Source: Clostridiales bacterium (GTDB lineage: Bacteria; Bacillota; Desulfotomaculia; Desulfotomaculales; VENG01). From it: a DNA stretch of 64,000 nucleotides. This document shows, piece after piece, positions 1 through 64,000 of the stretch. Each line of letters begins with the position of its first letter. Position 1 is the first letter of the stretch. The translations under genes and the position numbers were made by a program. The stretch covers positions 1-64,000 of the forward strand of contig JAIPEW010000012.1 in NCBI GenBank assembly GCA_021736985.1. The letters are read 5' to 3'. The notes beneath the pieces are model-generated. The model saw nothing but the letters and a program-made list of their open reading frames with translations, searched no databases and had not been told where the DNA came from.

Positions 1-1
1 C

Positions 2-76
2 ACCCTTGGTGAAGGTCACATCTTGCTAACAGATAATTGCATTGCTTCAAGTTTTATCTACCTATCAAAATGTTAA
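2..76 (+). CDS. Possible 3' end of mnmE (partial at window edge)
   Basis: An open frame runs from the window edge to a TAA at 74-76, directly before mnmG, which is where mnmE normally lies. It begins TLGE, like the LGE(V/I)TG stretch near the MnmE C-terminus, and stops about as far downstream as MnmE does. It has [10 protein letters not shown] where MnmE normally ends IFS-FCIGK, so the usual C-terminal Cys motif is altered. Only about 24 codons are visible, so this rests on position and weak similarity. It could also be a frameshifted or unrelated reading. Confidence 0.35.
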
Positions 77-146
77 TGGTAACAAAATTTTGAGAATGTG
101 TGAGCATATCAAAGGAAAATGGAATTATAAAGAGGGAGGTGTATCT

Positions 147-2036
147 TTGCGTTATATTGCCGGGGAATATGATGTAGCGGTGGTAGGTGCAGGTCATGCT
201 GGATGTGAAGCTGCATTAGCTGCGTCAAGGCTTGGATATAAAACACTTGTTGTAACGTTAAATTTAGATAATATTGGATTAATGCCTTGTAATCCAGCTA
301 TGGGAGGTCCAGCTAAAGGACAATTAATACGAGAAATAGATGCATTAGGTGGAGAAATCGGATTAAATACGGATAGTGCAGCAATACAAGTTCGAATGTT
401 AAATACTGCAAAAGGACCTGCTGTACATGCTCTTAGGGCGCAGGCAGATAAAATAATGTACCAGTATAATATGAAAAAAGTATTAGAAAATCAACCTAAT
501 TTATATTTAAAACAAGTACTTATAGATGGTTTAGAAATAACAAATAATAAAATATCAGGTATTATAGCTAATACTGGTGCTGTATTTAAATGTAATGCAG
601 CAGTTATTACTACGGGTACTTATTTAAGAGGAAGGATAATAATTGGCGATTTATCTTTTTCAGGCGGGCCCAGTGGACAGTTTCCTTCAGTTACTCTTGC
701 TGCTAATCTTAAAAAGTGTGGTTTAAAATTACATCGTTTTAAAACTGGTACTCCTGCCAGAGTTGATGCACGTAGTGTGAATTTTAATAAGATGCAGATT
801 CAGCCTGGTGATGAAGAAATACATAATTTTTCCTATATGACCCTTACTAAAATTAGGAATCAGGTTCCTTGCTGGTTAACTTATACTAATAAAAAAACAC
901 ATAATATTATAAAAGATAATTTAAATCGTTCTCCGTTGTTTGAGGGAAATATAGAAGGTACGGGGCCGAGATACTGTCCATCAATAGAGAGTAAAGTTGT
1001 ACGTTTTAATGATAAGCCGTCCCACCAGGTTTTTGTAGAACCGGAAGGAAATAATACAACAGAAATGTATGTACAAGGAATGTCCAGTAGTTTACCGGAA
1101 GATGTACAGTTAGAAATGCTGCGTACTATACCAGGATTAGAAAAAGTTGAAGTTATGAGAACGGGGTATGCTATTGAATATGATTATATTGATCCAACTG
1201 AATTAAAATTATCTTTGGAAACAAAAAAAATACAAGGTTTATTTACAGCAGGGCAAATAAATGGTTCTTCAGGTTATGAAGAAGCTGCAGCACAGGGAAT
1301 TATAGCAGGTATCAATACAGTGAAATATTTAAAGAATGAAGAACCTGTTGTTATAAAAAGGTCTGAAGGATATATAGGTGTATTAATTGATGATCTAATA
1401 ACTAAAGGAACAAATGAGCCTTACAGACTGCTAACTTCAAGAGCTGAATACAGGCTATTATTGAGGCAGGATAATGCTGATATAAGATTAACAGAAAAAG
1501 GTAGACAAATTGGTTTAGTATCTGAAGATAGATATAAGTATTTTATTAATAAAAAGAATAAAATTAATAAAGAAGTTGATCGTTTAAATACCGCCACAAT
1601 ACAAGTAAATGAAAAAGTTAAAGGAATATTAAAAGAATTAAACAGTTCTGATATTAAAAAACCTACTACCTTATCTGGACTTTTGAGAAGACCGGAAATT
1701 AAATATAAAGATATAATTAATGTAAAAGATGAAGATCCTGGTCTTACAAAAGATGTAACAGAGGAAGTTGAAATACAAATTAAATATGAAGGATATATAA
1801 AAAAGCAAATGTCTCAAGTAGCAAAGTTTGAAAAGTTAGAAAACAAAATAATACCCATAAATATTGACTATGAAAATATTGATGGGTTAGCAATTGAAGC
1901 AAGACAAAAATTACAAGAAGTTAAACCTGAATCTATTGGACAAGCAATGAGAATATCGGGAGTAAATCCTGCTGATATATCAATATTACTGGTGTATCTG
2001 GAACAAAAAAGGCGCGGTGAAAAAAGTGAAACCTGA
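147..2036 (+). CDS. mnmG: tRNA uridine-5-carboxymethylaminomethyl synthesis protein MnmG (GidA)
   Basis: This is the FAD-binding subunit of the MnmE-MnmG complex, which modifies U34 of tRNAs reading split codon boxes. The N-terminal Rossmann motif [17 protein letters not shown], the [17 protein letters not shown] block, [18 protein letters not shown] and the C-terminal helical domain are all family hallmarks. The open frame extends upstream to 42. The TTG at 147 is chosen because GAGGGAGG lies just before it and because it gives 629 aa, the normal length with the family's usual N-terminus. The stop overlaps the start of rsmG, so the two are translationally linked, as in many Firmicutes. Codon use is strongly AT-biased. 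Confidence 0.96.
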
Positions 2037-2757
2037 ACCTGTTTTTAATAATTTACTAATATCTGGTGCTGAAAATATTGGTCTTAAACTTTCCAGTGAG
2101 CACTTAGAAAAATTTAATATATATTATCAATTATTAATAGAGGAAAACAAAAAAACTAATCTTACTAATTTAATTAATTCTAAAAGTGTTGCAATAAAAC
2201 ATTTTATTGACTCGTTAAGTTGTATAAGTGTAATTAATTTTAATAAGTTAAGTAACCTGGTAGATGTAGGTACAGGAGCAGGTTTTCCTGGATTGCCTTT
2301 AAAAATTATTTATCCTCATTTAAAAATATCTCTTATTGAATCTAAAAATAAAAAAGTTAATTTTTTAAATATGGTTACAGAAAAGTTATCTTTAGGGAAT
2401 GTTTTTATTTATAATAAGAGAGTAGAAGATTTAGCTAGTTTAAAACAAAATCGTGAATTATATGATATATGTGTAAGCAGGGCGGTTGCATCTTTGGAAG
2501 TGTTAAGTGAATATTGTTTACCTTTAGTAAAACCTGGAGGTATATTTACAGCACTTAAAGGCCCTGATGTGAATAATGAAATAAATAAATCTTTAAATGT
2601 TATTAAATTATTAGGTGGTAGGATAGAGAATTTATACGAATTTAAATTACCTTTTTTAGATGAAAAGAGGATTATTATTAATATTAAAAAAGTTAGTAAA
2701 ACTCCGGAAAAATATCCAAGAAAGCCAGGAATTCCAGAAAAAAGACCTTTATTATAA
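2017..2757 (+). CDS. rsmG: 16S rRNA (guanine527-N7)-methyltransferase RsmG (GidB)
   Basis: This is an SAM-dependent methyltransferase that makes m7G527 in 16S rRNA. The product is 246 aa, close to the family's usual length of about 240. The SAM-binding motif [16 protein letters not shown] and the later [10 protein letters not shown] and GGIFTALKG blocks are diagnostic. The chosen GTG at 2017 overlaps the mnmG 3' end by 20 bp. A second in-frame GTG lies at 2026, and neither has a strong Shine-Dalgarno, which suggests translational coupling to mnmG. The place between mnmG and soj-parB is typical of the Gram-positive origin region. Confidence 0.95.
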
Positions 2758-2872
2758 ATATTTTTATTATAAATAAATAAATTAAATAATTACTGCAGGA
2801 CTTAATGTGCTTTATGTGGAATTATTTTTTTTTGTAAATCCCTATTATTACTATTTTGTGAGGTGCTTATTA

Positions 2873-3634
2873 TTGGGAAAAATAATTGCAATTGCTAACC
2901 AGAAAGGGGGAGTTGGTAAAACTACCTCAGCTATAAATGTTGCTGCCTGGCTATCTTTTATGAAATACAAGGTGTTACTGGTTGATATTGATTCTCAAGG
3001 TAATGCCACTAGCGGAATTGGTATTAATAAAAAAAACTTGGATTATTCAATTTACAATGTAATTATAGAAAATATACCTGCCGAAAAAGTGATTTTAAAT
3101 AAAGTAATTAATGAACTAGATGTTTTACCAGCTAATATTGAATTAGCTGGTGCAGAAATTGAATTAGTAAATTATAATAATAGGGAATGTGTTTTAAAAA
3201 ATTCATTAAGAAGTATTACAGATAAGTATAGTTATATAATAATTGATTGTCCACCTTCTTTAGGATTGTTAACTATTAATTCACTTGCTGCTGCTAATTC
3301 TGTTTTAATACCTATTCAGTGTGAGTATTATGCATTAGAAGGTTTAAGTCAACTCATGAATACAATAAAATTAGTTCAGCAAGGCATTAACAGAAATCTT
3401 AAATTACATGGTGTAGTTTTAACTATGTTTGACGGTAGAACAAATCTATCTATACAAGTAGTCGATGAAGTTAAAAAATTTTTTAAGGGTCATATTTATC
3501 GAAATGTAATACCTCGTAATGTAAGATTAAGCGAAGCACCTAGTCATGGTAAACCTATTATGATGTATGATAAGAAATCACGTGGTTCTGAAGTTTACCA
3601 GGAACTTACTAAGGAAGTGATTGGTCTTGACTAG
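2873..3634 (+). CDS. soj: Chromosome-partitioning ATPase ParA/Soj
   Basis: This is a Walker-type ATPase that acts with ParB on origin segregation and, in Bacillus, on DnaA control. The deviant Walker A sequence [11 protein letters not shown] sits at the N-terminus, followed by [12 protein letters not shown] and [13 protein letters not shown]. The open frame extends upstream to 2807, but that part encodes an unlikely Phe/Tyr-rich stretch. TTG at 2873 has GAGGTG seven bases upstream and gives 253 aa, the usual Soj length. The gene overlaps parB by 8 bp, so the two are co-translated. Confidence 0.95.
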
Positions 3635-4511
3635 TAAAAAAAGAGGTTTAGGTAAGGGATTAGAAGCATTAATTCCTATGGATAATGAAGATAAAAATAC
3701 TGAAGATGAGTTAATAAAAGTCAATATAGATGATATTATACCTAATCCAGAGCAACCTAGAAAAAATATGGATAATGAAAAATTTAAAGAATTAATAGAT
3801 TCAATTAAGGAACATGGAGTAGTTCAACCTGTAGTAGTAAGACCAATTGATGAAAATAAATATGAATTAATTGCTGGTGAGAGGCGCTGGAGGGCTTGTA
3901 AAGAGCTTTCTAAGCAAGAAATACCTGCTATTAAAAAAAATTATACTGACCTTGAGGCGTCGGCTATAGCATTAATTGAGAATATACAAAGGGAAAATTT
4001 AAATGCGCTGGAAGAAGCTCAAGCTTACGATAGGTTAATGAGCGAGTTTGAATTAACACAAGATGATGTATCAAAAAGATTAGGAAAAAGCAGACCTTTT
4101 ATTGCTAATATGGTAAGATTATTAAATCTTCCAGATGAAATTAAGGATATGCTTAAAGATGGTTCACTTACAGCTGGACATGCAAGAACTTTAATTTCTT
4201 TAAAAGATAAAAATTTACAATTAGCTGCGGCATTGAAAATTATAAAGAGAAACTTGAACGTTCGTCAAACAGAGGATATGATAAAAAAATTACTACAAAA
4301 AGATAATAATTCTACTAATTTAAATAATAAAAAAGATGAAAGTGTTTTAAATTTAGAAAACACAATTGGAAAATCTTTAAATGCACCTGTAGCTATAAAC
4401 AAAGAAAAAAAAGGAAAAGGTAAAATTGTTATTAAATTTTCTAACAAGGATCATTTTGATAAAATAGTAGAGTTATTATCCATAAGCGATGTTTCACGTG
4501 AAACAACTTAA
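3627..4511 (+). CDS. parB: Chromosome-partitioning protein ParB/Spo0J
   Basis: This is the centromere-binding CTPase of the ParABS system. Visible are the N-terminal [12 protein letters not shown] box that contacts ParA, the ParB/Srx region with IPNPEQPRK and [11 protein letters not shown] (CTP-binding GERR), the [17 protein letters not shown] block, and an HTH around [15 protein letters not shown]. The frame is open from TTG 3621. TTG 3627 fits AAGGAAG at 3611-3617 better and gives 294 aa. A perfect parS site lies within the last codons of the gene. The C-terminal linker is Lys/Asn-rich, in keeping with the AT-rich locus. Confidence 0.95.
4490..4505. promoter_or_regulatory. parS centromere site
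   Basis: The 16-bp palindrome TGTTTCACGTGAAACA matches the bacterial parS consensus TGTTNCACGTGAAACA exactly. It lies inside the 3' end of parB, as one of the Bacillus subtilis sites lies inside spo0J. Confidence 0.93.
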
Positions 4512-4528
4512 TAAAGGATGAGTTTAAT

Positions 4529-5227
4529 TTGACTGGGACAGTTGTAAATGTAATAGCTATTGCAGTAGGAGTGGGTTTAGGTAGTTTATTTAAAAAGAGG
4601 ATAAAAGAAACAGTTAAAACTACAATAATGCAGGGATTAGGACTGTCAGTATTATTAATTGGTTTACAAATGGCACTCCAAACTGAGCAAATAATACTGG
4701 TTATATTGAGCCTGGTAATCGGAGGAATAATAGGTGAGTTGCTTGATATAGAGGAAAAATTAAATAATTTAGGCGAAGTGTTAGAAAAAATAACCGGGGA
4801 ACAGGGCGGCAGTGTAATAAATGCTTTTGTAAGCACAAGTCTAATTTATTGTGTTGGAGCTATGGCTATCATTGGCGCAGTTGAAGATGGTTTAAATAAT
4901 AATCCGCAGATATTATTTGCAAAATCAATTTTAGATGGGACAACAGCTGTGTTTTTTACATCAACAATGGGATTTGGAGTTATTTTCTCAGCATTAAGCG
5001 TGTTAATATACCAGGGGAGTATTACACTATTAGCAGTATATATAAAAGATTTTTTAACACCAGCTGTTACCGCTGAAATAACAGCTACAGGAGGAATTTT
5101 AATAGTTGGAATTGCTTTGAATTTATTAAATATAAAACAAGTAAAAATCGGTAATTTATTACCCTCAGTTTTTGTGGTTTTAATTTTAACATATTATTTT
5201 AAAAATTATATAGATATTTTAATATAA
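4529..5227 (+). CDS. DUF554 family membrane protein
   Basis: This integral membrane protein of 232 aa is made mostly of hydrophobic helices, with GVGLGSLFKKR near the N-terminus and GGIIGELLDIEEKLNNLGE in the middle. It matches the DUF554 (YdfK-like) family, whose function is unknown and for which a transporter role is only suggested. The start is TTG 4529, with AAAGGATGAG upstream. It follows parB by 17 bp and is probably the last gene of the mnmG-rsmG-soj-parB unit, because a strong terminator hairpin begins within its stop codon region. Confidence 0.85.
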   Translation: MTGTVVNVIAIAVGVGLGSLFKKRIKETVKTTIMQGLGLSVLLIGLQMALQTEQIILVILSLVIGGIIGELLDIEEKLNNLGEVLEKITGEQGGSVINAFVSTSLIYCVGAMAIIGAVEDGLNNNPQILFAKSILDGTTAVFFTSTMGFGVIFSALSVLIYQGSITLLAVYIKDFLTPAVTAEITATGGILIVGIALNLLNIKQVKIGNLLPSVFVVLILTYYFKNYIDILI

Positions 5228-5270
5228 AAGTAACCGGTAATCTATATGAATTGCCGGTTACTTTTATATT
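5221..5270. terminator. Perfect 17-bp hairpin terminator after the DUF554 gene
   Basis: Arms 5221-5237 and 5254-5270 are exact reverse complements, with A- and T-rich outer ends, so the structure can terminate in both directions. The first arm includes the stop codon of the DUF554 gene. Confidence 0.85.
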
Positions 5271-5300
5271 AAAATACTCAACTTTCTCACTTTAGTAATA

Positions 5301-5483
5301 ATGTTGAACTCGGAATTGAGTTTAAGGGCTGTTTATTTGATATGCTCATTAGTTACATTACTATTGTCTTTAGCCGATATCTGGTTCTTGAGTGGGAACG
5401 CAGGTAAAACCGAGATGATAGGTCTTTGGGTGGTTTGTTTTTTATATGTTGTGATGATGTTAAAGATATTGACATCAAGTTAG
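5301..5483 (+). CDS. Small two-helix membrane protein, unknown
   Basis: A 60-aa reading frame with two hydrophobic segments (about residues 8-30 and 40-57) separated by a short polar loop. I recognise no family. There is no convincing Shine-Dalgarno before the ATG. In favour of a real gene, it sits between two strong terminators and its stop codon falls inside the downstream hairpin, an arrangement typical of short monocistronic genes. It could also be a decayed gene. Confidence 0.4.
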   Translation: MLNSELSLRAVYLICSLVTLLLSLADIWFLSGNAGKTEMIGLWVVCFLYVVMMLKILTSS

Positions 5484-5512
5484 CATTAAGGCAATTAATG
5501 CTAACTTGTTTT
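5476..5512 (+). terminator. Rho-independent terminator
   Basis: 14-bp perfect arms at 5476-5489 and 5495-5508 with a 5-nt loop are followed by TTTT. The first arm overlaps the end of the small membrane ORF. Confidence 0.8.
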
Positions 5513-5810
5513 AGGCGTTACTAAAAAACAAAAAAGTAAAGAATAAACAGAAATTATTTGTCAACTGCAGGAATGGATTGATGGTTTACCCGTTTATATC
5601 AAGGATTTATTGCCTGATTTGGGCTGCGAAAGTTGAGTAAAATTTAGTTCTATTATGTTTTTAAATTGGACTACTAAAATATTTTTTTAGTAGGGTCAGA
5701 AAATTTCGGCGGGTAGTGAGATACTGAATATATATGCTAGCTTAAAAGTGAAAAAATTTAATTTTATATTTTGAGTAGATATCTATTGGTTATTTGTTTT
5801 ATAAAATTAT
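5484..5810. other. Intergenic stretch without a recognisable gene
   Basis: This AT-rich stretch lies between the terminator hairpin and the 3' end of larC on the other strand. A 29-codon open stretch at 5547-5636 has protein-like composition (WIDGLPVYIKDLLPDLG) but no start codon. It may be a gene remnant. Nothing else is apparent. Confidence 0.5.
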
Positions 5811-6986
5811 TTAGATGTAGTCTTTGCTTTTTTCTAATACTTCCCTGTAAATTTTACTAATAGGCAAGTTGTATTTTTGGGCAGCTGCTTTACAATCTTC
5901 ATATTCAGGTGTAGTTTGAACAGCGTTATTATTTTCTGGCATATAGCCCGTTTTTAATCTAATGTTTCCGTATATAGTTGGTATGTTTATTAATTTTCTG
6001 CTTAGAATTTTCCGTGTTTCTTTTCTGCACCTTATGCCAAGTGTGGTTGATTCATTAAATAATATTTGCTGTAAAGATTCTTTGTTATTATAAAAACATA
6101 ATAATTTTATTTGAATTCCAGGCCTTCCTTTTTTCATTAGTATATTTTGAAAATATACATCTAGTGCGCCGGCATTTAAGAGTTTTTCTTGTAAATACGG
6201 GAAAAACTCGGGATTCATATCATCGATGTTACATTCTAAAATATATATTTCTTCTGTATTTTTTGTATTGCTATAATTTTTTTTACCTATTATTGTTCTA
6301 AGGGTATTAGGATTTCCAGTATCTTTGCTGCCGATTCCATATCCTATATGTTGAATTTCTAGCTCAATAGATTGAATGCTTTTGTTTATTAGGGTTTTTA
6401 AAATTGCAGCGCCTGTAGGTGTTGTTAATTCACCATTTCCACTAAAACTTACTGGAAAACCTTTTATTAATTCTGCAGTAGCAGGAGCAGGTACTGGTAA
6501 TATGCCGTGATCGCAGGTTATATAACCGCTGCCTAATGAGACTGTATTACAATATATTTTATCAGGTTTTATTGTGTTTACAGCAATTGCTGCCCCTACA
6601 ATATCCAGTATTGAATCAACTGCTCCAACTTCATGAAAATGTATTTTATTTATATCTGTATTATGAACTTTAGCTTCAGCCCGGGCTAAATTATAAAAAA
6701 TATTTAATGATAAATCTTTTATGTCATTACTTAAACGGCTTTGTTTTATAATATTTTGAATATCATCAAGATTCCTGTGTGGATGGTCTTTGTTTGTATG
6801 AAAGGCTATTTTTTTTCCAGAAATACCGTAACTGGTAGTTTTATTAATAGATACACTGTAACCGGGTAGGTTAAGAAGATATAAATTATTTAGCAACTTA
6901 TTTTCATCTAGTCCTGCGTCTAGTAATGCTGATAAAAACATGTCACCGCTAATACCTGAAAAACAATCAATAAATAGTATTTTCAT
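5811..6986 (-). CDS. larC: Nickel-pincer cofactor biosynthesis protein LarC
   Basis: LarC is the CTP-dependent nickel insertase that completes the nickel-pincer nucleotide cofactor of lactate racemase and related enzymes. The 391-aa product starts with FIDCFSGISGDMFLSALLDAG and contains HFHEVGAVDSILDIVG, PVPAPATAELIKG and the C-terminal LECNIDDMNPEFFPYL block, all LarC (former DUF111) signatures. In Lactobacillus the gene needs a programmed frameshift, but here it is one continuous frame. No larA, larB or larE is nearby. Only a weak Shine-Dalgarno (CCAGG) precedes the ATG. Confidence 0.93.
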   Translation of the reverse strand: MKILFIDCFSGISGDMFLSALLDAGLDENKLLNNLYLLNLPGYSVSINKTTSYGISGKKIAFHTNKDHPHRNLDDIQNIIKQSRLSNDIKDLSLNIFYNLARAEAKVHNTDINKIHFHEVGAVDSILDIVGAAIAVNTIKPDKIYCNTVSLGSGYITCDHGILPVPAPATAELIKGFPVSFSGNGELTTPTGAAILKTLINKSIQSIELEIQHIGYGIGSKDTGNPNTLRTIIGKKNYSNTKNTEEIYILECNIDDMNPEFFPYLQEKLLNAGALDVYFQNILMKKGRPGIQIKLLCFYNNKESLQQILFNESTTLGIRCRKETRKILSRKLINIPTIYGNIRLKTGYMPENNNAVQTTPEYEDCKAAAQKYNLPISKIYREVLEKSKDYI

Positions 6987-7233
6987 ATAATTGCCTGGTT
7001 TTTATTAGTTGTATACTAAAAATTAAATATGATTACACATTTTAGCGTATAGCGTAAACTATTGATCTTGTATAACAGAACCAGGTTTTCCTCCTTTTTT
7101 TATAAGTTAAACATGTCCCTGTGGGATAAAATTGCATTTGAATATATTAATTATATCTCTTGATTTTCCAAATCTCTATATTTATAAAAAATAAATTTAA
7201 AAGAAGCTTTTTAATTTTATTTTTTATGAGATA

Positions 7234-7971
7234 TTATACAGCAATTTTTTGTTGTACCAGGTTGTAGAAATTTTTCTTTTCTTCTATATTATTAAAAGCT
7301 CTTGCTGGAATTAATAAGCCTAATCCCGGTGTAAAATAAAAAATAATGTCATTATCATATTCTTGTATGCTTATATTGTTGTTCCATTTGGTAAAAGAAT
7401 CTTTTTTATTGGTTATCATTCTTATACCATCGTTGTAAAGAATGATAGTTCTTTCTTTTTTTGCGTCTGGATTTTTATAATAATATATTGATAGATATTT
7501 TCTTTTTTTTAGACAATTAATTAAGTATGAGAAAAGCATAGTTAAAAAAAAGCTTATAAAAAAATTTATTATAATGTGAGTTGAGAATAACAGTGCAAGT
7601 ATAGAATTGAATAAAAAAAACCCTGCTGCCAACGTTATTAAATTAAATTTTTTGTATTTCTTATTTGTTTTTTCATTAAAATTAAAAAATTTTAATATAT
7701 CTGTTTTAGTAAGAATAAAAGTAATTTTTATGATTGGATTTTGATTGCTGGGGGATTCATTTTTAGTCTCAATTTTGTTATTTAATGGTGTCGGTAATAA
7801 ATTAAGTGCAGCAAATATAAAACATATAGCACTGGTTAGGTAAAAATAAAAATAAAAATTATCGCTGCTGGCAAAAATTAGCTTAAGTGTTTCAATACCA
7901 AGCTGGATAATACTAAAAGAAAAAAACAGAATAAGTACAGCATTTAATATTTTAACAGTTACTTTGCTCAA
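7234..7971 (-). CDS. Membrane protein with YcxB-like C-terminal domain
   Basis: The 245-aa product has two hydrophobic helices at the N-terminus, a Lys/Asn-rich linker, two more helices around residues 110-150, and a cytoplasmic domain of about 80 residues. That domain (YYKNPDAKKERTIILYNDG to FYFTPGLGLLIPARAF) resembles the YcxB-like family of unknown function. The start codon is TTG, with GGAGG nine bases upstream (complement of 7981-7985), which fixes the start well. The gene stands alone, and its upstream side is filled with repeats. The function is not known. Confidence 0.7.
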   Translation of the reverse strand: MSKVTVKILNAVLILFFSFSIIQLGIETLKLIFASSDNFYFYFYLTSAICFIFAALNLLPTPLNNKIETKNESPSNQNPIIKITFILTKTDILKFFNFNEKTNKKYKKFNLITLAAGFFLFNSILALLFSTHIIINFFISFFLTMLFSYLINCLKKRKYLSIYYYKNPDAKKERTIILYNDGIRMITNKKDSFTKWNNNISIQEYDNDIIFYFTPGLGLLIPARAFNNIEEKKNFYNLVQQKIAV

Positions 7972-8011
7972 AATATCTTACCTCCGTAAAAAGTGAAAAA
8001 CTAATGTTTCT

Positions 8012-8145
8012 GTTTAAACCCCATGCTCCATGGCCCATAATAAAATATGAAAACTCTTTTGACAGGTAGCTGGGGGGTAATGCCGGACGTATTTTTACTG
8101 GGAACAGAAAAAGTGTTTTAGTGTAACGCATTGCGATATTACGCA
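8012..8145 (-). repeat. Intergenic repeat, copy 1 (core type iii, tail truncated)
   Basis: The head begins near GTTTAAACCCCATGC and contains TATGAAAACTCTTTTGACAG, as in the other copies. The inner part shares a CCCAGTAAAAATACGTCC block (on the reverse strand) with copy 8. It is cut off by the head of copy 2, which makes this the first unit of a tandem array of three. Confidence 0.7.
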
Positions 8146-8393
8146 GTAAAACTCCCGATCCTCTGGCTCACAACGTAGTATAAAAACTCTTCTTACAGCT
8201 GGGTGGAGGGCCGGGGCAAAGGGTAGAGGTGAGAAAAAGAAAAAGCCTACGCAGCAGACTTCTTCAAATTGTCACACATCTCACTTCACAAATGACGAGC
8301 TAAGGAGTGTACCCAGACTCCGTTATCTTCCGAAAATCTACCGGCCCTTTTAATTTATTCTGTGTTAAATGCTATAGCCTTTTAGAGAGTTTT
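8146..8393 (-). repeat. Intergenic repeat, copy 2 (core type ii)
   Basis: The head AAAACTCCCGATCCTCTGGC, then CTCACAACG and ACAGCTGGGTGGAGGGCCGG, are followed by the type ii core (GGCAAAGGGTAGAGGTGAGA, later CACAAATGACGAGC) and a tail that includes TACCGGCCC. It is in inverted orientation relative to copies 9 and 10, which carry the same core. Confidence 0.8.
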
Positions 8394-8604
8394 TAAATTA
8401 AATGCCCACGATCCTCTGGCTCACAACGGAAAATGAAAACCTTTCATTTTCCGTGTAAAGACTGGTGGTACTCGGAGCGGACGTACAGAGGCGCATTCAT
8501 AGAGCGAATGAGGCCGAGGAAGAGCGCCGGTGCATGTCTGAGCGACCGGAGGGAGCGGAGAGTACCACCAGTCTAACAAAAACTAGAGTTTCCAGATTAA
8601 AATT
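8394..8604 (-). repeat. Intergenic repeat, copy 3 (palindromic core type iv)
   Basis: The same head (CCCACGATCCTCTGGCTCAC) is followed by a hairpin of 12-bp arms (8427-8438 with 8442-8453) and then by a different core. That core is bounded by perfect 15-bp inverted arms at 8459-8473 and 8560-8574 (AGACTGGTGGTACTC and its complement). The tail (CTAGAGTTTCCAGATTAAAA) matches the shared tail. Confidence 0.8.
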
Positions 8605-8774
8605 TTATCTTTTACTATATAAAAAATCAAGGAAGTAAAATTGCAGTTCTATTTTGGAGAGAGATATTTAGCAGGATTATTATTTCAAAATAGATATAAA
8701 ACATCAGTTTTAAAAAAGCTGAATAAAAAAAATATTATTGTCACAAGTTAAGGAAAAAATATGGAGGTTAAGTA

Positions 8775-9008
8775 ATGATAAAAAATATTGCAGTTGATGA
8801 GTCACTTGAAAATATTCAATCTACATTAAAAGATGAAGGATATAATGTTCTTAAAGCTGCTGATTATAAATCAGCAGATGCGGTTATAGTGACAGGCTTA
8901 AATAATAATGTAATGGATATGCAAAGCACAAGTACTAAAGCACCTGTTATTGAAACAACCGGGAAAAGTGAGCAGCAGATACTGAAGGAATTGAAAAATT
9001 TTTTGTAA
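8775..9008 (+). CDS. UPF0180 (YkuS) family protein
   Basis: This small protein of 77 aa has the family pattern: IAVDESLENIQSTLKDEGY at the N-terminus, then DAVIVTGLNNNVMDMQ and STKAPVIETTG. The fold is conserved in spore-forming Firmicutes (YkuS in Bacillus), and no function is established. ATG 8775 has GGAGG 8-9 bases upstream. It is monocistronic, since repeats lie upstream and a strong bidirectional terminator lies downstream. Confidence 0.88.
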   Translation: MIKNIAVDESLENIQSTLKDEGYNVLKAADYKSADAVIVTGLNNNVMDMQSTSTKAPVIETTGKSEQQILKELKNFL

Positions 9009-9044
9009 AAATCTATGGTTTGCCCTTTAAATAATAAGAAATAC

Positions 9045-9082
9045 CTAAAAAGCCCCGGAGTTGTAGATCCGGGGCTTTTTAG
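9045..9082. terminator. Bidirectional terminator between ykuS-like gene and yyaC
   Basis: 15-bp perfect arms at 9045-9059 and 9068-9082 contain AGCCCCGGA, with A and T runs on both sides. The structure serves the converging genes. Confidence 0.92.
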
Positions 9083-9090
9083 ATAAAAAT

Positions 9091-9687
9091 TTATACTGTG
9101 CTTGCCTTAACTTGAGATAAGTTATTAGAACAAAATTTAAGTCCTTCAACTATTGTGTCAGCAATTTTCATAACTAAGTTTAAGCGAGTATTTTGAAGCA
9201 CTAAATACTCCATAAAGCCGCTTACATTTACTATACCAGTTATATGCAAATCTCCTATAAAAGGCAAATCTTTGTTAACTCCTGCTCCAGGCCGTAACGA
9301 GCCTGTTCCTATGTTTATACAACCTACATGATCAATGCTTCCTAAACAAGCATCTAAAGCGATAATGAATGGATTATCAGATATATTATATATTTCTTCC
9401 AGTGTATTTTTTATATTACCGGCATGGACTGGATAATCCAAAGTTCCGTAAACCTTAAAAAATTCTTGACTTGATGAAGTGATTTTTGTGCCAATCAGTG
9501 GGCCCATGCAATCGCCGGTAGATCGATCAGTACCAATACATAGTAATATCACATCACTAAATTTTGAGATATTATTATAATTTAAAGTTTTACTCAGATC
9601 ATTACCAAATTCACTGGCGGCAGCAGGGTTATCTATGTGTATTTTTGTATTATTAGCACAAGGCGGATCCATATTAAAAGTTTTCAT
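9091..9687 (-). CDS. yyaC: Sporulation protein YyaC (spore protease-like, DUF1256)
   Basis: The 198-aa product carries ILLCIGTDRSTGDCMGPLIG, YPVHAGNIKNTLEEI, ALDACLGS and GAGVNKDLPFIGDLHITG. These are the signature of YyaC, a relative of the germination protease GPR in which Asp residues of the CIGTDRSTGD motif would be catalytic. It is expressed in the forespore in Bacillus. In Bacillus yyaC lies near soj-spo0J, and it lies close here too. The start ATG has GGGAGG upstream (complement of 9693-9699). It supports endospore formation by the host. Confidence 0.9.
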   Translation of the reverse strand: MKTFNMDPPCANNTKIHIDNPAAASEFGNDLSKTLNYNNISKFSDVILLCIGTDRSTGDCMGPLIGTKITSSSQEFFKVYGTLDYPVHAGNIKNTLEEIYNISDNPFIIALDACLGSIDHVGCINIGTGSLRPGAGVNKDLPFIGDLHITGIVNVSGFMEYLVLQNTRLNLVMKIADTIVEGLKFCSNNLSQVKASTV

Positions 9688-9701
9688 TTTTTATCCTCCC
9701 T

Positions 9702-9921
9702 ATTAAAATACCCGGGCCACGGCCCACAGTAGAATATAAAAATTTTTTCAACTGTGTAAAAGCTGGGTACTAGGAGCTGAAGTACAGAGGCACAATCATA
9801 AGGTCAAGAAAAAGGCCGGTAATGTCTGAGAAAGAGTAAGTTCTCCAACATCCTATTTAGCAAGAGTAAAAAACAGAGAGTACCACTGGCCCAGCTAAAA
9901 CTAAGTATTCAGGTTTAAAAA
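9702..9921 (-). repeat. Intergenic repeat, copy 4 (degenerate core type iv)
   Basis: The degraded head is followed by GGTACTAGGAGCTGAAGTAC, CAGAGGCACAATCAT, GGCCGGTAATGTCTGAG and AGAGAGTACCACTGG. These align block by block with copy 3, and the tail ends TTCAGGTTTAAAA. It fills most of the space between the divergent yyaC and YkvI-type genes. Confidence 0.65.
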
Positions 9922-10038
9922 TAAAACTACTATAAATATTCCCGGTTCCAACAACATATATTCCTTTTTTTTATAAATTAATTAGTAAATATGAAAATTA
10001 TCTTACATATAAATATATGAGGTATAGGAGGTGATTAT

Positions 10039-11088
10039 CTGTATAGAAAAAATAATATATTCCTATTTTATAAAGTAGTTGCTACTTACGTGGGCTCTAT
10101 AATAGGAGCTGGTTTTGCATCAGGGCAGGAGATAATGCAATTCTATATAAAATTTGAGGATAAGGCGTTGTACGGTATTATTTTGAGTACTGTTTTATTT
10201 GTTTATTTAGGTAGTTTGGTACTATATCTATCAAGCAAATTAAAAACTAACAGCTATGAAAATATATTAAAATATTTATTGGGAAAAAAATTAAGCAAGT
10301 TTATGGATGCTGTAAGCCTTTTTATGCTTGCTGGCGGGCTTGGGATAATGATTGCAGGTAGTGGTGCTGTATTTAATGAGTATTTAGGTACTTCCAAATA
10401 TATAGGGGCTCTGCTGGCAGCAATTCTAACGTGTGCAGTATTATGCGGAGGACTTCAAGGGGTCTTAAATGTGAATGCTGTATTAGTTCCAGTAAAATTA
10501 TTGGTTATAATTATAGTTTGCATTTATGCATTGTGTCATACTGGTATTATTACAGTTCCTGAACATAAAAATACAATAGATGCAGCAGGTAATTGGGCTT
10601 GGTCAGCAATTCTATACGTATCTTATAATATGATTATACCAGTTGCCGTATTATCTTCATTAGGTGAAACAGTAAATAAAAAGACAGGAGTTATGAGTGG
10701 AATAATCGGAGGTCTGGCCCTGGGGGGAACAGCAGCAATTATAACGCTAGCGGGATTAGCCCATTATCCACAAATATCACAATACCAGGTGCCGCTTTTA
10801 CATTTAGCCCAGCAAACGGGATACTGGTGTCAAAAGTTGTTAGCATTGTTAATATGGCTGGCCATATTAACAACTGCAATAGCAAATGCACACGGGTTTG
10901 CCAGTAGACTGGCGCCTCATAATAGTAGAAGATATAAATTGATAGGTGTAGGATTAGTAATTACGTTATTTCCATTTTCTTTATTTGAATTTACCCAATT
11001 GATTAAAAATGTATATCCATTTTTTGGCTATTTCGGTTTAATACTTATCCTTGGTTTGATAATTACACCAGTTATAATTAAAAAATAA
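10039..11088 (+). CDS. YkvI-type membrane transporter, probable CTG start
   Basis: This polytopic membrane protein resembles Bacillus YkvI (amino acid transporter superfamily, substrate unknown). The family N-terminus, FYKVVATYVGSIIGAGFASG, spans an obligatory first helix. The first standard start codon in frame is GTG 10090, which would cut that helix in half. Between the in-frame stop at 10018-10020 and 10090 the only near-start codon is CTG 10039, and it stands 7 nt after GGAGG of a near-perfect AGGAGGTGAT. That gives 349 aa and about ten hydrophobic helices. The start is therefore inferred to be CTG, while the family assignment is firmer than the start. Confidence 0.78.
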   Translation: MYRKNNIFLFYKVVATYVGSIIGAGFASGQEIMQFYIKFEDKALYGIILSTVLFVYLGSLVLYLSSKLKTNSYENILKYLLGKKLSKFMDAVSLFMLAGGLGIMIAGSGAVFNEYLGTSKYIGALLAAILTCAVLCGGLQGVLNVNAVLVPVKLLVIIIVCIYALCHTGIITVPEHKNTIDAAGNWAWSAILYVSYNMIIPVAVLSSLGETVNKKTGVMSGIIGGLALGGTAAIITLAGLAHYPQISQYQVPLLHLAQQTGYWCQKLLALLIWLAILTTAIANAHGFASRLAPHNSRRYKLIGVGLVITLFPFSLFEFTQLIKNVYPFFGYFGLILILGLIITPVIIKK

Positions 11089-11115
11089 TTGTTGTTTGCA
11101 GGTATTTTTTTAACT

Positions 11116-11142
11116 AAAATGAATATAAGTAATATTCATTTT
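11116..11142. promoter_or_regulatory. 11-bp inverted repeat upstream of cvpA
   Basis: AAAATGAATAT at 11116-11126 and its exact complement at 11132-11142 are separated by 5 nt and lie right before the GGAGG of the cvpA-type gene. This could be an operator or a weak terminator of the YkvI-type gene, although no T-run follows. Confidence 0.4.
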
Positions 11143-11156
11143 ACGGAGGAAATCAA

Positions 11157-11774
11157 ATGAACTGGATAGATTATATATTTTTAGTAATAATAATATTTTT
11201 TAGTTTAAAAGGTTTTTTGTCAGGTTTTTTTAAAGGTCTTAGCGGTATTATTAGTATGATTGTAGGTATTATTTTAGCAAATTTTTACTACAAAGCTCTG
11301 GCAAGTTTTTTAATTAATCAATGGAATTTAGATGATAAAATTATGAATTTAATAAAGACGAAATTTATATCTGGTAATACGACAGGGGAACAAAATATTA
11401 TACAAAACCAGTTATGGGATACTGGTTTAAGTAATTTAGAGTTATTAGTTGATACGATATTGAATTCAGCATGCTTTATTATTATCTTATTGGTTGTATA
11501 TATTTGCTTGAAATTAATATTAAACTTTATATCTTCAATAATAAATGGAACTATATTTGTCCCTTTTGATAAGCTAGGTGGTATTTTACTGGGGATGTTT
11601 AAGGGGGTAATAATAGTATCATTAATAATTTTTCTTCTGCTTTTTATACTTGAGCCAGTTTCTGGTTTAAATCTTAAGGGACAGGGACTTTTGAGTAATA
11701 CAATTAATAATTCGTTTATAATTTCCAGTTTAATAAAAATAATAAAAATATATAATTTGCCACTGTCTTTATAG
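11157..11774 (+). CDS. CvpA family membrane protein
   Basis: The 205-aa product begins MNWIDYIFLVIIIFFSLKGF and has the LSGIISMIVGIILANFYY block and a FDKLGGILLGMFKGVIIVSL helix, the normal CvpA arrangement of four helices with a large loop between helices 2 and 3. CvpA was named for colicin V production in E. coli. In Firmicutes its role is unsettled, though envelope functions have been proposed. The ATG follows GGAGG. It is AT-rich like its neighbours. Confidence 0.85.
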   Translation: MNWIDYIFLVIIIFFSLKGFLSGFFKGLSGIISMIVGIILANFYYKALASFLINQWNLDDKIMNLIKTKFISGNTTGEQNIIQNQLWDTGLSNLELLVDTILNSACFIIILLVVYICLKLILNFISSIINGTIFVPFDKLGGILLGMFKGVIIVSLIIFLLLFILEPVSGLNLKGQGLLSNTINNSFIISSLIKIIKIYNLPLSL

Positions 11775-11858
11775 TTTAAAAAGTATCAGTATAATGTCGC
11801 ATTAAATTTATTATGACAGGTAAAATATTAAATAAATAAATTACTTGAGGTGAAAAAA

Positions 11859-13253
11859 ATGAGTAATCACTTAAAGTACGAGAAAAAAAATATATGGAAT
11901 AACGTAGATCAAACAGAACATGAAAAAATAATGAATTTTGCAGAGAATTATAAGAGGTTTTTAAATAATGCAAAAACAGAAAGAGAAACAGTTAATACTA
12001 CTGTTTCTATGTTAAGTGATGCGGGATTTAAAGATTTAAATAAAATAGAAAATCAACTCAAAGCAGGAGACAAGGTGTTTGCAGTTATTCAAAATAAGTC
12101 ACTGGTTGCAATGACAATAGGAGAGGAAAATCTTACTGAAGGTTTTAACCTGGTAGGAGCACACGTTGACAGCCCGCGTATAGATTTAAAACCTCACCCG
12201 GTTGCTGAAATAGAACAATTTTCTTTATTAAAAACCCATTATTATGGAGGTATTAAAAAATATCACTGGCTTGCTGTGCCGTTAGCTTTGCACGGGGTTG
12301 TAATGCGGAGTGACGGTTTTTTAATACAAGTAGTAATAGGCGAAGATCCTTCTGATCCGGTATTTACTATAGCTGATTTACTTCCTCATCTTGCAAAGGA
12401 TCAAATGGATAAAAAAATGAGTAAAGTTTTTACAGGAGAAGATTTGCGTCCTTTGCTGTCCAGTATACCTTCTAATGAACAAAATGAAGAAAAAGTTAAA
12501 ACTTATGTATTGGAATTATTATATGAAAAATATGGAATTATAGAAGAAGATTTAGTAAGTGCTGAATTAGAATTAGTACCAGCTTGGATGGCGCGTGATG
12601 TAGGGTTGGATAGAAGCATGATAGGAGCATATGGCCAGGATGATAGAATATGCGCTTACACTGGTTTAAAAGCCATTATGGATATAGAAAACCCGTTAAA
12701 AACAAGTGTATTATTACTAGCAGATAAAGAAGAAATAGGAAGCGTCGGAAATACTGGTATGGATAGTGATTTGTTGGAGAATGTGATGAGTGAGTTAATA
12801 TATTTATACTCTGGTAATGATTCTAACCTGGCACTGCGCAGAGCACTGGCAAATTCAAGTGCTCTCTCTGCCGATGTAAATGCAGCATTAAATCCTAATT
12901 TTTCAGATGTAGTTGAAGCAGATAATGCTGCCCGCCTGGGTAATGGTATTTGTATTACTAAGTATACTGGTTCTGGCGGTAAGAAAGGTGCTAATGATTC
13001 TCATGCCGAGTTTTTAGGATTTATTAGAAATATATATAATTCAAACAATGTTATATGGCAATCTGGTGAACTAGGCAAAGTTGACCAGGGAGGCGGAGGA
13101 ACAATTGCATATATGCTTGCAGAATACGGCATGAATGTTATAGATTGTGGTATATCCCTGCTTGGAATGCACTCGCCCATGGAAGTGAGCAGTAAAGCCG
13201 ATATATATATGGCATATAAAGGTTATTATTCATTTTTAAATCATAAATATTAA
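11859..13253 (+). CDS. M18 family aminopeptidase
   Basis: This is a cytosolic dinuclear-metal aminopeptidase of the M18 (aspartyl aminopeptidase) family. Metal ligands and motifs are visible: GAHVDSPRIDLKPHPV, GAYGQDDRICAYTGLKAI, LLADKEEIGSVGNTGM and the C-terminal CGISLLGMHSPMEVSSKAD. ATG 11859 follows GAGGTG, and the GTG at 11850 is part of that ribosome-binding region, so the product is 464 aa, typical for the clostridial branch. It forms a likely unit with the small DUF951 gene 15 bp downstream. Confidence 0.92.
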   Translation: MSNHLKYEKKNIWNNVDQTEHEKIMNFAENYKRFLNNAKTERETVNTTVSMLSDAGFKDLNKIENQLKAGDKVFAVIQNKSLVAMTIGEENLTEGFNLVGAHVDSPRIDLKPHPVAEIEQFSLLKTHYYGGIKKYHWLAVPLALHGVVMRSDGFLIQVVIGEDPSDPVFTIADLLPHLAKDQMDKKMSKVFTGEDLRPLLSSIPSNEQNEEKVKTYVLELLYEKYGIIEEDLVSAELELVPAWMARDVGLDRSMIGAYGQDDRICAYTGLKAIMDIENPLKTSVLLLADKEEIGSVGNTGMDSDLLENVMSELIYLYSGNDSNLALRRALANSSALSADVNAALNPNFSDVVEADNAARLGNGICITKYTGSGGKKGANDSHAEFLGFIRNIYNSNNVIWQSGELGKVDQGGGGTIAYMLAEYGMNVIDCGISLLGMHSPMEVSSKADIYMAYKGYYSFLNHKY

Positions 13254-13268
13254 AAATGTGGGGAGATA

Positions 13269-13460
13269 ATGATGAATTTAAAATTCCATGTTGGCGATAT
13301 AGTGAAAATGCGTAAAACTCATCCATGCGGTGGAGATGAATGGGAAATAATGCGTACAGGAGTAGATTTTAGAATAAGATGTACAACCTGCGGGCGTGTG
13401 ATAATGCTGCCCCGTCTAAAATTTAAAAAAAATGTTAAAGAAATAATTAAAAAAGCTTAA
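13269..13460 (+). CDS. DUF951 family protein
   Basis: This is a 63-aa basic protein with the full family pattern: FHVGDIVKMRKTHPCGGDEW, then GVDFRIRCTTCGRVIMLPR. The CTTCG pair suggests a half zinc knuckle. DUF951 proteins are small RNA- or DNA-binding-like proteins of unknown function, typically found in Firmicutes near rpsF, ssb and rpsR, as here. GGGGAG precedes the start, and ATGATG allows either of two adjacent starts. Confidence 0.9.
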   Translation: MMNLKFHVGDIVKMRKTHPCGGDEWEIMRTGVDFRIRCTTCGRVIMLPRLKFKKNVKEIIKKA

Positions 13461-13467
13461 TTATTTC

Positions 13468-13496
13468 TTGTATTCTTGCAGTTAGTGTGCTAGAAT
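13468..13496 (+). promoter_or_regulatory. Putative SigA promoter of the rpsF operon
   Basis: TTGTAT at 13468-13473 and TAGAAT at 13491-13496 are separated by 17 bp and lie upstream of the rpsF leader. Confidence 0.55.
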
Positions 13497-13504
13497 TACC
13501 CAGA

Positions 13505-13580
13505 AATTATTGTGGTGTGTCCTTCTTGCCCTATTGCTAAATAATAGGGCCGTTTGAGTCCACAAGAAGGAGGTGAAGTA
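13505..13580 (+). ncRNA. S6:S18 ribosomal protein leader (autoregulatory)
   Basis: The stretch between the promoter and rpsF contains GCCCTATT and its partner AATAGGGC, followed by CCGTTTGAG, within an outer pairing of TCCTTCTTG with CAAGAAGG. A hairpin with a CCG placed next to the closing helix is the hallmark of the S6:S18-binding leader found before rpsF in many bacteria. The 3' arm contains the Shine-Dalgarno, so binding of S6:S18 would block translation. Confidence 0.65.
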
Positions 13581-13581
13581 G

Positions 13582-13869
13582 ATGCGTGAGTATGAGCTGC
13601 TTTATATTTTAAAACCTGACTTAGACGAGGATAATGTTAGTGCGGTAATTGAAAAGTTCAAGGGTATTATTGAGAATAATGAAGGTGAAGTAACTAACAC
13701 TGAAAAATGGGGCAAAAGAAAACTGGCATATGAAATTAACGATTATAGTGAAGGAATATATGTGCTAAAGCACTTTAAATCTTCTTACCAGGTTGCCCAG
13801 GAATTAGATCGCAGGTTTAAGTTGAGCGAAGAATCAATTCGCCACATGATTATAAAAAAAGAAAATTAA
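13582..13869 (+). CDS. rpsF: 30S ribosomal protein S6
   Basis: The 95-aa product begins MREYELLYILKPDLDEDNV and has the EKWGKRKLAYEINDYSEGIY block, both standard for bacterial S6. It is the first gene of the rpsF-ssb-rpsR operon. The ATG follows AGGAGGTGA, whose sequence is part of the leader hairpin, so expression is probably feedback-regulated by the S6:S18 dimer. Confidence 0.96.
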   Translation: MREYELLYILKPDLDEDNVSAVIEKFKGIIENNEGEVTNTEKWGKRKLAYEINDYSEGIYVLKHFKSSYQVAQELDRRFKLSEESIRHMIIKKEN

Positions 13870-13910
13870 TACCACGGTTGTGGATATATTGAACCAGGGC
13901 GGTGAAAATT

Positions 13911-14345
13911 TTGCTAAACCGCATAATTTTAATAGGTCGGCTTACCCGGGACCCTGAATTAAGGCACACTACAAATGGTACCCCGGTAGCCAATTTTACC
14001 CTGGCTGTTAACCGGGATTTTAACAATCGCCAGGGCGAAAAAGATGCAGATTTTATTAATATAGTTGTTTGGCGAAAACAAGCAGAAAATGTTGCTAACT
14101 ACATGTCTAAGGGAAAACTTGTAGCTGTTGAAGGAAGATTGCAAATACGTTCTTATGATGACAGCCAGGGTATACGCCGTAAAGCCGCAGAAGTTATAGC
14201 TAACAATGTGAAGTTTTTAGATAAGATGTCCGGTGGGGAGAAAACTGAAAATCCTTTTGATTCCGGCAGCAGTGAAAGTACTTCCAATGACTTTGATAAT
14301 TTTGGTAGTGAAATAAGTTTTAATGAAGATGATGTTCCGTTTTAA
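13911..14345 (+). CDS. ssb: Single-stranded DNA-binding protein
   Basis: The OB-fold begins LNRIILIGRLTRDPELRHT, with FTLAVNRDF, INIVVWRKQAENVANYMSKG and VEGRLQIRSYDD. An acidic linker ends in EDDVPF, the C-terminal tip that recruits replication and repair partners. The frame is open from GTG 13902. TTG 13911 is preferred because the family begins (M)LNR at this point, giving 144 aa. Its place between rpsF and rpsR is conserved across Firmicutes. Confidence 0.95.
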   Translation: MLNRIILIGRLTRDPELRHTTNGTPVANFTLAVNRDFNNRQGEKDADFINIVVWRKQAENVANYMSKGKLVAVEGRLQIRSYDDSQGIRRKAAEVIANNVKFLDKMSGGEKTENPFDSGSSESTSNDFDNFGSEISFNEDDVPF

Positions 14346-14357
14346 GGAGGGTATTCT

Positions 14358-14585
14358 ATGAAACGTGATAAAAGACGCGGTAAAAAAAAGGTCTGTAATT
14401 TTTGTGTGGATAAAATAGATAATATTGATTATAAAGATGTGCATCGTCTGAAAAAATACGTTACTGAGCGGGGAAAAATTCTCCCCAGGAGAATTTCAGG
14501 AAATTGCGCTTATCATCAAAGACAGCTTACCAAAGCAATAAAAAGGTCTAGAAATATGGCTTTACTTCCTTTTTCCGTAGAATAA
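14358..14585 (+). CDS. rpsR: 30S ribosomal protein S18
   Basis: The 75-aa product carries the S18 core: [19 protein letters not shown], then [20 protein letters not shown] and an ARxMALLPF-like end ([12 protein letters not shown]). There is an N-terminal Cys pair ([10 protein letters not shown]), as in zinc-binding S18 variants. It is the last gene of the operon, with GGAGG before the ATG and a strong terminator 17 bp after the stop. Confidence 0.96.
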
Positions 14586-14601
14586 AATGTTATAATTAAA
14601 T

Positions 14602-14634
14602 AAAAAAGGAGCGCTTGTAAAGCGTTCCTTTTTT
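14602..14634 (+). terminator. Rho-independent terminator of the rpsF-ssb-rpsR operon
   Basis: AAAAAGGAGCGCTT and AAGCGTTCCTTTTTT pair around a short loop and run into a T-tract. Confidence 0.88.
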
Positions 14635-14727
14635 AGTAATAAATTACTTGAATATAAAAGAAGGAAAAACATGTTGGCTAACGAATTACCATATTTATAC
14701 AATATATTGGTAAGGAGGCCTTTTTTT

Positions 14728-15045
14728 ATGTTTCCAGCAAACAAAGAACCTGGAATTGCAAGAAATATAAAGGTTGTTGAATGGTTAAAAGCTGATTTCC
14801 TGGCCTCTGTTTCATCTTTGTTTAAATCTATGCTCCATGGTAGTGAAGAAAAATTAGTGGATGCCCTGGCTAGTATGGTATTAACCTGTTATGTTTTAGG
14901 TAGACGATTGGGCATAACTTTTTCCCGCCTTGATTTAAGAGTGGAAGCCAAATTGCGCCAGGGTATAGAAGAAAATCATGAGGTAGAAGAATGGTATAAT
15001 GATTTATCCAGCTTGTTAAATTACATGGTGGAAAGAAAGAGGTGA
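14728..15045 (+). CDS. MazG-like family protein
   Basis: The 105-aa all-helical protein resembles the MazG-like nucleotide pyrophosphohydrolase-related family of Firmicutes, with RNIKVVEWLKADFLASV, LVDALASMVLTCYVLGRRLG and a C-terminal HEVEEWYNDLSSLL. The true MazG metal-binding ExxE/ExxD set is not clear, so catalytic activity is uncertain. ATG 14728 follows AAGGAGG and is preferred over the upstream ATG at 14671. It sits next to the DUF2232 gene, as in related genomes. Confidence 0.75.
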   Translation: MFPANKEPGIARNIKVVEWLKADFLASVSSLFKSMLHGSEEKLVDALASMVLTCYVLGRRLGITFSRLDLRVEAKLRQGIEENHEVEEWYNDLSSLLNYMVERKR

Positions 15046-15049
15046 TCTC

Positions 15050-16015
15050 TTGCTATCATATATTAATAAACATCCTGTTTCACACTTCATATGGTTAACA
15101 GCTGTTGAGATCATCCTTGCTCTGGCCATGATATATGTTTTCCCACTTCAATATTTATTTATGGTGATATTTCCGTTACCTGTAGCATTAATGGTGCGTA
15201 AATATCATTTAAACCTGGCTGTTTTAGTATTGATAGGGATAGCACTTCTTATGTGTTTAATGACAGGCAATGTTTTAAATATTATTTCTTCTATAATACA
15301 ATACGGAATAATAGGACTGGCAATAGGACTTTTATATAAAAATCATGTATCACCGCTGCAAAGTTTAACAATGTTAATTCTCCTTTCCATAATTACAACA
15401 ATTTTTATATTTATAATTATGTATATAAATAGCGGTATTAGTCCTTTTCATATAGGAAAAGAATATTTTGCTGGAGTTAAAGAGGTAAGTAGATGGTATC
15501 GTGAATTAAACTTATTAAATGCAGAAGAGCAAAAACAATTACTAAAGCAATTAAAGAATATCATAAACTTGTTTATAATATTAATGCCGGGTACTACTAT
15601 TATTGGAACAATAATAACGTGTTTTTTAAGTTATGTATTAACAGGCAGAATATTTAAGAGAATGGGGTATAAAATAAATAAATTACCACCTTTTAGTACA
15701 TGGCAATGTTCCTGGCAAATAATATGGGGATTGATAGCAGGACTTTCCCTTCTTTTGCTGGGAGACGAGTTTGGGTTAGCCTGGATGAGTAATACAGGTA
15801 AAAATATATTATATGTACTATCTTTTATATTTACGATTTTAGGAATATCAGTATTGGTTTATGTTTTAAAAAAATGGAAAGCAAGAGCGATCTTTAAAGT
15901 ATTTTTATTAGTTATAATGTTATTATACTGGCCATTTACTTTAAGTTTTGTAATGAGTTTGGGTTTGCTTGATTCTGTAATAAACCTGCGAAGGAAGCAA
16001 AAGAAAAAAGAGTAG
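15050..16015 (+). CDS. DUF2232 (YybS-like) membrane protein
   Basis: The 321-aa protein has about eight hydrophobic helices and the family patterns YVFPLQYLFMVIFPLPVALM and a central polar segment (EVSRWYRELNLLNAEEQKQL). It matches DUF2232, which includes Bacillus YybS and is encoded just upstream of rplI or gdpP. The function is unknown. TTG 15050 is only 4 bp after the MazG-like stop, with AGAGGTGATC providing the ribosome-binding site. Confidence 0.85.
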   Translation: MLSYINKHPVSHFIWLTAVEIILALAMIYVFPLQYLFMVIFPLPVALMVRKYHLNLAVLVLIGIALLMCLMTGNVLNIISSIIQYGIIGLAIGLLYKNHVSPLQSLTMLILLSIITTIFIFIIMYINSGISPFHIGKEYFAGVKEVSRWYRELNLLNAEEQKQLLKQLKNIINLFIILMPGTTIIGTIITCFLSYVLTGRIFKRMGYKINKLPPFSTWQCSWQIIWGLIAGLSLLLLGDEFGLAWMSNTGKNILYVLSFIFTILGISVLVYVLKKWKARAIFKVFLLVIMLLYWPFTLSFVMSLGLLDSVINLRRKQKKKE

Positions 16016-16028
16016 GGAGGTTGTACTA

Positions 16029-16475
16029 ATGAAAGTAATTTTGCTTGACGAAGTAAAAAAACTGGGCCAAAAAGGTGATGTTGTAAATGTTGCTGATGGA
16101 TATGCAAGAAATTACTTAATGCCAAAAGGTCTGGCATCAGAAGCAACAAAAGATAAAATTAATGAATTAGAATATGAAAAGGAAATAGAAGCTGAAAAAC
16201 GGGCAAAAGAAGAAGAACAGGCTCGTGAGTTAGCAGAAAAGATTGAGAATATAAAAGTTACATTGTCTGTTAAAGTTGGAGAAGCAGGTAAGTTATTTGG
16301 CGCTGTTAGCAATAAGGATATAGCTGATGTATTAAATAAAAAGCATAACTTAGGGTTGGATAAAAAGAAAATTGTATTGAAAGATCCAATTAAGGCCTTG
16401 GGTGATTATAATTTAACAGTAAAGCTTCATCCTAATGTGCAGGCCAATCTCAATGTGCAAATTTTAAAAGAATAA
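16029..16475 (+). CDS. rplI: 50S ribosomal protein L9
   Basis: The product of 148 aa begins MKVILLDEVKKLGQKGDVV, with DGYARNYLMPKGLA, the long connecting helix rich in Glu/Lys, and the C-terminal domain containing SVKVGEAGKLFGAVSNKDIA. GGGAGG precedes the ATG. It lies 13 bp after the DUF2232 gene and 18 bp before dnaB, a conserved Firmicute arrangement, although gdpP is absent between them here. Confidence 0.96.
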   Translation: MKVILLDEVKKLGQKGDVVNVADGYARNYLMPKGLASEATKDKINELEYEKEIEAEKRAKEEEQARELAEKIENIKVTLSVKVGEAGKLFGAVSNKDIADVLNKKHNLGLDKKKIVLKDPIKALGDYNLTVKLHPNVQANLNVQILKE

Positions 16476-16493
16476 AAGGTGGTATGAATTACT

Positions 16494-17843
16494 TTGACCG
16501 ACAATAATCTCCTGGAAAAAATACCTCCACATAACATTGATGCTGAACAATCTGTATTAGGATCACTGCTTATAGATCCTAATACAGTTAATCAGTTGGC
16601 TAGATTTTTAAAGGCTGAAGATTTTTACATGGAAGCACATAAAATAATTTATGATGCTATTCTAGAACTTGATGAGGCAGGTGAGGCAATAGACTTTCTT
16701 ACTGTAACAGAAAGTCTAAAGGTAAAGGGTGACCTGGAAAAGGTAGGAGGTGCGGCATTTCTTGCGTCGTTGGCTGAATCTGTGCCAACAGCTGTGCATG
16801 CAGAATATTACGGCCATATAGTTGAAGAGAAATCTCTGCTTCGGAGTATAATTAATATAGCTACCCGTATTTCAGTGCTGGGTTACAGGGAAAGTGAAAA
16901 TGCAGAAAGTTTGATGCATGAAGCGGAGCAAATGATAAACGAACTGGGTAATAGACGTGCATCCAGTGTTTTAAAGTCTTTACGGGAAATATTAATAGAC
17001 AGTTTTGAAAATTTACAGAATACATATGAACATCAAAGCGGTAAAATTACCGGGGTACCATCTGGCTTTATAGATTTGGATAACATGTGTTCAGGGCTAC
17101 AAAACGGCGAGTTGATTATAGTTGCTGCCAGGCCTTCCATGGGGAAAACCAGTTTTGGTATGCAAATAGCATATAATTGTGCTCAAGAATTACAAAAAAA
17201 AGTTGCTGTATTTAGTCTTGAAATGTCGAAAGAACAGCTTGTCCAGCGTGTACTCTGTGCTGAAGCAGGTGTTGACCAGCAGCGGTTAAGAACAGGCCGT
17301 ATATCAGAAGATGATTGGAGTCTTCTAATTTCTCAAGGGAAAAAGATGGCAAATGTTCCTTTATATATAGATGATTCAGCAGTTCTAACAGCTAGAGAAA
17401 TAAGAGCTAAAGCTAGGAGATTGCATTCAGAAACAGGTCTTTCGCTAATAGTTATTGATTATTTACAGCTTATGCAAAGCGGGCGCAGGGTGGAAAACAG
17501 GCAGCAGGAAATTGCTGATATTTCACGGTCTTTAAAAGGGCTGGCCAAGGAACTTGATGTGCCTGTTTTAGCCATGGCCCAGTTAAGCCGTTCTGTGGAG
17601 CAGCGCCAGGATAAGAGGCCTATTATGTCGGACTTGAGAGAAAGTGGAAGTTTGGAGCAGGATGCTGATGTTGTGATGTTTATTTACCGGGATGATTATT
17701 ATAACGAGGACAGTGATAAGAAAGGGATAGCCGAAATAATAATGGGTAAGCAGCGAAACGGGCCCGTAGGAATCGTTGAGCTGGCATTTGTTAAAGAATT
17801 TACAAAGTTTTTAAATTTATCCAAACAGGAAGAGCAGGTCTAA
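16494..17843 (+). CDS. dnaB: Replicative DNA helicase DnaB
   Basis: This is the hexameric helicase of the replisome (called DnaC in Bacillus). The N-terminal domain (PPHNIDAEQSVLGSLLIDPN) is followed by the RecA-like core with Walker A RPSMGKTSFGMQIA, Walker B LIVIDYLQLMQ, and the DLRESGSLEQDADVVMFIYR block. Length is 449 aa, as usual. The TTG start at 16494 has AAAGGTGG upstream. No intein is present. It ends the rplI-dnaB unit, and a separate promoter follows its stop. Confidence 0.96.
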   Translation: MTDNNLLEKIPPHNIDAEQSVLGSLLIDPNTVNQLARFLKAEDFYMEAHKIIYDAILELDEAGEAIDFLTVTESLKVKGDLEKVGGAAFLASLAESVPTAVHAEYYGHIVEEKSLLRSIINIATRISVLGYRESENAESLMHEAEQMINELGNRRASSVLKSLREILIDSFENLQNTYEHQSGKITGVPSGFIDLDNMCSGLQNGELIIVAARPSMGKTSFGMQIAYNCAQELQKKVAVFSLEMSKEQLVQRVLCAEAGVDQQRLRTGRISEDDWSLLISQGKKMANVPLYIDDSAVLTAREIRAKARRLHSETGLSLIVIDYLQLMQSGRRVENRQQEIADISRSLKGLAKELDVPVLAMAQLSRSVEQRQDKRPIMSDLRESGSLEQDADVVMFIYRDDYYNEDSDKKGIAEIIMGKQRNGPVGIVELAFVKEFTKFLNLSKQEEQV

Positions 17844-17872
17844 AAAGTATAATAGTATTATTGTTTTAGAAT

Positions 17873-17901
17873 TTGACATTCATTTTTATGTTTGATAATA
17901 T
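17873..17901 (+). promoter_or_regulatory. Strong SigA-type promoter after dnaB
   Basis: TTGACA at 17873-17878 and TAATAT at 17896-17901 are separated by 17 bp. It drives a leader of about 150 nt in front of the FAD dehydrogenase gene. Confidence 0.75.
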
Positions 17902-17907
17902 AATAAT

Positions 17908-18031
17908 TGGTTTAAAGTAGGTTTCATGTGTAGTTTAAAGGAGTGTCACCCCCTGGTAAATTATATAAACTTAATTGATTAACTCAAATACAAACTCCAG
18001 TAGTTAGAGGAGTTATATTTGAGTTATTTTT
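17908..18031 (+). ncRNA. Candidate attenuator leader or small RNA upstream of the FAD dehydrogenase
   Basis: The promoter at 17873-17901 is followed by an untranslated stretch with GGAGTGTCACCCCCTGG and then an intrinsic terminator just before the next gene. Its arms AACTCAAATA (17981-17990) and TATTTGAGTT (18016-18025) plus inner ACTCC/GGAGT run into ATTTTTG. Because the promoter lies between dnaB and this terminator, the structure cannot simply be the dnaB terminator. It is either a short RNA or a conditional attenuator. I recognise no known riboswitch class. Confidence 0.45.
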
Positions 18032-18056
18032 GTGGGGTTATAGGAGGGAATGTGAA

Positions 18057-19445
18057 GTGAGTGACAGGTATGATGTTATAGTTGTCGGCTCCGGGCCTGC
18101 AGGGATTTTTTCAGTACTTGAGTTAGTAAAGAATAACAGTAATTTAAAAATACTAATGCTGGAAAAAGGACAGGATATTAATAAACGAGCTTGTCCGGTC
18201 CAGGGAAGTTCTGAAGGTTGCAAAAGATGTAATCCCTGTTCAGTAGTTTGTGGTTGGGGAGGCGCTGGTGCTTTTAGTGATGGGAAACTTACTCTTTCTA
18301 CTGAAATAGGCGGCAGTTTAGAAGAGTATATAGGTGAAAATAAGCTGAAAGAGATGATAGAATATATAGATAAAGTTTACCTTGATTTTGGTGCTCCTCA
18401 AGAGCTTCACGGTCTGGGTAATGAAGAGGAAGTAAAAGATTTCCAGGAGCGTGCAGTTAAAAGTGAGCTCAAGTTAATACCAGTAGCAATACGTCACCTG
18501 GGAACCGGACGCTGCAAAGAAATATTGGAAAATATGTACAAATATTTAATATCCCGGGGAGTAGAGGTACGTACTAAAGTTGCAGTAGATTCGTTGATAG
18601 TTGAAGACGAAGAGGTAAAAGGTATAAAAACAAATAATAATGAAATCATTTATGGAAAAAATGTAATAATAGCTCCAGGAAGAGAAGGGGCGCAGTGGCT
18701 GGCCCGGCAGATTCAAACCTTGAACTTAAATACTGTAATCAACCCGGTGGATATAGGAGTACGGGTAGAACTGCCTGCAAAAGTTATGGAAAAGTTGACC
18801 CAGGTATTTTACGAAGCTAAGTTAATATATTATTCTAAAGCTTTTGATGACAGGGTAAGGACATTTTGTATGAATCCTTACGGTGAAGTCGTCATGGAAA
18901 ATAACGATGGTTTGGTTACTGTTAATGGTCACAGTCATGCCTATAAGAAAACAGAAAATACTAACTTTGCAGTTTTGGTTAGCAAGACTTTTACTGAACC
19001 TTTTAAAGAACCAATAGCTTATGGAAAATATATTGCCAGTCTGGCTAACTTGCTTGGTGATGGTGTTATTGTTCAGCGTTTAGGAGATTTAATTACTGGA
19101 CAAAGGACAACCAAAGCCAGGATGAGTAAATGCCTTGTTAGACCTACTTTAACCAAGGCTACACCGGGCGATTTGAGCTTAGTATTTCCCTACCGCCACC
19201 TGGTGGCGGTAGTAGAAATGCTAAAAGCACTAGATGAAGTAGCTCCAGGAGTATACTCCAGGTATACCCTGCTTTACGGTGTGGAAGTGAAGTTTTATTC
19301 TTCACGGCTGTCGTTAAGCAATTCATTGGAAACAGAAATAAAAAACCTTTATGCGGTTGGCGACGGTGCAGGGGTAACCAGGGGGTTAGCACAGGCATCA
19401 TCTGCCGGTGTAATTGCTGCCCGGGAAATACTCAACAGGCTTTAA
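18057..19445 (+). CDS. Uncharacterised FAD-dependent dehydrogenase (COG2509 type)
   Basis: The 462-aa flavoprotein has an N-terminal Rossmann motif DVIVVGSGPAGIFSVLEL, a Cys-rich segment (CPVQGSSEGCKRCNPCSVVC), WGGAGAFSDGKLTL, VIIAPGREGAQWL and a C-terminal AVGDGAGVTRGLAQASS that completes the FAD site. This is the arrangement of the COG2509 oxidoreductases, whose substrate is unknown. GTG 18057 with GGAGGG eight bases upstream is preferred over ATG-like codons further up. Transcription starts from its own promoter and passes a terminator-like hairpin, so conditional expression is likely. Confidence 0.85.
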   Translation: MSDRYDVIVVGSGPAGIFSVLELVKNNSNLKILMLEKGQDINKRACPVQGSSEGCKRCNPCSVVCGWGGAGAFSDGKLTLSTEIGGSLEEYIGENKLKEMIEYIDKVYLDFGAPQELHGLGNEEEVKDFQERAVKSELKLIPVAIRHLGTGRCKEILENMYKYLISRGVEVRTKVAVDSLIVEDEEVKGIKTNNNEIIYGKNVIIAPGREGAQWLARQIQTLNLNTVINPVDIGVRVELPAKVMEKLTQVFYEAKLIYYSKAFDDRVRTFCMNPYGEVVMENNDGLVTVNGHSHAYKKTENTNFAVLVSKTFTEPFKEPIAYGKYIASLANLLGDGVIVQRLGDLITGQRTTKARMSKCLVRPTLTKATPGDLSLVFPYRHLVAVVEMLKALDEVAPGVYSRYTLLYGVEVKFYSSRLSLSNSLETEIKNLYAVGDGAGVTRGLAQASSAGVIAAREILNRL

Positions 19446-19455
19446 GGAGGTATAT

Positions 19456-20739
19456 ATGTCTACTGTAGTTTTGATTGGTGCCCAATGGGGTGATGAGGGG
19501 AAAGGGAAGGTCACTGACTATTTAGCAGAAAAAGCAGAGATTGTTGTACGTTATGCAGGTGGAAATAATGCCGGGCATACTGTGGTTGTTGGTGATCAGA
19601 CGTTTCAATTGCACCTTATACCTTCGGGTATTTTGTATGCGGACAAGCCTTGTATTGTAGGAAACGGCACGGTAATTGACCCAGAAGTTTTGCTTGATGA
19701 ATTGGAAGGATTAAAAAATAGGGGGATAAGCATTAAAAATTTGCGTATAAGTCCCAAAGCGCATGTTATTATGCCTTATCACCGTATTATTGATGCCGCT
19801 GATGAAAAAAGCAAAGGCACTAAAAAAATAGGGACTACGGGACGCGGCATAGGTCCGGCTTATTCTGACAAAGCTTCTCGTGTTGGAATTCGTGTTACGG
19901 ATTTGATCGACGAGGAAAATTTTCCATTGTTGTTGAAAGGTGCCTTAGAGGAAAAAAATAGATTATTGAGAGATTACTACGGTATTCCAGAGATGGATTA
20001 TAATACAATACTCAAAGATTATCAAAAATATGCTGCAGATTTGAAGCAATATGTTGAAGATATCTCTGTATTAGTAGAAGAAGCTATTAAAGAGGATAAA
20101 AATATTCTTTTTGAAGGTGCGCAGGGTACACTTTTAGACCTGGATCACGGAACTTATCCTTATGTTACTTCCAGTCACCCGATTGCTGCCTCAGCATGTT
20201 TGGGAACTGGAATAGGACCTACAAGAATTAACAGAGTTGCAGGAGTTGCTAAGGCTTATGTGACGAGGGTTGGCAGCGGTCCCTTCCCTACTGAACTATT
20301 TGATAATACTGGGGATTATATTCGTAAGCAGGGGCATGAGTATGGGACAACTACTGGACGCCCGCGGCGCTGTGGGTGGTTTGATGCAGTAGTAGCCCGT
20401 TATTCGGCACGTGTAAACGGGTTGGATTACCTGGCTGTTACAAAACTGGATGTCTTAACCGGCTTAGATACTATAAAAATATGTACCGGTTACAAGTATA
20501 GGGGCGAGGTAATTTCTGAATTCCCGTGTGGGCGTGATGCACTAAAAGACTGCGAACCCTGTTACGAGGAATTCTCGGGATGGAAAGATGATATTTCCCT
20601 GGTACGCAATTACCAGGAGCTTCCTGATAACGCAAAAAAATACTTGGAGCGTGTAAGTGAAGTTTCCGGTGTGCCAGTAGGTATAATAGGTGTGGGCCCT
20701 AAGAGAGACCAGACCATTATTTTAAAAGAAATGTATTAA
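19456..20739 (+). CDS. purA: Adenylosuccinate synthetase
   Basis: This is the GTP-dependent first step from IMP to AMP. The P-loop region LIGAQWGDEGKGKVTDYLAE, GGNNAGHTVV, the IMP-binding TTGRGIGPAYSDKASR and LDHGTYPYVTSSHP are all present. ATG 19456 follows AAGGAGG and gives 427 aa, the normal size. The open frame extends 14 codons further upstream into the preceding gene but has no ribosome-binding site there. The start is 10 bp after the FAD dehydrogenase stop, so the two are probably co-transcribed. Confidence 0.96.
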   Translation: MSTVVLIGAQWGDEGKGKVTDYLAEKAEIVVRYAGGNNAGHTVVVGDQTFQLHLIPSGILYADKPCIVGNGTVIDPEVLLDELEGLKNRGISIKNLRISPKAHVIMPYHRIIDAADEKSKGTKKIGTTGRGIGPAYSDKASRVGIRVTDLIDEENFPLLLKGALEEKNRLLRDYYGIPEMDYNTILKDYQKYAADLKQYVEDISVLVEEAIKEDKNILFEGAQGTLLDLDHGTYPYVTSSHPIAASACLGTGIGPTRINRVAGVAKAYVTRVGSGPFPTELFDNTGDYIRKQGHEYGTTTGRPRRCGWFDAVVARYSARVNGLDYLAVTKLDVLTGLDTIKICTGYKYRGEVISEFPCGRDALKDCEPCYEEFSGWKDDISLVRNYQELPDNAKKYLERVSEVSGVPVGIIGVGPKRDQTIILKEMY

Positions 20740-20791
20740 AAGTTAAAACTATGTACACCTTCTAATTTCAGTTAATGTTTTATACTAAAAT

Positions 20792-20827
20792 AAGGACCGG
20801 GATAGTCCCCGGTCCTAAAAATTTTTT
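20792..20827 (+). terminator. Rho-independent terminator of purA
   Basis: AGGACCGGG and CCCCGGTCCT pair around a 5-nt loop, followed by AAAAATTTTTTT. Confidence 0.85.
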
Positions 20828-20847
20828 TATTATATATTAATAAAATA

Positions 20848-20876
20848 TTGACTCGGAAGTTAACTTGTTGTAATAT
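20848..20876 (+). promoter_or_regulatory. Putative promoter of the tRNA-Lys/tRNA-Glu unit
   Basis: TTGACT at 20848-20853 and TAATAT at 20871-20876 are spaced by 17 bp, and the TAATAT ends 29 bp before the first tRNA. Confidence 0.65.
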
Positions 20877-20905
20877 ATCAAAGTGCGATTAATGAAAAAC
20901 ACATT

Positions 20906-20981
20906 GAGCCATTAGCTCAGTCGGAAGAGCACCTGACTTTTAATCAGGGTGTCCCAGGTTCGAGCCCTGGATGGCTCACCA
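20906..20981 (+). tRNA. tRNA-Lys (anticodon TTT)
   Basis: A complete cloverleaf with acceptor GAGCCAT/ATGGCTC, anticodon arm CCTGA-CTTTTAA-TCAGG, T-arm CCAGG-TTCGAGC-CCTGG and an encoded CCA end. The length is 76 nt. Confidence 0.96.
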
Positions 20982-20985
20982 GTAT

Positions 20986-21061
20986 GGCCCCATGGTCAAG
21001 TGGTTTAAGACACCGCCCTTTCACGGCGGTAACGCGGGTTCGAATCCCGCTGGGGTCACCA
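20986..21061 (+). tRNA. tRNA-Glu (anticodon TTC)
   Basis: A complete cloverleaf with acceptor GGCCCCA/TGGGGTC, anticodon arm CCGCC-CTTTCAC-GGCGG, T-arm CGGG-TTCGAAT-CCCG and an encoded CCA end. It is 4 bp after tRNA-Lys, in one transcript. Confidence 0.96.
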
Positions 21062-21107
21062 TATATAATTTAAGCCCTGTATTTTATGCAGGGCTTAAAT
21101 TATATAT
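21061..21107. terminator. Terminator of the tRNA unit
   Basis: A perfect 19-bp inverted repeat (arms 21061-21079 and 21089-21107) with the core AAGCCCTG starts at the last base of tRNA-Glu. Confidence 0.85.
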
Positions 21108-21162
21108 ATGGTGATTATACAAAACATCTAGACGTTTTTGATAAAATATTTATAAAAACTTA

Positions 21163-21191
21163 TTGCATAATTGGAAGCTCAATTCTATAAT
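21163..21191 (+). promoter_or_regulatory. Putative promoter of the scfA-scfB unit
   Basis: TTGCAT at 21163-21168 and TATAAT at 21186-21191 are spaced by 17 bp, about 50 bp upstream of the scfA start. Confidence 0.65.
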
Positions 21192-21245
21192 CATGTAGTG
21201 GAAAATTTTTTAAAATGTTAAAGATTATATAAGGGGGAAGTTGTA

Positions 21246-21395
21246 TTGGCTAAACACATAAAAACGCTAAATAAAGGATGTTTGCAGAAGCGGGTTGAAA
21301 AAACTGGATGTGGGGAATGTCCTACCTCATGCCAGTCTGCATGTAAAACTTCTTGTACAGTTGGCAATCAAGCATGCATTAATAATAACAGGTAA
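21246..21395 (+). CDS. scfA: SCIFF (six-cysteines-in-forty-five) ranthipeptide precursor
   Basis: This 49-aa peptide begins MAKHIKTLNKGC and has the typical ladder CGECPTSCQSACKTSCTVGN followed by a last Cys. SCIFF peptides are almost universal in Clostridia. Their Cys residues are linked by thioether bonds to downstream residues by the radical-SAM enzyme ScfB, and a link to quorum sensing has been proposed. The start is TTG 21246, preceded by GGGGGAAG. There are seven Cys in all, with the additional one at residue 12. scfB follows 57 bp later, behind a terminator-like hairpin. Confidence 0.93.
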   Translation: MAKHIKTLNKGCLQKRVEKTGCGECPTSCQSACKTSCTVGNQACINNNR

Positions 21396-21401
21396 TTATA
21401 T

Positions 21402-21434
21402 ACCTTGTCCCGGAAGGGATGAGGTCTTTTTTTT
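21402..21434 (+). terminator. Attenuating terminator between scfA and scfB
   Basis: A 10-bp stem (ACCTTGTCCC with GGGATGAGGT, two G-U pairs) with a GGAA tetraloop runs directly into TCTTTTTTTT. Partial read-through would give much more precursor than maturase. Confidence 0.82.
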
Positions 21435-21452
21435 ACGAGGGAGGTTATAATA

Positions 21453-22814
21453 ATGATACACCAATTTACTTTTGACGGCATAAATATTGTATTAGACGTG
21501 CATAGTGGAAGTTTGCACATGGTGGACGAATTAACAAGTAAAATATTGGAGTTATATCCTGTTCATAATGAGAATATTATAAAAGAAAAATTAAGTTGTT
21601 ATTATGATGTAGAACAAATTGATGAATCAATTGAAGAAATAAAAGAGCTTATGGATGCCGGGACTTTGTTTTGCTGCGATGAAGTAGGCCCTACCTTTAG
21701 CCCGGAGGATAATACAATTATAAAAGCTATGTGCCTTCATTTAGCACATGATTGTAATTTGCGCTGTCGTTATTGTTTTGCAGGCCAGGGCCCGTTTGGT
21801 ATGGATCGCACAATCATGTCCTACGATGTGGGTAAAAAGGCACTTGATTTTTTAATGGAAGCCTCTGGTTCGAGAAAGCATATAGAAGTTGATTTTTTTG
21901 GTGGAGAGCCGCTGTTAAATTTTGAGGTAATGAAACAATTAGTAGAATACGGGAATAGCATAGCCTATAAATATGGAAAAAAAGTAAAATACACTGTAAC
22001 TACTAACTGTGTTCTTTTAAAAGGCGAAATAAAAGAATTTATTGGACAAAAAGGGATGGATATTGTATTAAGCCTGGATGGTCGTCCCGAAGTCCAGAAT
22101 TCTATGCGCCCGTTTATTAGTGGAAGAGGCAGTTATGATATTGTCTCCAAAAATATTGTAAATTTCCTTAATGATTATAATAACTTGACTTATTATGTAC
22201 GCGGAACTTTTACCAGGCACAATTTAGATTTTGCTTCAGACGTAATGCATATGGCTGAGTTGGGACTAGAAAGTCTTTCAGTTGAGCCGGTAGTTGGAGG
22301 TTTTGGTGAAGACTATGCCCTGCAAGAAGAAGATTTGCCTCAAATATATACTGAGTACGAAAGATTGACCCGAAAATTACTTGAAATAAGGCGCAAAGGC
22401 AGTAAAGTGCGTTTTTTCCATTTTAATGTTCCTTTGGACGGTGGTCCTTGTTTAAAAAAACGTTTATCTAACTGCGGTGCTGGGAATGAATATGTTGCTG
22501 TTACTCCACAGGGAGAAATTTACCCTTGCCACCAGTTTGTAGGAAAGCATGATTTTAAGCTCGGAGATATAAGTAGCGGCATATTAAACAAGGACATAAT
22601 GAATTATTTTCGTAATGCTCATGTTTATAATAAAGAAAATTGTCCTGATTGCTGGGCAAAATTTTTCTGCAGCGGCGGGTGTCATGCCAATGCATATGAA
22701 GAAAATAATACTATATATAAACCGCACAGTATGGGTTGTAAATTAATGAAAAAAAGGTTGGAGTGCGCACTTTACTTGAAAGTAAGAGAAATGTTAGATA
22801 AACAGCGGGGGTGA
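21453..22814 (+). CDS. scfB: Radical SAM/SPASM SCIFF peptide maturase
   Basis: This enzyme forms thioether cross-links in the SCIFF peptide. The N-terminal ~90 residues resemble the peptide-recognition domain of such maturases. The radical SAM motif CNLRCRYCFAGQG lies near residue 100, and DFFGGEPLLNF follows. The SPASM region has its Cys set (NCGAGNEYVAVTPQGEIYPC, CPDCWAKFFCSGGCHANAY, then GCKL). Length is 453 aa, normal for the family. ATG 21453 follows GAGGGAGG. The peptidase gene 4 bp downstream is probably in the same transcript. Confidence 0.95.
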   Translation: MIHQFTFDGINIVLDVHSGSLHMVDELTSKILELYPVHNENIIKEKLSCYYDVEQIDESIEEIKELMDAGTLFCCDEVGPTFSPEDNTIIKAMCLHLAHDCNLRCRYCFAGQGPFGMDRTIMSYDVGKKALDFLMEASGSRKHIEVDFFGGEPLLNFEVMKQLVEYGNSIAYKYGKKVKYTVTTNCVLLKGEIKEFIGQKGMDIVLSLDGRPEVQNSMRPFISGRGSYDIVSKNIVNFLNDYNNLTYYVRGTFTRHNLDFASDVMHMAELGLESLSVEPVVGGFGEDYALQEEDLPQIYTEYERLTRKLLEIRRKGSKVRFFHFNVPLDGGPCLKKRLSNCGAGNEYVAVTPQGEIYPCHQFVGKHDFKLGDISSGILNKDIMNYFRNAHVYNKENCPDCWAKFFCSGGCHANAYEENNTIYKPHSMGCKLMKKRLECALYLKVREMLDKQRG

Positions 22815-22818
22815 GTTT

Positions 22819-24198
22819 TTGATCTCACCATGTAAAAAAACAATATTCTCTTACAGTAGAATATATTTAACCATTTCTTTTATCTTGATAACAATATCGA
22901 TTTTTCTAGCAGCAAGTAATTTTATATTGTGGAAAGTAGTAGTTGAAGGTAAAAATGCTGCAGTATCTCAAGATCGCCAGAGTATAAAAGAAGCTGTTCG
23001 AAAATTGCATAAGCAGAAAGAAAGTAAGTACGGATTTGAAGTTGATACAAAACAGGACTTGAGAATTATGCCTTTACTGACATTAAAGCCGCGTGATTTT
23101 ACATGCGCTAAAACCCGGGATGAAATTATTAATCAACTAAATGATAAGGTGGATTTTACAACCAGCGGTGTAGCAATTGTTATTAATGGTAAGGAAAGGG
23201 TGTATGTAAGCAATATTGAAACTGCTAGAAAAAGTTTGAAAAAAATAGAAGACAAGTATTGCAGCCGGCAAGATGCTGCAGTAAGTTTTAAAGAAGAGAT
23301 TAAATTAACAAGCATGGATGATATTCTAGCAAATAAAATTGATGATTTGAATAGTGCTGTGGATAAACTTGGCGGTAATGCTCAAAAGACAGAATATTAT
23401 TGGATACAGGAAGGCGATACCCTGTGGGATATAGCTTCAGAAAAGGGTATAAAAAGAGAAAAAATATTACAGTTGAATGACGAAATTAAAAATAAAAAAT
23501 TGCACGTGGGGCAAAAAATTAAGCTTGTTCAAAAAAAACATTTACTTAACGTAATAACCCGGTATAAAGATGTTCAATGCGAGGATATCCCGTACAGTGT
23601 AATGCAAAAAAAGGATAATGAGCTTGATATTACTGAAAATAAACTAATACAAAAAGGTATTCCAGGTAAAAAAAGAACAATATACCAGGTTGTTGAGGAA
23701 AATGGTGCAATAGTTAAACAAAAAACAGTAAACCAGGAAATAATTAAAGAACCTCGTCCACAAATTGAAGTTACCGGAAATGATGCGCTGTTGGCTTACA
23801 GGTCAGGTAGAGAGATACACTGGCCGGTACAAGGTAATATAACTTCCGGGTTTGGCTGGAGGCATGGAGAAATGCACAGCGGCGTTGATATTGCAGCTTC
23901 TTATGGGGCCCCGGTAGTTGCTATGATGTCAGGAAATGTCCAGGTCGCAAAAACTAAAAAACAATATGGAAAATTAATAAAGATAGTGCATAAAAACGGG
24001 TTAGCAACTAAATATGCACACTTATCCAGTATACTGGTACCTGTGGGAAAGGTGGTATCCAGTGGCGAGAAAATTGGCTCGATAGGTGTAACAGGTAATG
24101 CTACAGGCCCTCACCTGCACTTTGAAGTCTTGATAAACGGAAAAACAGTTGATCCTTTAGAATATTTTAAAAGTTGTGGTATTAACCATAATAATTAA
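22819..24198 (+). CDS. Membrane-anchored LysM-G5-M23 peptidase
   Basis: The 459-aa envelope protein has an N-terminal transmembrane helix (about residues 13-37), a long extracytoplasmic region, a LysM domain (YYWIQEGDTLWDIASEKGIK), a G5-like segment (ENKLIQKGIPGKKRTIYQVV), and a C-terminal M23 domain. The zinc ligands of M23 are visible in HSGVDIAASYGAPV and in GPHLHFEV. It probably cleaves peptidoglycan peptide bridges and may act in sporulation or cell separation. TTG 22819 lies 4 bp after scfB. Whether it has anything to do with SCIFF processing is unknown. Confidence 0.88.
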   Translation: MISPCKKTIFSYSRIYLTISFILITISIFLAASNFILWKVVVEGKNAAVSQDRQSIKEAVRKLHKQKESKYGFEVDTKQDLRIMPLLTLKPRDFTCAKTRDEIINQLNDKVDFTTSGVAIVINGKERVYVSNIETARKSLKKIEDKYCSRQDAAVSFKEEIKLTSMDDILANKIDDLNSAVDKLGGNAQKTEYYWIQEGDTLWDIASEKGIKREKILQLNDEIKNKKLHVGQKIKLVQKKHLLNVITRYKDVQCEDIPYSVMQKKDNELDITENKLIQKGIPGKKRTIYQVVEENGAIVKQKTVNQEIIKEPRPQIEVTGNDALLAYRSGREIHWPVQGNITSGFGWRHGEMHSGVDIAASYGAPVVAMMSGNVQVAKTKKQYGKLIKIVHKNGLATKYAHLSSILVPVGKVVSSGEKIGSIGVTGNATGPHLHFEVLINGKTVDPLEYFKSCGINHNN

Positions 24199-24364
24199 AT
24201 CCCCACGGGCTTTCTAACTACAAAGGAATTTAAAATTCTTTTGCAGCTAAGTGAATGCCGGTGTTTTTTTTAGGAGATTCCGTGTTTTCTTCCGTAAATT
24301 TACCGGCCCCCTTAATTTGCAGATTGTTATCGCACCATAGCTTTCAGGTAATTTTCTATTTAAT
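24195..24364 (-). repeat. Intergenic repeat, copy 5
   Basis: The head reads TAAATCCCCACGGGCTTTC, and the tail contains AAATTTACCGGCCCCCTTAA then TTTGCAGATTGTTA and CATAGCTTTCAGG. The tail is a near-exact reverse complement of the left ends of copies 6 and 9. The core is short and AT-rich. About 170 bp of unexplained sequence follows up to the TPR gene, including a run of ten G bases. Confidence 0.75.
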
Positions 24365-24553
24365 AAGCAGGGGGGGGGGATGGGGTAGCCCCGGGTGTTT
24401 ACGTTCATCATATTGAGCAGCTGTCTGGTTCAAGATAAGGGCAATAAAATGAATTACCAAAAAACGTTCTTGCTCGATTAAATTATATGTATTATATTAT
24501 AATATATAATTTCAAAGTAATTAACTTTAAGAGTGCAGGAAAGAAGTGATTAT
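24365..24553. other. Intergenic stretch after repeat copy 5
   Basis: It contains a G-run of ten (around 24370) followed by GGGGTAGCCCCGGG, then AT-rich sequence with overlapping TATATT/TATAAT hexamers just before the TPR gene, which may be its promoter. No gene is visible. Confidence 0.4.
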
Positions 24554-25132
24554 GTGTCTATTTTTATAAATGCATCGAAAAACAAAAAAAGACAAAAAAT
24601 TATTTTCTTCATAACAGCTGTCCTGATGGCAGCCGGGCTTATTGGATCTACCCTGATAGGTGCTTTTGCCAGTAATGAAGCTAAGACGGCATCTCAGCAA
24701 ATGACTCAGCCAGGTGCAAATAATGTATCTCAACTAGAAAAACAGGTGAAAGAAAATCCTCAAAATGCCGACTTGCTTGAAAAGTTGGCAAAGGCTTATT
24801 ACAGGGAAAACCAGTTGGACAAGTCAATAAAAAGTTATAAAAAAGCCCTGGAACTTGAGCCTGCGAGCGCGGAACTTCGCACATCTTATGCTATTACTTT
24901 ATTTGATGCCAATGAGTATAAAAAAGCCGTGGATCAAATGGAAAAAGAGATAAAACAAAATCCAGGTAACAATACAGCACATTTTTACCTGGGAGAATTC
25001 TATGCTTACGGCTTAAAAGATTATAGTAGTGCTATAGATGAATTAAATACATTTGTCAAAAATTCAAAAGCTGAAGACGAAAATGTTAAGCATGCAAAGC
25101 AAATAATTAAGGAGCTGGATAAAAAAGAGTAA
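24554..25132 (+). CDS. Membrane-anchored TPR protein
   Basis: The 192-aa product has one N-terminal transmembrane helix (IIFFITAVLMAAGLIGSTLI) followed by three or four tetratricopeptide repeats, for example ADLLEKLAKAYYRENQLDKS and AELRTSYAITLFDANEYKKA. The TPR part would face outside and mediate protein contacts, but no specific partner is suggested. GTG 24554 is chosen, and an alternative GTG at 24533 would add seven residues. A hairpin follows the stop, so it is probably monocistronic. Confidence 0.75.
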   Translation: MSIFINASKNKKRQKIIFFITAVLMAAGLIGSTLIGAFASNEAKTASQQMTQPGANNVSQLEKQVKENPQNADLLEKLAKAYYRENQLDKSIKSYKKALELEPASAELRTSYAITLFDANEYKKAVDQMEKEIKQNPGNNTAHFYLGEFYAYGLKDYSSAIDELNTFVKNSKAEDENVKHAKQIIKELDKKE

Positions 25133-25142
25133 GTCTAAAAAA

Positions 25143-25173
25143 TTAAGGCTGGGTTGTAAAACCTGGCCTTTAA
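25143..25173 (+). terminator. Hairpin after the TPR gene
   Basis: TTAAGGCTGGGTT and AACCTGGCCTTTAA pair around a short loop. There is only a weak T-tract, so termination strength is uncertain. Confidence 0.6.
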
Positions 25174-25243
25174 TATGCTTAGTTGTTAACAAAATATTCC
25201 ATAGTATTAATTAACTAATTGTAAAAATTAGGGGAGCTGCATA

Positions 25244-26131
25244 ATGTTCGGTCAAAAAGTTGCTAAAATAACCAGGGTTTTTATTGTATTTTTACTTGCT
25301 GTTTTTATGACAATAACCTTATTTTTACTGTGGATGCCCTTAAACGCAAGGACATATTTCTATGAGATTTACCGTGAATTACTTAAAACAAAAACAATAG
25401 TCAATACATGGGCCTGGGACTCTCTGGAAAGCAAGCATTTTGTATTACGGTACAAGGCCGGAGATGAAAAAAATGCTCAAATGGTAATTAAAGTAGCAGA
25501 AAAGTATTTTAAATTACTTGCGAATAAGTATGAATTTGCTATTTCAACAAAAATACCGGTTATAATATATCCTACGCGAAAAGAATTAAATTCATATTTT
25601 GGCTGGCCGGCCAGTGAAAGTGCCATGGGTGTGTACTGGGGAGGAGTAATTAGAATTCTTTCTCCCGAAGCATGGATTGAGTATAAGCATGAACAGGAGA
25701 AAAACGAGATATTTGATTTACAAGGTCCTGTTGCTCATGAATTAACTCACCTAATAATCGATTATAAATGCAGGGGAAATTATCCCCGCTGGTTTACAGA
25801 AGGTGTGGCACAATATGAAGAATTTAAACTTACCGGGTATATTATTGGAAGTTCTGAAAAAAAACTTAATGCAAGACATTACTCTTTTGATAGAATAGGG
25901 ACAGAATTTGATAAATTACCTGACCAAACGCTGGCTTACAGACAATCCTTATCCATGGTTCAGTATATAATAGAACACCATAATGAAGAAGAAATGAATA
26001 AAATAATAACAAAATTATCCAGCGGCTGGTCGTTAAATGATATATTCTGCGAAGTAATAACTTTAAATAATTTTGAAGAAAATTGGCAGATATGGTTAAA
26101 TAATAAGGTGAAAGAAGGATATATTAAGTAA
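25244..26131 (+). CDS. Membrane-anchored MA-type zinc metallopeptidase
   Basis: The 295-aa protein has an N-terminal helix (VFIVFLLAVFMTITLFLLWM) and an extracytoplasmic gluzincin-type domain. The motif VAHELTHLI supplies the HEXXH zinc site, and the downstream WFTEGVAQYEE supplies the glutamate ligand, as in the peptidase MA-like families found in spore formers. The substrate is unknown. GGGGAG stands before ATG 25244. It precedes murA, so a cell-wall role is possible, but that is inference from position only. Confidence 0.82.
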   Translation: MFGQKVAKITRVFIVFLLAVFMTITLFLLWMPLNARTYFYEIYRELLKTKTIVNTWAWDSLESKHFVLRYKAGDEKNAQMVIKVAEKYFKLLANKYEFAISTKIPVIIYPTRKELNSYFGWPASESAMGVYWGGVIRILSPEAWIEYKHEQEKNEIFDLQGPVAHELTHLIIDYKCRGNYPRWFTEGVAQYEEFKLTGYIIGSSEKKLNARHYSFDRIGTEFDKLPDQTLAYRQSLSMVQYIIEHHNEEEMNKIITKLSSGWSLNDIFCEVITLNNFEENWQIWLNNKVKEGYIK

Positions 26132-26194
26132 ATGTTGAAATTTAAAAAATAACGTTAAATAAAATCATATTTTAGGAAGGAAGTTGCTCAGCAC

Positions 26195-27460
26195 ATGAAG
26201 CAAGCCGAATATAAATTAATGATTGAAGGAGGACGGTCATTAAACGGAAAAGTGCAAGTGAGCGGGGCTAAAAACGCTTCACTGGCTCACTTGTGTGCAG
26301 CAACAATGGCCAGAGATCCGGTTATACTTGAAAATGTGCCTGATATAAAAGATATCAGGGTGGTAATAGAAATATTGCAGGAAATTGGATGCGAAATTAG
26401 CTGGCTGGGCCCCGGTGAGTTAAAACTTTTTGCGCCAGAAAAATTAAAAAGACAGCCGCCTTTTGAATTAGTAAGAAAATTAAGAGCTTCTAACCTTTTG
26501 TTGGGGCCCCTGATTGCTCGTTATGGCAGTGTGCAGTTAGCACTGCCAGGTGGATGCAATATAGGAGTGAGACCTATGGATCTGCATTTCAAGGGGCTGT
26601 CAGGGCTCGGGACTGAAATTAATGTTAATCAGGGTGTGGTGGAGTCTAACACAAGGGGACTTCAAGGTTCGAGAATTTACATGGATTTTCCAAGTGTTGG
26701 TGCTACAGAAAATATAATGATGGCAGCATGTATGGCCCGGGGACAAACGGTGCTGGAAAACGTAGCCAAAGAACCAGAAGTGGTTGACCTGGCTAACTTT
26801 TTAAACTGCATGGGAGTTAAAGTGCGCGGTGCTGGGACAGATATTATAAAGATCGACGGTAATTCAGAAATGGGCGGCTGCTCGCGATACTCCATAATTC
26901 CTGACCGAATAGAAGCAGGTACCTTTATGGTAGCTGCAGCTGCTACAGGGGGAAATGTAGAAGTAGAAAACGTGATTCCTTTTCACCTGGAACCCATTTC
27001 AGCAAAACTCCGGGAGGCTGGTGTAGAGGTTATTGAATTGGAAGAAAGCATAAAAGTTCGGGCAGGTAAAGATATGTATCCAGTAGATTTAAAAACCCTT
27101 CCTTATCCCGGTTTTCCTACTGATATGCAGTCCCAGTTTATGAGCATGTTATGTGCTGTGCCTGGTACCAGTGTGATTGTAGAAAATATTTTTGAAAACC
27201 GGTTTCAAATTGTTGATGAACTTAAAAGAATGGGTGCAAATATAAAAGTAGAAGGCCGGGCTGCCATAGTAGAGGGCCCGGTACAGTTCCAGGGTGCGCA
27301 TGTCAAAGCTACAGACCTGCGAGCTGGTGCAGCCCTGGTGGTTGCAGGGTTAATGGCAGAGGGGTGCACACAAATATCAAATGTTAAGTATATTGACCGC
27401 GGATATTACCTGTTGCAAGAAAAAATGACAAATCTTGGAGCTGCGATATGGAGAGAATAG
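26195..27460 (+). CDS. murA: UDP-N-acetylglucosamine 1-carboxyvinyltransferase
   Basis: This is the first committed step of peptidoglycan synthesis. The product of 421 aa has the family start (IEGGRSLNGKVQVSGAKNAS), RKLRASNLLLGPLIARYG, and the catalytic loop LPGGCNIGVRPMDLH with the active-site Cys that fosfomycin attacks. FPTDMQSQFMSMLC and the C-terminal TDLRAGAALVVAGL are also present. GGAAGG lies upstream of ATG 26195. It is followed 4 bp later by rlmH. Confidence 0.95.
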   Translation: MKQAEYKLMIEGGRSLNGKVQVSGAKNASLAHLCAATMARDPVILENVPDIKDIRVVIEILQEIGCEISWLGPGELKLFAPEKLKRQPPFELVRKLRASNLLLGPLIARYGSVQLALPGGCNIGVRPMDLHFKGLSGLGTEINVNQGVVESNTRGLQGSRIYMDFPSVGATENIMMAACMARGQTVLENVAKEPEVVDLANFLNCMGVKVRGAGTDIIKIDGNSEMGGCSRYSIIPDRIEAGTFMVAAAATGGNVEVENVIPFHLEPISAKLREAGVEVIELEESIKVRAGKDMYPVDLKTLPYPGFPTDMQSQFMSMLCAVPGTSVIVENIFENRFQIVDELKRMGANIKVEGRAAIVEGPVQFQGAHVKATDLRAGAALVVAGLMAEGCTQISNVKYIDRGYYLLQEKMTNLGAAIWRE

Positions 27461-27463
27461 ATA

Positions 27464-27943
27464 TTGCAAATTGTTATACTGGCAGTAGGTAAACTAAAAA
27501 AAGAATACCTGTTGGAAGCACAAAATGATTATGTTAAGCGTTTAAAGCCTTATGCACGCATTGAAATTAAGGAACTGCCGGGTAAGAATTTGCAAGAAAA
27601 ACATAATCACAGCATAGCACAAAAAATTAAGCAAAAAGAAGGCCAGAACATATTAAAAAAGATAAAAGAAAGCAGTTACGTAATAGTTTTAGACAGGTAT
27701 GGTGAAGAAATAAATTCTAATGAAATGTCGACTAAAATTAACAAATTGGGGGTCGGTGGAAAAAGTCATATAACTTTTATAATCGGCGGGTCGCTAGGTT
27801 TGAGCGCGGAAGTCCTTGACCGGGCTGATTGGAAACTGTCTTTTTCTAAGCTTACTTTCCCGTATCAATTAACGCGTATTATACTTTTGGAGCAGGTTTA
27901 CCGGAGTTTCAAGATAATTAAAGGCGAAACGTACCATAAATGA
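27464..27943 (+). CDS. rlmH: 23S rRNA pseudouridine1915 N3-methyltransferase RlmH
   Basis: This is an SPOUT-class methyltransferase acting on the assembled 70S ribosome. The 159-aa product starts with IVILAVGKLKKEYL and has VIVLDRYGEEINSNEMS, the knot motif TFIIGGSLGLSAEVL and the C-terminal LLEQVYRSFKIIKGETYHK, all conserved. The start is TTG 27464, just after murA, without a strong Shine-Dalgarno, which suggests coupling. Its place near the origin is typical. Confidence 0.95.
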   Translation: MQIVILAVGKLKKEYLLEAQNDYVKRLKPYARIEIKELPGKNLQEKHNHSIAQKIKQKEGQNILKKIKESSYVIVLDRYGEEINSNEMSTKINKLGVGGKSHITFIIGGSLGLSAEVLDRADWKLSFSKLTFPYQLTRIILLEQVYRSFKIIKGETYHK

Positions 27944-28308
27944 TTTTTTTGTGACTGGCTATGGACTAAGATTAATTAATTAGTTAAAATATAAACAAGT
28001 ATAAAAGATAAGAGTCAATGTGCATTTTTTAGAATAAATCTAAATTATTGAGATAATTTAATGAAAATTTAAAAATCTAATTTTATAAGGAAGGAAAAAT
28101 AAAAAATATAGCGAATTATTCATTAAATCAAGGTATAAGTGTTTTTAGTTAAAGTCATATAGATAGCTAATTCTTTTATTTTAAGTAGTAATGTGAAAAA
28201 TCACTCAAAAGAGTCCCGAATTTTCATTATTGTAAGGGGGTGCAACACAGCTACTATTTTAAATAGTCTGGTTCTTTAATTTGTATTTAATAAAAGGAGG
28301 TATTGTTA
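27944..28308. other. AT-rich intergenic region upstream of dsrA
   Basis: These 365 bp probably contain the dsr promoter, but I cannot place a convincing -35/-10 pair. GTGA-AAAA-TCAC at 28193-28204 is a small inverted repeat that could be a regulator site. AAAGGAGG at 28293-28300 is the ribosome-binding site of dsrA. No gene is visible. Confidence 0.5.
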
Positions 28309-29727
28309 GTGGCTTTTGAACCCAAAGAGGAACAAAAAACAATAAATTATGAAGAAGCGCGTATTTACAGCCAGGAAGAATTGAGTAATTATACTGAAGA
28401 AGAGCTTAAAAATTATAAAATTAAGCATGATGTTCCCGATCTGGATGACCTGGAAAAAGGCCCGTGGCCAAGTTTTGTTACTGACGCCAAGCGGGAAGAT
28501 TTGCACAGGAAAAAGCTTAATGATGAGCGGTTGCTAATCAGCAAAAATTGTGTAGAAGATTTGTTAGGTCAATTGCAGCTATCATTTGACCATGGTGAAA
28601 CTCACTGGAAGCACGGAGGTATCGTTGGCGTTTTTGGATACGGCGGCGGTGTTATTGGAAGATATTCTGATGTACAAGAAGATTTCCCCGGTGTAGCTTC
28701 TTTCCATACTTTACGTGTAAACCAGGCAGCCAGTAAGTTTTATGATACTAACTACTTAAGAACTCTTTGTGACATGTGGGAATACCGCGGTAGTGGACTT
28801 CTAAACATGCATGGTTCTACCGGTGATATCATCTTACTGGGAACTACCACCGAGCAGTTAGAACCTGTATTCCACGAAATGACTCATGAACTACAGCAGG
28901 ATCTGGGCGGGTCTGGATCTAACCTGCGTACACCTTCTTGTTGTATTGGAAAGGCTCGCTGTGAGTGGTCTTGTATAGATACACAGGACATGTGCTACGA
29001 ATTAACTCAATTCTATCAGGACGAACTGCACCGCCCAATGTTCCCTTATAAGTTTAAGTTCAAGTTTGATGGTTGTCCTAATGGTTGTGTTGCATCTATT
29101 GCACGTTCAGATATGTCTTTCATTGGAACATGGAAAGATAATATTAAGATTGATCAAGACAAAGTAAAAGCTTATATTAATGGCGAAGCACAACCTAATG
29201 CAGGTTCACATAATGGAAGAGATTGGGGCAAATTCGACATACAAAAAGAAGTAATTGATAGATGCCCAACTGGCTGTATGTCCTTAGAAAATGGTGAACT
29301 GAAGATCGACAATGAAAATTGCAATCGCTGCATGCACTGCATTAACGTAATGCCCCAGGCATTGAGACCTGGCGATGACAAAGGTGTAACTATCTTATTT
29401 GGAGCTAAAGCACCTATCCTGGAAGGCGCTCAAATGTCAGTAATGACTATTCCATTCATGAAAGCAGAACCCCCTTATGACAATATTAAAGATGTTATTG
29501 AAAACGTTTGGGATTGGTGGATGGAAGAAGGTAAAAACCGCGAGCGTCTCGGAGAACTTATACAGCGTAAGACCTTGCAGGAATTCCTTAAAGTTGTTGG
29601 AGTACCCGCAGCACCTCAGATGGTTACTGCACCGAGGGCAAACCCCTATATATTCTGGAAAGAAGAAGACGTGCCTGGCGGGTTTGAAAGAGATGTTGAG
29701 GATTATCGTTCCAGGCATAAGAGGTAA
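28309..29727 (+). CDS. dsrA: Dissimilatory sulfite reductase alpha subunit
   Basis: With DsrB this cytoplasmic siroheme enzyme reduces sulfite in the last stage of sulfate respiration. The 472-aa product has the siroheme/[4Fe-4S] Cys set (SCCIGKARCEWSCIDTQDMC and FDGCPNGCVASIARSD) and an inserted ferredoxin domain (CPTGCMSLENG, then CNRCMHCINVMPQAL). GTG 28309 is preferred over TTG 28303 because it lies 8 bp after GGAGG. It is followed by dsrB and dsrD and has stronger codon adaptation than its AT-rich upstream neighbours, in line with high expression. Confidence 0.97.
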   Translation: MAFEPKEEQKTINYEEARIYSQEELSNYTEEELKNYKIKHDVPDLDDLEKGPWPSFVTDAKREDLHRKKLNDERLLISKNCVEDLLGQLQLSFDHGETHWKHGGIVGVFGYGGGVIGRYSDVQEDFPGVASFHTLRVNQAASKFYDTNYLRTLCDMWEYRGSGLLNMHGSTGDIILLGTTTEQLEPVFHEMTHELQQDLGGSGSNLRTPSCCIGKARCEWSCIDTQDMCYELTQFYQDELHRPMFPYKFKFKFDGCPNGCVASIARSDMSFIGTWKDNIKIDQDKVKAYINGEAQPNAGSHNGRDWGKFDIQKEVIDRCPTGCMSLENGELKIDNENCNRCMHCINVMPQALRPGDDKGVTILFGAKAPILEGAQMSVMTIPFMKAEPPYDNIKDVIENVWDWWMEEGKNRERLGELIQRKTLQEFLKVVGVPAAPQMVTAPRANPYIFWKEEDVPGGFERDVEDYRSRHKR

Positions 29728-29836
29728 GTTAACTGCAGCAGCTTAACAGGTTAGCAAGTAATATGATTAATATTTTATGAATAAGGTAGACGCGCCGGAT
29801 AAAACGGCCAGTTATACCATACAAGGAGGTAGTCAA

Positions 29837-31024
29837 ATGGCTCTATCAACAGAGAGATTGGGTAAATATGATCCTAATAATCCACAGGAAAACCGGGTTA
29901 CTGACATTGGCCCACGCCATTTCTGGCAGTATTTCCCGGAAGTTATAAAAAATAATTACGGTAAATGGGCATACCATGATATTTTAGAACCGGGCATCAT
30001 GGTGCACGTTTCTGAAACCGGAGACAAAGTTTTCACAGTTAGGTGCGGCGGCGCACGCTTTATGACTGTTGAGCATGTGCGTGAAATTTGTGATATTGCT
30101 GATAAGCATTGTGATGGTCATGTGCGTTTTACTACACGTAATAACATTGAGTTTTTGACAGACAGCCATGATAAGATGGTAGCTATGAAAGAAGATATTA
30201 ACAGCAGAAAGACCCCCCATGGCGGCTTTAAGTTCCCCATCGGTGGGACAGGCGCAGGAGTTACTAACATTGTTCATACACAGGGTTTTATTCACTGTCA
30301 TACTCCGGCTACTGATGCTTCTTCCCTGGTTAAAGCAGTTATGGACGAAGTTTTTGATTATTTCACCGGTATGGAACTCCCGGCAAAGGTCAGGATTTCC
30401 ATGGCATGCTGCCTGAACATGTGCGGTGCAGTTCACTGCTCGGATATTGCACTTTTGGGTGTACACAGGAAGCCGCCTATTGTAGACCATGAATATATTG
30501 ATGCTATTTGTGAAATACCATTGGTAACAGCTGCTTGTCCTCTGGGAGCAATTTCACCTAGTAAAACGGAAAGCGGTAAAAAGACAGTTAAAATTAAAGA
30601 AGAACGCTGCATGTTCTGCGGTAACTGCTACACAATGTGCCCCTCTGTTCCCATTTCTGATAAAGAAGGCGACGGCGTAGCTATACTGGCAGGAGGAAAG
30701 CTGTCCAACCGCATGACAGTACCCAAGTTCTCCAAGGTAGTTGTACCCTGGGCCCCGAACAATTTCCCCAGGTTCCCGGAAGTTGTAGATTACATTAAGA
30801 AAATTCTTAATGCATATTCTGAAAGTGCTAACAAGTATGAGCGCTTAGGAGATTGGGCAGAGCGTATTGGTTGGGAGAAATTCTTTGAAAAAACAGATAT
30901 TCCCTTCTCCGAACATCTCATTGATGACTATCGCCTGGCATATGACAGCTATCGTACCAGCACACAATTCAAATTTACCCAGGCAGCATGGGATGTTTCG
31001 AAAAAAGTAGGGGGTATTGATTAA
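29837..31024 (+). CDS. dsrB: Dissimilatory sulfite reductase beta subunit
   Basis: This is the partner of DsrA and holds the catalytically active siroheme. [20 protein letters not shown] supplies the siroheme-linked cluster ligands, and [20 protein letters not shown] is the ferredoxin-type [4Fe-4S] site. [20 protein letters not shown] and [12 protein letters not shown] belong to the substrate-pocket half. ATG 29837 follows AAGGAGGT and gives 395 aa. The open frame begins at 29777, without a ribosome-binding site. It lies 109 bp after dsrA. Confidence 0.97.
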
Positions 31025-31052
31025 TATTTACCTTTAAGGGAGCGATTAATAG

Positions 31053-31289
31053 ATGAGTACAGAGGATTATAAACAGGTAATTTTGGATCATGCCACAAAT
31101 AGTAAAAAAACCAAGCTTTATTTCAGTGATTTGAAAAAAGCTGTTCAAAAGCAATATCCTGATGCTAAAACCCGAATGGTTAAGCAGGCAGCTACAGAGT
31201 TGATTAATGATGGTACAATGATTTATTACTCTACTGGAAGCACAACCATGTACGGATTAAAAGGTAGAGGGATAACTGAAGACCAGTAA
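31053..31289 (+). CDS. dsrD: DsrD, activator of sulfite reductase
   Basis: The 78-aa winged-helix protein has the DsrD pattern: ILDHATNSKKTKLYFSDLKK, then QYPDAKTRMVKQAATELIND and TMIYYSTGSTTMYGL. DsrD occurs in organisms that reduce sulfite dissimilatorily and has been shown to stimulate DsrAB. It therefore argues for the reductive rather than the oxidative direction. It lies 28 bp after dsrB, and the unit is closed by a terminator. Confidence 0.95.
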   Translation: MSTEDYKQVILDHATNSKKTKLYFSDLKKAVQKQYPDAKTRMVKQAATELINDGTMIYYSTGSTTMYGLKGRGITEDQ

Positions 31290-31305
31290 GGAAAGTATGA
31301 ATTAT

Positions 31306-31342
31306 AAAGAGGGGCTGTAATTCTATATAGCCCCTCTTTTTT
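31306..31342 (+). terminator. Terminator of dsrABD
   Basis: AAAGAGGGGCT at 31306-31316 pairs with AGCCCCTCTTT at 31329-31339 and runs into TTT. Confidence 0.88.
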
Positions 31343-31362
31343 AATAAAGGGAGGACAAAAAA

Positions 31363-31980
31363 ATGGTGCAAAGCTTCGAAGAATTTATTAGAGAACAAGT
31401 CAACATGTTAAAAGAAAATCCTGAATGTGCAAATGCCCAGTATAACCTGGGAGTCTCCCTTATGCAGGAGGGTAAACTTGACAGGGCTATTGAATACTTT
31501 GATGAAGCTATAGCAAACAGTGGGCGTATGTTTGAAGCTTACGCAAATTTGGGTTATATATATTACATGAAGGATGACTTAGAAGGGGCAGCTGAAGCAA
31601 ATAAAAAAGCCATAGAAATAGAACCTAGATATGCACGGGGATATGCTAACCTTGGTTTTGCATATTTGGAAATGGAGCAAACAGATGAAGCAATAAAGGC
31701 ACTAGAAAAGGCTATTGAACTTAACCCGACAATAGCACAGGCCTGGACAAACCTTATAAATGCCCATTTACAAAAGGATGATTCAAACAAAGCCATTGAA
31801 GTAGGGCAGAAGTTAATAGAATTTGCCCCTGACTTTTCTCTTGCCCATAATAATCTTGCTTATGCTTATTATGTAAATAATAATTATGAAAAAGCTATTC
31901 TTCACGTGGATAAAGCTTTAGAACTTGGATTTGAAGTACACAGTGATTTTCTTGATAAATTAGCTCCCTACCGAGAATAA
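31363..31980 (+). CDS. Soluble TPR-repeat protein next to dsrABD
   Basis: The 205-aa protein has no signal or membrane segment and is made of about five tetratricopeptide repeats (for example ANAQYNLGVSLMQEGKLDRA, ARGYANLGFAYLEMEQTDEA and IAQAWTNLINAHLQKDDSNK). TPR arrays bind other proteins, so an assembly or scaffolding role in sulfite reduction is possible but rests on location only. GGGAGG precedes ATG 31363. The YkgJ-type gene follows 2 bp after its stop, so both are co-transcribed behind the dsrABD terminator. Confidence 0.8.
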   Translation: MVQSFEEFIREQVNMLKENPECANAQYNLGVSLMQEGKLDRAIEYFDEAIANSGRMFEAYANLGYIYYMKDDLEGAAEANKKAIEIEPRYARGYANLGFAYLEMEQTDEAIKALEKAIELNPTIAQAWTNLINAHLQKDDSNKAIEVGQKLIEFAPDFSLAHNNLAYAYYVNNNYEKAILHVDKALELGFEVHSDFLDKLAPYRE

Positions 31981-31982
31981 AA

Positions 31983-32606
31983 ATGATTAATAATAATTTA
32001 TTTGAACAGTACAAAGGACTGGTTGTAGAAGCTGACAACAAGTTTGATGAAGTGTGTAAAGATAACAGTGCTTTAGTAAAATGCGGGCCCGGCTGTGCAG
32101 ATTGCTGTTATTCTGTGTTTGGAGTGTTTTTAATAGAAGCTGTTTTTATCAAGCATCACTTTGATAAGCTGGATAGAAAATACAGGCGTGAAGCTTATTC
32201 CAGGAGCCTAAAGTACGATAAAAAGCTGCAGGATATAGAGAAAAAACTGCAGGTTTATAACAATAATTTAACTTTAAAAGCTGATATCATGGGTAGGAAG
32301 AGAATCAGGTGCCCGCTGTTAAATGATCAAAATTTATGCATTCTTTACCCGTACAGACCTGTTACATGCAGGGTTTATGGGATACCTACAGTAATTAACG
32401 GTGAAACTCATTCTTGCTGGAAATCAGCATTCAAAAAAGACCAATCTTATGAAGCGTATGATATGGACAGCCTGTATAAAAAACTTTACTCAATGTCCAA
32501 AAAACTCTTGGAAATCAAAGGACAAAAAAACATGGAGCATGCGTCTCACTTAATATCAATCTCTAAGGTGATAAACACACCTGTAGATGAATTAATAAAC
32601 AAATAA
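31983..32606 (+). CDS. YkgJ-type cysteine-cluster protein
   Basis: The 207-aa protein has the CxxxCxxCC cluster (KCGPGCADCCYSVFGVFLIE) near residue 35, a helical middle, and a second set CPLLNDQNLCILYPYRPVTC followed by a further Cys. This is the pattern of the YkgJ/zinc-iron-chelating family, proposed to bind Zn or Fe-S. The function is unknown. It is co-transcribed with the TPR gene and ends at a bidirectional terminator. Confidence 0.82.
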   Translation: MINNNLFEQYKGLVVEADNKFDEVCKDNSALVKCGPGCADCCYSVFGVFLIEAVFIKHHFDKLDRKYRREAYSRSLKYDKKLQDIEKKLQVYNNNLTLKADIMGRKRIRCPLLNDQNLCILYPYRPVTCRVYGIPTVINGETHSCWKSAFKKDQSYEAYDMDSLYKKLYSMSKKLLEIKGQKNMEHASHLISISKVINTPVDELINK

Positions 32607-32642
32607 AAAACTCTCCTGCAATTGTTCACGGAGAGTTTTTTA
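32606..32642. terminator. Bidirectional terminator
   Basis: AAAAACTCTCC and GGAGAGTTTTT pair around a 13-nt loop. The structure is shared by the converging YkgJ-type and HEAT-repeat genes. Confidence 0.88.
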
Positions 32643-32647
32643 TTTGT

Positions 32648-33781
32648 TTATTGTAATTTCCCCAGTGATTCTTTAGCTATTTGCCCGATAGTCTTTTTAA
32701 CCATATTTCCCTCACTGTAAATATCAATTTCGTATTTTTCATCAATTAATGATTTTAATCCATCTATGGATTGGTTTGATTTTAGATTACCTAATAATTG
32801 TGCTGCATATCCCCGAGATCGGGGGTTAGAATCATATAAAAACGGAATTATAACATATATAGAATCAATTAAACAATCAGGACATTTATACGCAATATTA
32901 CTAAGTGCCCTTAATACCGGGGGTTGTAAAGACTTGTCCCTGTCTAGCAACCTTTGTAATTCAGGAACATAACCTGCAAATATTCCAGGGGAATCCTTAA
33001 TTATTTCACCAATAGTATCGATTGCTCCCCATGATGATGCACCGGTGTCACGCATCGAGGATAACATATTCTTTAATAATTTAGAAATAACCGAGGGGTT
33101 ATTTTTTGCTATTACTGCAGAGGCCTTTCCAAATAGATCTGCGGCCTTAAAGCGAAAAAGCTTATTACTGGAGTATAAAAAGCGCTGCAGGTCTCTTATT
33201 ATTCTCTTGTCGTTTTTAGCCAGTTCTAACAGGTTATCAACATGATATCCTGCAATTATCTCTTTTAAATCCTTTTTGGTATACTGTTTTTCCTGTGAGA
33301 TTTCGCCTGTATTTTTATTAGCAAAAGGTGTTGCCCTGTTCATTTTTTCCTTAACACCTTTAAGTGTTACTTCTTGAACATCGTCATGCAGTCTTATAAA
33401 ATATAGACCTCCTGGTATTTTACGTCCCTTGTGAAAACCGTCGGGTATAATGAGGTGCGTTTCTGGATCATAATTTTCAACTATTTTTTGCAAGTAATCA
33501 TCTTCGGGCAACAGGTCAAAGGCTAAATCCCAATCCATATTGCAGCTAAACACAAGTGCCTCGTTAAATGCTGTGCCCAGGTTATGTCCAGTAGCATCAA
33601 ATGCATAAACTGCACCGCATGAACAAATACCTACAGGCATCTCTTGCATTCTTCGTTCCCTGAGTTCCTTGGGTGGATCTATAAGCTGCCCGCAAAAAGG
33701 ACAAACTGGTTTCTCATTATGATCTCTTATTAAGGGACTCCTGGGAGTTATTTCTTCGGATTTTCTTTTACATTTCAACAT
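32648..33781 (-). CDS. Zinc-ribbon plus HEAT-repeat protein (DVU0298-like)
   Basis: The 377-aa protein starts with a zinc ribbon (CPFCGQLIDPPKELRE, then GICSCGAVYAFDATG), followed by a conserved region with NEALVFSCNMDWDLAFDLLP and HLIIPDGFHKGRKIPGGLYF, and ends with HEAT-type helical repeats. It resembles DVU0298 of Desulfovibrio, a protein of unknown role that I recall as widespread in sulfate reducers. No enzymatic motif is evident. It is encoded opposite to the dsr genes, between dsrABD and dsrMK, and is probably transcribed with nothing else except perhaps the FmdB gene upstream of it. Confidence 0.72.
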   Translation of the reverse strand: MLKCKRKSEEITPRSPLIRDHNEKPVCPFCGQLIDPPKELRERRMQEMPVGICSCGAVYAFDATGHNLGTAFNEALVFSCNMDWDLAFDLLPEDDYLQKIVENYDPETHLIIPDGFHKGRKIPGGLYFIRLHDDVQEVTLKGVKEKMNRATPFANKNTGEISQEKQYTKKDLKEIIAGYHVDNLLELAKNDKRIIRDLQRFLYSSNKLFRFKAADLFGKASAVIAKNNPSVISKLLKNMLSSMRDTGASSWGAIDTIGEIIKDSPGIFAGYVPELQRLLDRDKSLQPPVLRALSNIAYKCPDCLIDSIYVIIPFLYDSNPRSRGYAAQLLGNLKSNQSIDGLKSLIDEKYEIDIYSEGNMVKKTIGQIAKESLGKLQ

Positions 33782-33803
33782 GAAGCAGTTTTCCCCTTTC
33801 TAT

Positions 33804-34049
33804 TTAATCACAACCAGGGAATTCAATAGTACTGCAGTTATTTCCAGAACCGCAGGATTTTGAGCTTATACTTGGTTTTTTAGTGTCATTTTGACCGCTT
33901 CCCGTTGTATAATTAGTTTTACTTATTACCCTTTGAAGATTCTGTGATTTACAATCCGGGCACTCTAATTTTATTTCTTCTTTGGGGTTTATATGAAGTT
34001 TCTCAAATAGTTTGCCGCAGTCTTGACAACGAAATTCGAATATTGGCAT
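33804..34049 (-). CDS. FmdB family zinc-ribbon protein
   Basis: The 81-aa protein begins MPIFEFRCQDCGKLFEKL and continues with CPDCKSQNLQRVISK, the FmdB CxxC-CxxC zinc ribbon. The tail has a Ser/Asn-rich stretch with extra Cys (SCGSGNNCSTIEFPGC). FmdB proteins are thought to be regulatory. ATG at 34049 (reverse strand) has GGGAGG upstream, so the longer frame from 34082 is not used. It lies 22 bp upstream of the HEAT-repeat gene, probably in one unit. Confidence 0.85.
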   Translation of the reverse strand: MPIFEFRCQDCGKLFEKLHINPKEEIKLECPDCKSQNLQRVISKTNYTTGSGQNDTKKPSISSKSCGSGNNCSTIEFPGCD

Positions 34050-34082
34050 TATATTAACCTCCCGTAGGATATAATAAATCAT

Positions 34083-34539
34083 TACTTAATTAGTATTTTA
34101 TCAATATAATCAATTAAAAGTCAAATAATCTGCCACATAACCCCTGTGGACATAACTCGTAAAAGGGAATTATAATGATATTACAAACATAAAATTTAAA
34201 AAAATTATTTACGCAGGATTTGCGGTAAAACATGCAACTATTTTTAGATAATAATTGAGTACGCAGTAATATTTTTTTAGTAAAAACCTTTTTAATTGGA
34301 AGGAATAATTCAATATACAACGAAGTTTAATAAAGTTATAATGCACAAAAGCTTGTTTTACAATATCCTGGAAGTGCAGTATTGCCGGATTAATTCTAAC
34401 AGTGACAGAATATTCATTATATTTAAAGTTTATAGTTGTTCAAACAAATGACAAGTTGGGCAGCTCTTTAATTACAAATATTTTTAGGGTTGTCACATTA
34501 TGTTGATAAACATAAATATTAAGAGGAGGTGAACAGGTT
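34083..34539. other. Intergenic region between fmdB and the ferredoxin gene
   Basis: This is an AT-rich region of about 450 bp that must hold divergent promoters. The clearest element is a TTATGTT-GATA-AACATAA inverted repeat at 34498-34515, just before the ferredoxin ribosome-binding site. No gene is visible. Confidence 0.5.
34498..34515. promoter_or_regulatory. Inverted repeat, candidate operator of the ferredoxin-dsrMK unit
   Basis: Two 7-bp arms (TTATGTT and AACATAA) flank GATA, 9 bp before AGAGGAGGTG. The symmetric, AT-rich form fits a redox or metal regulator site, but the regulator cannot be named. Confidence 0.4.
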
Positions 34540-34728
34540 ATGTTCAAAGTTACAATTAATGAAGAAAAGTGTGAAGGTTGCGGAGAATGTGTAGATTCTT
34601 GCCCGGGTGAAGTGCTGGAGATGGGTGACGATGGTAAAGCTAAAGTAGCTAACCCAGATGACTGCTTGGGATGCGAAACTTGTATAGAAGTCTGTCCTAA
34701 TGATGCAGTTACTTTAGAAGAAGTATAG
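34540..34728 (+). CDS. 2[4Fe-4S] ferredoxin
   Basis: The 62-aa protein contains two complete cluster motifs, CEGCGECVDSCP near the N-terminus and CLGCETCIEVCP near the C-terminus. As the first gene before dsrMK it is the probable electron carrier linking DsrMK or central metabolism to the sulfite reductase, by analogy with other Gram-positive sulfate reducers. AGAGGAGGTGA precedes the ATG. A hairpin separates it from dsrM. Confidence 0.93.
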   Translation: MFKVTINEEKCEGCGECVDSCPGEVLEMGDDGKAKVANPDDCLGCETCIEVCPNDAVTLEEV

Positions 34729-34735
34729 TATGATT

Positions 34736-34772
34736 AAAAAAGAGGGCCGGTGACACCTGTCACCGGTATTCC
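34736..34772. terminator. Hairpin after the ferredoxin gene, reads as terminator on the minus strand
   Basis: CCGGTGACA and TGTCACCGG form a 9-bp stem extended by AGAGG/CCTCT. An A-run precedes it on the plus strand and no T-run follows, so the terminator polarity is toward the minus strand. On the plus strand it may serve as a processing or stability hairpin between ferredoxin and dsrM. Confidence 0.55.
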
Positions 34773-34853
34773 TCTACACGTGGTATTTTGAAAGCAGCGG
34801 GGGGACATATTATTTATTGTTTTATAATTGACCGGGATGGAGGAGGTGTTTAA

Positions 34854-35687
34854 GTGAAGCTTTTAATAGGACAAATTTTACCTTATATTACTATAATTAT
34901 ATTTGTTCTAGGGGTTTTTTATCGCTTAGGTCGCTGGGTAGGTACACAAATAATACACAATATAACTTTGTCTGACCCCTGGCTTAAAACAAATGGCCAG
35001 GTTGCTGTGAGAATAGGTACAGAGGCTTTCCTTTTTAGAAATTTCTTTATTTTTGATAAAGCTTTATGGGCCGGGGCGCTTTTGATGCACTTGTCCCTTC
35101 TTAATGTATTGGGAGGACATGTTGTCGGGTTTGGTACCCTGGGCACTCAATTTGCATTTATACCAGGTGTTTCTGAACAATTAAGCCAGTCATTATCGAA
35201 CGATCTTGGTACCATTTTTGGCATCTTACTTTTTGTAGCCCTGGCTTACTTGTTAATCAGGCGATTATCTATTACTCCTATTAAGCAGTTAAATAAACCC
35301 AGTGATATTTTATGGTTGGTATTTTTATTGTTAATTGTTGGTGTAGGAGATATAATGCGGTTTTTCCACCAGTTCCACGTGGAGTATGAACCAGTAAGAG
35401 ATTATGTAATAGCTCTTGGTACTTTTCAACCGGTAGTTAACATGGAACTGCTGAGCAACCCTGTTTTTCTCGTTCACTTTACATTGGTTAACATTTTATT
35501 AATTCTTTTCCCGTTTAGTAAGCTTATGCATTTATTTGGTATGTTTGCCGAGCGGTGGATTGTCAATCGCACATATCATGAGCCTGCTCCAGGAATGCCG
35601 AATATAGATGTTGCTGCTGCACGTAAGGCAGGTTTAGGTTTACCTTCTAGTGGTGGCGGAGCAGAGTCTTCTTCAGAGGGGGTGTAA
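34854..35687 (+). CDS. dsrM: DsrM-type membrane cytochrome b subunit
   Basis: The 277-aa membrane subunit resembles the gamma chain of nitrate reductase and HdrE. About five transmembrane helices carry the haem b-ligating His residues, seen in LLMHLSLLNVLGGH, FFHQFHVEYEP, and LVHFTLVNILLILFPFSKLMH. It should take electrons from menaquinol and pass them to DsrK. GTG 34854 has GGAGGAGGTG upstream. The C-terminal tail is Gly/Ser-rich. It is 6 bp upstream of dsrK, and dsrJ, dsrO and dsrP are absent, as in many Gram-positive sulfate reducers. Confidence 0.93.
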   Translation: MKLLIGQILPYITIIIFVLGVFYRLGRWVGTQIIHNITLSDPWLKTNGQVAVRIGTEAFLFRNFFIFDKALWAGALLMHLSLLNVLGGHVVGFGTLGTQFAFIPGVSEQLSQSLSNDLGTIFGILLFVALAYLLIRRLSITPIKQLNKPSDILWLVFLLLIVGVGDIMRFFHQFHVEYEPVRDYVIALGTFQPVVNMELLSNPVFLVHFTLVNILLILFPFSKLMHLFGMFAERWIVNRTYHEPAPGMPNIDVAAARKAGLGLPSSGGGAESSSEGV

Positions 35688-35693
35688 ATAAGA

Positions 35694-37073
35694 ATGGCTG
35701 AATATAAAGGTATGGCCCAGCCTTCTCGGGCAAGCGATGAAGATATGCGCAAGATTCATATTGAACCTGTGCCTGATGAACAAAAACCTGAAAAGGCTGT
35801 AGAGTATTTAGATTATATACGCAAGCAATTCCGCTCATTTGTTATGGCCATGGAAACATGTACGAAGTGCGGGCAGTGTGCAGAAAATTGTCATACTTAT
35901 TTAGGTACTAGAGATCCTAATAATATACCTGCTAACCGGGCAGAATTAATTCGCAAGATCTACCGCCGGTATTTTACATTGGAAGGCCGCTGGTTTGGCA
36001 GTCTCGTGGGAGCAGAAGATATAAGCCTTGATCTTATAGAAACGTGGTATTCTTATTTCTATCAATGTAGTCAATGTCGCAGGTGCGGTCATGTGTGTCC
36101 TTTCGGTATTGATACATGCGAGGTTACCTTTATTGGCAGGCAGTTATTGCACTGGCTGGGTATAACACCTAAGCTGCATTCTGATGTAGGTGCTGCCATG
36201 GAAAGAGTCGGTAACCATACTAATATGCCTAAACCGGCACTTGCAGATACGCTGGAATTTATGTGCGAGGAAGCTTATGATGAATTCGGCGTAGAAATTG
36301 AAATGCCGCTGGATAAACCTGCAGATATATTATACGTTCCTTCTTCTGCAGACTTCCTGCTTAATCCTTATACGCTGATGTGCGCAGGAATGTTTTTCCA
36401 CTATATTGGCGCGAGCTGGACAATTCCCAGTGCCGTAACTGAGGCCGGTAACTTCGGGTTCTTGTTTGACCAGTATTATACACAGCGTCATAATATAATG
36501 CGCTTGTTAAATGCAGCTCAAGAACTTGATACTAAAAAAATCGTTTGGGGTGAGTGTGGACACGGTTGGCGTGCTGCAAAAATGTACATTCCTACAAAAG
36601 CTGACCGTCCTGTAAGATGGGATATAACTCACCTGCATGATGAAGCAGCTCATTTAATTAGAAATGGCGAGTTGAAGCTTGATCCAAACAAAAACAGTAG
36701 GCCTGTAACGCTGCATGATCCCTGTAACTATGTTCGTGCCTGTGGACTCAATGAGAATATGAGGACATGCATTAAGGCCAGCTGCTCCAATTTTGTAGAA
36801 ATGGAACCCTATGGTTATGACAACTTCTGCTGCGGCGGGGGATCTGGAATACTTTTTGACGATCCGGATATGTATAATAAGAGAATACAATTAAGCTGGA
36901 AAAAAGCCGAGCAGGTAAGAGAAACTGGTGTTGGTAAAAACGGTGACGGAATTTTATGTGCACCTTGCTCTATTTGTAAAGCCCAGCTTTATCCCATGGT
37001 AGAAGAACACAATCTCGGGGTGGAAGTGAAAGGCCTTATAGACCTGGTAGGTAAGGCATTAGTGTGGGATTAA
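35694..37073 (+). CDS. dsrK: DsrK-type iron-sulfur subunit (HdrD-like)
   Basis: The 459-aa subunit has two ferredoxin-type clusters (CTKCGQCAENC and CSQCRRCGHVCPFG) and a C-terminal HdrD-like part with WGECGHGWRAAKM, HDPCNYVRACG and NFCCGGGSGI, the CCG motif that holds the catalytic noncubane [4Fe-4S] cluster. It is expected to reduce the DsrC trisulfide on the cytoplasmic face of DsrM. It is linked to dsrM by a 6-bp gap. No dsrC is present in this window, so its partner must be encoded elsewhere. Confidence 0.94.
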   Translation: MAEYKGMAQPSRASDEDMRKIHIEPVPDEQKPEKAVEYLDYIRKQFRSFVMAMETCTKCGQCAENCHTYLGTRDPNNIPANRAELIRKIYRRYFTLEGRWFGSLVGAEDISLDLIETWYSYFYQCSQCRRCGHVCPFGIDTCEVTFIGRQLLHWLGITPKLHSDVGAAMERVGNHTNMPKPALADTLEFMCEEAYDEFGVEIEMPLDKPADILYVPSSADFLLNPYTLMCAGMFFHYIGASWTIPSAVTEAGNFGFLFDQYYTQRHNIMRLLNAAQELDTKKIVWGECGHGWRAAKMYIPTKADRPVRWDITHLHDEAAHLIRNGELKLDPNKNSRPVTLHDPCNYVRACGLNENMRTCIKASCSNFVEMEPYGYDNFCCGGGSGILFDDPDMYNKRIQLSWKKAEQVRETGVGKNGDGILCAPCSICKAQLYPMVEEHNLGVEVKGLIDLVGKALVWD

Positions 37074-37177
37074 TAAAATTAAGCTCGTAATAATAATTTA
37101 ACTTATGCGATGGGGAAAATATCCCCATCGTTTGTATGTAATTAACAACCTGCCGCAGGCTTAAAGAAGGTGATTTT

Positions 37178-38605
37178 ATGCTTCAAAAAGTTAAAATACC
37201 GCGTCTTGTAGTAGGTGCTCCCCAGGGTAGATCCGGGAAAACTACGTTTACCGTAGGCCTGCTGGCCGGGTTAATTGGTAAAAATCTGCGCGTACAGTCT
37301 TTCAAAAAAGGGCCCGATTTTATAGATCCAAGCTGGCATGCCAGGATTACAGGGCGCCTTTGCCGTAATTTAGATCGTTTTTTGATGGACGAGGATACAA
37401 TAAAATCTTCACTGGCAAAGGGTACAGCCGGTGCAGATATTGCTCTGATAGAAGGAGCGATGGGATTATTTGACGGAGTTGACCTGGAAGGAAGCAATAG
37501 TACAGCAGAAATTGCTAAAATTACCGGAACACCGGTAGTGCTCGTAATAAATACTACACGCATGACCAGGAGTGTCGCTGCAATAGTTAAAGGATGCATG
37601 GAACTTGATCCAGAAGTAAAAATATCAGCAGTAATATTAAACAATGTTGCACGCCCCAGGCATGAAAACATGCTCAGGTCTGCAATAGAATATTATTGCG
37701 GCATACCAGTGCTGGGAGCTATTCCCAGGGGGAAACAATTTAATATCCCGGACAGGCATTTGGGTTTGGTTCCAGCATCAGAGGATAGTGAGCTTGCAGA
37801 AAAAATAGATTTGTTGGGTAAAGAAGCCGGGCAATACCTGGACCTGAACGGCCTTATAAATGCAGCAGGCCAGGCCCGGGATTTAAGTGTTTTTGAACGG
37901 CTTGATGGTAATACGCCTGCTATTAAGCAGTGGAATATAAATAACCTGGACGCGGGAAGTAGCTGTGCGGTCAAATTAGGTATATGTGTTGATAGGGCAT
38001 TTAGTTTCTATTATCCTGAAAATTTAGAGGCTTTACAAACTGCGGGGGCATCGCTCGTAGCGATTGACAGTATAAATGATACTGAATTACCAGAAATAGA
38101 CGGGTTGTACATAGGCGGTGGATTCCCGGAGCTTTTTATAAAAGAGCTTGGAAACAATACAGCTTTAAAACAGCAAATATTGGCAGCTATAGAGGATGGG
38201 CTTCCTGTCTATGCTGAATGCGGTGGATTGATGTACCTGGGGAAAAGTATAAGCTGGGATGGTAAAAAATACTGCATGGTAGGCGCACTGCCTTTTGATG
38301 TAGAAATGCAGGAAAAACCCCTGGGTCACGGCTATATTACCTGCCAGGTCAAAGAGGAAAATCCTTATTTCCCCGTGGGCACTACTATAAAAGGACATGA
38401 ATTCCACCATTCTCGAACAATAAACATGGAATCAAGTTTGCAGCAGGCATGGGAAGTAACTCGCGGACATGGGATTGACGGGCAGGTAGATGGGTTTGTG
38501 TATAAGAATGTGCTCGCCTGTTATACCCATCTGCATGCCCTTGGAACACCATGCTGGGCCCCGGCCCTGGTACACAAAGCAAAGGAATACAAAGAACAGC
38601 GTTAA
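37178..38605 (+). CDS. dsrN: Cobyrinate a,c-diamide synthase family amidase (CbiA/DsrN)
   Basis: The 475-aa glutamine-dependent amidotransferase has the ATP-binding N-domain (VGAPQGRSGKTTFTVGLLAG, then FKKGPDFIDPSWHARITG) and the class I glutaminase-like C-domain with AECGGLMYLG (nucleophile Cys) and GHGYITCQV/KGHEFHHS. CbiA amidates cobyrinate. When encoded with dsr genes it is called DsrN and is thought to amidate the sirohaem of DsrAB. The location after dsrMK favours DsrN, but a cobalamin role is not excluded. Confidence 0.85.
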   Translation: MLQKVKIPRLVVGAPQGRSGKTTFTVGLLAGLIGKNLRVQSFKKGPDFIDPSWHARITGRLCRNLDRFLMDEDTIKSSLAKGTAGADIALIEGAMGLFDGVDLEGSNSTAEIAKITGTPVVLVINTTRMTRSVAAIVKGCMELDPEVKISAVILNNVARPRHENMLRSAIEYYCGIPVLGAIPRGKQFNIPDRHLGLVPASEDSELAEKIDLLGKEAGQYLDLNGLINAAGQARDLSVFERLDGNTPAIKQWNINNLDAGSSCAVKLGICVDRAFSFYYPENLEALQTAGASLVAIDSINDTELPEIDGLYIGGGFPELFIKELGNNTALKQQILAAIEDGLPVYAECGGLMYLGKSISWDGKKYCMVGALPFDVEMQEKPLGHGYITCQVKEENPYFPVGTTIKGHEFHHSRTINMESSLQQAWEVTRGHGIDGQVDGFVYKNVLACYTHLHALGTPCWAPALVHKAKEYKEQR

Positions 38606-38642
38606 TAACATGTTGTTCCTTGAATAAAAACAAGACTAATTA

Positions 38643-38667
38643 ACCACCTAAAGGTGGTCTTTTTTTT
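38643..38667 (+). terminator. Terminator of dsrN
   Basis: CCACC and GGTGG pair, with two extra base pairs, around TAAA, followed by CTTTTTTTT. Confidence 0.82.
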
Positions 38668-38776
38668 GCTTTTTTTTAACCCTGGGCTTTCTTTTTGCTT
38701 CAAACCAGTATCCCCAGTAGAAACCAGCTACTGCTGTTATAACAAGTACTATAATAAAAATAACAGTTGGACTCAA
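38648..38776 (-). CDS. Small single-helix membrane protein of 42 aa
   Basis: The frame starts with TTG at 38776 (reverse strand), preceded by GAAAGGAG. It encodes a hydrophobic helix (TVIFIIVLVITAVAGFYWG) followed by a strongly basic tail (KRKPRVKKKQKK). This is a classic small inner-membrane peptide layout. No family is recognised. The stop lies in the dsrN terminator stem, so the two genes converge on it. The clean ribosome-binding site and amphipathic-free helix favour a real gene. Confidence 0.55.
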   Translation of the reverse strand: MSPTVIFIIVLVITAVAGFYWGYWFEAKRKPRVKKKQKKDHL

Positions 38777-38829
38777 GCAGAAAACTCCTTTCAACAAATT
38801 GTCACAAGGGATAGTTCCGCTGACAATAT

Positions 38830-39000
38830 TTAATTCGAAAACTTCTTAAAAACTATGGTTTTAAACGCAAAACAAATTGAAAGGGCCGGTAAATTTCCGG
38901 AAGGTAGCGGAGTCTCCTGGAGGAAACCACTGGCCCTCCACCAGGCTGTCAGAAGAGTTTTCATACTTCGTTGTGAGCAAGAAACTCGTGGGAGCTTAAA
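38830..39000 (+). repeat. Intergenic repeat, copy 6 (short core)
   Basis: The left end contains AAACTATGGTTTTAAACGC, AAATTGAAAGGGCCGG and TTTCCGGAAGGTAGCGGAGT. The right end contains CCCTCCACC, GCTGTCAGAAGAGTTTTCAT, CGTTGTGAGCAAG and CTCGTGGGAG. There is only a very short core between them. Confidence 0.85.
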
Positions 39001-39005
39001 GGTAG

Positions 39006-39257
39006 TCAATTAACATCCTTATTAACGCTGTCTTCTGATATCATTTCTCCTACCAGGCGCAGGGTTGCTACAGTATGTGTAGTCAATACTTCATATAATA
39101 AAACTGGCAGTACGTCCTGCATATTGGCCTGTACATCTCCACTGGCAACTTTTCTTTGAATAATATCCCCGGCCCTGTTAAGTGCATTATTTACCAGGCT
39201 GGTGATTTCCTCCTGGTGTTCTTTAACAAAATTATCTACATCGACTTTGTTAGACAT
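39006..39257 (-). CDS. Conserved-looking hypothetical protein of 83 aa
   Basis: This soluble helical protein has the segments VDNFVKEHQEEITSLVNNAL and DVLPVLLYEVLTTHTVATLR. I recognise no family. AAAGGTG stands before the ATG on the reverse strand, and codon use is like that of its neighbours. It is transcribed divergently from sleB with 110 bp between them, and repeat copy 6 directly abuts its 3' end. A role in sporulation could be guessed from location but is not shown. Confidence 0.6.
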   Translation of the reverse strand: MSNKVDVDNFVKEHQEEITSLVNNALNRAGDIIQRKVASGDVQANMQDVLPVLLYEVLTTHTVATLRLVGEMISEDSVNKDVN

Positions 39258-39367
39258 AATATCACACCTTTCTTAATTTACAGTTAGTGACAAAATTAAA
39301 TTTACATAGATTGTACCGTTTATAGAAAAACTATAGATACCATATCACATTTATAGGGGGTAAAGCC

Positions 39368-40084
39368 ATGGCAAAATGTATATATAAGGTTATATTTACA
39401 ATTTTTATTGCAGTTATTGTTATTGCTGGTATATATGGTTACTCCTTGTGGGGAGATCATGCCCGCGCCCAGGAAAAAGTCCTGTACTGGGGTACTAACG
39501 GCAGCGATGTAATAAAAGTGCAAAACAAGTTAAGTCAATGGGGCTATTATGATGGTATTGTCGATGGTGTATACGGTACAGAAACTTATCGTTCTGTAAT
39601 TAACTTTCAAAGGAAAAATGGTTTGAATCCTGATGGAGTAGTAGGAAAACGGACCTGGGCTGCACTGGGCTATAATGTAAGCAGTGCCAGTTCAGCCAGG
39701 GCTAGTACAAGTTCCCGGGGCAGCACAATGGACAGAAATGGTACTTATGTACTGGCAAAAGTTATTGCAGGTGAAGCTCGTGCCGAGCCATACCTTGGGA
39801 AAGTATCAGTAGGAGCAGTTATAATGAACCGGGTGCAGAGTTCTTCTTTTCCCAATACAGTTCCGGGAGTGATTTACCAGAGCCTGGCATTTGAATCAGT
39901 TGCAAACGGTCAATATAACCAGTCTCCCGGTGATGATGCACTTAAGGCAGCCAGGCAAGCGATGACTGGCTGGGATCCTACCAACGGGGCTTTATATTTC
40001 TGGAATCCAGCCAAGGCTGTCAGCCCGTGGATATGGAGCAGAAATATAACCATGCGTATAGGAAAACACGTATTTGGCATATAA
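39368..40084 (+). CDS. sleB: Spore cortex-lytic enzyme SleB
   Basis: This lytic transglycosylase degrades cortex peptidoglycan during germination. The 238-aa product has an N-terminal signal/anchor helix, a peptidoglycan-binding domain (GSDVIKVQNKLSQWGYYDGI, DGVVGKRTWAALG), a Ser-rich linker and a hydrolase_2 domain with VIAGEARAEPYLGKVSVGAV and ALYFWNPAKA. The Glu of GEARAE is the presumed catalytic residue. It overlaps the open frame of ypeB, which is co-transcribed as in Bacillus. Confidence 0.95.
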   Translation: MAKCIYKVIFTIFIAVIVIAGIYGYSLWGDHARAQEKVLYWGTNGSDVIKVQNKLSQWGYYDGIVDGVYGTETYRSVINFQRKNGLNPDGVVGKRTWAALGYNVSSASSARASTSSRGSTMDRNGTYVLAKVIAGEARAEPYLGKVSVGAVIMNRVQSSSFPNTVPGVIYQSLAFESVANGQYNQSPGDDALKAARQAMTGWDPTNGALYFWNPAKAVSPWIWSRNITMRIGKHVFGI

Positions 40085-40100
40085 AGGGAGGGGTTTTATA

Positions 40101-41471
40101 GTGAAAAAGTGGGTTGCTTTTCTAGTCGTAGGATTAGTAGCAATAGGAGGTATCGGTTACTGGGGATATACTCAATATACCACTTTACAAAGAGCAGAAG
40201 TGGCACTAGCCAATAATTACAATCGTGCATTTTATAATACTCTTGAACACGTTCAAAACTTGGAAGTACTTTTATCAAAAGGTATGGTTTCTGCTGATAA
40301 AATGCAAAACAGTAAGATATTTACCGAATTGAGGAATCAAGCTTCTGCTGGCCTGGATAGCCTGACCCAGCTTCCCATCAGGGATATAACTGCAGCCCGG
40401 ACGGCCAAGTTTTTTACCCAGCTGGGAGATTTTAGCCAGCAAATGGCGGAGAAAGTGGAAAACGGAAAAACGTTAACTGAAAAACAAAGCAAACTAATGC
40501 AGAAACTGTATACACAGGCCGGTGAATTAAATGAAGAGCTGCAAGAAGTGGAATCCAAGGTAACAGATGGTGATATTGATTTTACCGAGATGAGCAGAAA
40601 AACTAGCCGGCAGTTAAATAAAGAAGGAAAGAGACTGGAAGGGCCTAATTTTCAGACTATTGACAGTAAAATGCAGGAGTATCCAACTTTAATATATGAT
40701 GGGCCTTTTTCGGATCACCTGGCAGATAGAGATCCGGAAGCATTAAAAAACAAGAAAAAAATAACCAGCAATAAAGCCAAGGATACAGCAGAAGATTTTT
40801 TCAAGGGTGAAAAAAATAATGATTTTGTAGCCCAGGTTACTGGAGAAATAGGTGGAAATATCCCTGCTTATCGCGTACAGCTTACACCGCGCAAGAATGG
40901 AAAAGTTGTGGGACAGCAAACAATGGTAGATGTTTCAAAAAAAGGTGGAGAGATGATCTGGATCTTAAATCCCAGGGATATTGATAAGTCAAAAATAAGT
41001 ATAGACAAGGCTAAAGAAGAAACGAAAAAATTTTTAAGCAGTCACGGGTATGATAATATGAAATCAAGCTACTACCAGAGGCAGGGTAATATGGTTATAT
41101 TCAATTTTATAGGCAAAAAAGGGGATACCGTGATATATCCTGATATGATGAAGATAACAGTTGCTCTCGATAATGGAGAAGTAGTAGCCCTGGATAACAG
41201 AAGTTATTTGATGAATCATCATGAAAGAGATTTACCCGAGCCAAAATTAACAAGAGAAGAAGCAAAGGAACTCCTGGCAGGTGGAATAGAAGTAGATGGA
41301 AAAGGTCGCCTGGCTGTAATACCCACGGAAACTTTTGAGGAAAAGTTAACCTGGGAATTTAAGGGGAAAAAGAACGACAATACATTTTTAATTTACATTA
41401 ATGCCATGAACGGGCAGGAGCAAAAGATTCTGCAGCTTTTGCGTACTAAAAACGGCACTTTAACTATGTAA
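40101..41471 (+). CDS. ypeB: Germination protein YpeB
   Basis: YpeB is needed for SleB incorporation and stability in the spore. The 456-aa product has an N-terminal transmembrane helix (WVAFLVVGLVAIGGIGYWGY), a helical domain (NNYNRAFYNTLEHVQNLEVL) and C-terminal PepSY-like repeats (for example ISIDKAKEETKKFLSSHGYD and LTREEAKELLAGGIEV). GTG 40101 with GGGAGGGG upstream is preferred over the frame start at 40074. It ends the sleB-ypeB operon. Confidence 0.94.
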   Translation: MKKWVAFLVVGLVAIGGIGYWGYTQYTTLQRAEVALANNYNRAFYNTLEHVQNLEVLLSKGMVSADKMQNSKIFTELRNQASAGLDSLTQLPIRDITAARTAKFFTQLGDFSQQMAEKVENGKTLTEKQSKLMQKLYTQAGELNEELQEVESKVTDGDIDFTEMSRKTSRQLNKEGKRLEGPNFQTIDSKMQEYPTLIYDGPFSDHLADRDPEALKNKKKITSNKAKDTAEDFFKGEKNNDFVAQVTGEIGGNIPAYRVQLTPRKNGKVVGQQTMVDVSKKGGEMIWILNPRDIDKSKISIDKAKEETKKFLSSHGYDNMKSSYYQRQGNMVIFNFIGKKGDTVIYPDMMKITVALDNGEVVALDNRSYLMNHHERDLPEPKLTREEAKELLAGGIEVDGKGRLAVIPTETFEEKLTWEFKGKKNDNTFLIYINAMNGQEQKILQLLRTKNGTLTM

Positions 41472-41507
41472 TAATAATTACAGGAAGAATATACTGATAA
41501 TTATCCG

Positions 41508-41536
41508 TTGACACTGTTTTTGTATACTGCTATAAT
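41508..41536 (+). promoter_or_regulatory. Consensus SigA promoter of the T-box leader
   Basis: TTGACA at 41508-41513 and TATAAT at 41531-41536, with exactly 17 bp between them, are both perfect consensus hexamers. Confidence 0.9.
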
Positions 41537-41541
41537 CTATC

Positions 41542-41799
41542 CATATATTCTGAAAATTAATGTTATGATGTGGAAAAAGGTACTGGAATCGCTAAGCGAG
41601 CCGGGGGTGGTGTGAGCCCGGTCGGGGAAAGTACCGGGCCTCCTCTGAACAGCAGGCTGAAACCTTACATATGGGAGTAAGTTGTGGCCGTTTACCCGCG
41701 TTAAGGGTTAAAAGGGGACTGTTAATTGGAACAGTCAACTTGGGTGGTACCGCGAGCAAACTCTCGTCCCTTGTGAAGGGGCGGGAGTTTTTTTTATTT
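41542..41799 (+). ncRNA. T-box riboswitch leader
   Basis: The stem I distal part is recognisable in GCGAGCCGGGGGTGGTGTG and AGCCCGG, closed by GGTACT/AGTACC. Stem III is GACTGTT...AACAGTC (41718-41738), and the T-box TGGGTGGTACCGCG lies at 41741-41754. The terminator stem with its T8 tail is at 41759-41797. Uncharged tRNA should favour the antiterminator. The specifier codon lies in or near ACAGCAGGCTGAAA, and I cannot choose it with certainty (GCT for Ala is one reading). No gene follows directly, since three repeat copies fill the next ~750 bp. Confidence 0.92.
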
Positions 41800-41916
41800 A
41801 AATAGAAAACTCCCTGAAAACTATGGCTAGGGCTGGAGGAAACCACCGGCCCTCCACCCAACTGTCAGAAGAGTTTTCATACTCCGTTGTGAGCTCTAAG
41901 CTCGTGAGCGTTTAAT
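41797..41916 (+). repeat. Intergenic repeat, copy 7 (short core)
   Basis: It starts AAATAGAAAACTCCCTGAAA immediately behind the T-box terminator. The inner GGGCTGG/CCGGCCC fold-back is followed by CCTCCACCCAACTGTCAGAA and the shared right end. It is the first unit of a tandem array of three. Confidence 0.85.
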
Positions 41917-42258
41917 CAGAAAACTTCCTGAAAATTATGGCCAGGGCCGGGGGATTTCCGGAAGGTAGCGGAGTCTGGGTGCGCTGCATAGCCCGTCAAA
42001 TCCCGAAATCCCGGCTACTAAGGGCGTAAAAAACTTGCTGTGTAGTATCATTAAGCGGGTTTCTAAAACATACTTTATGCTCCCAGTAAAAATACGTCCA
42101 GCACTCAGCCCATTTCTAATGCAGGAAAGACAGAAGTAAAAATATACTACTTATAACACAATTTTTTAAAAAGCGCACTGAGTGCTGGACCGGACCTCCA
42201 CCCAGCCGTCAGAAGAGTTTTCATTTTCCGTTGTGAGTAAGAAACTCGTGGGGGTTTA
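41911..42258 (+). repeat. Intergenic repeat, copy 8 (core type iii)
   Basis: Shared left end, then TTTCCGGAAGGTAGCGGAGT and CGCTGCATAGCCCGTC. The long core has CCCGGCTACTAAGGGCGTAA and AACTTGCTGTGTAGTATCA, which is nearly identical in copy 13, and CCCAGTAAAAATACGTCC, which is shared with copy 1. The shared right end ends CTCGTGGGGGTTTAAA. Confidence 0.85.
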
Positions 42259-42546
42259 AATAGAAAACTACGTTCTAAAACGCAAATAACAATCTGCAAA
42301 TTGAAAGGGCTGGTGGATTTACGGAAGGCAGGGGAGTCTGGGTACGCTGCATAGCCCGTCATTTGCGAAGTGTGATATGGGAGGTGGGAAGTATGACAGT
42401 TTGAGGAAGTCTGCTGCGTAGACTTTTTCTTTTTCCCATCTCTAATTTCCCAATTCTCACTTCTGCCCTTTGCCCTGGTCCTTCACTCAGCAGTCAGAAG
42501 ATTTTTCATACTACGTTGTTAACAAGAAGCTCGTGGGAATTTAATT
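42254..42546 (+). repeat. Intergenic repeat, copy 9 (core type ii)
   Basis: Left end with TAAAACGCAAATAACAATCT, core with CATTTGCGAAGTGTGA, GTCTGCTGCGTAGACTTTTT and TCTGCCCTTTGCCCTGG, right end with AGCAGTCAGAAG and AAGCTCGTGGGAATTT. The core matches copies 2, 10 and 11. Confidence 0.85.
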
Positions 42547-42673
42547 AATAAACCCTGCACAGGATACCTTTAAATCTGCATATGTAAAATTTTTGAAAAT
42601 GAAGCAGGTATAATCAAGTAAATATATTTGCTGTAAAGTTTTACAAGAAATATTTTGAAAGGAGTGAAAAACA

Positions 42674-43159
42674 GTGAATGAAAAAGAACTTCTCGAGCTG
42701 TTGGAAACTAATGCTAATTTGTCAATTGCTGAAATATCAGCAATGTTAAATGCTTCCGAGGATGAAGTAAAAGAAAAAATAAAAGAGCTGGAATCGAATA
42801 AAACTATATTAAGATACATGACGCTGGTAAACTGGGAGAAATGTGAAAGAGAACAGGTTGAAGCTTTAATAGAAGTACGTATTACTCCGCAGAGAGAAGT
42901 AGGTTATGATGCTGTAGCTGAGCGTATATACCGTTTTCCAGAAGTGCGCAGTGTCAAGTTAATGAGCGGTACTTATGATCTGGCAGTATTTGTTGAAGGA
43001 AAAAGCATGCAAAAAGTAGCCCATTTCGTAAACACAAAATTGGCGACAATAGAAGGTGTAGTAAATACTGTAACTCACTTCGTGTTAAAAACTTATAAAA
43101 AAGATGGGGTTATTATTGGAGACCAGGAAGAAGATAGGAGGTTGATGATTTCACCATGA
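42674..43159 (+). CDS. Lrp/AsnC family transcriptional regulator
   Basis: The 161-aa protein has an N-terminal winged HTH (ANLSIAEISAMLNASEDEVK) and a C-terminal RAM (Lrp ligand-binding) domain with EVRSVKLMSGTYDLAVFVEG. It is the partner of the aminotransferase gene that overlaps it by 4 bp, and so probably controls that gene in response to an amino acid. GTG 42674 follows GAAAGGAG. It is the first gene downstream of the T-box leader, but 870 bp of repeats lie between. Confidence 0.9.
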   Translation: MNEKELLELLETNANLSIAEISAMLNASEDEVKEKIKELESNKTILRYMTLVNWEKCEREQVEALIEVRITPQREVGYDAVAERIYRFPEVRSVKLMSGTYDLAVFVEGKSMQKVAHFVNTKLATIEGVVNTVTHFVLKTYKKDGVIIGDQEEDRRLMISP

Positions 43160-44400
43160 AAAACATGTGGGAAGAAAAGCTGAGCCCGGTAGTGAAGTCT
43201 ATACCACCTTCGGGGATCAGGAAATTCTTTGATTTAGTAAGTGAAACCAGGGGAGTAATTTCTTTAGGCGTGGGTGAACCTGATTTTGTAACACCGTGGC
43301 ATATTCGTGAGGCTGCAATTTATGCGATAGAACAGGGGTATACTATGTACACCTCTAATTACGGGCTTTTAGAGCTTCGTGAAGTAATTAGAGATGATAT
43401 ATACAAAAACTACGAAGTTCAATATGACCCGAGAGCGGAAATATTGGTAACTGTAGGAGTAAGTGAAGCTCTGGACCTGGCTATGCGCGCTGTTATTTGC
43501 CCAGGGGATGAAGTGTTGATACCCGAGCCGTCCTATGTCAGTTATGCACCTACAGCGGTGTTGGCAGGGGGAAAACCTGTTTTTATGCAGACTACCATGG
43601 ATAATAATTTTGTTTTGACTCCTGAACAGGTAGAAAAATCGATTACTCCCAGGACCAAGGTCTTGATGATTTCATATCCTAATAATCCAACTGGTGCTGT
43701 AATGGATCGTGAAACAATGCTGGGCCTGGCAGAGGTAGCAAAGAAACATGACTTAATTATAATTTCAGATGAAATTTATGATAAACTTAATTATACGGGG
43801 GAACAGACTTGTATGGCTGCTTTACCCGGTATGCGAGAGAGAACAATATTATTAAACGGTTTCAGCAAAGCTTATGCCATGACGGGATGGAGAATAGCAT
43901 ATGCTGCTGCTCATGCTGATTTTATTAGTGCCATGACAAAAATCCACCAGTATTCTATCCTTTGCACACCAATATCAGCTCAAATGGCAGCCATGGAAGC
44001 ATTGAAAAACGGGGATACTGCAATGAAAAAAATGGTGCGTGAATTTAATCGCCGCCGCCACCTTGTATTGCAAGGATTTAAAGATATGGGACTGCCGTGT
44101 TTTGAGCCCGGCGGGGCTTTTTATGCATTCCCTAATATAGAAGTTACTGGTTTATCATCAGAAGAGTTTGCTGAACAGCTGCTGCAGGAAGCCCAGGTTG
44201 CAACAGTTCCCGGCAGTGCTTTTGGAGATGCAGGAGAAGGCTATATACGCGTCTCTTATGCCTCTTCAATAGAAGATATAAGTGAAGCACTGCGGCGTAT
44301 GGGCAAGTTTGTCCGGCGCAGGGGTGTATTTCCTAAAAAAGTAAGTACATCTAGCGGCACGGATTTTGTTCAGAAAGAAGGAATTTGTAATAATGTGTAG
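43156..44400 (+). CDS. PLP-dependent class I aminotransferase
   Basis: The 414-aa fold-type I enzyme has SLGVGEPDFVTPWHIREAA, YPNNPTGAVMDRETM, IISDEIYDKLNYTG and the PLP-lysine motif NGFSKAYAMTGWRIAYA. It belongs to the aspartate/aromatic aminotransferase group often paired with an Lrp regulator. The location upstream of a phenylacetate-CoA ligase and iorAB suggests aromatic amino acid transamination, but substrate specificity cannot be read from the sequence. The last ~25 residues are a less conserved tail. Confidence 0.88.
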   Translation: MKNMWEEKLSPVVKSIPPSGIRKFFDLVSETRGVISLGVGEPDFVTPWHIREAAIYAIEQGYTMYTSNYGLLELREVIRDDIYKNYEVQYDPRAEILVTVGVSEALDLAMRAVICPGDEVLIPEPSYVSYAPTAVLAGGKPVFMQTTMDNNFVLTPEQVEKSITPRTKVLMISYPNNPTGAVMDRETMLGLAEVAKKHDLIIISDEIYDKLNYTGEQTCMAALPGMRERTILLNGFSKAYAMTGWRIAYAAAHADFISAMTKIHQYSILCTPISAQMAAMEALKNGDTAMKKMVREFNRRRHLVLQGFKDMGLPCFEPGGAFYAFPNIEVTGLSSEEFAEQLLQEAQVATVPGSAFGDAGEGYIRVSYASSIEDISEALRRMGKFVRRRGVFPKKVSTSSGTDFVQKEGICNNV

Positions 44401-44604
44401 AAGGTGCTTACTTAGTATTTAACTAATTTACAAATAACGCAGTACGGGAGGATGGTAGTTATGTATAATATAAAAAATTACAGGTCCTGAATTGTCTATT
44501 TTTAAGAAAAAGCAGCTTCAGGGACCTTTGGTATGGGGTGAGCCGGTTTAGAGCCGGCCCCACAGCCAGGGTGGAATATTCCCTGGTTATTTTTATTTCT
44601 AGAG
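44401..44604 (+). promoter_or_regulatory. Structured leader with short peptide ORF
   Basis: GGGAGG at 44446-44451 precedes ATG 44461, which opens a 9-codon peptide (MYNIKNYRS) ending with TGA at 44488-44490. Three hairpins follow: AGGTCCTGAA with TTCAGGGACCT, a GCCGG/CCGGC hairpin inside GGGG/CCCC (44535-44561), and the terminator CCAGGG/CCCTGG plus T-rich tail at 44566-44597. This is the architecture of a translation-coupled attenuator, although it could also be just the terminator of the aminotransferase operon. Confidence 0.4.
44566..44597 (+). terminator. Terminator downstream of the aminotransferase gene
   Basis: CCAGGG and CCCTGG pair around a 9-nt loop, followed by TTATTTTTATTT. Confidence 0.75.
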
Positions 44605-44869
44605 GTTAATCAGAAAACTCCCTAAAAGGGGCCAGGACCGGTGGATTTCCGGAAGGCAGCGGAGTCTGGGTGCGCTGCATAGCCTGTCATTTGCGAAGTG
44701 TAATGTGGGAAGTGTGATAATTTGAGGAATTCTGCTGTGTAGACTTTTTCTTTTTCTCACCTTTAATTCCCCACTTCTCACCTCTGCCCTTTGCCCTGGC
44801 TCTCCACTCAGCTGCTAGAAGAGTTTTTATACTATGTTGTGAGCAAGAAGCTCATGGGAGTTTAGTTTA
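44605..44869 (+). repeat. Intergenic repeat, copy 10 (core type ii)
   Basis: It starts TTAATCAGAAAACTCCCTAA, then TTTCCGGAAGGCAGCGGAGT, CTGTCATTTGCGAAGTGTAA and TCTGCCCTTTGCCCTGG, and ends with GTTGTGAGCAAGAAGCTCAT. It is closest to copy 9 and lies just upstream of the CoA-ligase gene. Confidence 0.85.
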
Positions 44870-44906
44870 AAAAAAGGTATAAAAAAAGCAAGGAAGTGTT
44901 AATGCA

Positions 44907-46205
44907 ATGATCTGGGATAAAGAACATGAATGTATGGATAGAAGCGAGTTATATGATTTACAGTTATTGAGGCTGCAGAAAACTGTGTCCAAGGTATATG
45001 ATAGAGTCCCTTATTATCGTAATCTATTTGATGAAAAAAATATTAAGCCTGAAGATATTAAAAGTTTAAAAGATGTGCAAAAACTCCCGTTCACTACTAA
45101 GACTGCCCTTCGGGATACTTACCCGTACGGGTTGTTTGCTGAACCAGTAAACCAGTTAGTTAGACTGCATGCATCTTCTGGGACTACTGGAAAGCCAACG
45201 GTTGTTGGGTATACGCGAAATGACCTGGAAACATGGTCTAACCTGGTAGCTAGAGTTGTTACCCAGGCTGGAATTACCGGGGATGATATTGTGCAGATTA
45301 CATTTGGTTACGGCCTGTTTACGGGAGCATTTGGCCTGCATTACGGGCTGGAAAAAGTGGGAGTTGCCATTGTCCCTGCTTCTGTGGGTAATACTGAAAG
45401 GCAAATAATGCTTATGCAGGATTTTGGTACTACTGCACTTGTCGGTACACCTTCATACTGTCTGCACCTGGCAGAGGTTGCGCGTAAGATGGGTATAGAT
45501 CCTAAGAGCTTAAATGTTCGTCTGGGGTTGTATGGTTCTGAGGCATGGACTGAGAGTATGCGCGGTGAACTGGAAAAAGCATGGGGAGCATTACCTACGG
45601 ACAATTACGGTTTAAGCGAAGTAATGGGCCCCGGAGTAGCAGGAGAATGTACAGCAGAACCGGGCATGCACATAAATGAAGACCATTTTCTGGCCGAGAT
45701 AATAGACCCCGAAACAGAGGAGCAGCTGGACTATGGTGAAGAAGGAGAGCTTGTTTTAACTACGCTTACTAAAGAAGCTTTACCTATAATTCGCTACCGT
45801 ACCAGGGATATAACTGTACTAAATCCCGAAAAGTGCTCGTGCGGTCGTACTACAGCCAGGATGCGCAAAATTTCAGGACGTACTGATGATATGCTTATTA
45901 TCTCCGGTGTAAATGTTTATCCTTCGCAGATAGAAACTGTATTGATAGATATCGAGGGGACTACCCCGCACTATAAAATTATTATTGATAAAAAAGGCTA
46001 CCTGGATTACCTGGAAGTACAGGTAGAAGTTAATGAAAAGCTGTTTTCAGGCAATTTCCGCGACCTGGAAGAATTAGAAAGCAATATTCGCGGGAGGCTG
46101 CGCAGTGTACTGCAGTTAAATGCTAAAGTACGCCTTTTAGAGCCCCATTCTCTGGAACGCAGTACAGGAAAGATCAAGCGCGTCTTTGATTACAGGAATT
46201 GTTAG
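44907..46205 (+). CDS. paaK: Phenylacetate-CoA ligase family enzyme
   Basis: The 432-aa AMP-forming ligase has the nucleotide motif LHASSGTTGKPTVVGYT, the YGLSEVMGPGVAGEC block, and the C-terminal domain with RTDDMLIISGVNVYPSQIE. Such enzymes activate phenylacetate and related aryl acids. Next to iorAB it probably interconverts aryl acetate and aryl-acetyl-CoA, and in anaerobes it could recover ATP-equivalents in the acid-forming direction. ATG 44907 follows AAGGAAGTG. The repeat lies between it and the preceding operon. Confidence 0.9.
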   Translation: MIWDKEHECMDRSELYDLQLLRLQKTVSKVYDRVPYYRNLFDEKNIKPEDIKSLKDVQKLPFTTKTALRDTYPYGLFAEPVNQLVRLHASSGTTGKPTVVGYTRNDLETWSNLVARVVTQAGITGDDIVQITFGYGLFTGAFGLHYGLEKVGVAIVPASVGNTERQIMLMQDFGTTALVGTPSYCLHLAEVARKMGIDPKSLNVRLGLYGSEAWTESMRGELEKAWGALPTDNYGLSEVMGPGVAGECTAEPGMHINEDHFLAEIIDPETEEQLDYGEEGELVLTTLTKEALPIIRYRTRDITVLNPEKCSCGRTTARMRKISGRTDDMLIISGVNVYPSQIETVLIDIEGTTPHYKIIIDKKGYLDYLEVQVEVNEKLFSGNFRDLEELESNIRGRLRSVLQLNAKVRLLEPHSLERSTGKIKRVFDYRNC

Positions 46206-46337
46206 AAAGCAAGTAAATTAAAAATAAAAATAACTGTTTAGATGTATGATAAAATATACATTATGTGATGAACGTGTTTGTTTAATAGCAGTTTTTAAAT
46301 CATATTCACTTTGATAATTGTACTGGAGGTGCAATAA

Positions 46338-48101
46338 ATGAAAAACTTGCTTTCCGGCAATGCCGCTATTGCGCGGGGAGCTTATGAGGCTGGCGTCATA
46401 CTGGCAGCTGGATACCCGGGAACGCCCAGTACTGAAATATTGGAGAATCTTTCTCGCTATAAGAATGTTTACAGCGAATGGGCCCCCAATGAAAAAGTAG
46501 CCCTGGAAGTAGCACTGGGATCATCTTTTTCTGGTGCCAGGTCCCTGGTAACCATGAAGCATGTTGGTGTTAATGTGGCTGCCGACCCCCTGCTTACATC
46601 TGCTTATACCGGAGTTAACGGCGGGTTGGTTCTGGTGTCAGCAGATGACCCCGGCATGCACAGCTCTCAAAATGAACAGGATAACCGCCGCCTTGCAGCA
46701 TTAGCGAAGCTTCCCGTATTAGAGCCTGCAAGCAGCCAAGAAGCCAAAGAAATGGTGCTGCAGGGATTTGAGATCAGTGAAAAATACGATATTCCAGTTA
46801 TACTGCGTATTACTACCCGGATTGCTCATTCACAGGGATATGTTTTACTAAAAGACCCGGTATCCCGGGAAGTGCGGGAATATAATAAAAATCCCCGGAA
46901 GAACCTCATGGTTCCCGGTTATGCCCGCATGCGCAGAATAGACCTTGATAAGCGTGTAGAAAACCTGCGCTTGTACTCGGAGGACACCCCGGTAAACTGT
47001 ATTGAAGGTTCGAGCAGCGCAGTTGGTATAATAACAAGTGGAGTAAGTTACCAGTATGTAAAAGAAGTGCTTCCTAATACGGCTGTATTTAAGCTGGGCA
47101 TGACTAACCCCCTGCCTGTACAAAGAATAAAAGAATTTGCCGGGTCAGTGGAAAAACTATATATAGTGGAAGAATTAGAACCTTTTATAGAAGAACAGCT
47201 GCAGATTCTGGGTATCAATGCTACAGGTAAGGACTTATTCCCCAATACAGGAGAATTTTCTCCGGGATTGCTGCGGAGTATCTTTGCCAGGGCTGGAGTG
47301 CTGGAAGAGGATGAACACAAGAATGCAGAGATTGATGATGCACCTGCAGTACCGGGTCGCCCTCCCGTATTATGCCCGGGATGTCCCCACAGAGGGGTGT
47401 TCTATACTCTGCGTAAAATGAAACTCAGTGTAACCGGTGATATAGGGTGCTATACCCTGGGAGGTTTACCCCCCATTGAAGGAATAGACAGCTGTGTATG
47501 TATGGGAGCCAGCATAGGAATGGCTCACGGGGCAGAAAAGGTGTCTCCTGTTATGAAAGATAAAACTGTTGCAGTTATAGGGGACTCAACATTTATGCAC
47601 TCCGGTATTACCGGCCTGTTAAACCTGGTATATAATAAAGGAACTTCCACGGTAATTATATTAGATAACCGTACTACAGCCATGACGGGACACCAGGATC
47701 ACCCTGCCACCGGTTGTACCCTCATGGGAGAAAAAGCACCGGAACTCGATATAGAGGCATTGTGCCGGGCACTGGGCGTTAACAGGGTGAATACAGTTGA
47801 TCCCCTGGATTTATCGCAGCTTAAAGAAACTATCAAAAATGAAATTGATGCTGCCGAACCTTCGGTAATAATTGCTCGCAGGCCATGTGCACTTTTAAGC
47901 AAAGAGCCTGTAGGCCCTCGTGTAGAAGTGGACCTGGAAAGCTGTGAAGGGTGCGGGGCCTGTCTGAAGCTCGGCTGCCCTGCCATTTCAATGCAAGAAG
48001 ACAAGGCCTCGGTAGATCCATTTACCTGTAACGGGTGTGGAATATGCATACAGGTGTGTAAGTTCGGGGCCCTGGTGAAAGGTGGTAATAGCAGTGTGTA
48101 A
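46338..48101 (+). CDS. iorA: Indolepyruvate ferredoxin oxidoreductase alpha subunit
   Basis: The 587-aa subunit has the pyruvate-oxidoreductase N-domain (GNAAIARGAYEAGVILAAGY, then GYPGTPSTEI), the TPP-binding region GDIGCYTLGGLPPIEG and GDSTFMHSGITGLLN ending at LDN, and a C-terminal pair of [4Fe-4S] motifs (CEGCGACLKLGCP and CNGCGICIQVCKFG). It oxidises aryl pyruvates to aryl-acetyl-CoA with ferredoxin as acceptor. GGAGGTG precedes ATG 46338. It overlaps iorB. Confidence 0.95.
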   Translation: MKNLLSGNAAIARGAYEAGVILAAGYPGTPSTEILENLSRYKNVYSEWAPNEKVALEVALGSSFSGARSLVTMKHVGVNVAADPLLTSAYTGVNGGLVLVSADDPGMHSSQNEQDNRRLAALAKLPVLEPASSQEAKEMVLQGFEISEKYDIPVILRITTRIAHSQGYVLLKDPVSREVREYNKNPRKNLMVPGYARMRRIDLDKRVENLRLYSEDTPVNCIEGSSSAVGIITSGVSYQYVKEVLPNTAVFKLGMTNPLPVQRIKEFAGSVEKLYIVEELEPFIEEQLQILGINATGKDLFPNTGEFSPGLLRSIFARAGVLEEDEHKNAEIDDAPAVPGRPPVLCPGCPHRGVFYTLRKMKLSVTGDIGCYTLGGLPPIEGIDSCVCMGASIGMAHGAEKVSPVMKDKTVAVIGDSTFMHSGITGLLNLVYNKGTSTVIILDNRTTAMTGHQDHPATGCTLMGEKAPELDIEALCRALGVNRVNTVDPLDLSQLKETIKNEIDAAEPSVIIARRPCALLSKEPVGPRVEVDLESCEGCGACLKLGCPAISMQEDKASVDPFTCNGCGICIQVCKFGALVKGGNSSV

Positions 48102-48675
48102 GCCGGTTGATATACTGTTGGTTGGTGTAGGCGGGCAAGGTACTATTTTAGCCAGCAAAGTTCTCTGTGCTGCTGCCGAAGCAGCAGGTTTTGATATTAA
48201 AATGTCTGAAATACACGGTATGGCCCAGCGCGGGGGAAGTGTAGTTACACAAGTAAGGCTGGGAGAAAAAGTATATTCTCCGCTGATTGAAGAGGGATGC
48301 GCAGATATCATGTTGTCCTTTGAAAAGCTGGAAGCACTGCGCTGGCTGCACTGGATGAAAAATGACGGTACAATAATAGTAAATAATTACGCTGTTGCAC
48401 CGGTCCCTGTACTTGCAGGCGTGGCCGAATATCCTGCTAATGTACTGGAATATATTGAGGAGAAGGTACCCGGCTGTACAATTCTCCATGCAGTGGAAAT
48501 AGCAAAATCCTGTGGAAATTCTAAGGCTGCTAATGTAGTCCTTTTGGGTGCTATGGCCCGGGAAATGCCTGTATCACGTGAATTCTGGCAGCAGGCCCTT
48601 GATTCTGTTATTCCGCCAAAGCTGTTGGATATAAACAAAAAGGCCTTTGATGCCGGGTATAATGCCGTAAATTAG
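48094..48675 (+). CDS. iorB: Indolepyruvate ferredoxin oxidoreductase beta subunit
   Basis: The 193-aa gamma-type subunit has DILLVGVGGQGTILASKVLC and MSEIHGMAQRGGSVVTQVRL, the standard IorB motifs. It completes the enzyme with IorA. GTG 48094 is preferred because AAAGGTGG is 8 bp upstream. The frame is also open from GTG 48082. The start overlaps the iorA stop by 8 bp, so translation is coupled. A terminator follows. Confidence 0.94.
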   Translation: MCKPVDILLVGVGGQGTILASKVLCAAAEAAGFDIKMSEIHGMAQRGGSVVTQVRLGEKVYSPLIEEGCADIMLSFEKLEALRWLHWMKNDGTIIVNNYAVAPVPVLAGVAEYPANVLEYIEEKVPGCTILHAVEIAKSCGNSKAANVVLLGAMAREMPVSREFWQQALDSVIPPKLLDINKKAFDAGYNAVN

Positions 48676-48698
48676 AGTGTTCATAATATTTTTTCACT

Positions 48699-48735
48699 AA
48701 ATGGCAGGATGAATACCTGTCATTTTGTCTTTTTA
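48699..48735 (+). terminator. Terminator of paaK-iorAB
   Basis: AATGGCAGG and CCTGTCATT pair around a 7-nt loop, followed by TTGTCTTTTT. Confidence 0.78.
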
Positions 48736-48796
48736 TGGAGAATAAAAAAGGTTATAATAATAATTAATTGTTGAAATGAACGGGGAGGTTGTAACG

Positions 48797-50479
48797 ATGC
48801 ACTTGGTAGAGAAAATACGCAAGGGACTGTGCGAGTCCCTTGAAGAAGCAGTGAAAAAATCTATTGCTTCCGGGGAACTTCCTCCCGTAGAGATTCCCGA
48901 CTTTTATATTGAAGTTCCCCGGGAAAAACAGCACGGGGATTTTGCCGTTAACCTGGCTATGATGCTGGCTAAACCGGCTCGTAATTCTCCGCGCAAAATA
49001 GCAGAAATACTGGTTGATAATTTAAATACAGGTACGATACCTGTAGAAAGTGTTGAAATTGCAGGGCCCGGGTTTATTAATTTTTACATAAATCCCCTCT
49101 GGGTGCTGGAGGGGATACCTGCTGTTTTAACGGAAGGTGAAAATTACGGCAGGGTCAACCTGGGGAAAAACAAAAAAGCACAGGTAGAGTTTGTAAGCGC
49201 TAATCCCACAGGCTTGCTGCACATGGGTAATGCACGTGGTGCTGCACTTGGAGACAGCCTGGCATCAATACTTGATTTTGCAGGTTATGAAGTGCAGCGA
49301 GAATATTACATTAATGATGCTGGAAAACAAATAGAGAACTTTGGAACTTCATTGGAGACAAGGTATTTTCAACAGCTGGGCTGGAACGTGGATATGCCCG
49401 AAGACGGTTATCATGGAGATGATATCATAGATACAGTGAAATTGTTTCTGGACAAGTACGGAGATAAATACGCCAGTGCTCCAGAAAAAGATCGGCGGGA
49501 TGCATTAATAGAATTTGCCTTGCATGAAAAAAAGAACGCTATAAGTAATGCCCTGTCGCAATTTCGCGTAAAATATGATGTATGGTTTTCTGAGCAGTCG
49601 CTGCATGACGAAGGTAAGGTGGCGGCAGTAGTTGAACAGTTAAAAGAACGCGGGTGTACTTATGTGCAAGACGGGGCCCTCTGGTTCAGGGCTGCTGATT
49701 TTGGACTGGAAAAGGATGAGGTGCTGCTGCGGCAAAATGGTATACCAACTTATTTTACTGCTGATGCAGCTTATCATATGAATAAGTTTCAACGGGGATT
49801 TAATACAGTAATTAATATCTGGGGAGCTGACCACCACGGGCATGTTGCCAGGATGAAAAGCGTAATTTCAGCACTGGGATATGATTCAGAGGCGCTGCAG
49901 GTTGTAATCATGCAGTTAGTTCGCCTTTATCGGGGCGGGGAAATGGTGCGCATGTCCAAGAGAACAGGGCAGTTCATAACCCTCGAGGAACTTGTGGAAG
50001 AAGTTGGTACAGATGCAGCACGCTATTTCTTTATAATGCGCAGTGCAGACAGTCACCTGGATTTCGACCTGGATTTAGCCAAATCGCAAACTAATGAAAA
50101 CCCGGTATATTATATACAATATGCCCATGCCCGCATATGCAGTATTTTGAGACAGCCCGGGGTAACTGAAGTCAAGGAAAAAGCTGAACAGGTAGATATT
50201 TCAAGCCTATTATACCGTGAAGCCGAGCTGGCCCTGGCCAGGCGCCTGGTTGATTTTCCTGAAGAAATTAGTTTAGCTGCTGGGCAGATGTCCCCGCACC
50301 GTGTGGCCCGGTACCTGCACGAAGTAGCTGGATTACTGCACAGTTTTTATAATGCTTACCGGGTTATTACCAGTGATTCGGATTTAAGTGCTGCAAGAGT
50401 AAAGCTGGTGAAAGCAGCACGTATTGTACTGCAAAATGGACTCAATATACTGGGAATTAATGCGCCGGAAAAAATGTAA
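48797..50479 (+). CDS. argS: Arginyl-tRNA synthetase
   Basis: The 560-aa class I synthetase has the N-terminal add-1 domain (EVPREKQHGDFAVNLAMMLA), the HIGH-type motif as SANPTGLLHMGNARG, the YFTADAAYHMNKF catalytic block, and the KMSKS-type loop as RMSKRTGQFITLEEL, then a DALR anticodon-binding domain. ATG 48797 follows GGGGAGG, and the upstream frame from 48776 is not needed. It forms a likely transcript with the XapX peptide gene. Confidence 0.95.
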   Translation: MHLVEKIRKGLCESLEEAVKKSIASGELPPVEIPDFYIEVPREKQHGDFAVNLAMMLAKPARNSPRKIAEILVDNLNTGTIPVESVEIAGPGFINFYINPLWVLEGIPAVLTEGENYGRVNLGKNKKAQVEFVSANPTGLLHMGNARGAALGDSLASILDFAGYEVQREYYINDAGKQIENFGTSLETRYFQQLGWNVDMPEDGYHGDDIIDTVKLFLDKYGDKYASAPEKDRRDALIEFALHEKKNAISNALSQFRVKYDVWFSEQSLHDEGKVAAVVEQLKERGCTYVQDGALWFRAADFGLEKDEVLLRQNGIPTYFTADAAYHMNKFQRGFNTVINIWGADHHGHVARMKSVISALGYDSEALQVVIMQLVRLYRGGEMVRMSKRTGQFITLEELVEEVGTDAARYFFIMRSADSHLDFDLDLAKSQTNENPVYYIQYAHARICSILRQPGVTEVKEKAEQVDISSLLYREAELALARRLVDFPEEISLAAGQMSPHRVARYLHEVAGLLHSFYNAYRVITSDSDLSAARVKLVKAARIVLQNGLNILGINAPEKM

Positions 50480-50493
50480 GAGGGGGAAATTAA

Positions 50494-50661
50494 TTGAGGG
50501 AAGTTGTAATGGCTTTGTTTACCGGTTTTGTTATGGGCATGATTTTCTGCAGGCTTAGCCTGCCGGTTCCGGCACCTCCTACTCTGGCCGGGGTAATGGG
50601 AATAGTAGGTATATTCCTGGGCTATATAGCTGGCGTAAAATGGTTTGGGTGGGGAGGATAA
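50494..50661 (+). CDS. XapX domain membrane peptide
   Basis: The 55-aa protein, from TTG 50494 (GAGGGGGAAA upstream), contains LSLPVPAPPTLAGVMGIVGI, the XapX (DUF1427) signature, flanked by two hydrophobic helices. XapX is a family of short membrane proteins of unknown function. It lies 14 bp after argS, in the same orientation. Too short for standard gene-length cutoffs but well supported by the motif. Confidence 0.88.
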   Translation: MREVVMALFTGFVMGMIFCRLSLPVPAPPTLAGVMGIVGIFLGYIAGVKWFGWGG

Positions 50662-50669
50662 AATTTTTA

Positions 50670-50698
50670 TTGACACCTCTTTTCCCTGTTTATAGAAT
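50670..50698 (+). promoter_or_regulatory. Promoter of pyrG
   Basis: TTGACA at 50670-50675 and TAGAAT at 50693-50698 are spaced by 17 bp. Confidence 0.78.
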
Positions 50699-50736
50699 AG
50701 AAAAAGTGGTTTGAGAAAAGCTTAAATTACTATACT

Positions 50737-50761
50737 GGGCGAAGGTATAAAACCTTTGCCC
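50737..50761 (+). promoter_or_regulatory. Hairpin in the pyrG leader
   Basis: GGGC and AAGGT pair with ACCTT and GCCC to give an interrupted 9-bp stem, followed by AAAATATG rather than a T-run. It lies 44 bp before the pyrG start. Its position fits a control element, but it is not a clear attenuator. Confidence 0.4.
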
Positions 50762-50804
50762 AAAATATGTAAAGACATAAAATAATATACCGGAGGGCTT
50801 TTAA

Positions 50805-52397
<1,593 letters not shown>

Positions 52398-52469
52398 ATA
52401 TTCGACAGATAACTTATTAACCTCACACGGGCCCGGCAATGCTTAGAAGAAGCGCCGTGTGATTTTCTT

Positions 52470-52690
52470 ATTAAATATCCACGAGCTTCTTGTTCACAAT
52501 GGAGAATGAAAACTCTTCTGACAGCTGGGTGGAGGGCCGGGGCAAAGGGCAGAGGTGAGAAGTGGGAAATTGTCACACATCCCATCTCCCACATCACACT
52601 TCGCAAATGACGGGCTATTCAGCGTACTCAGGCTCGCTACCTTCTGGAAATCCGCCAGCCCTTTGAGTTAAACCAGAGTTTTCTGATTAA
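52470..52690 (-). repeat. Intergenic repeat, copy 11 (core type ii)
   Basis: The head reads TATCCACGAGCTTCTTGTTC, then AACTCTTCTGACAGCTGGGT and GGAGGGCCGGGGCAAAGGGC. The core has CACACTTCGCAAATGACGGG and the tail TCTGGAAATCCGCCAGCCCT. It is inverted relative to copies 9 and 10. Confidence 0.85.
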
Positions 52691-52805
52691 CCCCCCACAG
52701 GCCTTTATCTACAACCAGGTATAACTATTTTGGCAGCAGATGGGACCGGAGGAACCCCTGGTTCTTCGGTAAGGTGCGTTTTAAACCATATATTTTGATT
52801 AAACT
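52685..52805 (-). repeat. Intergenic repeat, copy 12 (short core)
   Basis: The head begins GATTAACCCCCCACAGGCC and has GGCAGCAGATGGGACCGG. The tail GCGTTTTAAACCATATATTT is the complement of the shared left end. It is in tandem with copy 11 and ends about 30 bp before sppA. Confidence 0.75.
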
Positions 52806-52835
52806 TTTTTATTAAAATGGAAGGTGTGTTGTAAT

Positions 52836-53783
52836 TTGCAGAGAAAAATAATTGCCAGTATTGTTGTAGGGGTTATGGTGATTTCTGTTATTGCTGCCGG
52901 TTTAATAGCGCGAAAATCACCTGTTTCTCATGATACAAAAGGTGATATTGCTGTAATTAATATAACCGGAATGATTACTACAGGAGGTTCTTCCGCGGGA
53001 ATCTGGAGCAGTACAACTGCCGGTTCTGGGGATATAAACCAGCAGTTGCGTGATGCGGCAGATAATACTAATTTAAAAGCCGTGGTTCTGAGGTTAAATA
53101 GCCCGGGTGGTACAGTTGCAGGTACCCAGGCTATTGCCATGGAAGTAAAAAGGTTGCGCAATTCAGGGAAAAAAGTAGTTGCTTCTATGGGTGATGTAGC
53201 TGCTTCCGGTGCCTACTGGATTGCTGCCTGCTGTGATAAAATTGTAGCTAACCCGTCTGCTCTTACGGGAAGTATTGGAGTTATAATGCAGTTAGATAAC
53301 CTTGAGGGACTGTATGACAAGCTGGGAATTGAGCAGCATACTTTTAAAGAGGGAAAGTATAAAGATATGGGTTCTCCTACCAGGAAAATGACGCAAGAGG
53401 AGAAGGAAATATTCCAGGAAATGTTGAATGAGCATTACCAGCAGTTTATTGACGCGGTAGCAGAAGGCCGTCATATGGACCGAGAAAATGTAAAAAAATT
53501 AGCGACCGGCAGAGTCTTCACAGGTACACAGGCTGTTAGCAACGGTCTGGTAGACAATACTGGTAATTTCTATGATGCTATTGACTTAGCTGCTGAATTG
53601 GCCGGTATAAAAGGTGAACCTTCTATAACCAGGTTGGAACCTGAAAAAAAATGGTGGAATATGATACAGGGAAAGAGTCCCGCATCTTTAAATACTTCTG
53701 GCCTGAAATATTTGCTGAAACATTCCAGCCTGGCACTAATGGATTTGCCTGCTAATTGGAGTTCGGAGGTTGAAGATGAGTAA
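52836..53783 (+). CDS. sppA: Signal peptide peptidase SppA
   Basis: The 315-aa membrane serine protease cleaves leftover signal peptides. An N-terminal helix (ASIVVGVMVISVIAAGLIA) anchors an extracytoplasmic domain with LRLNSPGGTVAGTQAI, the Ser nucleophile in GDVAASGAYWIAA and the catalytic Lys in FKEGKYKDMG. TTG 52836 is preferred, since AAGGTG lies nine bases upstream, though GTG 52824 is in frame. Transcription must start in or before repeat copy 12, which abuts the gene. It overlaps the next gene by 8 bp. Confidence 0.92.
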   Translation: MQRKIIASIVVGVMVISVIAAGLIARKSPVSHDTKGDIAVINITGMITTGGSSAGIWSSTTAGSGDINQQLRDAADNTNLKAVVLRLNSPGGTVAGTQAIAMEVKRLRNSGKKVVASMGDVAASGAYWIAACCDKIVANPSALTGSIGVIMQLDNLEGLYDKLGIEQHTFKEGKYKDMGSPTRKMTQEEKEIFQEMLNEHYQQFIDAVAEGRHMDRENVKKLATGRVFTGTQAVSNGLVDNTGNFYDAIDLAAELAGIKGEPSITRLEPEKKWWNMIQGKSPASLNTSGLKYLLKHSSLALMDLPANWSSEVEDE

Positions 53784-54531
53784 TAACCAGTATGAGGAAT
53801 TTAACTATAATAGCGAAGAGGTGCAGGATTACAATGATCCTGTGGAGAAAGACAATACTGTAGAGATGACAGGTGTGCAAAACTCACCTGGACTCGGGTT
53901 TTTAGAGCTTATTTACGGTATACTCTTTGAACCTGTAAAAACTTTTAAACAAATAGCTTTTAACCCTCCCATCGGGCAGGCGGTAATCATATATCTTGCA
54001 GTAAAGCTTTTGAGCGGAATAATGGGTGCGTTTATAAATGCTAATACCATGGCAGGGGCGCTTACGCAGGTACCTCCTATCCTGGCACAAGTAATTCATG
54101 GAATGGTGCCTTTGTTTATTCTGCTGGGACTTTTAATACAGTTTATAAAATGGTTTGTGTACAGCGGGGTTTTACATTTACTTGCGGATTTTTACGGAGG
54201 TGCGGGTACTGCCCGCGGAGTGTTTACCGTTTATGGATTGGCAGCACTTCCTACTGTTTTTTTAATACCTGTACAATTGCTGCTGCTGGTTTTATCTCCC
54301 GGAGAGGGGTTTGTTAATCTCTTAATCATACCTGTAACTCTTGCACTGGCAATATGGGGATTTATTATATTAATACTGGGTGTGCGCGAGGTTCACGAAT
54401 TTTCAACCGGCAGGTCTGTATTAGTAATATTTACTCCTGTCATTGCAATAATCCTGCTGGTTATTATAGCTGCTGCAGTACTGTTTTCTGTGGCTGCATC
54501 ATTACCGCATAACCTTCCTGGTATTTTTTAA
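53776..54531 (+). CDS. Yip1 family membrane protein
   Basis: The 251-aa protein has an acidic N-terminal segment (about 40 residues), then GLIYGILFEPVKTF-like ELIYGILFEPVKTFKQIAF and five hydrophobic helices, with FYGGAGTARGVFTVYGLAAL and LAIWGFIILILGVREVHEF. This is the Yip1/DUF1282 pattern. In bacteria the function is unknown. ATG 53776 follows GGAGG and overlaps the end of sppA, so the two are translationally coupled. Confidence 0.82.
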   Translation: MSNNQYEEFNYNSEEVQDYNDPVEKDNTVEMTGVQNSPGLGFLELIYGILFEPVKTFKQIAFNPPIGQAVIIYLAVKLLSGIMGAFINANTMAGALTQVPPILAQVIHGMVPLFILLGLLIQFIKWFVYSGVLHLLADFYGGAGTARGVFTVYGLAALPTVFLIPVQLLLLVLSPGEGFVNLLIIPVTLALAIWGFIILILGVREVHEFSTGRSVLVIFTPVIAIILLVIIAAAVLFSVAASLPHNLPGIF

Positions 54532-54618
54532 TTTTTCAGTAAAGGAAAAGGTTTTTGCGTATTGTTGAAGAAATAATAGATTAATAAATTTTTATTAAAG
54601 GTTAATGGTGTGGATTTT

Positions 54619-55017
54619 ATGAGTGATCGATGTAAAATTTTAGTTGCGGATGATCAACCAGGAGTTCTCAGATTGCTGCAGGAGATCCTGGAGGAAGATG
54701 GTTATGACGTAATAACAGCCAGGGATGGCAGGCAGATACTGGAATTAATATCCCGGGAGCCCCCTGGTTTAATACTTATGGATTTAAAAATGCCTGGTAT
54801 GGATGGTAAACAAGTGCTGGAAGAATTGAAAAAAACAGATAGAAAAATACCCGTAATAGTAATGACTGCATATGATAAAAATGAAATTGTAGAAGATATA
54901 AATCTGGAGATTAAATACTATTTAAGAAAGCCCTTTGATTTGGAAGAAATACGTTCTGTAATTAAAGGATTTACTGGTACTGCAGGTGGTCTGTCTTCAA
55001 AGGGGGAAGATAGCTAA
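54619..55017 (+). CDS. spo0F: Spo0F-like single-domain response regulator
   Basis: The 132-aa receiver protein has no output domain. It has the acidic pair ILVADDQ, the phosphoacceptor Asp in LILMDLKMPGMDG, the MTAYDK switch region and LRKPF with the conserved Lys. Location before fba, as in Bacillus, supports the Spo0F assignment as relay in the sporulation phosphorelay. Clostridia usually lack the full relay, so a different role is possible. ATG 54619 is chosen over GTG 54610. It overlaps the next gene by 1 bp. Confidence 0.85.
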   Translation: MSDRCKILVADDQPGVLRLLQEILEEDGYDVITARDGRQILELISREPPGLILMDLKMPGMDGKQVLEELKKTDRKIPVIVMTAYDKNEIVEDINLEIKYYLRKPFDLEEIRSVIKGFTGTAGGLSSKGEDS

Positions 55018-55709
55018 TGGAAAATAATATTATAAATTCAACTGTGCAACTGGCTATGCGGTGTCCTGAATGTGGAAAACTAGAATATCACGAGCTTTCA
55101 CGTTTTCAGTTGAGCGGAGTGAAGAGTCTTTATATAAATTGCAGTTGTGGCGCTGAAAAGCTAATTATAAAAACTAAAAAACATAAAGAATACTGGATTC
55201 AAGTACCTTGTGTAGTTTGTGAGACAAGGCACCTGCATACTATTCCCGGTAAATTGATGTGGAACGGCGGTGTGCACTATCTTTTATGCCATGAAACCGG
55301 TCTCGAACTGGGTTTTTTGGGCCCGGAAGAAAAAGTTAAAGAGCTCACGTCAGGATATGAAGAAGATTTAAAAGCACTGGCCAGTGAGTTTCCAGATGAC
55401 GATTACTTTCATAATTCTGACATAATGTATGAAGTGTTGAACTGCCTGCACGACATAGCAGAAAGAGATGCCCTTTACTGCCAGTGTGGGAATCGCGATG
55501 TAGACGTTGATATTTTTCCTGACAGGCTTGAGCTGCACTGCAAGGAATGTGACAGTGTTAATATAATATATGCTGAAAATGAAGAAGACTTGAAAGTTAT
55601 TCAAAAAGTAGACAATATTGAACTTGTTCAAAACGGGTTTGAATGTTTGGACAGCTATGCCAGCACGAAAAAAAGCTACAAAAATACTGGTAGAAAACGC
55701 AATAAATAA
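55017..55709 (+). CDS. Zinc-ribbon (CpXC-type) protein of unknown function
   Basis: The 230-aa protein has an N-terminal CxxC ribbon (AMRCPECGKLEYHELSRFQL and INCSCGAEKL), a second Cys pair (VPCVVCETRHLHT), an acidic helical middle, and a C-terminal CQCGN...HCKECDS ribbon. No enzyme motif is seen. It starts at the last base of spo0F (overlapping ATGA-type junction), so the two are coupled and may be functionally linked. I do not recognise a named family with confidence. Confidence 0.65.
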   Translation: MENNIINSTVQLAMRCPECGKLEYHELSRFQLSGVKSLYINCSCGAEKLIIKTKKHKEYWIQVPCVVCETRHLHTIPGKLMWNGGVHYLLCHETGLELGFLGPEEKVKELTSGYEEDLKALASEFPDDDYFHNSDIMYEVLNCLHDIAERDALYCQCGNRDVDVDIFPDRLELHCKECDSVNIIYAENEEDLKVIQKVDNIELVQNGFECLDSYASTKKSYKNTGRKRNK

Positions 55710-55788
55710 TTGGAAACACCCCTATACGGGGTGTATAATTATTTTAAAAAGGGAAAATTAATGTAAACAAGAAGGGAGGTCGATTATA

Positions 55789-56646
55789 ATTAATAATTTT
55801 GTAACAGTAGATGAATTGTTAAATAAAGCCAGGGCAGAGAAATATGCAGTTGGAGCTTTTAACTGCAACAACATGGAAATTGTGCAGGCTATAATCCAAG
55901 CCGCAGATGAAGAGAGAGCACCGGTAATTGTTCAGGCAAGCCAGGGTGCCATAAAATACGCTGGAATTGAATACATAGTTGCTATGACTCGAACTGCTGC
56001 CAGTAAAGCAAGTGTACCCGTGGCCCTGCACCTGGATCATGGAACTAGCTTTGAGCAAATAATGCAGTGTATAAGGGCTGGTTTTAGTTCTGTCATGTTT
56101 GACGGTTCTAAGCTGCCGGTAGAAGAAAATATAAGTGTTACAAAACAGGTGTTGGCTGCTTCCCGTCCTGCAGGAATTTCAGTGGAAGCTGAGCTGGGAA
56201 AAATAGGCGGCACTGAAGATGATATTACTGTAGACGAGCGGGACGCTATGTTTACTGATCCGCGGGAAGCCAGGGATTTTGTAGATAATACCGGTGTGGG
56301 ATCGTTGGCTGTAGCAATTGGTACTGCTCATGGTGCGTACAAGGGCAAGCCTGAACTGGATTTTGAGCGGTTGAGCGAAATATCATCGCTGTTAGACATA
56401 CCTATAGTTTTACATGGTTCTTCCGGTGTTCCTGACGAAGACATTAAGGAAGCAGTAAGCCGCGGTATTTGCAAAGTAAATATTGATACTAACATTCGTC
56501 AGGCTTTTACCCGGAAGTGCCGACAGGTACTTGAAGAAAAGCCGGAGGAAATTGATCCCCGTAAGGTTTTGGGTCCTGCCCGGGAAGCAGCAGTTGAAAT
56601 CATAAGAGAGAAAATTAGAGTTTTCGGTAGTTCCGGAAAAGCGTAA
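55789..56646 (+). CDS. fba: Class II fructose-bisphosphate aldolase, probable non-standard start
   Basis: The zinc-dependent aldolase of glycolysis. Metal and substrate motifs are visible: YAVGAFNCNNMEIVQAII, VALHLDHGTSFEQIMQCI, ELGKIGGTEDDI, GTAHGAYKGKPELDFERL and VLHGSSGVPDEDI. The first standard start is TTG 55816, which lacks a ribosome-binding site and would remove NNFVTVDE, the first strand of the barrel. GGGAGG at 55774-55779 points to ATT 55789 (or ATA 55786), giving about 285 aa, the family length. No ATG, GTG or TTG exists in frame between the upstream stop (55759-55761) and 55816. Confidence 0.9.
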   Translation: MNNFVTVDELLNKARAEKYAVGAFNCNNMEIVQAIIQAADEERAPVIVQASQGAIKYAGIEYIVAMTRTAASKASVPVALHLDHGTSFEQIMQCIRAGFSSVMFDGSKLPVEENISVTKQVLAASRPAGISVEAELGKIGGTEDDITVDERDAMFTDPREARDFVDNTGVGSLAVAIGTAHGAYKGKPELDFERLSEISSLLDIPIVLHGSSGVPDEDIKEAVSRGICKVNIDTNIRQAFTRKCRQVLEEKPEEIDPRKVLGPAREAAVEIIREKIRVFGSSGKA

Positions 56647-56658
56647 GGTGGTGTTATT

Positions 56659-57306
56659 ATCAGGCTTTTTATTGACACGGCAAATGTTGATGAGATCCGT
56701 GAAATGAACGACCTGGGAGTTATAAGCGGAGTGACTACTAACCCATCCCTTATTGCCAGAGAAGGAAGAGACTTCAAAGAAGTAGTCAAAGAAATTGTGT
56801 CTATAGTTGATGGTCCGATAAGTGCCGAAGTAGTAAGTATGGAAGCTGGCGGCATGATAAAAGAAGCCGAAGACCTTTCCACTATTCATCCTAATATAGT
56901 AATTAAAATACCTATGACAGGGGAAGGACTTAAAGCAGTTAAGCATTGTACAGCAAAAGGAATAAGTACTAACGTGACCCTGGTTTTTTCAGCTAACCAG
57001 GCTCTTATGGCTGCTTTAGCAGGTGCTAATTATGTTAGTCCTTTTGTGGGCAGGCTGGATGATATAGGTGTAGATGGTGTTGAAGTAGTTGATGAAATTA
57101 TACAGATATTTAATACGCACGCTCTTGATACAGAAGTTATATCCGCCAGCATAAGAAATCCAATGCACGTGACCAGGTCGGCCCAGGTTGGAGCAGATAT
57201 AGCTACTGTACCCACAAAAGTCTTAAGGCAGTTGTTAAAGCATCCCTTAACAGATATTGGTATACAGAAATTCTTGGACGATTGGAAAAACGCTGGTATA
57301 AAATAA
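56659..57306 (+). CDS. fsa: Transaldolase-like fructose-6-phosphate aldolase, probable ATC/ATT start
   Basis: The 215-aa TalC/FSA-type protein begins (M)[15 protein letters not shown] and has [16 protein letters not shown], the Schiff-base Lys in [11 protein letters not shown], and [12 protein letters not shown]. The frame after the fba stop contains no ATG, GTG or TTG before Met at 56704, which would remove the first strand and its Asp (FIDTA). AAGGTGG ends 7 bases before ATC 56659, with ATT 56656 as alternative. Length from 56659 is exactly that of the family. Confidence 0.9.
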
Positions 57307-57389
57307 TAGTTTTATGCATCCAAGTTTTTACGTTTTCCCCGGTTGTAACTAAATGACAGTTACCTGCCTTTTTATCCGCTCTGATAAAT

Positions 57390-57440
57390 GAAAGGGTGAT
57401 CGCCGTTCCTGGATGCGGTTGCCCTTTCAACTAAGTTTTT
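57390..57440 (+). terminator. Terminator of the fba-fsa unit
   Basis: GAAAGGG and CCCTTTC at 57390-57396 and 57422-57428 enclose a partly paired GC-rich middle, followed by a TTTTT stretch after a short gap. Confidence 0.6.
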
Positions 57441-57524
57441 CCTTCATTTATTAATTTTTCTGCTTTTTATAATAATACAATTAATTAAAAATATTATTTA
57501 ATAGCAAATTACGGGGGGTTGTTT

Positions 57525-58778
57525 TTGAAAAGTTCAGAATTAGAAAACAAAACCATGGCAGAACTTTATAAAACTGCCAAGGATCTTGGTTTAAGCGGTT
57601 ATTCACGCTTGCGCAAAAGAGAATTAATCTTTGAAATCATGAAAGCTCAGACAGAAAATAATGGTTTGCTCTTTGCCCAGGGTGTTTTAGAAACACTGCC
57701 GGATGGTTATGGGTTTTTGAGGCCTTTTCAGTATTTGCCCAGCAATGACGATATTTATGTTTCATTGTCGCAAATACGGCGTTTTGACCTGCGCACGGGT
57801 GATCTTGTAGCAGGTCAGGTGCGCGGGCCCAAGGATACTGAACGATATTATGCTCTTTTAAGGGTGGAACAAGTTAACGGAGAGGATCCAGAAACAGCTT
57901 CGGACCGCCTTCACTTTGAAGGCCTTACCCCCCTTTATCCCCAGGAGCGTATTAATCTAGAAGTTTCCCCGGGGTACAAGGCTACAAGGATAATTGACTT
58001 GCTGTCGCCAATTGGTAAAGGCCAGAGAGGACTTATTGTATCTCCTCCCAAGGCTGGTAAGACAATGTTGTTAAAGGAAATAGCCAATAGTATAACGCAT
58101 AATGATCCTGAAATACATTTAATGGTGTTATTGATAGATGAGCGGCCCGAAGAAGTAACTGACATAGAGCGTTCCGTGCAGGGGGAAATTGTAAATTCAA
58201 CCTTTGACGAACCGCCCGATAATCATGTTAAAGTAGCTGATATGGTTTTAGAGAGGGCCAAACGCATGGTGGAGCACAAGCGGGATGTGGTAATCTTAAT
58301 GGACAGTATAACCCGCCTGGCCAGGGCACATAACGTGGTTGTTCCTCCCAGCGGGCGTACCCTGAGCGGCGGGGTAGATCCTTCCAGCTTGCACAAGCCC
58401 AAGAGGTTTTTCGGGGCAGCACGTAACATGGAAGAAGGCGGAAGCTTAACAATACTGGCAACTGCACTGGTAGACACCGGAAGCCGCATGGATGATGTTA
58501 TATTTGAAGAATTTAAAGGAACGGGAAACATGGAGTTGCTGTTGGACAGGAAACTTGCTGACCGGCGTATATTTCCTGCAATAGATGTTGTTAAGTCAGG
58601 GACGCGTAAGGAAGAAATGCTGCTAAACAAACAGGAGTTGGATATGTTATGGCATTTTAGGAAGGCAATTGCCGGGATGTCATCTCTTGATGCTTTAGAT
58701 ATGCTGAACGATCATATCCAGAAAACGCGCAGCAACAAGGAGTTAATTGAAGCATTCAGGGCACACAATAAATCTTAG
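57525..58778 (+). CDS. rho: Transcription termination factor Rho
   Basis: The 417-aa RNA-dependent ATPase has the N-terminal helical domain ([20 protein letters not shown]), the RNA-binding cold-shock-like fold with [15 protein letters not shown], and the P-loop [32 protein letters not shown] and the secondary RNA site around [14 protein letters not shown] 57525 follows a run of six G bases. The frame start TTG 57519 is only two codons earlier. No N-terminal insertion domain is present. Confidence 0.96.
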
Positions 58779-58822
58779 TCAAAAGCATCTTCAGTACACA
58801 TGTCGTTATAATAACCTGGTGT

Positions 58823-58838
58823 TGTTTCACGGGAAACG
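58823..58838. promoter_or_regulatory. Degenerate parS-like site
   Basis: TGTTTCACGGGAAACG differs from the perfect parS in parB at two of 16 positions. It lies between rho and its terminator, about 54 kb from parB. Degenerate parS sites of this kind are bound in Bacillus. Confidence 0.45.
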
Positions 58839-58887
58839 GTTTTCCATGCGGTATATACTTTATACCGTGAGGAAAACCGTTTTTTTA
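58836..58887 (+). terminator. Terminator of rho
   Basis: ACGGTTTTCC pairs with GGAAAACCGT, and the inner GCGGTATA pairs with TATACCG. TTTTTTT follows. Confidence 0.88.
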
Positions 58888-59091
58888 TATTATATTGAAA
58901 GTTTTAGTTATTAAGCAAGGTTCCCTGTTGACTGAGAGCTTGTTTGCTGCGCAAAAAATTTTTGAGTAAACAAAACGTTATTATGTAACTAGTAAATCTA
59001 ACTGTTTTTGTATAAACTTTGAAAAATTGGTGATACTGGTTAAAGAATACCACATTATTGTCATTTATCAAGTAATTAGAAGGTGATGAAC
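58888..59091. other. Intergenic region between rho terminator and the M23 gene
   Basis: About 200 bp of AT-rich sequence without a gene. It should hold the promoter of the M23 peptidase gene, but I cannot place it confidently. Confidence 0.4.
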
Positions 59092-59955
59092 ATGATTAGA
59101 TTTACAAGATATATAAAAATTACGGCTGTCATAAATGTGCTTGCAGTATTATTTGCTTTTTCAGCACCTGCACATGCGCGGTGGGATGAGTTAGTGAAAC
59201 CAGGTGTTCGCTATGCGGGCCCGCCTTTACAGGAAAATGTGCAGAGTAAGCCGTCCAGTGTTTATAAGGTAAAAGAAGGCGATACCCTGTCCGAGATTGC
59301 ATGCAGGTACAGTATATCAACAGATAAATTAGCAGCATTAAACAACCTGACTGACAAAAACCTTATATATGTTGGACAAATTATACACTTACCTGTAAGC
59401 GTAGTAGTTCACGAGGTTTCCAGGGGAGAGACGCTTTCTTGCATTGCCAGCAATTATAATGTTGACGCAAATTACGTTGCCCACTATAATAATCTGGAAG
59501 ATGGGAGTAATCTATGTGTTGGCAATAAGATCTGTATACCGGTAGAAGGTTATAGCCTGGCTAAGAGTCTTCCGGTAGGAAAATTGCCCTGGCCGGTAGA
59601 CGGGTGGATTAGTTCACCATTTGGAATGCGAAACGGGCGGCTTCATGAAGGTGTTGACCTGGGGGCTAACACGGGTACTCCGGTTCGTGCTGCCCGTGAG
59701 GGGCGCGTAACTATTGCTGCTTCCAGGGGTACTTACGGGCTTACCGTAATCATAGACCACGGCAGCGGCCTGACAACGCTGTATGCCCATTGTTCCAGCC
59801 TTCTTGTGAGAGAAGGTGAATGGGTGCGCGCGGGAGAAAAAATAGCACGGGTAGGCAGTACAGGGCGTTCTACCGGTCCTCACTTGCATTTTGAAGTCAG
59901 GCTTGAAGGAATTTCTTATGATCCCCTGTTATGCCTGAGGAAAGGGTATGCATAA
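59092..59955 (+). CDS. Secreted LysM-LysM-M23 peptidase
   Basis: The 287-aa protein has a signal peptide (ITAVINVLAVLFAFSAPAHA), two LysM domains (YKVKEGDTLSEIACRYSIST and HEVSRGETLSCIASNYNVDA), and an M23 endopeptidase domain with LHEGVDLGANTGTPVRAA and GPHLHFEVRLEG, the zinc ligands. It is probably a peptidoglycan hydrolase of the sporulation or division type. ATG 59092 follows AAGGTG, with two alternative Met codons just upstream. It stands alone between rho and rpmE. Confidence 0.88.
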   Translation: MIRFTRYIKITAVINVLAVLFAFSAPAHARWDELVKPGVRYAGPPLQENVQSKPSSVYKVKEGDTLSEIACRYSISTDKLAALNNLTDKNLIYVGQIIHLPVSVVVHEVSRGETLSCIASNYNVDANYVAHYNNLEDGSNLCVGNKICIPVEGYSLAKSLPVGKLPWPVDGWISSPFGMRNGRLHEGVDLGANTGTPVRAAREGRVTIAASRGTYGLTVIIDHGSGLTTLYAHCSSLLVREGEWVRAGEKIARVGSTGRSTGPHLHFEVRLEGISYDPLLCLRKGYA

Positions 59956-60129
59956 TTTATCCCTGTTTATCTTCTTGTCACCGCGTGTAGCCTTGTGGTA
60001 TAATACTCAAGTATGTAAATTATTCATTTAACTGTGCGACATTCAATATAACTAAAAATAACCATGTTGCATGACATTGCGCATGGCTCCAGAGGTGCAG
60101 AAGAGTATTTTAGGAAAGAGGTGAATATA

Positions 60130-60342
60130 ATGAAGAAAAATAATACCCATCCCGAGTATGGAGAAGCTACTATAACTTGTGTATGTGGAAACACGTTCAA
60201 GACTGGTTCTACTACCCCCGGGAATATTAAAGTAGAAATCTGTTCAAATTGTCACCCATTCTATACCGGTGCCCGCCGTACAGTTGAAACCGGTGGAAGG
60301 GCTGAGAAATTCCGTAAAAAATATGGTTTAGATAATAAGTAA
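60130..60342 (+). CDS. rpmE: 50S ribosomal protein L31
   Basis: The 70-aa protein is of the zinc-binding (C+) type, with [13 protein letters not shown] and [18 protein letters not shown] 60130 follows GAAAGAGGTGAA. The open frame from 60064 would add an unrelated N-terminus. The position between rho and DUF1385/prfA is conserved in Firmicutes. Confidence 0.95.
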
Positions 60343-60397
60343 TGGTATTTAGCAGGGCACAGCAGCTCTGCTATTTGTTTCTAAAGGGGAGAGGTAG

Positions 60398-61282
60398 ATG
60401 AAACCAAAACAATATCATTATGGCGGCCAGGCGGTAATTGAAGGAGTGATGATGCGGGGCCCGCAAACCCGGTCAGTTGCTGTACGCTGTCCTGACTCTA
60501 CGATAGTGATAGATGAAAAACCGGTAAGTTCAATAACTTCCCGGCATAAAATACTAAGATGGCCCATGATCAGGGGAGTAATTATCTTATTTGAATCTCT
60601 AATTATGGGCTTGAATGCACTTTCTTATTCGGCCAACCAGGCATTGGGTGAAGAAGAAGAATTGACTACCCGGGATTTAGTCTTTACCATAGGAATAGCC
60701 GTTGTTTTAGCCGTGCTGCTTTTTATAGTAGTGCCTACCGGGGCAACCCATTTCCTGGTATCCAGAGAATACGGGAGTCTTATTGAAAACCTTGTAGAAG
60801 GTATTATACGTATAGGCGTATTTTTGCTTTATATAGTTGGGATATCTTTTATGCCTGATATTCGCCGCGTATTTGAATACCACGGTGCAGAGCACAAAAC
60901 TATAAATGCTTATGAAGCCGGGGAAGAACTCGAGACTGAAAATGTGCAGCGATATTCCACGTTCCACCCGCGTTGTGGAACAAGTTTTATAATCATAGTT
61001 TTGATAGTTAGTATACTGGTATTTGCCCTGCTGGGCGAGCAGGTGTTGTGGTGGAGAATTGTCTCCCGTATTTTGCTTCTGCCGGTAGTGGCCGGTGTTT
61101 CTTATGAATTGCTCAAACTTTCGGCTAAATTTGAAAATAATCCCTTATTTAAATTAATTATAATGCCCGGGAAGTTGATACAAAAGCTCACCACGAATAA
61201 ACCGGATGACAGCCAGGTAAAAGTGGCTATAGCTGCTCTGTCTGCTGTTCTGCAAGAAAACAGGGGTGAAGAGAATGTTTGA
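60398..61282 (+). CDS. DUF1385 family membrane protein
   Basis: The 294-aa protein begins [19 protein letters not shown] and has [38 protein letters not shown] and [20 protein letters not shown], all DUF1385 marks, with about four transmembrane helices. The conserved His, Glu and Cys residues suggest a metalloenzyme, but the function is unknown. It is always found next to prfA and rpmE in clostridia. It overlaps the start of prfA by 8 bp. Confidence 0.9.
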
Positions 61283-62348
61283 AAAGCTGGATAGGCTGGT
61301 GGAACGCTACGACGAATTAAGCGAAATAATAAGTGATCCCGAGGTAATCGCAGACCATGAAAAATGGCAGAAATACGTAAAAAGCCATGCTGAATTAGAA
61401 GAGATAGTTAACACGTACAGCGATTATAAAAAGGTAGTTAAAGAAATAGAAGAAGCCCGGGATATGTTAAAAGACCAGCAGGAATCAGAGATGAAAGAAA
61501 TGGTTGAAAGTGAACTGGCAGAACTGGCAGAAAAAAAAGAAAAACTTGACAAACAACTAAAGTCTTTGCTGCTGCCCAGGGATCCAAATGATAAGAAAAA
61601 CGTGTTTATGGAGATTCGTGCCGGAAGCGGCGGAGAAGAAGCTGCCCTTTTTGCCATGGATCTTTATCGCATGTATTCAAGATATTCTGAACACCAGGGA
61701 TGGAAAATTGATATGATGAATACAAATTATACAGATCTGGGCGGTATAAAAGAAGTTGTATTCATGGTTATTGGAAAAGGAGCTTTCAGCAAGCTGAAAT
61801 TTGAAAGCGGTGTACACAGGGTGCAGAGAGTTCCAACTACCGAGTCGGGAGGGCGCATACACACATCAGCTGCAACAGTGGCAGTGCTGCCGGAGGCTGA
61901 GGATGTGGATGTTGAAATTAGTCCAGAGGATTTGAGGATTGATTATTTCTGTTCTTCGGGTCCGGGCGGGCAGTCTGTAAATACAACACAGTCTGCAGTG
62001 CGCCTTACCCACCTGCCTACAGGGCAAGTTGTGTCCATGCAGGATGAAAAATCACAGCACAAAAACAAGGATAAAGCAATGAAAGTACTAAAAGCGCGTC
62101 TCCTTGATTTAGCCCAGCATGAGCAGCAAAAAGAACAGGATGATAGCCGCAGGTCCCAGGTAGGGTCTGGAGACCGGAGCGAAAGGATCAGAACTTATAA
62201 CTTTCCTCAAAATAGAGTTACCGATCACCGCATAGGGCTTACATCGCACAAGCTCCAGCAGATATTAATGGGAGAGCTGGACGAAATAATAAGTACACTG
62301 ATTACAACTGACCATGCCGAGATGTTAAAGCAGGTGAATGAAGCATGA
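61275..62348 (+). CDS. prfA: Peptide chain release factor 1
   Basis: RF1 reads UAA and UAG. The 357-aa product has an N-terminal coiled region, [37 protein letters not shown] in domain 2/4 (RF1 type), and the GGQ loop as [23 protein letters not shown] 61275 is chosen over GTG 61266. Its stop overlaps the start of prmC in ATGA. It is modified on the GGQ glutamine by PrmC, encoded next. Confidence 0.95.
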
Positions 62349-63247
62349 CAATAGATATAAAAAGCGCCCTTCTAGAAGGGCGCTTTTTTCTTAAGCAAGC
62401 AGGGATATCCAGTTATTCTCTGGATGCAGAGATATTGCTTTCTTATGCAACAGATAAGAAAAAAGAATTTATTTATCGCGAGCCATGTTTTACTGTCCCG
62501 GATGAAAATTATTCCATGTATATGGCCGTGCTGCGGGAGAGGGCCCGGGGAAAACCGGTCGCATATTTAACAGGGCACAAAGAATTCATGGGACTGCAGT
62601 TTAAAGTAGATAAAAGGGTGCTTATTCCTCGCCCAGAAACTGAATTATTAGTAGAGACAGCACTGGCCCTGCTGGGCGGCCCGCACCCCCCGGAGGGGCT
62701 GCCCGTGAAACTTCCCCCTGTTCCAGGGGCAGGAAGAGTGGTCGATATAGGAACCGGGAGCGGGGCTGCAGCCTTAAGCCTGGCGTATTACCTGCCGGAG
62801 TTGTATGTGTATGCTGCAGATATTTCTAAAGGGGCCCTGGAAGTAGCACGGCACAACGCCTGCTGCCTGGGAGTAAGCGAGCGGGTTGAATTTTTACATG
62901 GAGACCTGCTTGAGCCTTTAAAAAACAAGATTGGTTTATCTGAAATATCTTTAATGACTGCTAACCTGCCTTATATACCTTCAGAAGAAATGCCTTTTCT
63001 CCCGCCCGGTGTAAAAAATTATGAGCCTGAAGGTGCCCTGGATGGTGGTACGGATGGCCTGGTTTACTACAGGGAATTATTATATGGTGCCCTTGGATAC
63101 ATGGCTCCGGGGGGCTGTATACTCATGGAGATAGCCCCGGGACAGGAAAAAAAGATTTACGATATATCCCCGCCCGGCACTGTTATTAATATAGTAAAAG
63201 ACCCGGGAGGAAAAGAACGCCTGATAATTTTGCGTGTGGGCACATAA
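62345..63247 (+). CDS. prmC: Release factor glutamine methyltransferase PrmC
   Basis: This methylates the GGQ glutamine of release factors. The 300-aa product has the N-terminal helical substrate domain ([20 protein letters not shown]), [20 protein letters not shown], and the SAM motif [20 protein letters not shown]. The family's NPPY active-site motif reads [15 protein letters not shown] here, so Pro is replaced by Leu. The first ~15 codons contain a textbook terminator hairpin. The 3' part is notably GC-rich. Confidence 0.93.
62360..62388 (+). terminator. Intrinsic terminator within the prmC 5' coding sequence
   Basis: Arms 62360-62373 and 62374-62387 form an exact 28-bp palindrome centred on TCTAGA. 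AAAAGCGCCCTTCT with its complement gives a GC-rich stem, and six T bases follow. It begins 12 bp after the prfA stop and spans codons 6-15 of prmC. Confidence 0.8.
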
Positions 63248-63285
63248 ATAACCTTTAATGTTGGGTATTTTATACTAAAGTGAAA

Positions 63286-63470
63286 ACTTAATTCGTAAAC
63301 TCTTAAAAAATGCAGATAACAAACTGCAAATTAAAAGAGCCGGGGGGGGGTTCTGGAAGGTAGCGCATACCATAAGATCCCCAAAACCCGGCTACTTAGG
63401 GCGTAAAAAACTTGCTGTGCAGTATCACAGAGCGGAATTTGCTCCGTTGTGATCAATTCAAGACAAGAAC
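63286..63470 (+). repeat. Intergenic repeat, copy 13 (core type iii, degenerate right end)
   Basis: The left end has ATTCGTAAACTCTTAAAAAA, GATAACAAACTGCAAATTAA and TCTGGAAGGTAGCG. The core has CCCGGCTACTTAGGGCGTAA and AACTTGCTGTGCAGTATCA, nearly identical to copy 8. The right end (CTCCGTTGTGATCAATTCAAG) is decayed. Confidence 0.75.
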
Positions 63471-63511
63471 CGTTCCCGGTATTAACTTTAGTATAATTAG
63501 AGGGGTATAGT

Positions 63512-64000
63512 ATGCAGGATACAGCGATATTCGTTGGAATTGTATTTGTTTTAACGTATATTATGATAGTATGGGAAAAAGTACATCGAACAGTTGTTGC
63601 TCTTGTGGGAGCCATGTTATTAGTATTGACTGGAATTATATCCCAGGAAAGAGCAGTACATGCAATTGAATTTAACACCATAGGACTTTTAATTGGTATG
63701 ATGATTATAGTGAGTATCACCAGGCGTACGGGACTTTTTGAGTTCCTGGCTGTTTGGACAGCAAAAGTTGCACAGGCCAGGCCGGGCAGAATAATGATGG
63801 GGCTTGCACTGCTTACTGCGGTTGCCTCGGCACTTTTAGATAATGTAACAACAGTTCTCCTGGTGGTTCCTGTTACTATTGAGATTGTGAGTATATTGAG
63901 GGTAAACCCGGTTCCTTTCTTAATTGTGGAAATTATAGCTTCTAACATAGGAGGTACTGCTACTCTCATAGGAGATCCTCCTAACATAATGATCGGTGGT
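63512..64000 (+). CDS. ArsB/NhaD-type permease, 5' part only
   Basis: The visible 163 codons encode the start of a polytopic membrane transporter of the ion-transporter (ArsB/NhaD/citrate permease) superfamily. Motifs are HRTVVALVGAMLLVLTGIIS, FNTIGLLIGMMIIVSITRRT, SALLDNVTTVLLVVPVTIEI and SNIGGTATLIGDPPNIMIGG. ATG 63512 follows AGAGGGG. The substrate (arsenite, sodium or dicarboxylate) cannot be told from this part. It runs off the window edge. It is preceded by repeat copy 13. Confidence 0.9.
   Translation, partial: MQDTAIFVGIVFVLTYIMIVWEKVHRTVVALVGAMLLVLTGIISQERAVHAIEFNTIGLLIGMMIIVSITRRTGLFEFLAVWTAKVAQARPGRIMMGLALLTAVASALLDNVTTVLLVVPVTIEIVSILRVNPVPFLIVEIIASNIGGTATLIGDPPNIMIGG

Follow-up and report, generated by a model that had tools for sequence, protein, structure and literature searches.

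Organisation of the locus

The window, by which we mean the whole 64-kb stretch of DNA analysed here, carries on its + strand a standard SCIFF (six-Cys-in-45) ranthipeptide gene pair, a system of known kind, with a metallopeptidase gene and a run of further genes downstream:

19414-20739, + strand: purA, upstream of scfA
20906-21061, + strand: tRNA-Lys and tRNA-Glu, between purA and scfA
21246-21395, + strand: scfA, SCIFF ranthipeptide precursor of 49 aa with a TTG start and seven Cys (TIGR03973, PF13165)
21402-21434, + strand: hairpin and T8, a terminator- or attenuator-like element between scfA and scfB
21453-22814, + strand: scfB, radical SAM/SPASM SCIFF maturase of 453 aa (TIGR03974; solved homologue 5wgg/5why)
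22819-24198, + strand: membrane-anchored LysM-G5-M23 metallopeptidase of 459 aa, probably a peptidoglycan endopeptidase
24533-25132, + strand: TPR-repeat protein (Pfam TPR families), with an N-terminal hydrophobic segment seen by eye
25244-26131, + strand: Peptidase_MA_2 protein (PF13485, 50.4 bits against a cut-off of 32.4)
26195-27460, + strand: murA (TIGR01072, 543 bits against a cut-off of 393)
27464-27943, + strand: 159-aa protein with no NCBIfam match at 1e-60, presumably RlmH
28303-29727, + strand: dsrA
29777-31024, + strand: dsrB

The succession of scfA, hairpin, scfB and LysM-G5-M23 peptidase proposed in a first-pass annotation of this DNA is borne out by the coordinates and by profile matches. 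That annotation had also seen no transporter after the peptidase, and none was recognised among the genes 3' of it (TPR, Peptidase_MA, MurA, RlmH-like, DsrA and DsrB). An Rfam search of 20700-24600 returned just the two tRNAs above the gathering threshold.

The precursor and its maturase

ScfA scores 79.1 bits against TIGR03973 (cut-off 50) and 79.3 bits against PF13165 (cut-off 27). Six core Cys (22, 25, 29, 33, 37 and 44) lie within about 45 residues and a seventh, Cys12, is extra; profile scores and Cys arrangement alike place the peptide among SCIFF precursors, and the length of 49 aa, the TTG start and the seven Cys first read from the sequence all hold. For comparison, 146 precursor rows, including that of the window, were set against each other ungapped and anchored on SCQSA: 74 from the class (two of them from genome G048) and 72 others. 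All 146 rows contain Cys22, 25, 29, 33 and 44, and 136 contain Cys37, the remaining ten being class rows with Ile or Leu instead, nine from family f15 plus G014 of f14. A coupling of Cys37 loss to loss of the M23 gene was considered and rejected, since M23 is still there in G090 and G093, both of which carry another residue in place of Cys37.

The conservation of Cys12, which the first-pass annotation had put forward for checking, did not materialise. Cys12 occurs in one of the 74 class rows, that of the window itself, and is absent from the sister genome G001. Among the 72 rows outside the class a Cys stands in its ungapped register in L037, and inspection by eye shows one in L069 and L107 as well, equally far from the KHI motif; these three cases indicate that such a residue arises sporadically. 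On the class count and this scattered occurrence elsewhere we rejected Cys12 as a special site. Another feature in which the peptide departs from many SCIFF peptides is the site before the first core Cys, where they have Gly-Gly and the window peptide has Thr-Gly.

ScfB reaches 600.1 bits against TIGR03974 (cut-off 425) and, at 505.4 bits, stays below the cut-off of 855 of NF040492 (not_ScfB), the exception model for ScfB-like orphans. It combines a radical SAM domain (PF04055) with a SPASM domain (PF13186), like its solved homologue, the chain 5wgg/5why, which we take to be CteB and which it matches nearly full length (506.9 bits, query residues 1-447). We thus assign it as a SCIFF maturase. 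The pair has close counterparts in CteA/CteB (thermocellin) and Tte1186a/Tte1186, with which it shares the precursor family, the Cys ladder, the donor and acceptor residues of the thioether and a radical SAM/SPASM maturase, and from which it differs by the extra Cys12. According to two reviews, the thioether of both Tte1186a and CteA runs from Cys32 to Thr37 in vitro, and that of CteA made in E. coli goes to Thr34 (PMC8326336, PMC8172795). In the window peptide, counted on the sequence, the equivalents of Cys32, Thr37 and Thr34 are Cys33, Thr38 and Thr35; the donor Cys33 is found in 146 of 146 rows, and Thr35 and Thr38 each in 145. By analogy with Tte1186 and CteB, ScfB would link Cys33 of ScfA to Thr38 or Thr35 through a thioether.

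A conserved hairpin after scfA

The hairpin at 21402-21425 has 10 pairs and a GGAA loop, with a C and eight T behind it, in agreement with the GGAA loop and T8 tail first described between precursor and maturase. A stem with a T-run is present in 34 of 52 scfA-scfB spacers of the class (mean 4.5 and maximum 9 in 50 rounds of dinucleotide shuffling) and in 49 of 69 outside it (shuffle mean 1.6, maximum 5), counts that omit spacers shorter than 20 nt and, for the 69, include many close relatives that are not independent. A consensus fold of 21 class spacers, chosen among the hairpin-bearing ones, has 8 pairs, none broken and 2 with compensatory changes. The hairpin is therefore conserved, with compensatory changes, and more frequent than chance.

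A covariance model built on the alignment of these 21 spacers found the window element in its own genome with an E-value of 1.9e-6, the next match being at 0.28 (150 of the 2892 first-look candidates were scored). Across 44 sources it gave 13 matches with E <0.01 in loci outside the model, 12 of them directly after scfA and one, L223, away from it. Five of the 12 are L157, L180, L182, L183 and L185, where scfB is gone from the interval between scfA and M23 (L182 retains a C-terminal scfB remnant, residues 389-445). Its presence after scfA even in loci that lack scfB there assigns the element to the 3' end of scfA. We infer that the hairpin and T-run would end most transcripts after scfA, with a minority reading through into scfB; such a read-through ratio would give much precursor and little maturase, as expected of an attenuator. 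A conserved attenuator-like hairpin is one of the more general features to emerge from the surveys.

The LysM-G5-M23 peptidase

Three domains could be placed in the peptidase, LysM at residues 196-236, G5 at 251-320 and M23 at 352-446 (PF01551, 107.4 bits against a cut-off of 28.7), behind a hydrophobic segment that starts at residue 19. The M23 domain together with H353, D357, H432 and H434 makes it a member of peptidase family M23. These four residues are kept in 71 of 72 non-paralogue rows, the remaining row being gapped there, so the protein looks like an enzyme under constraint; in 5 of 12 paralogue rows the third of the set is Asn. Structure matches to the M23 domain list LytM, lysostaphin and LasA, and the family includes glycyl-glycine endopeptidases. 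With solved M23 domains (9gy1, ShyA, DipM, LytM) the window protein shares the domain and its H/D/H/H set; it differs from the solved endopeptidases in residues 60-190, which have no Pfam match. In a tree of 82 M23 rows, none of them WalRK-linked, most families were grouped, the deep forks were weak and came with a long-branch warning, and the window sequence stood on a branch of 1.05 against a median of 0.23.

The peptidase gene starts 4 nt after the scfB stop. Coordinates, domains and hydrophobic segment thus agree with the earlier description of a membrane-anchored LysM-G5-M23 peptidase four bases after scfB. This spacing suggests a single transcript, and M23 is probably co-transcribed with scfB in the window genome, which counts against seeing the two as mere neighbours. 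Elsewhere the two genes usually stand further apart: the gap is 31 nt in the sister genome, and among 49 class loci it exceeds 100 nt in 40, is at most 100 nt in 8 (L129 also has 4 nt) and is undefined in 1, all these values running to the earliest possible M23 start codon and being lower bounds. The two genes are accordingly not tightly joined in most relatives. In 15 of the 49 class loci a hairpin of terminator type was flagged ahead of M23, a count taken without a shuffle control. Promoter-like matches in the region, which bear on a possible promoter of M23's own, numbered 22 and did not exceed the 23.7 seen in shuffles.

Conservation of the neighbourhood

The class was sampled with 113 genomes from one order and 18 families, 103 of which have scfA. 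Of the 103, 87 (the window genome among them) carry a long M23 match on the same strand downstream of scfA, at a distance of 1.4-3.0 kb in 79 and below 700 nt in 8. The long match is on another contig in six of the 103 genomes and upstream on the other strand in one; for nine none was listed, among them G079, an assembly of 72% completeness, and G025, where a shorter match lies close by. Five class genomes have a long M23 and no scfA match. When class loci with enough sequence are considered, same-strand matches downstream of scfA are found for scfB in 58 of 66 (the L182 remnant counted), M23 in 57 of 66, TPR in 59 of 64, Peptidase_MA in 50 of 59 and murA in 45 of 53. Since TPR, Peptidase_MA and murA accompany scfA at rates similar to that of M23, conservation concerns the whole downstream side, on which M23 fares no better than TPR. 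The upstream side gives another figure, with purA within 3 kb of scfA in 13 of 51 class loci.

The 8 class genomes with a distance below 700 nt all belong to family f8. They lack scfB between scfA and M23, and in every one a ScfB that passes the cut-off is encoded on a different contig, G104 having both copies; none of nine fetched stretches around the relocated ScfB contained an scfA match. G011 has scfB and M23 together and scfA on another contig. We considered whether the scfA-M23 adjacency that persists after scfB loss in the 8 genomes speaks for a link between the two, and rejected it as evidence, because a deletion leaves its flanks adjacent by default.

Beyond the class, a phylum sample of 139 genomes provided 111 with scfA over the cut-off. 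An M23 match lies within 6 kb downstream on the same strand in 35 of them, from 17 families, with a gap of 1.3-2.3 kb in 26; in ten it is far off or on the opposite strand of the same contig, in 28 on another contig, and in 38 there is none at an E-value of 1e-40. The adjacency of scfAB and M23 is therefore old and widespread and not local, and what this survey adds is that the conservation of the neighbourhood is confirmed and extended beyond the class. The first-pass annotation had named an occurrence in this genome alone as what would speak against its proposal; the 87 of 103 and 35 of 111 genomes show that it is not confined to this genome. That the arrangement is an accident of the window genome is almost certainly wrong: the very short gap is unusual and the window M23 sits on its long branch, but class-wide adjacency and the 17 further families refute it.

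Further scfAB loci are flanked by queA/tgt/yajC/DUF3792 on one side and by secD/secF or recJ on the other. Among 78 scfAB loci of a separate set (80 minus L037 and L079, in which the scfB frame was not found), an M23 match was seen just in L036, from the sister genome. Thus scfAB recurs in two chromosomal settings, one a cell-wall block and the other a yajC-secDF block, and the window context of scfAB-M23-TPR-Peptidase_MA-murA differs from the queA-tgt-yajC-scfAB-secDF or recJ context of known SCIFF systems. The accessible parts of the SCIFF and ranthipeptide literature contain no mention of the scfAB-M23 neighbourhood, and we do not claim that it is unreported.

M23 peptidases without scfAB

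For a control we took 20 stretches around M23 matches of the phylum sample, from all ten far-away cases and from nine of ten genomes with M23 and no scfA match; two stretches came from G189 and G179 was omitted. One of them, L263 from G189, has scfB beside M23, leaving 19. In 13 of these 19 stretches, which have no scfB adjoining, walR and walK follow M23 on the same strand, with purA upstream in 9 of the 13; four of the 13 come from genomes that gave no scfA match (G173, G208, G209 and G226). The other 6 stretches yielded no walRK; in three of them (G120, G162 and G198) purA is upstream. The control kinases of four genomes were best matched by WalK, at 783 bits in G173 and 780 in G132 (cut-off 725), and at 570 in G163 and 568 in G195, under the cut-off. 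Their regulators were best matched by YycF/WalR, at 384 (G173) and 374 (G132) against a cut-off of 340, with 309 (G163) and 330 (G195) under it. YycH comes next in G195 and G132. All four M23 proteins have M23 and G5 domains and three also LysM.

In Bacillus the gene order is purA-walRKHIJ, the cell-wall locus of Bacillota (WalR/YycF, WalK, YycH). The loci studied here share rplI, dnaB and purA upstream with it, and in the sampled WalRK-type genomes M23 lies upstream of walR; they differ from it in having scfAB upstream of M23, and walRK was not found in any of the 18 scfAB-M23 stretches outside the class. In the window genome, too, the peptidase has no walR or walK next to it and is followed by TPR, Peptidase_MA and murA, and among class loci a kinase match above 150 bits was seen in L141 only. 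The occurrence of M23 upstream of walR-walK without scfB indicates that this type of peptidase is part of a cell-wall block found without scfAB as well. Control of wall hydrolases by WalRK has been described (PMC7299342).

Role of the peptidase

We consider it probable that this is an ordinary SCIFF locus in which M23 is a resident wall endopeptidase, perhaps a co-regulated neighbour, rather than a protease or exporter dedicated to SCIFF. Judged by domains, conserved residues and gene neighbourhood, the LysM-G5-M23 protein is most likely the resident peptidoglycan endopeptidase of the cell-wall block. This old block would run from rplI-dnaB-purA through M23 to either walRK or TPR-Peptidase_MA-murA, with scfAB lying inside it, upstream of M23. 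Co-regulation of the peptidase and scfAB is possible. Some observations count against the resident-enzyme reading. Adjacency across many families, as compared with purA in 13 of 51 loci, is more conservation than a passive neighbour needs, and the 6 of 19 control stretches without walRK, with 2 of 4 profile checks under the cut-off, lower our confidence slightly.

The first-pass annotation had raised the possibility that the peptidase processes or exports the modified peptide, and this found no positive support, M23 standing beside walR-walK in the 13 of 19 stretches without scfB. Its milder suggestion, a link of the peptide to the envelope, may hold. That the LysM-G5-M23 protein is the leader protease or an export partner appears improbable to us. 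The 4-nt spacing in the window, the conserved adjacency and the lack of a recognised transporter nearby speak in its favour, as does the presence of glycyl-glycine endopeptidases in family M23, given the Gly-Gly of many SCIFF peptides; but the window peptide has Thr-Gly at that site, the M23 match is seen in 1 of the 78 loci of the separate set, and LysM and G5 are wall-binding domains. A dedicated RiPP protease would moreover occur only with RiPP genes, and the same type of M23, as judged by domains and profile and not by a tree, stands beside walRK without scfAB. This, together with the similar retention of TPR and Peptidase_MA, weakens the reading of M23 as a dedicated partner. Recognising the eye-catching peptidase as apparently not SCIFF-specific spares a wrong lead.

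A broader alternative, which we regard as unlikely though less so than leader processing, is that SCIFF peptide and wall block make up a single functional module, in which the modified peptide works within or at the envelope or exerts feedback on M23 and the genes around it, and co-regulation keeps the genes together. It draws on the adjacency (87 of 103 class genomes, and 35 of 111 others within 6 kb), on the finding of walRK in none of the 18 scfAB-M23 stretches outside the class, and on the other recurrent context, since yajC, secD and secF are export genes too. According to a review, a Clostridium beijerinckii mutant in the SCIFF precursor and maturase has sporulation genes down and agr up (PMC8102284), which also points this way. 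Against a module, M23 is found without scfAB adjoining, and in several such control loci Peptidase_MA matches lie beside it; the nine scfA genomes without a listed long M23, one of them 72% complete, retain scfA; and the adjacency left by scfB loss is a default outcome and no test. The question matters because SCIFF is very widespread (103 of 113 class genomes) and its role is barely known.

A more specific proposal is that scfAB replaced walRK within the purA block in these lineages, with the modified SCIFF peptide serving as a wall-status or cell-cell signal that controls M23, TPR and Peptidase_MA where a true WalK has been lost. We think this would be a long shot. WalK-family scores were compared in 16 hand-picked genomes, with matches at E-values up to 1e-100 and by profile score rather than tree. 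The best scores are 568-783 bits in the four WalRK-type genomes, in which the second-best are 346-431, and 377-473 in the other 12, including the window genome, whose best two matches (430 and 418 bits against a cut-off of 725) are on another contig. These 12 genomes may hold only related kinases. With such low scores something else at the locus could do the wall-sensing job, a point against the resident-enzyme reading that we nevertheless prefer. The scfAB-M23 and M23-WalRK loci did not overlap, a testable hint of an envelope role.

Precursor variation

Ile or Leu takes the place of Cys37 in the SCIFF ladder in 10 of the 74 aligned precursor sequences from the class (numbering of the window's 49-aa ScfA), in families f14 and f15 (loci L117, L119, L120, L121, L127, L133, L186, L187, L189 and L190). 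The thioether donor Cys33 and both threonines, Thr35 and Thr38, are kept in all ten rows of the alignment, and one of these precursors, that of genome G090 (L186), has acquired an extra Cys immediately before the core. Natural changes also occur at the disputed acceptor positions themselves, Thr35 being replaced by Val in the scfA of L087 and Thr38 by Gly in that of L089. These positions correspond to Thr34 and Thr37 of CteA, and the two variants are helpful for deciding which of them is the acceptor.

Rearrangements around scfB and the M23 gene

The relocated ScfB of family f8 shares 43–45% identity with the window's ScfB, and no scfA match was found in the nine fetched stretches that carry it (L178, L179, L198–L204). 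Both ScfB copies are present in G104, a genome of this family. A remnant of the gene was also seen:

L182:5616-5816, C-terminal scfB remnant between scfA and the M23 gene

Two additional frames separate scfB from the M23 gene in L237 and L238 (genomes G114 and G147; gap 4.5–4.8 kb), and comparable gaps are found in G186 and G218. The window's M23 peptidase (22819-24198) sits on a long branch of the M23 tree (1.05 versus a median of 0.23), and its genome encodes a second full-length M23 match (G000:C32:3699-4979, 33% identity).

Neighboring regulatory and metabolic genes

None of the 12 tested genomes outside the WalRK type, the window's own among them, has a strong WalK; their best scores are 377–473 bits, whereas the four WalRK-type genomes reach 568–783.

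L141:10-2213 (genome G010), response-regulator and histidine-kinase gene pair directly upstream of scfA, assigned by eye (walK match >150 bits)
Window 28303-31024, dsrA and dsrB, after the scfAB-M23-murA block

Since dsrA and dsrB follow the block, the organism is probably a sulfate or sulfite reducer.

Follow-up and report, generated by a model that had tools for sequence, protein, structure and literature searches.

A T-box leader with an alanine specifier separated by repeats from its lrp-aminotransferase operon

The T-box leader and its specifier

The window analyzed here is a 64,000-nt stretch of contig JAIPEW010000012.1, and the locus under study lies on its plus strand. From 5′ to 3′, it holds a promoter, a T-box leader with its terminator, three copies of a repeat, the gene for an Lrp/AsnC family regulator (lrp) and the gene for a PLP aminotransferase. 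The leader promoter (41508-41536) is of the sigma-A type, with the sequence TTGACA-17-TATAAT and an extended -10 TG, and it is the sole plus strand promoter-like site within 41300-42800. Its 12/12 match to the consensus agrees with an earlier reading of the letters made without database searches (the sequence-only reading), which had called the promoter perfect. That reading also described a complete T-box with an intact terminator and suggested a covariance-model search with the Rfam T-box family. The search gives a full-length match to RF00230 (model positions 1-219, 104.3 bits, E = 6e-22, cut-off 93) at 41556-41774, spanning Stem I to the antiterminator, and the intrinsic terminator is a stem of 15 pairs at 41758-41790 (-22.3 kcal/mol), so both parts of the description hold. 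The Rfam antiterminator ends at 41774 and shares its 3′ part with the 5′ arm of the terminator (41758-41770), and the two folds are mutually exclusive. The leaders of relatives score 97-117 bits with the Rfam model; the 104 bits of the window's T-box falls within this range, which gives no sign of leader decay. These data establish the anatomy of the leader.

By the TBDB definition (PMC7778990), the specifier of a T-box leader lies 2-4 nt short of the end of the specifier bulge, and the GCC at 41638-41640 fits this placement. GCC encodes alanine and corresponds to the anticodon GGC. An alignment of 27 leaders, the window's own counted in, has GCC at this position in 26; the remaining one, which is diverged, has ACC instead. 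The antiterminator bulge carries UGGU at 41745-41748, which reads TGGT in 27/27 leaders and pairs with the ACCA of tRNA-Ala; the tRNA-Ala(GGC) of this genome ends in the matching ACCA. Taken at face value, the lower internal loop would give a leucine or serine specifier (CUC or UCU). This was rejected because that loop forms the kink-turn, and in the specifier loop it is GCC that is conserved. With GCC established as the specifier, the predicted ligand of the T-box is uncharged tRNA-Ala(GGC).

The repeats and the downstream genes

The terminator stem is separated from the lrp start codon by 883 nt, and ~748 of these are repeat sequence. The sequence-only reading had counted three repeat copies behind the terminator, with the first beginning at the terminator tail, and both points were confirmed. 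Copy 1 (41797-41915) starts in the T-run of the terminator and is a short derivative with both ends present and the core deleted. Copy 2 (41911-42259) is a full element, 92-97% identical to other genomic copies, that folds into a long branched hairpin in which the ends pair (-94.8 kcal/mol, z -2.85). Copy 3 (42255-42544) is an element with an alternative inner module. Over their shared parts, the three copies are 73-78% alike; because they differ from one another, collapse of this array in the assembly is unlikely. The assembly consists of 65 contigs, and seven of them (C2, C23, C25, C32, C50, C51 and C62) begin inside the same repeat family, which indicates that repeat arrays are hard to assemble in this genome. 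The remaining 129 nt (42545-42673) contain the ribosome-binding site of lrp. This segment was considered as a further repeat and rejected, as it has no second match in the genome.

Core patterns of the repeat family match the 2.84-Mb genome 52 and 75 times, and the reversed control patterns match 0 times. In BLAST hits, the similarity between copies is 78-97%. Copies stand alone, in tandem or at contig ends, and some are deletion derivatives. When 60 genomes of the order were searched at the DNA level, four of them, including the own genome, gave matches, and distant relatives of the repeat core are present in two genomes (G054 and G045). Most repeat ends carry TTTAA, which is either target or element sequence. 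Assignment to a known RNA family was rejected, with the best Rfam match (E = 0.34) far below its cut-off. We regard the repeats as a high-copy, noncoding, MITE-like and putatively mobile family. A preference of the repeats for terminators was also considered. A terminator-like hairpin is found in 13/139 intervals adjacent to repeat edges versus ~3% further out, and intergenic position alone can account for this difference. No repeats interrupting the other T-boxes of the genome were found. The hisS T-box leader (L007) has a copy of the same family just upstream (1378-1469) and is the only such T-box.

The lrp gene (42674-43159) encodes an AlaR-like regulator that shares 72% identity with its ortholog in the nearest relative. 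It begins with a GTG codon at 42674, in line with the ~870 bp that the sequence-only reading gave as its distance downstream. The second gene (43156-44400) encodes a class I PLP aminotransferase of the AlaT/PRK07682-like type. Its score against NCBIfam PRK07682 is 558 bits, below the cut-off of 620 for the named function, and its closest PDB structure is 1DJU. Past the aminotransferase gene, at 44500-44600, GC-rich hairpins and a T-rich tail stand directly before another repeat copy and probably mark the end of the alanine operon.

In Bacillus subtilis, the Lrp-type gene alaR adjoins alaT, the gene for alanine transaminase. A literature search for an alaR-alaT operon gave nothing relevant. The GCC specifier, the ACCA-ending tRNA-Ala and the AlaT-like enzyme together make an alanine-controlled, alaR-alaT-like operon the likeliest reading of the lrp-aminotransferase pair, with the enzyme activity predicted from sequence. 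The alanine specifier thereby gives a predicted role to the Lrp-aminotransferase pair of the whole order.

Position of the leader in relatives and its bearing on control

Orthologs of lrp are present in 57/60 relatives, and 29 of the relative loci were read. A T-box stands upstream of the same lrp-aminotransferase pair in 26/29 of these relatives of the order, and the aminotransferase gene directly follows lrp in 30/30 loci when the window's own is included. The distance from the T-box motif to the gene is 63-146 nt in 24 relatives versus 919 nt in the window, and in the nearest relative the terminator lies ~40 nt from the start codon. The occurrence of the same leader and specifier before the same gene pair identifies this leader as the ancestral leader of the operon and places the arrival of the repeats later, in this lineage. 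This comparison establishes both the operon membership of the leader and the insertion relative to relatives, and it bears out one of the two options offered by the sequence-only reading, that the repeats inserted between the leader and its operon. The other option was an orphaned leader whose original gene was lost, with an unrelated Lrp operon now downstream. The large gap by itself would suit such a history, but in 26/29 relatives an orthologous leader with an identical specifier precedes this operon, which makes the option so improbable that we discard it. A repeat-free relative with a gap of ~870 bp between leader and gene would have spoken against insertion; it was sought among the relatives and none was found.

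Two relatives of one family, G017 and G054, are exceptions in spacing, with ~410-420 nt from motif to gene. G017 (L028) has a small extra intact gene between the T-box leader and lrp. G054 (L031, about 1230-1450), a member of a second genus, has a remnant of this small gene followed by a repeat that is distantly core-related to those of the window. In a further relative, G035 (L027), the T-box motif is absent, with hardly any sequence between the promoter region and the lrp ribosome-binding site. Relatives of the same genus (L030 and L035) have the full leader, and it looks as though the whole T-box leader upstream of lrp was deleted in G035.

These results support a model in which an alanine-responsive leader of the lrp-aminotransferase operon received repeats behind its terminator and now acts on a gene 883 nt away, a reading that we hold to be probable. 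Before the insertion, lrp would have stood a few tens of nucleotides behind the T-box terminator, and hairpin-forming repeat copies would then have landed just behind that terminator in this lineage. Uncharged tRNA-Ala(GGC) would pair with the GCC specifier and the UGGU, and the antiterminator would form. Polymerase would pass the terminator and reach lrp-alaT after transcribing the three repeats, which would then make up a long, structured 5′ UTR. With charged tRNA-Ala, transcription would end at the terminator (41790). Control of the operon by the leader most likely persists through such read-through into lrp, which is expected to be in use because the leader is undecayed and the operon has no better promoter. 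The earlier description of the leader as cut off from its gene is accordingly correct for the physical separation; nothing points to the loss of leader control that the wording implied.

The content of the spacer bears on whether read-through reaches lrp. Repeat copy 3 contains a terminator-like hairpin (42403-42429; 12 pairs, -13.8 kcal/mol, T-rich tail) that, by its predicted fold, could stop read-through. A perfect TATAAT that may act as a promoter lies near 42610, and no plus strand consensus promoter was found in the spacer. These two features, together with the very long and structured 5′ UTR, would fit an uncoupling of leader and operon by the insertion, in which transcripts halt in the repeats, expression of lrp-alaT depends on a new or nonconsensus promoter in 42545-42673 and the T-box persists as a relic. 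This outcome is unlikely, though it deserves more weight than the orphaned leader: the leader and its promoter are without decay, the TATAAT has no -35 partner and the count of terminator-like sites in the region is close to the shuffled expectation.

The repeats might instead have been co-opted, perhaps to serve the leader in RNA processing or stability. In the window at 41781-41816, the first repeat bases GAAAACTCCC are complementary to the T-box terminator 3′ arm GGGAGTTTT. Under co-option, the repeat start GAAAACUCCC could pair with the free terminator 3′ arm GGGAGUUUU in the read-through RNA and thereby lock the antiterminated state. This complementarity of 10-11 bp has a folding energy of -13.7 kcal/mol, and G054 also has a distantly core-related repeat between the same T-box and lrp. 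The G054 insertion, however, sits in the remnant of an extra gene, and the same repeat end recurs at dozens of unrelated sites, which makes the complementarity to the terminator probably a matter of chance. We consider co-option highly unlikely. The locus is a clean natural experiment: structured, putatively mobile sequence places leader and operon ~750 nt apart and the leader is intact, so the distance tolerated by T-box antitermination becomes testable here.

Source of the predicted ligand and comparison with known systems

Among the 50 tRNA hits in the genome, with anticodons assigned by ARAGORN, a single gene encodes the tRNA-Ala(GGC) that matches the specifier. This gene, complete with an encoded CCA (G000:C64; L004, L201, L230), is nested in a different T-box leader (C64:55726-56025), where it stands between Stem I and the antiterminator; the specifier of the surrounding leader is CUC (leucine). 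Judged by eye, the gene behind the tRNA-bearing leader encodes an acyl-CoA synthetase in most relatives, and in two its start resembles that of a leucyl-tRNA synthetase. A strict pattern search gave tRNA-Ala with the anticodon GGC in 20/20 loci. The tRNA-Ala(GGC) gene is followed by a T-box antiterminator within 14-23 nt in 34 of the 62 genomes of the order having the gene (loci L182-L200, L245-L272 and L303-L306 besides the own); a single pattern match in each of G037 and G033 appears spurious. The nested arrangement occurs in six families (f1, f3, f4, f5, f9 and f17), and the gene is free-standing in f6, f8, f12, f13, f14, f15, one f3 member and one f17 member. In most loci, a helix of 5-9 bp can form between the bases flanking the nested tRNA, much as in the stem that normally precedes the antiterminator.

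The predicted ligand of the window's T-box thus appears to be made only from the leucine T-box transcript. With the only exactly matching tRNA nested in this leader, ligand supply would be tied to the transcription and processing of the other switch. We lean toward the view, with less assurance than for the insertion itself, that the alanine and leucine T-boxes form a cross-wired pair and that the nested tRNA, conserved across these genomes and families, is undescribed; a literature search, mostly outside subscription journals, found no description of a T-box leader that contains a tRNA gene. The arrangement raises the question of whether one riboswitch transcript can serve as both switch and tRNA precursor. 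Elsewhere in the genome, two T-box leaders (L005 and L006/L013; G000:C53 and C4) each have a second T-box motif ~103 nt downstream and are possibly partial tandem T-boxes. Their specifier is apparently UUC (Phe), and L013 stands before a phenylacetate-CoA ligase-like gene.

The repeats resemble MITEs and IS200/IS605-type palindrome-associated elements in being noncoding, <400 bp and high in copy number, and in having internal complementary arms and tandem and deletion derivatives. They differ from these elements in that most of their ends carry a constant TTTAA, of target or element origin, in place of a variable target duplication, and in having two interchangeable inner modules. The operon is like alaR-alaT of B. 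subtilis in that an Lrp-type gene precedes one for a class I aminotransferase with 1DJU as its nearest structure, the closest solved relative also reported for B. subtilis AlaT (PMC6522883). Unlike alaR-alaT, the operon stands under a T-box, and its aminotransferase is a putative alanine transaminase. The leader belongs with the alanine-class T-boxes (RF00230), represented by the alaS leaders of Clostridium acetobutylicum and Bacillus subtilis (PMC4695836), with which it shares Stem I with specifier and kink-turn, the UGGU of the antiterminator bulge and the terminator/antiterminator switch. Alanine T-boxes mostly have 3′-U specifiers according to TBDB (PMC7778990), and the studied alaS leaders use GCU (PMC4695836), whereas the specifier here is GCC. 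The leader also differs from the alaS leaders in preceding a regulator-aminotransferase operon rather than alaS and in having ~750 nt of repeats between its terminator and the gene.
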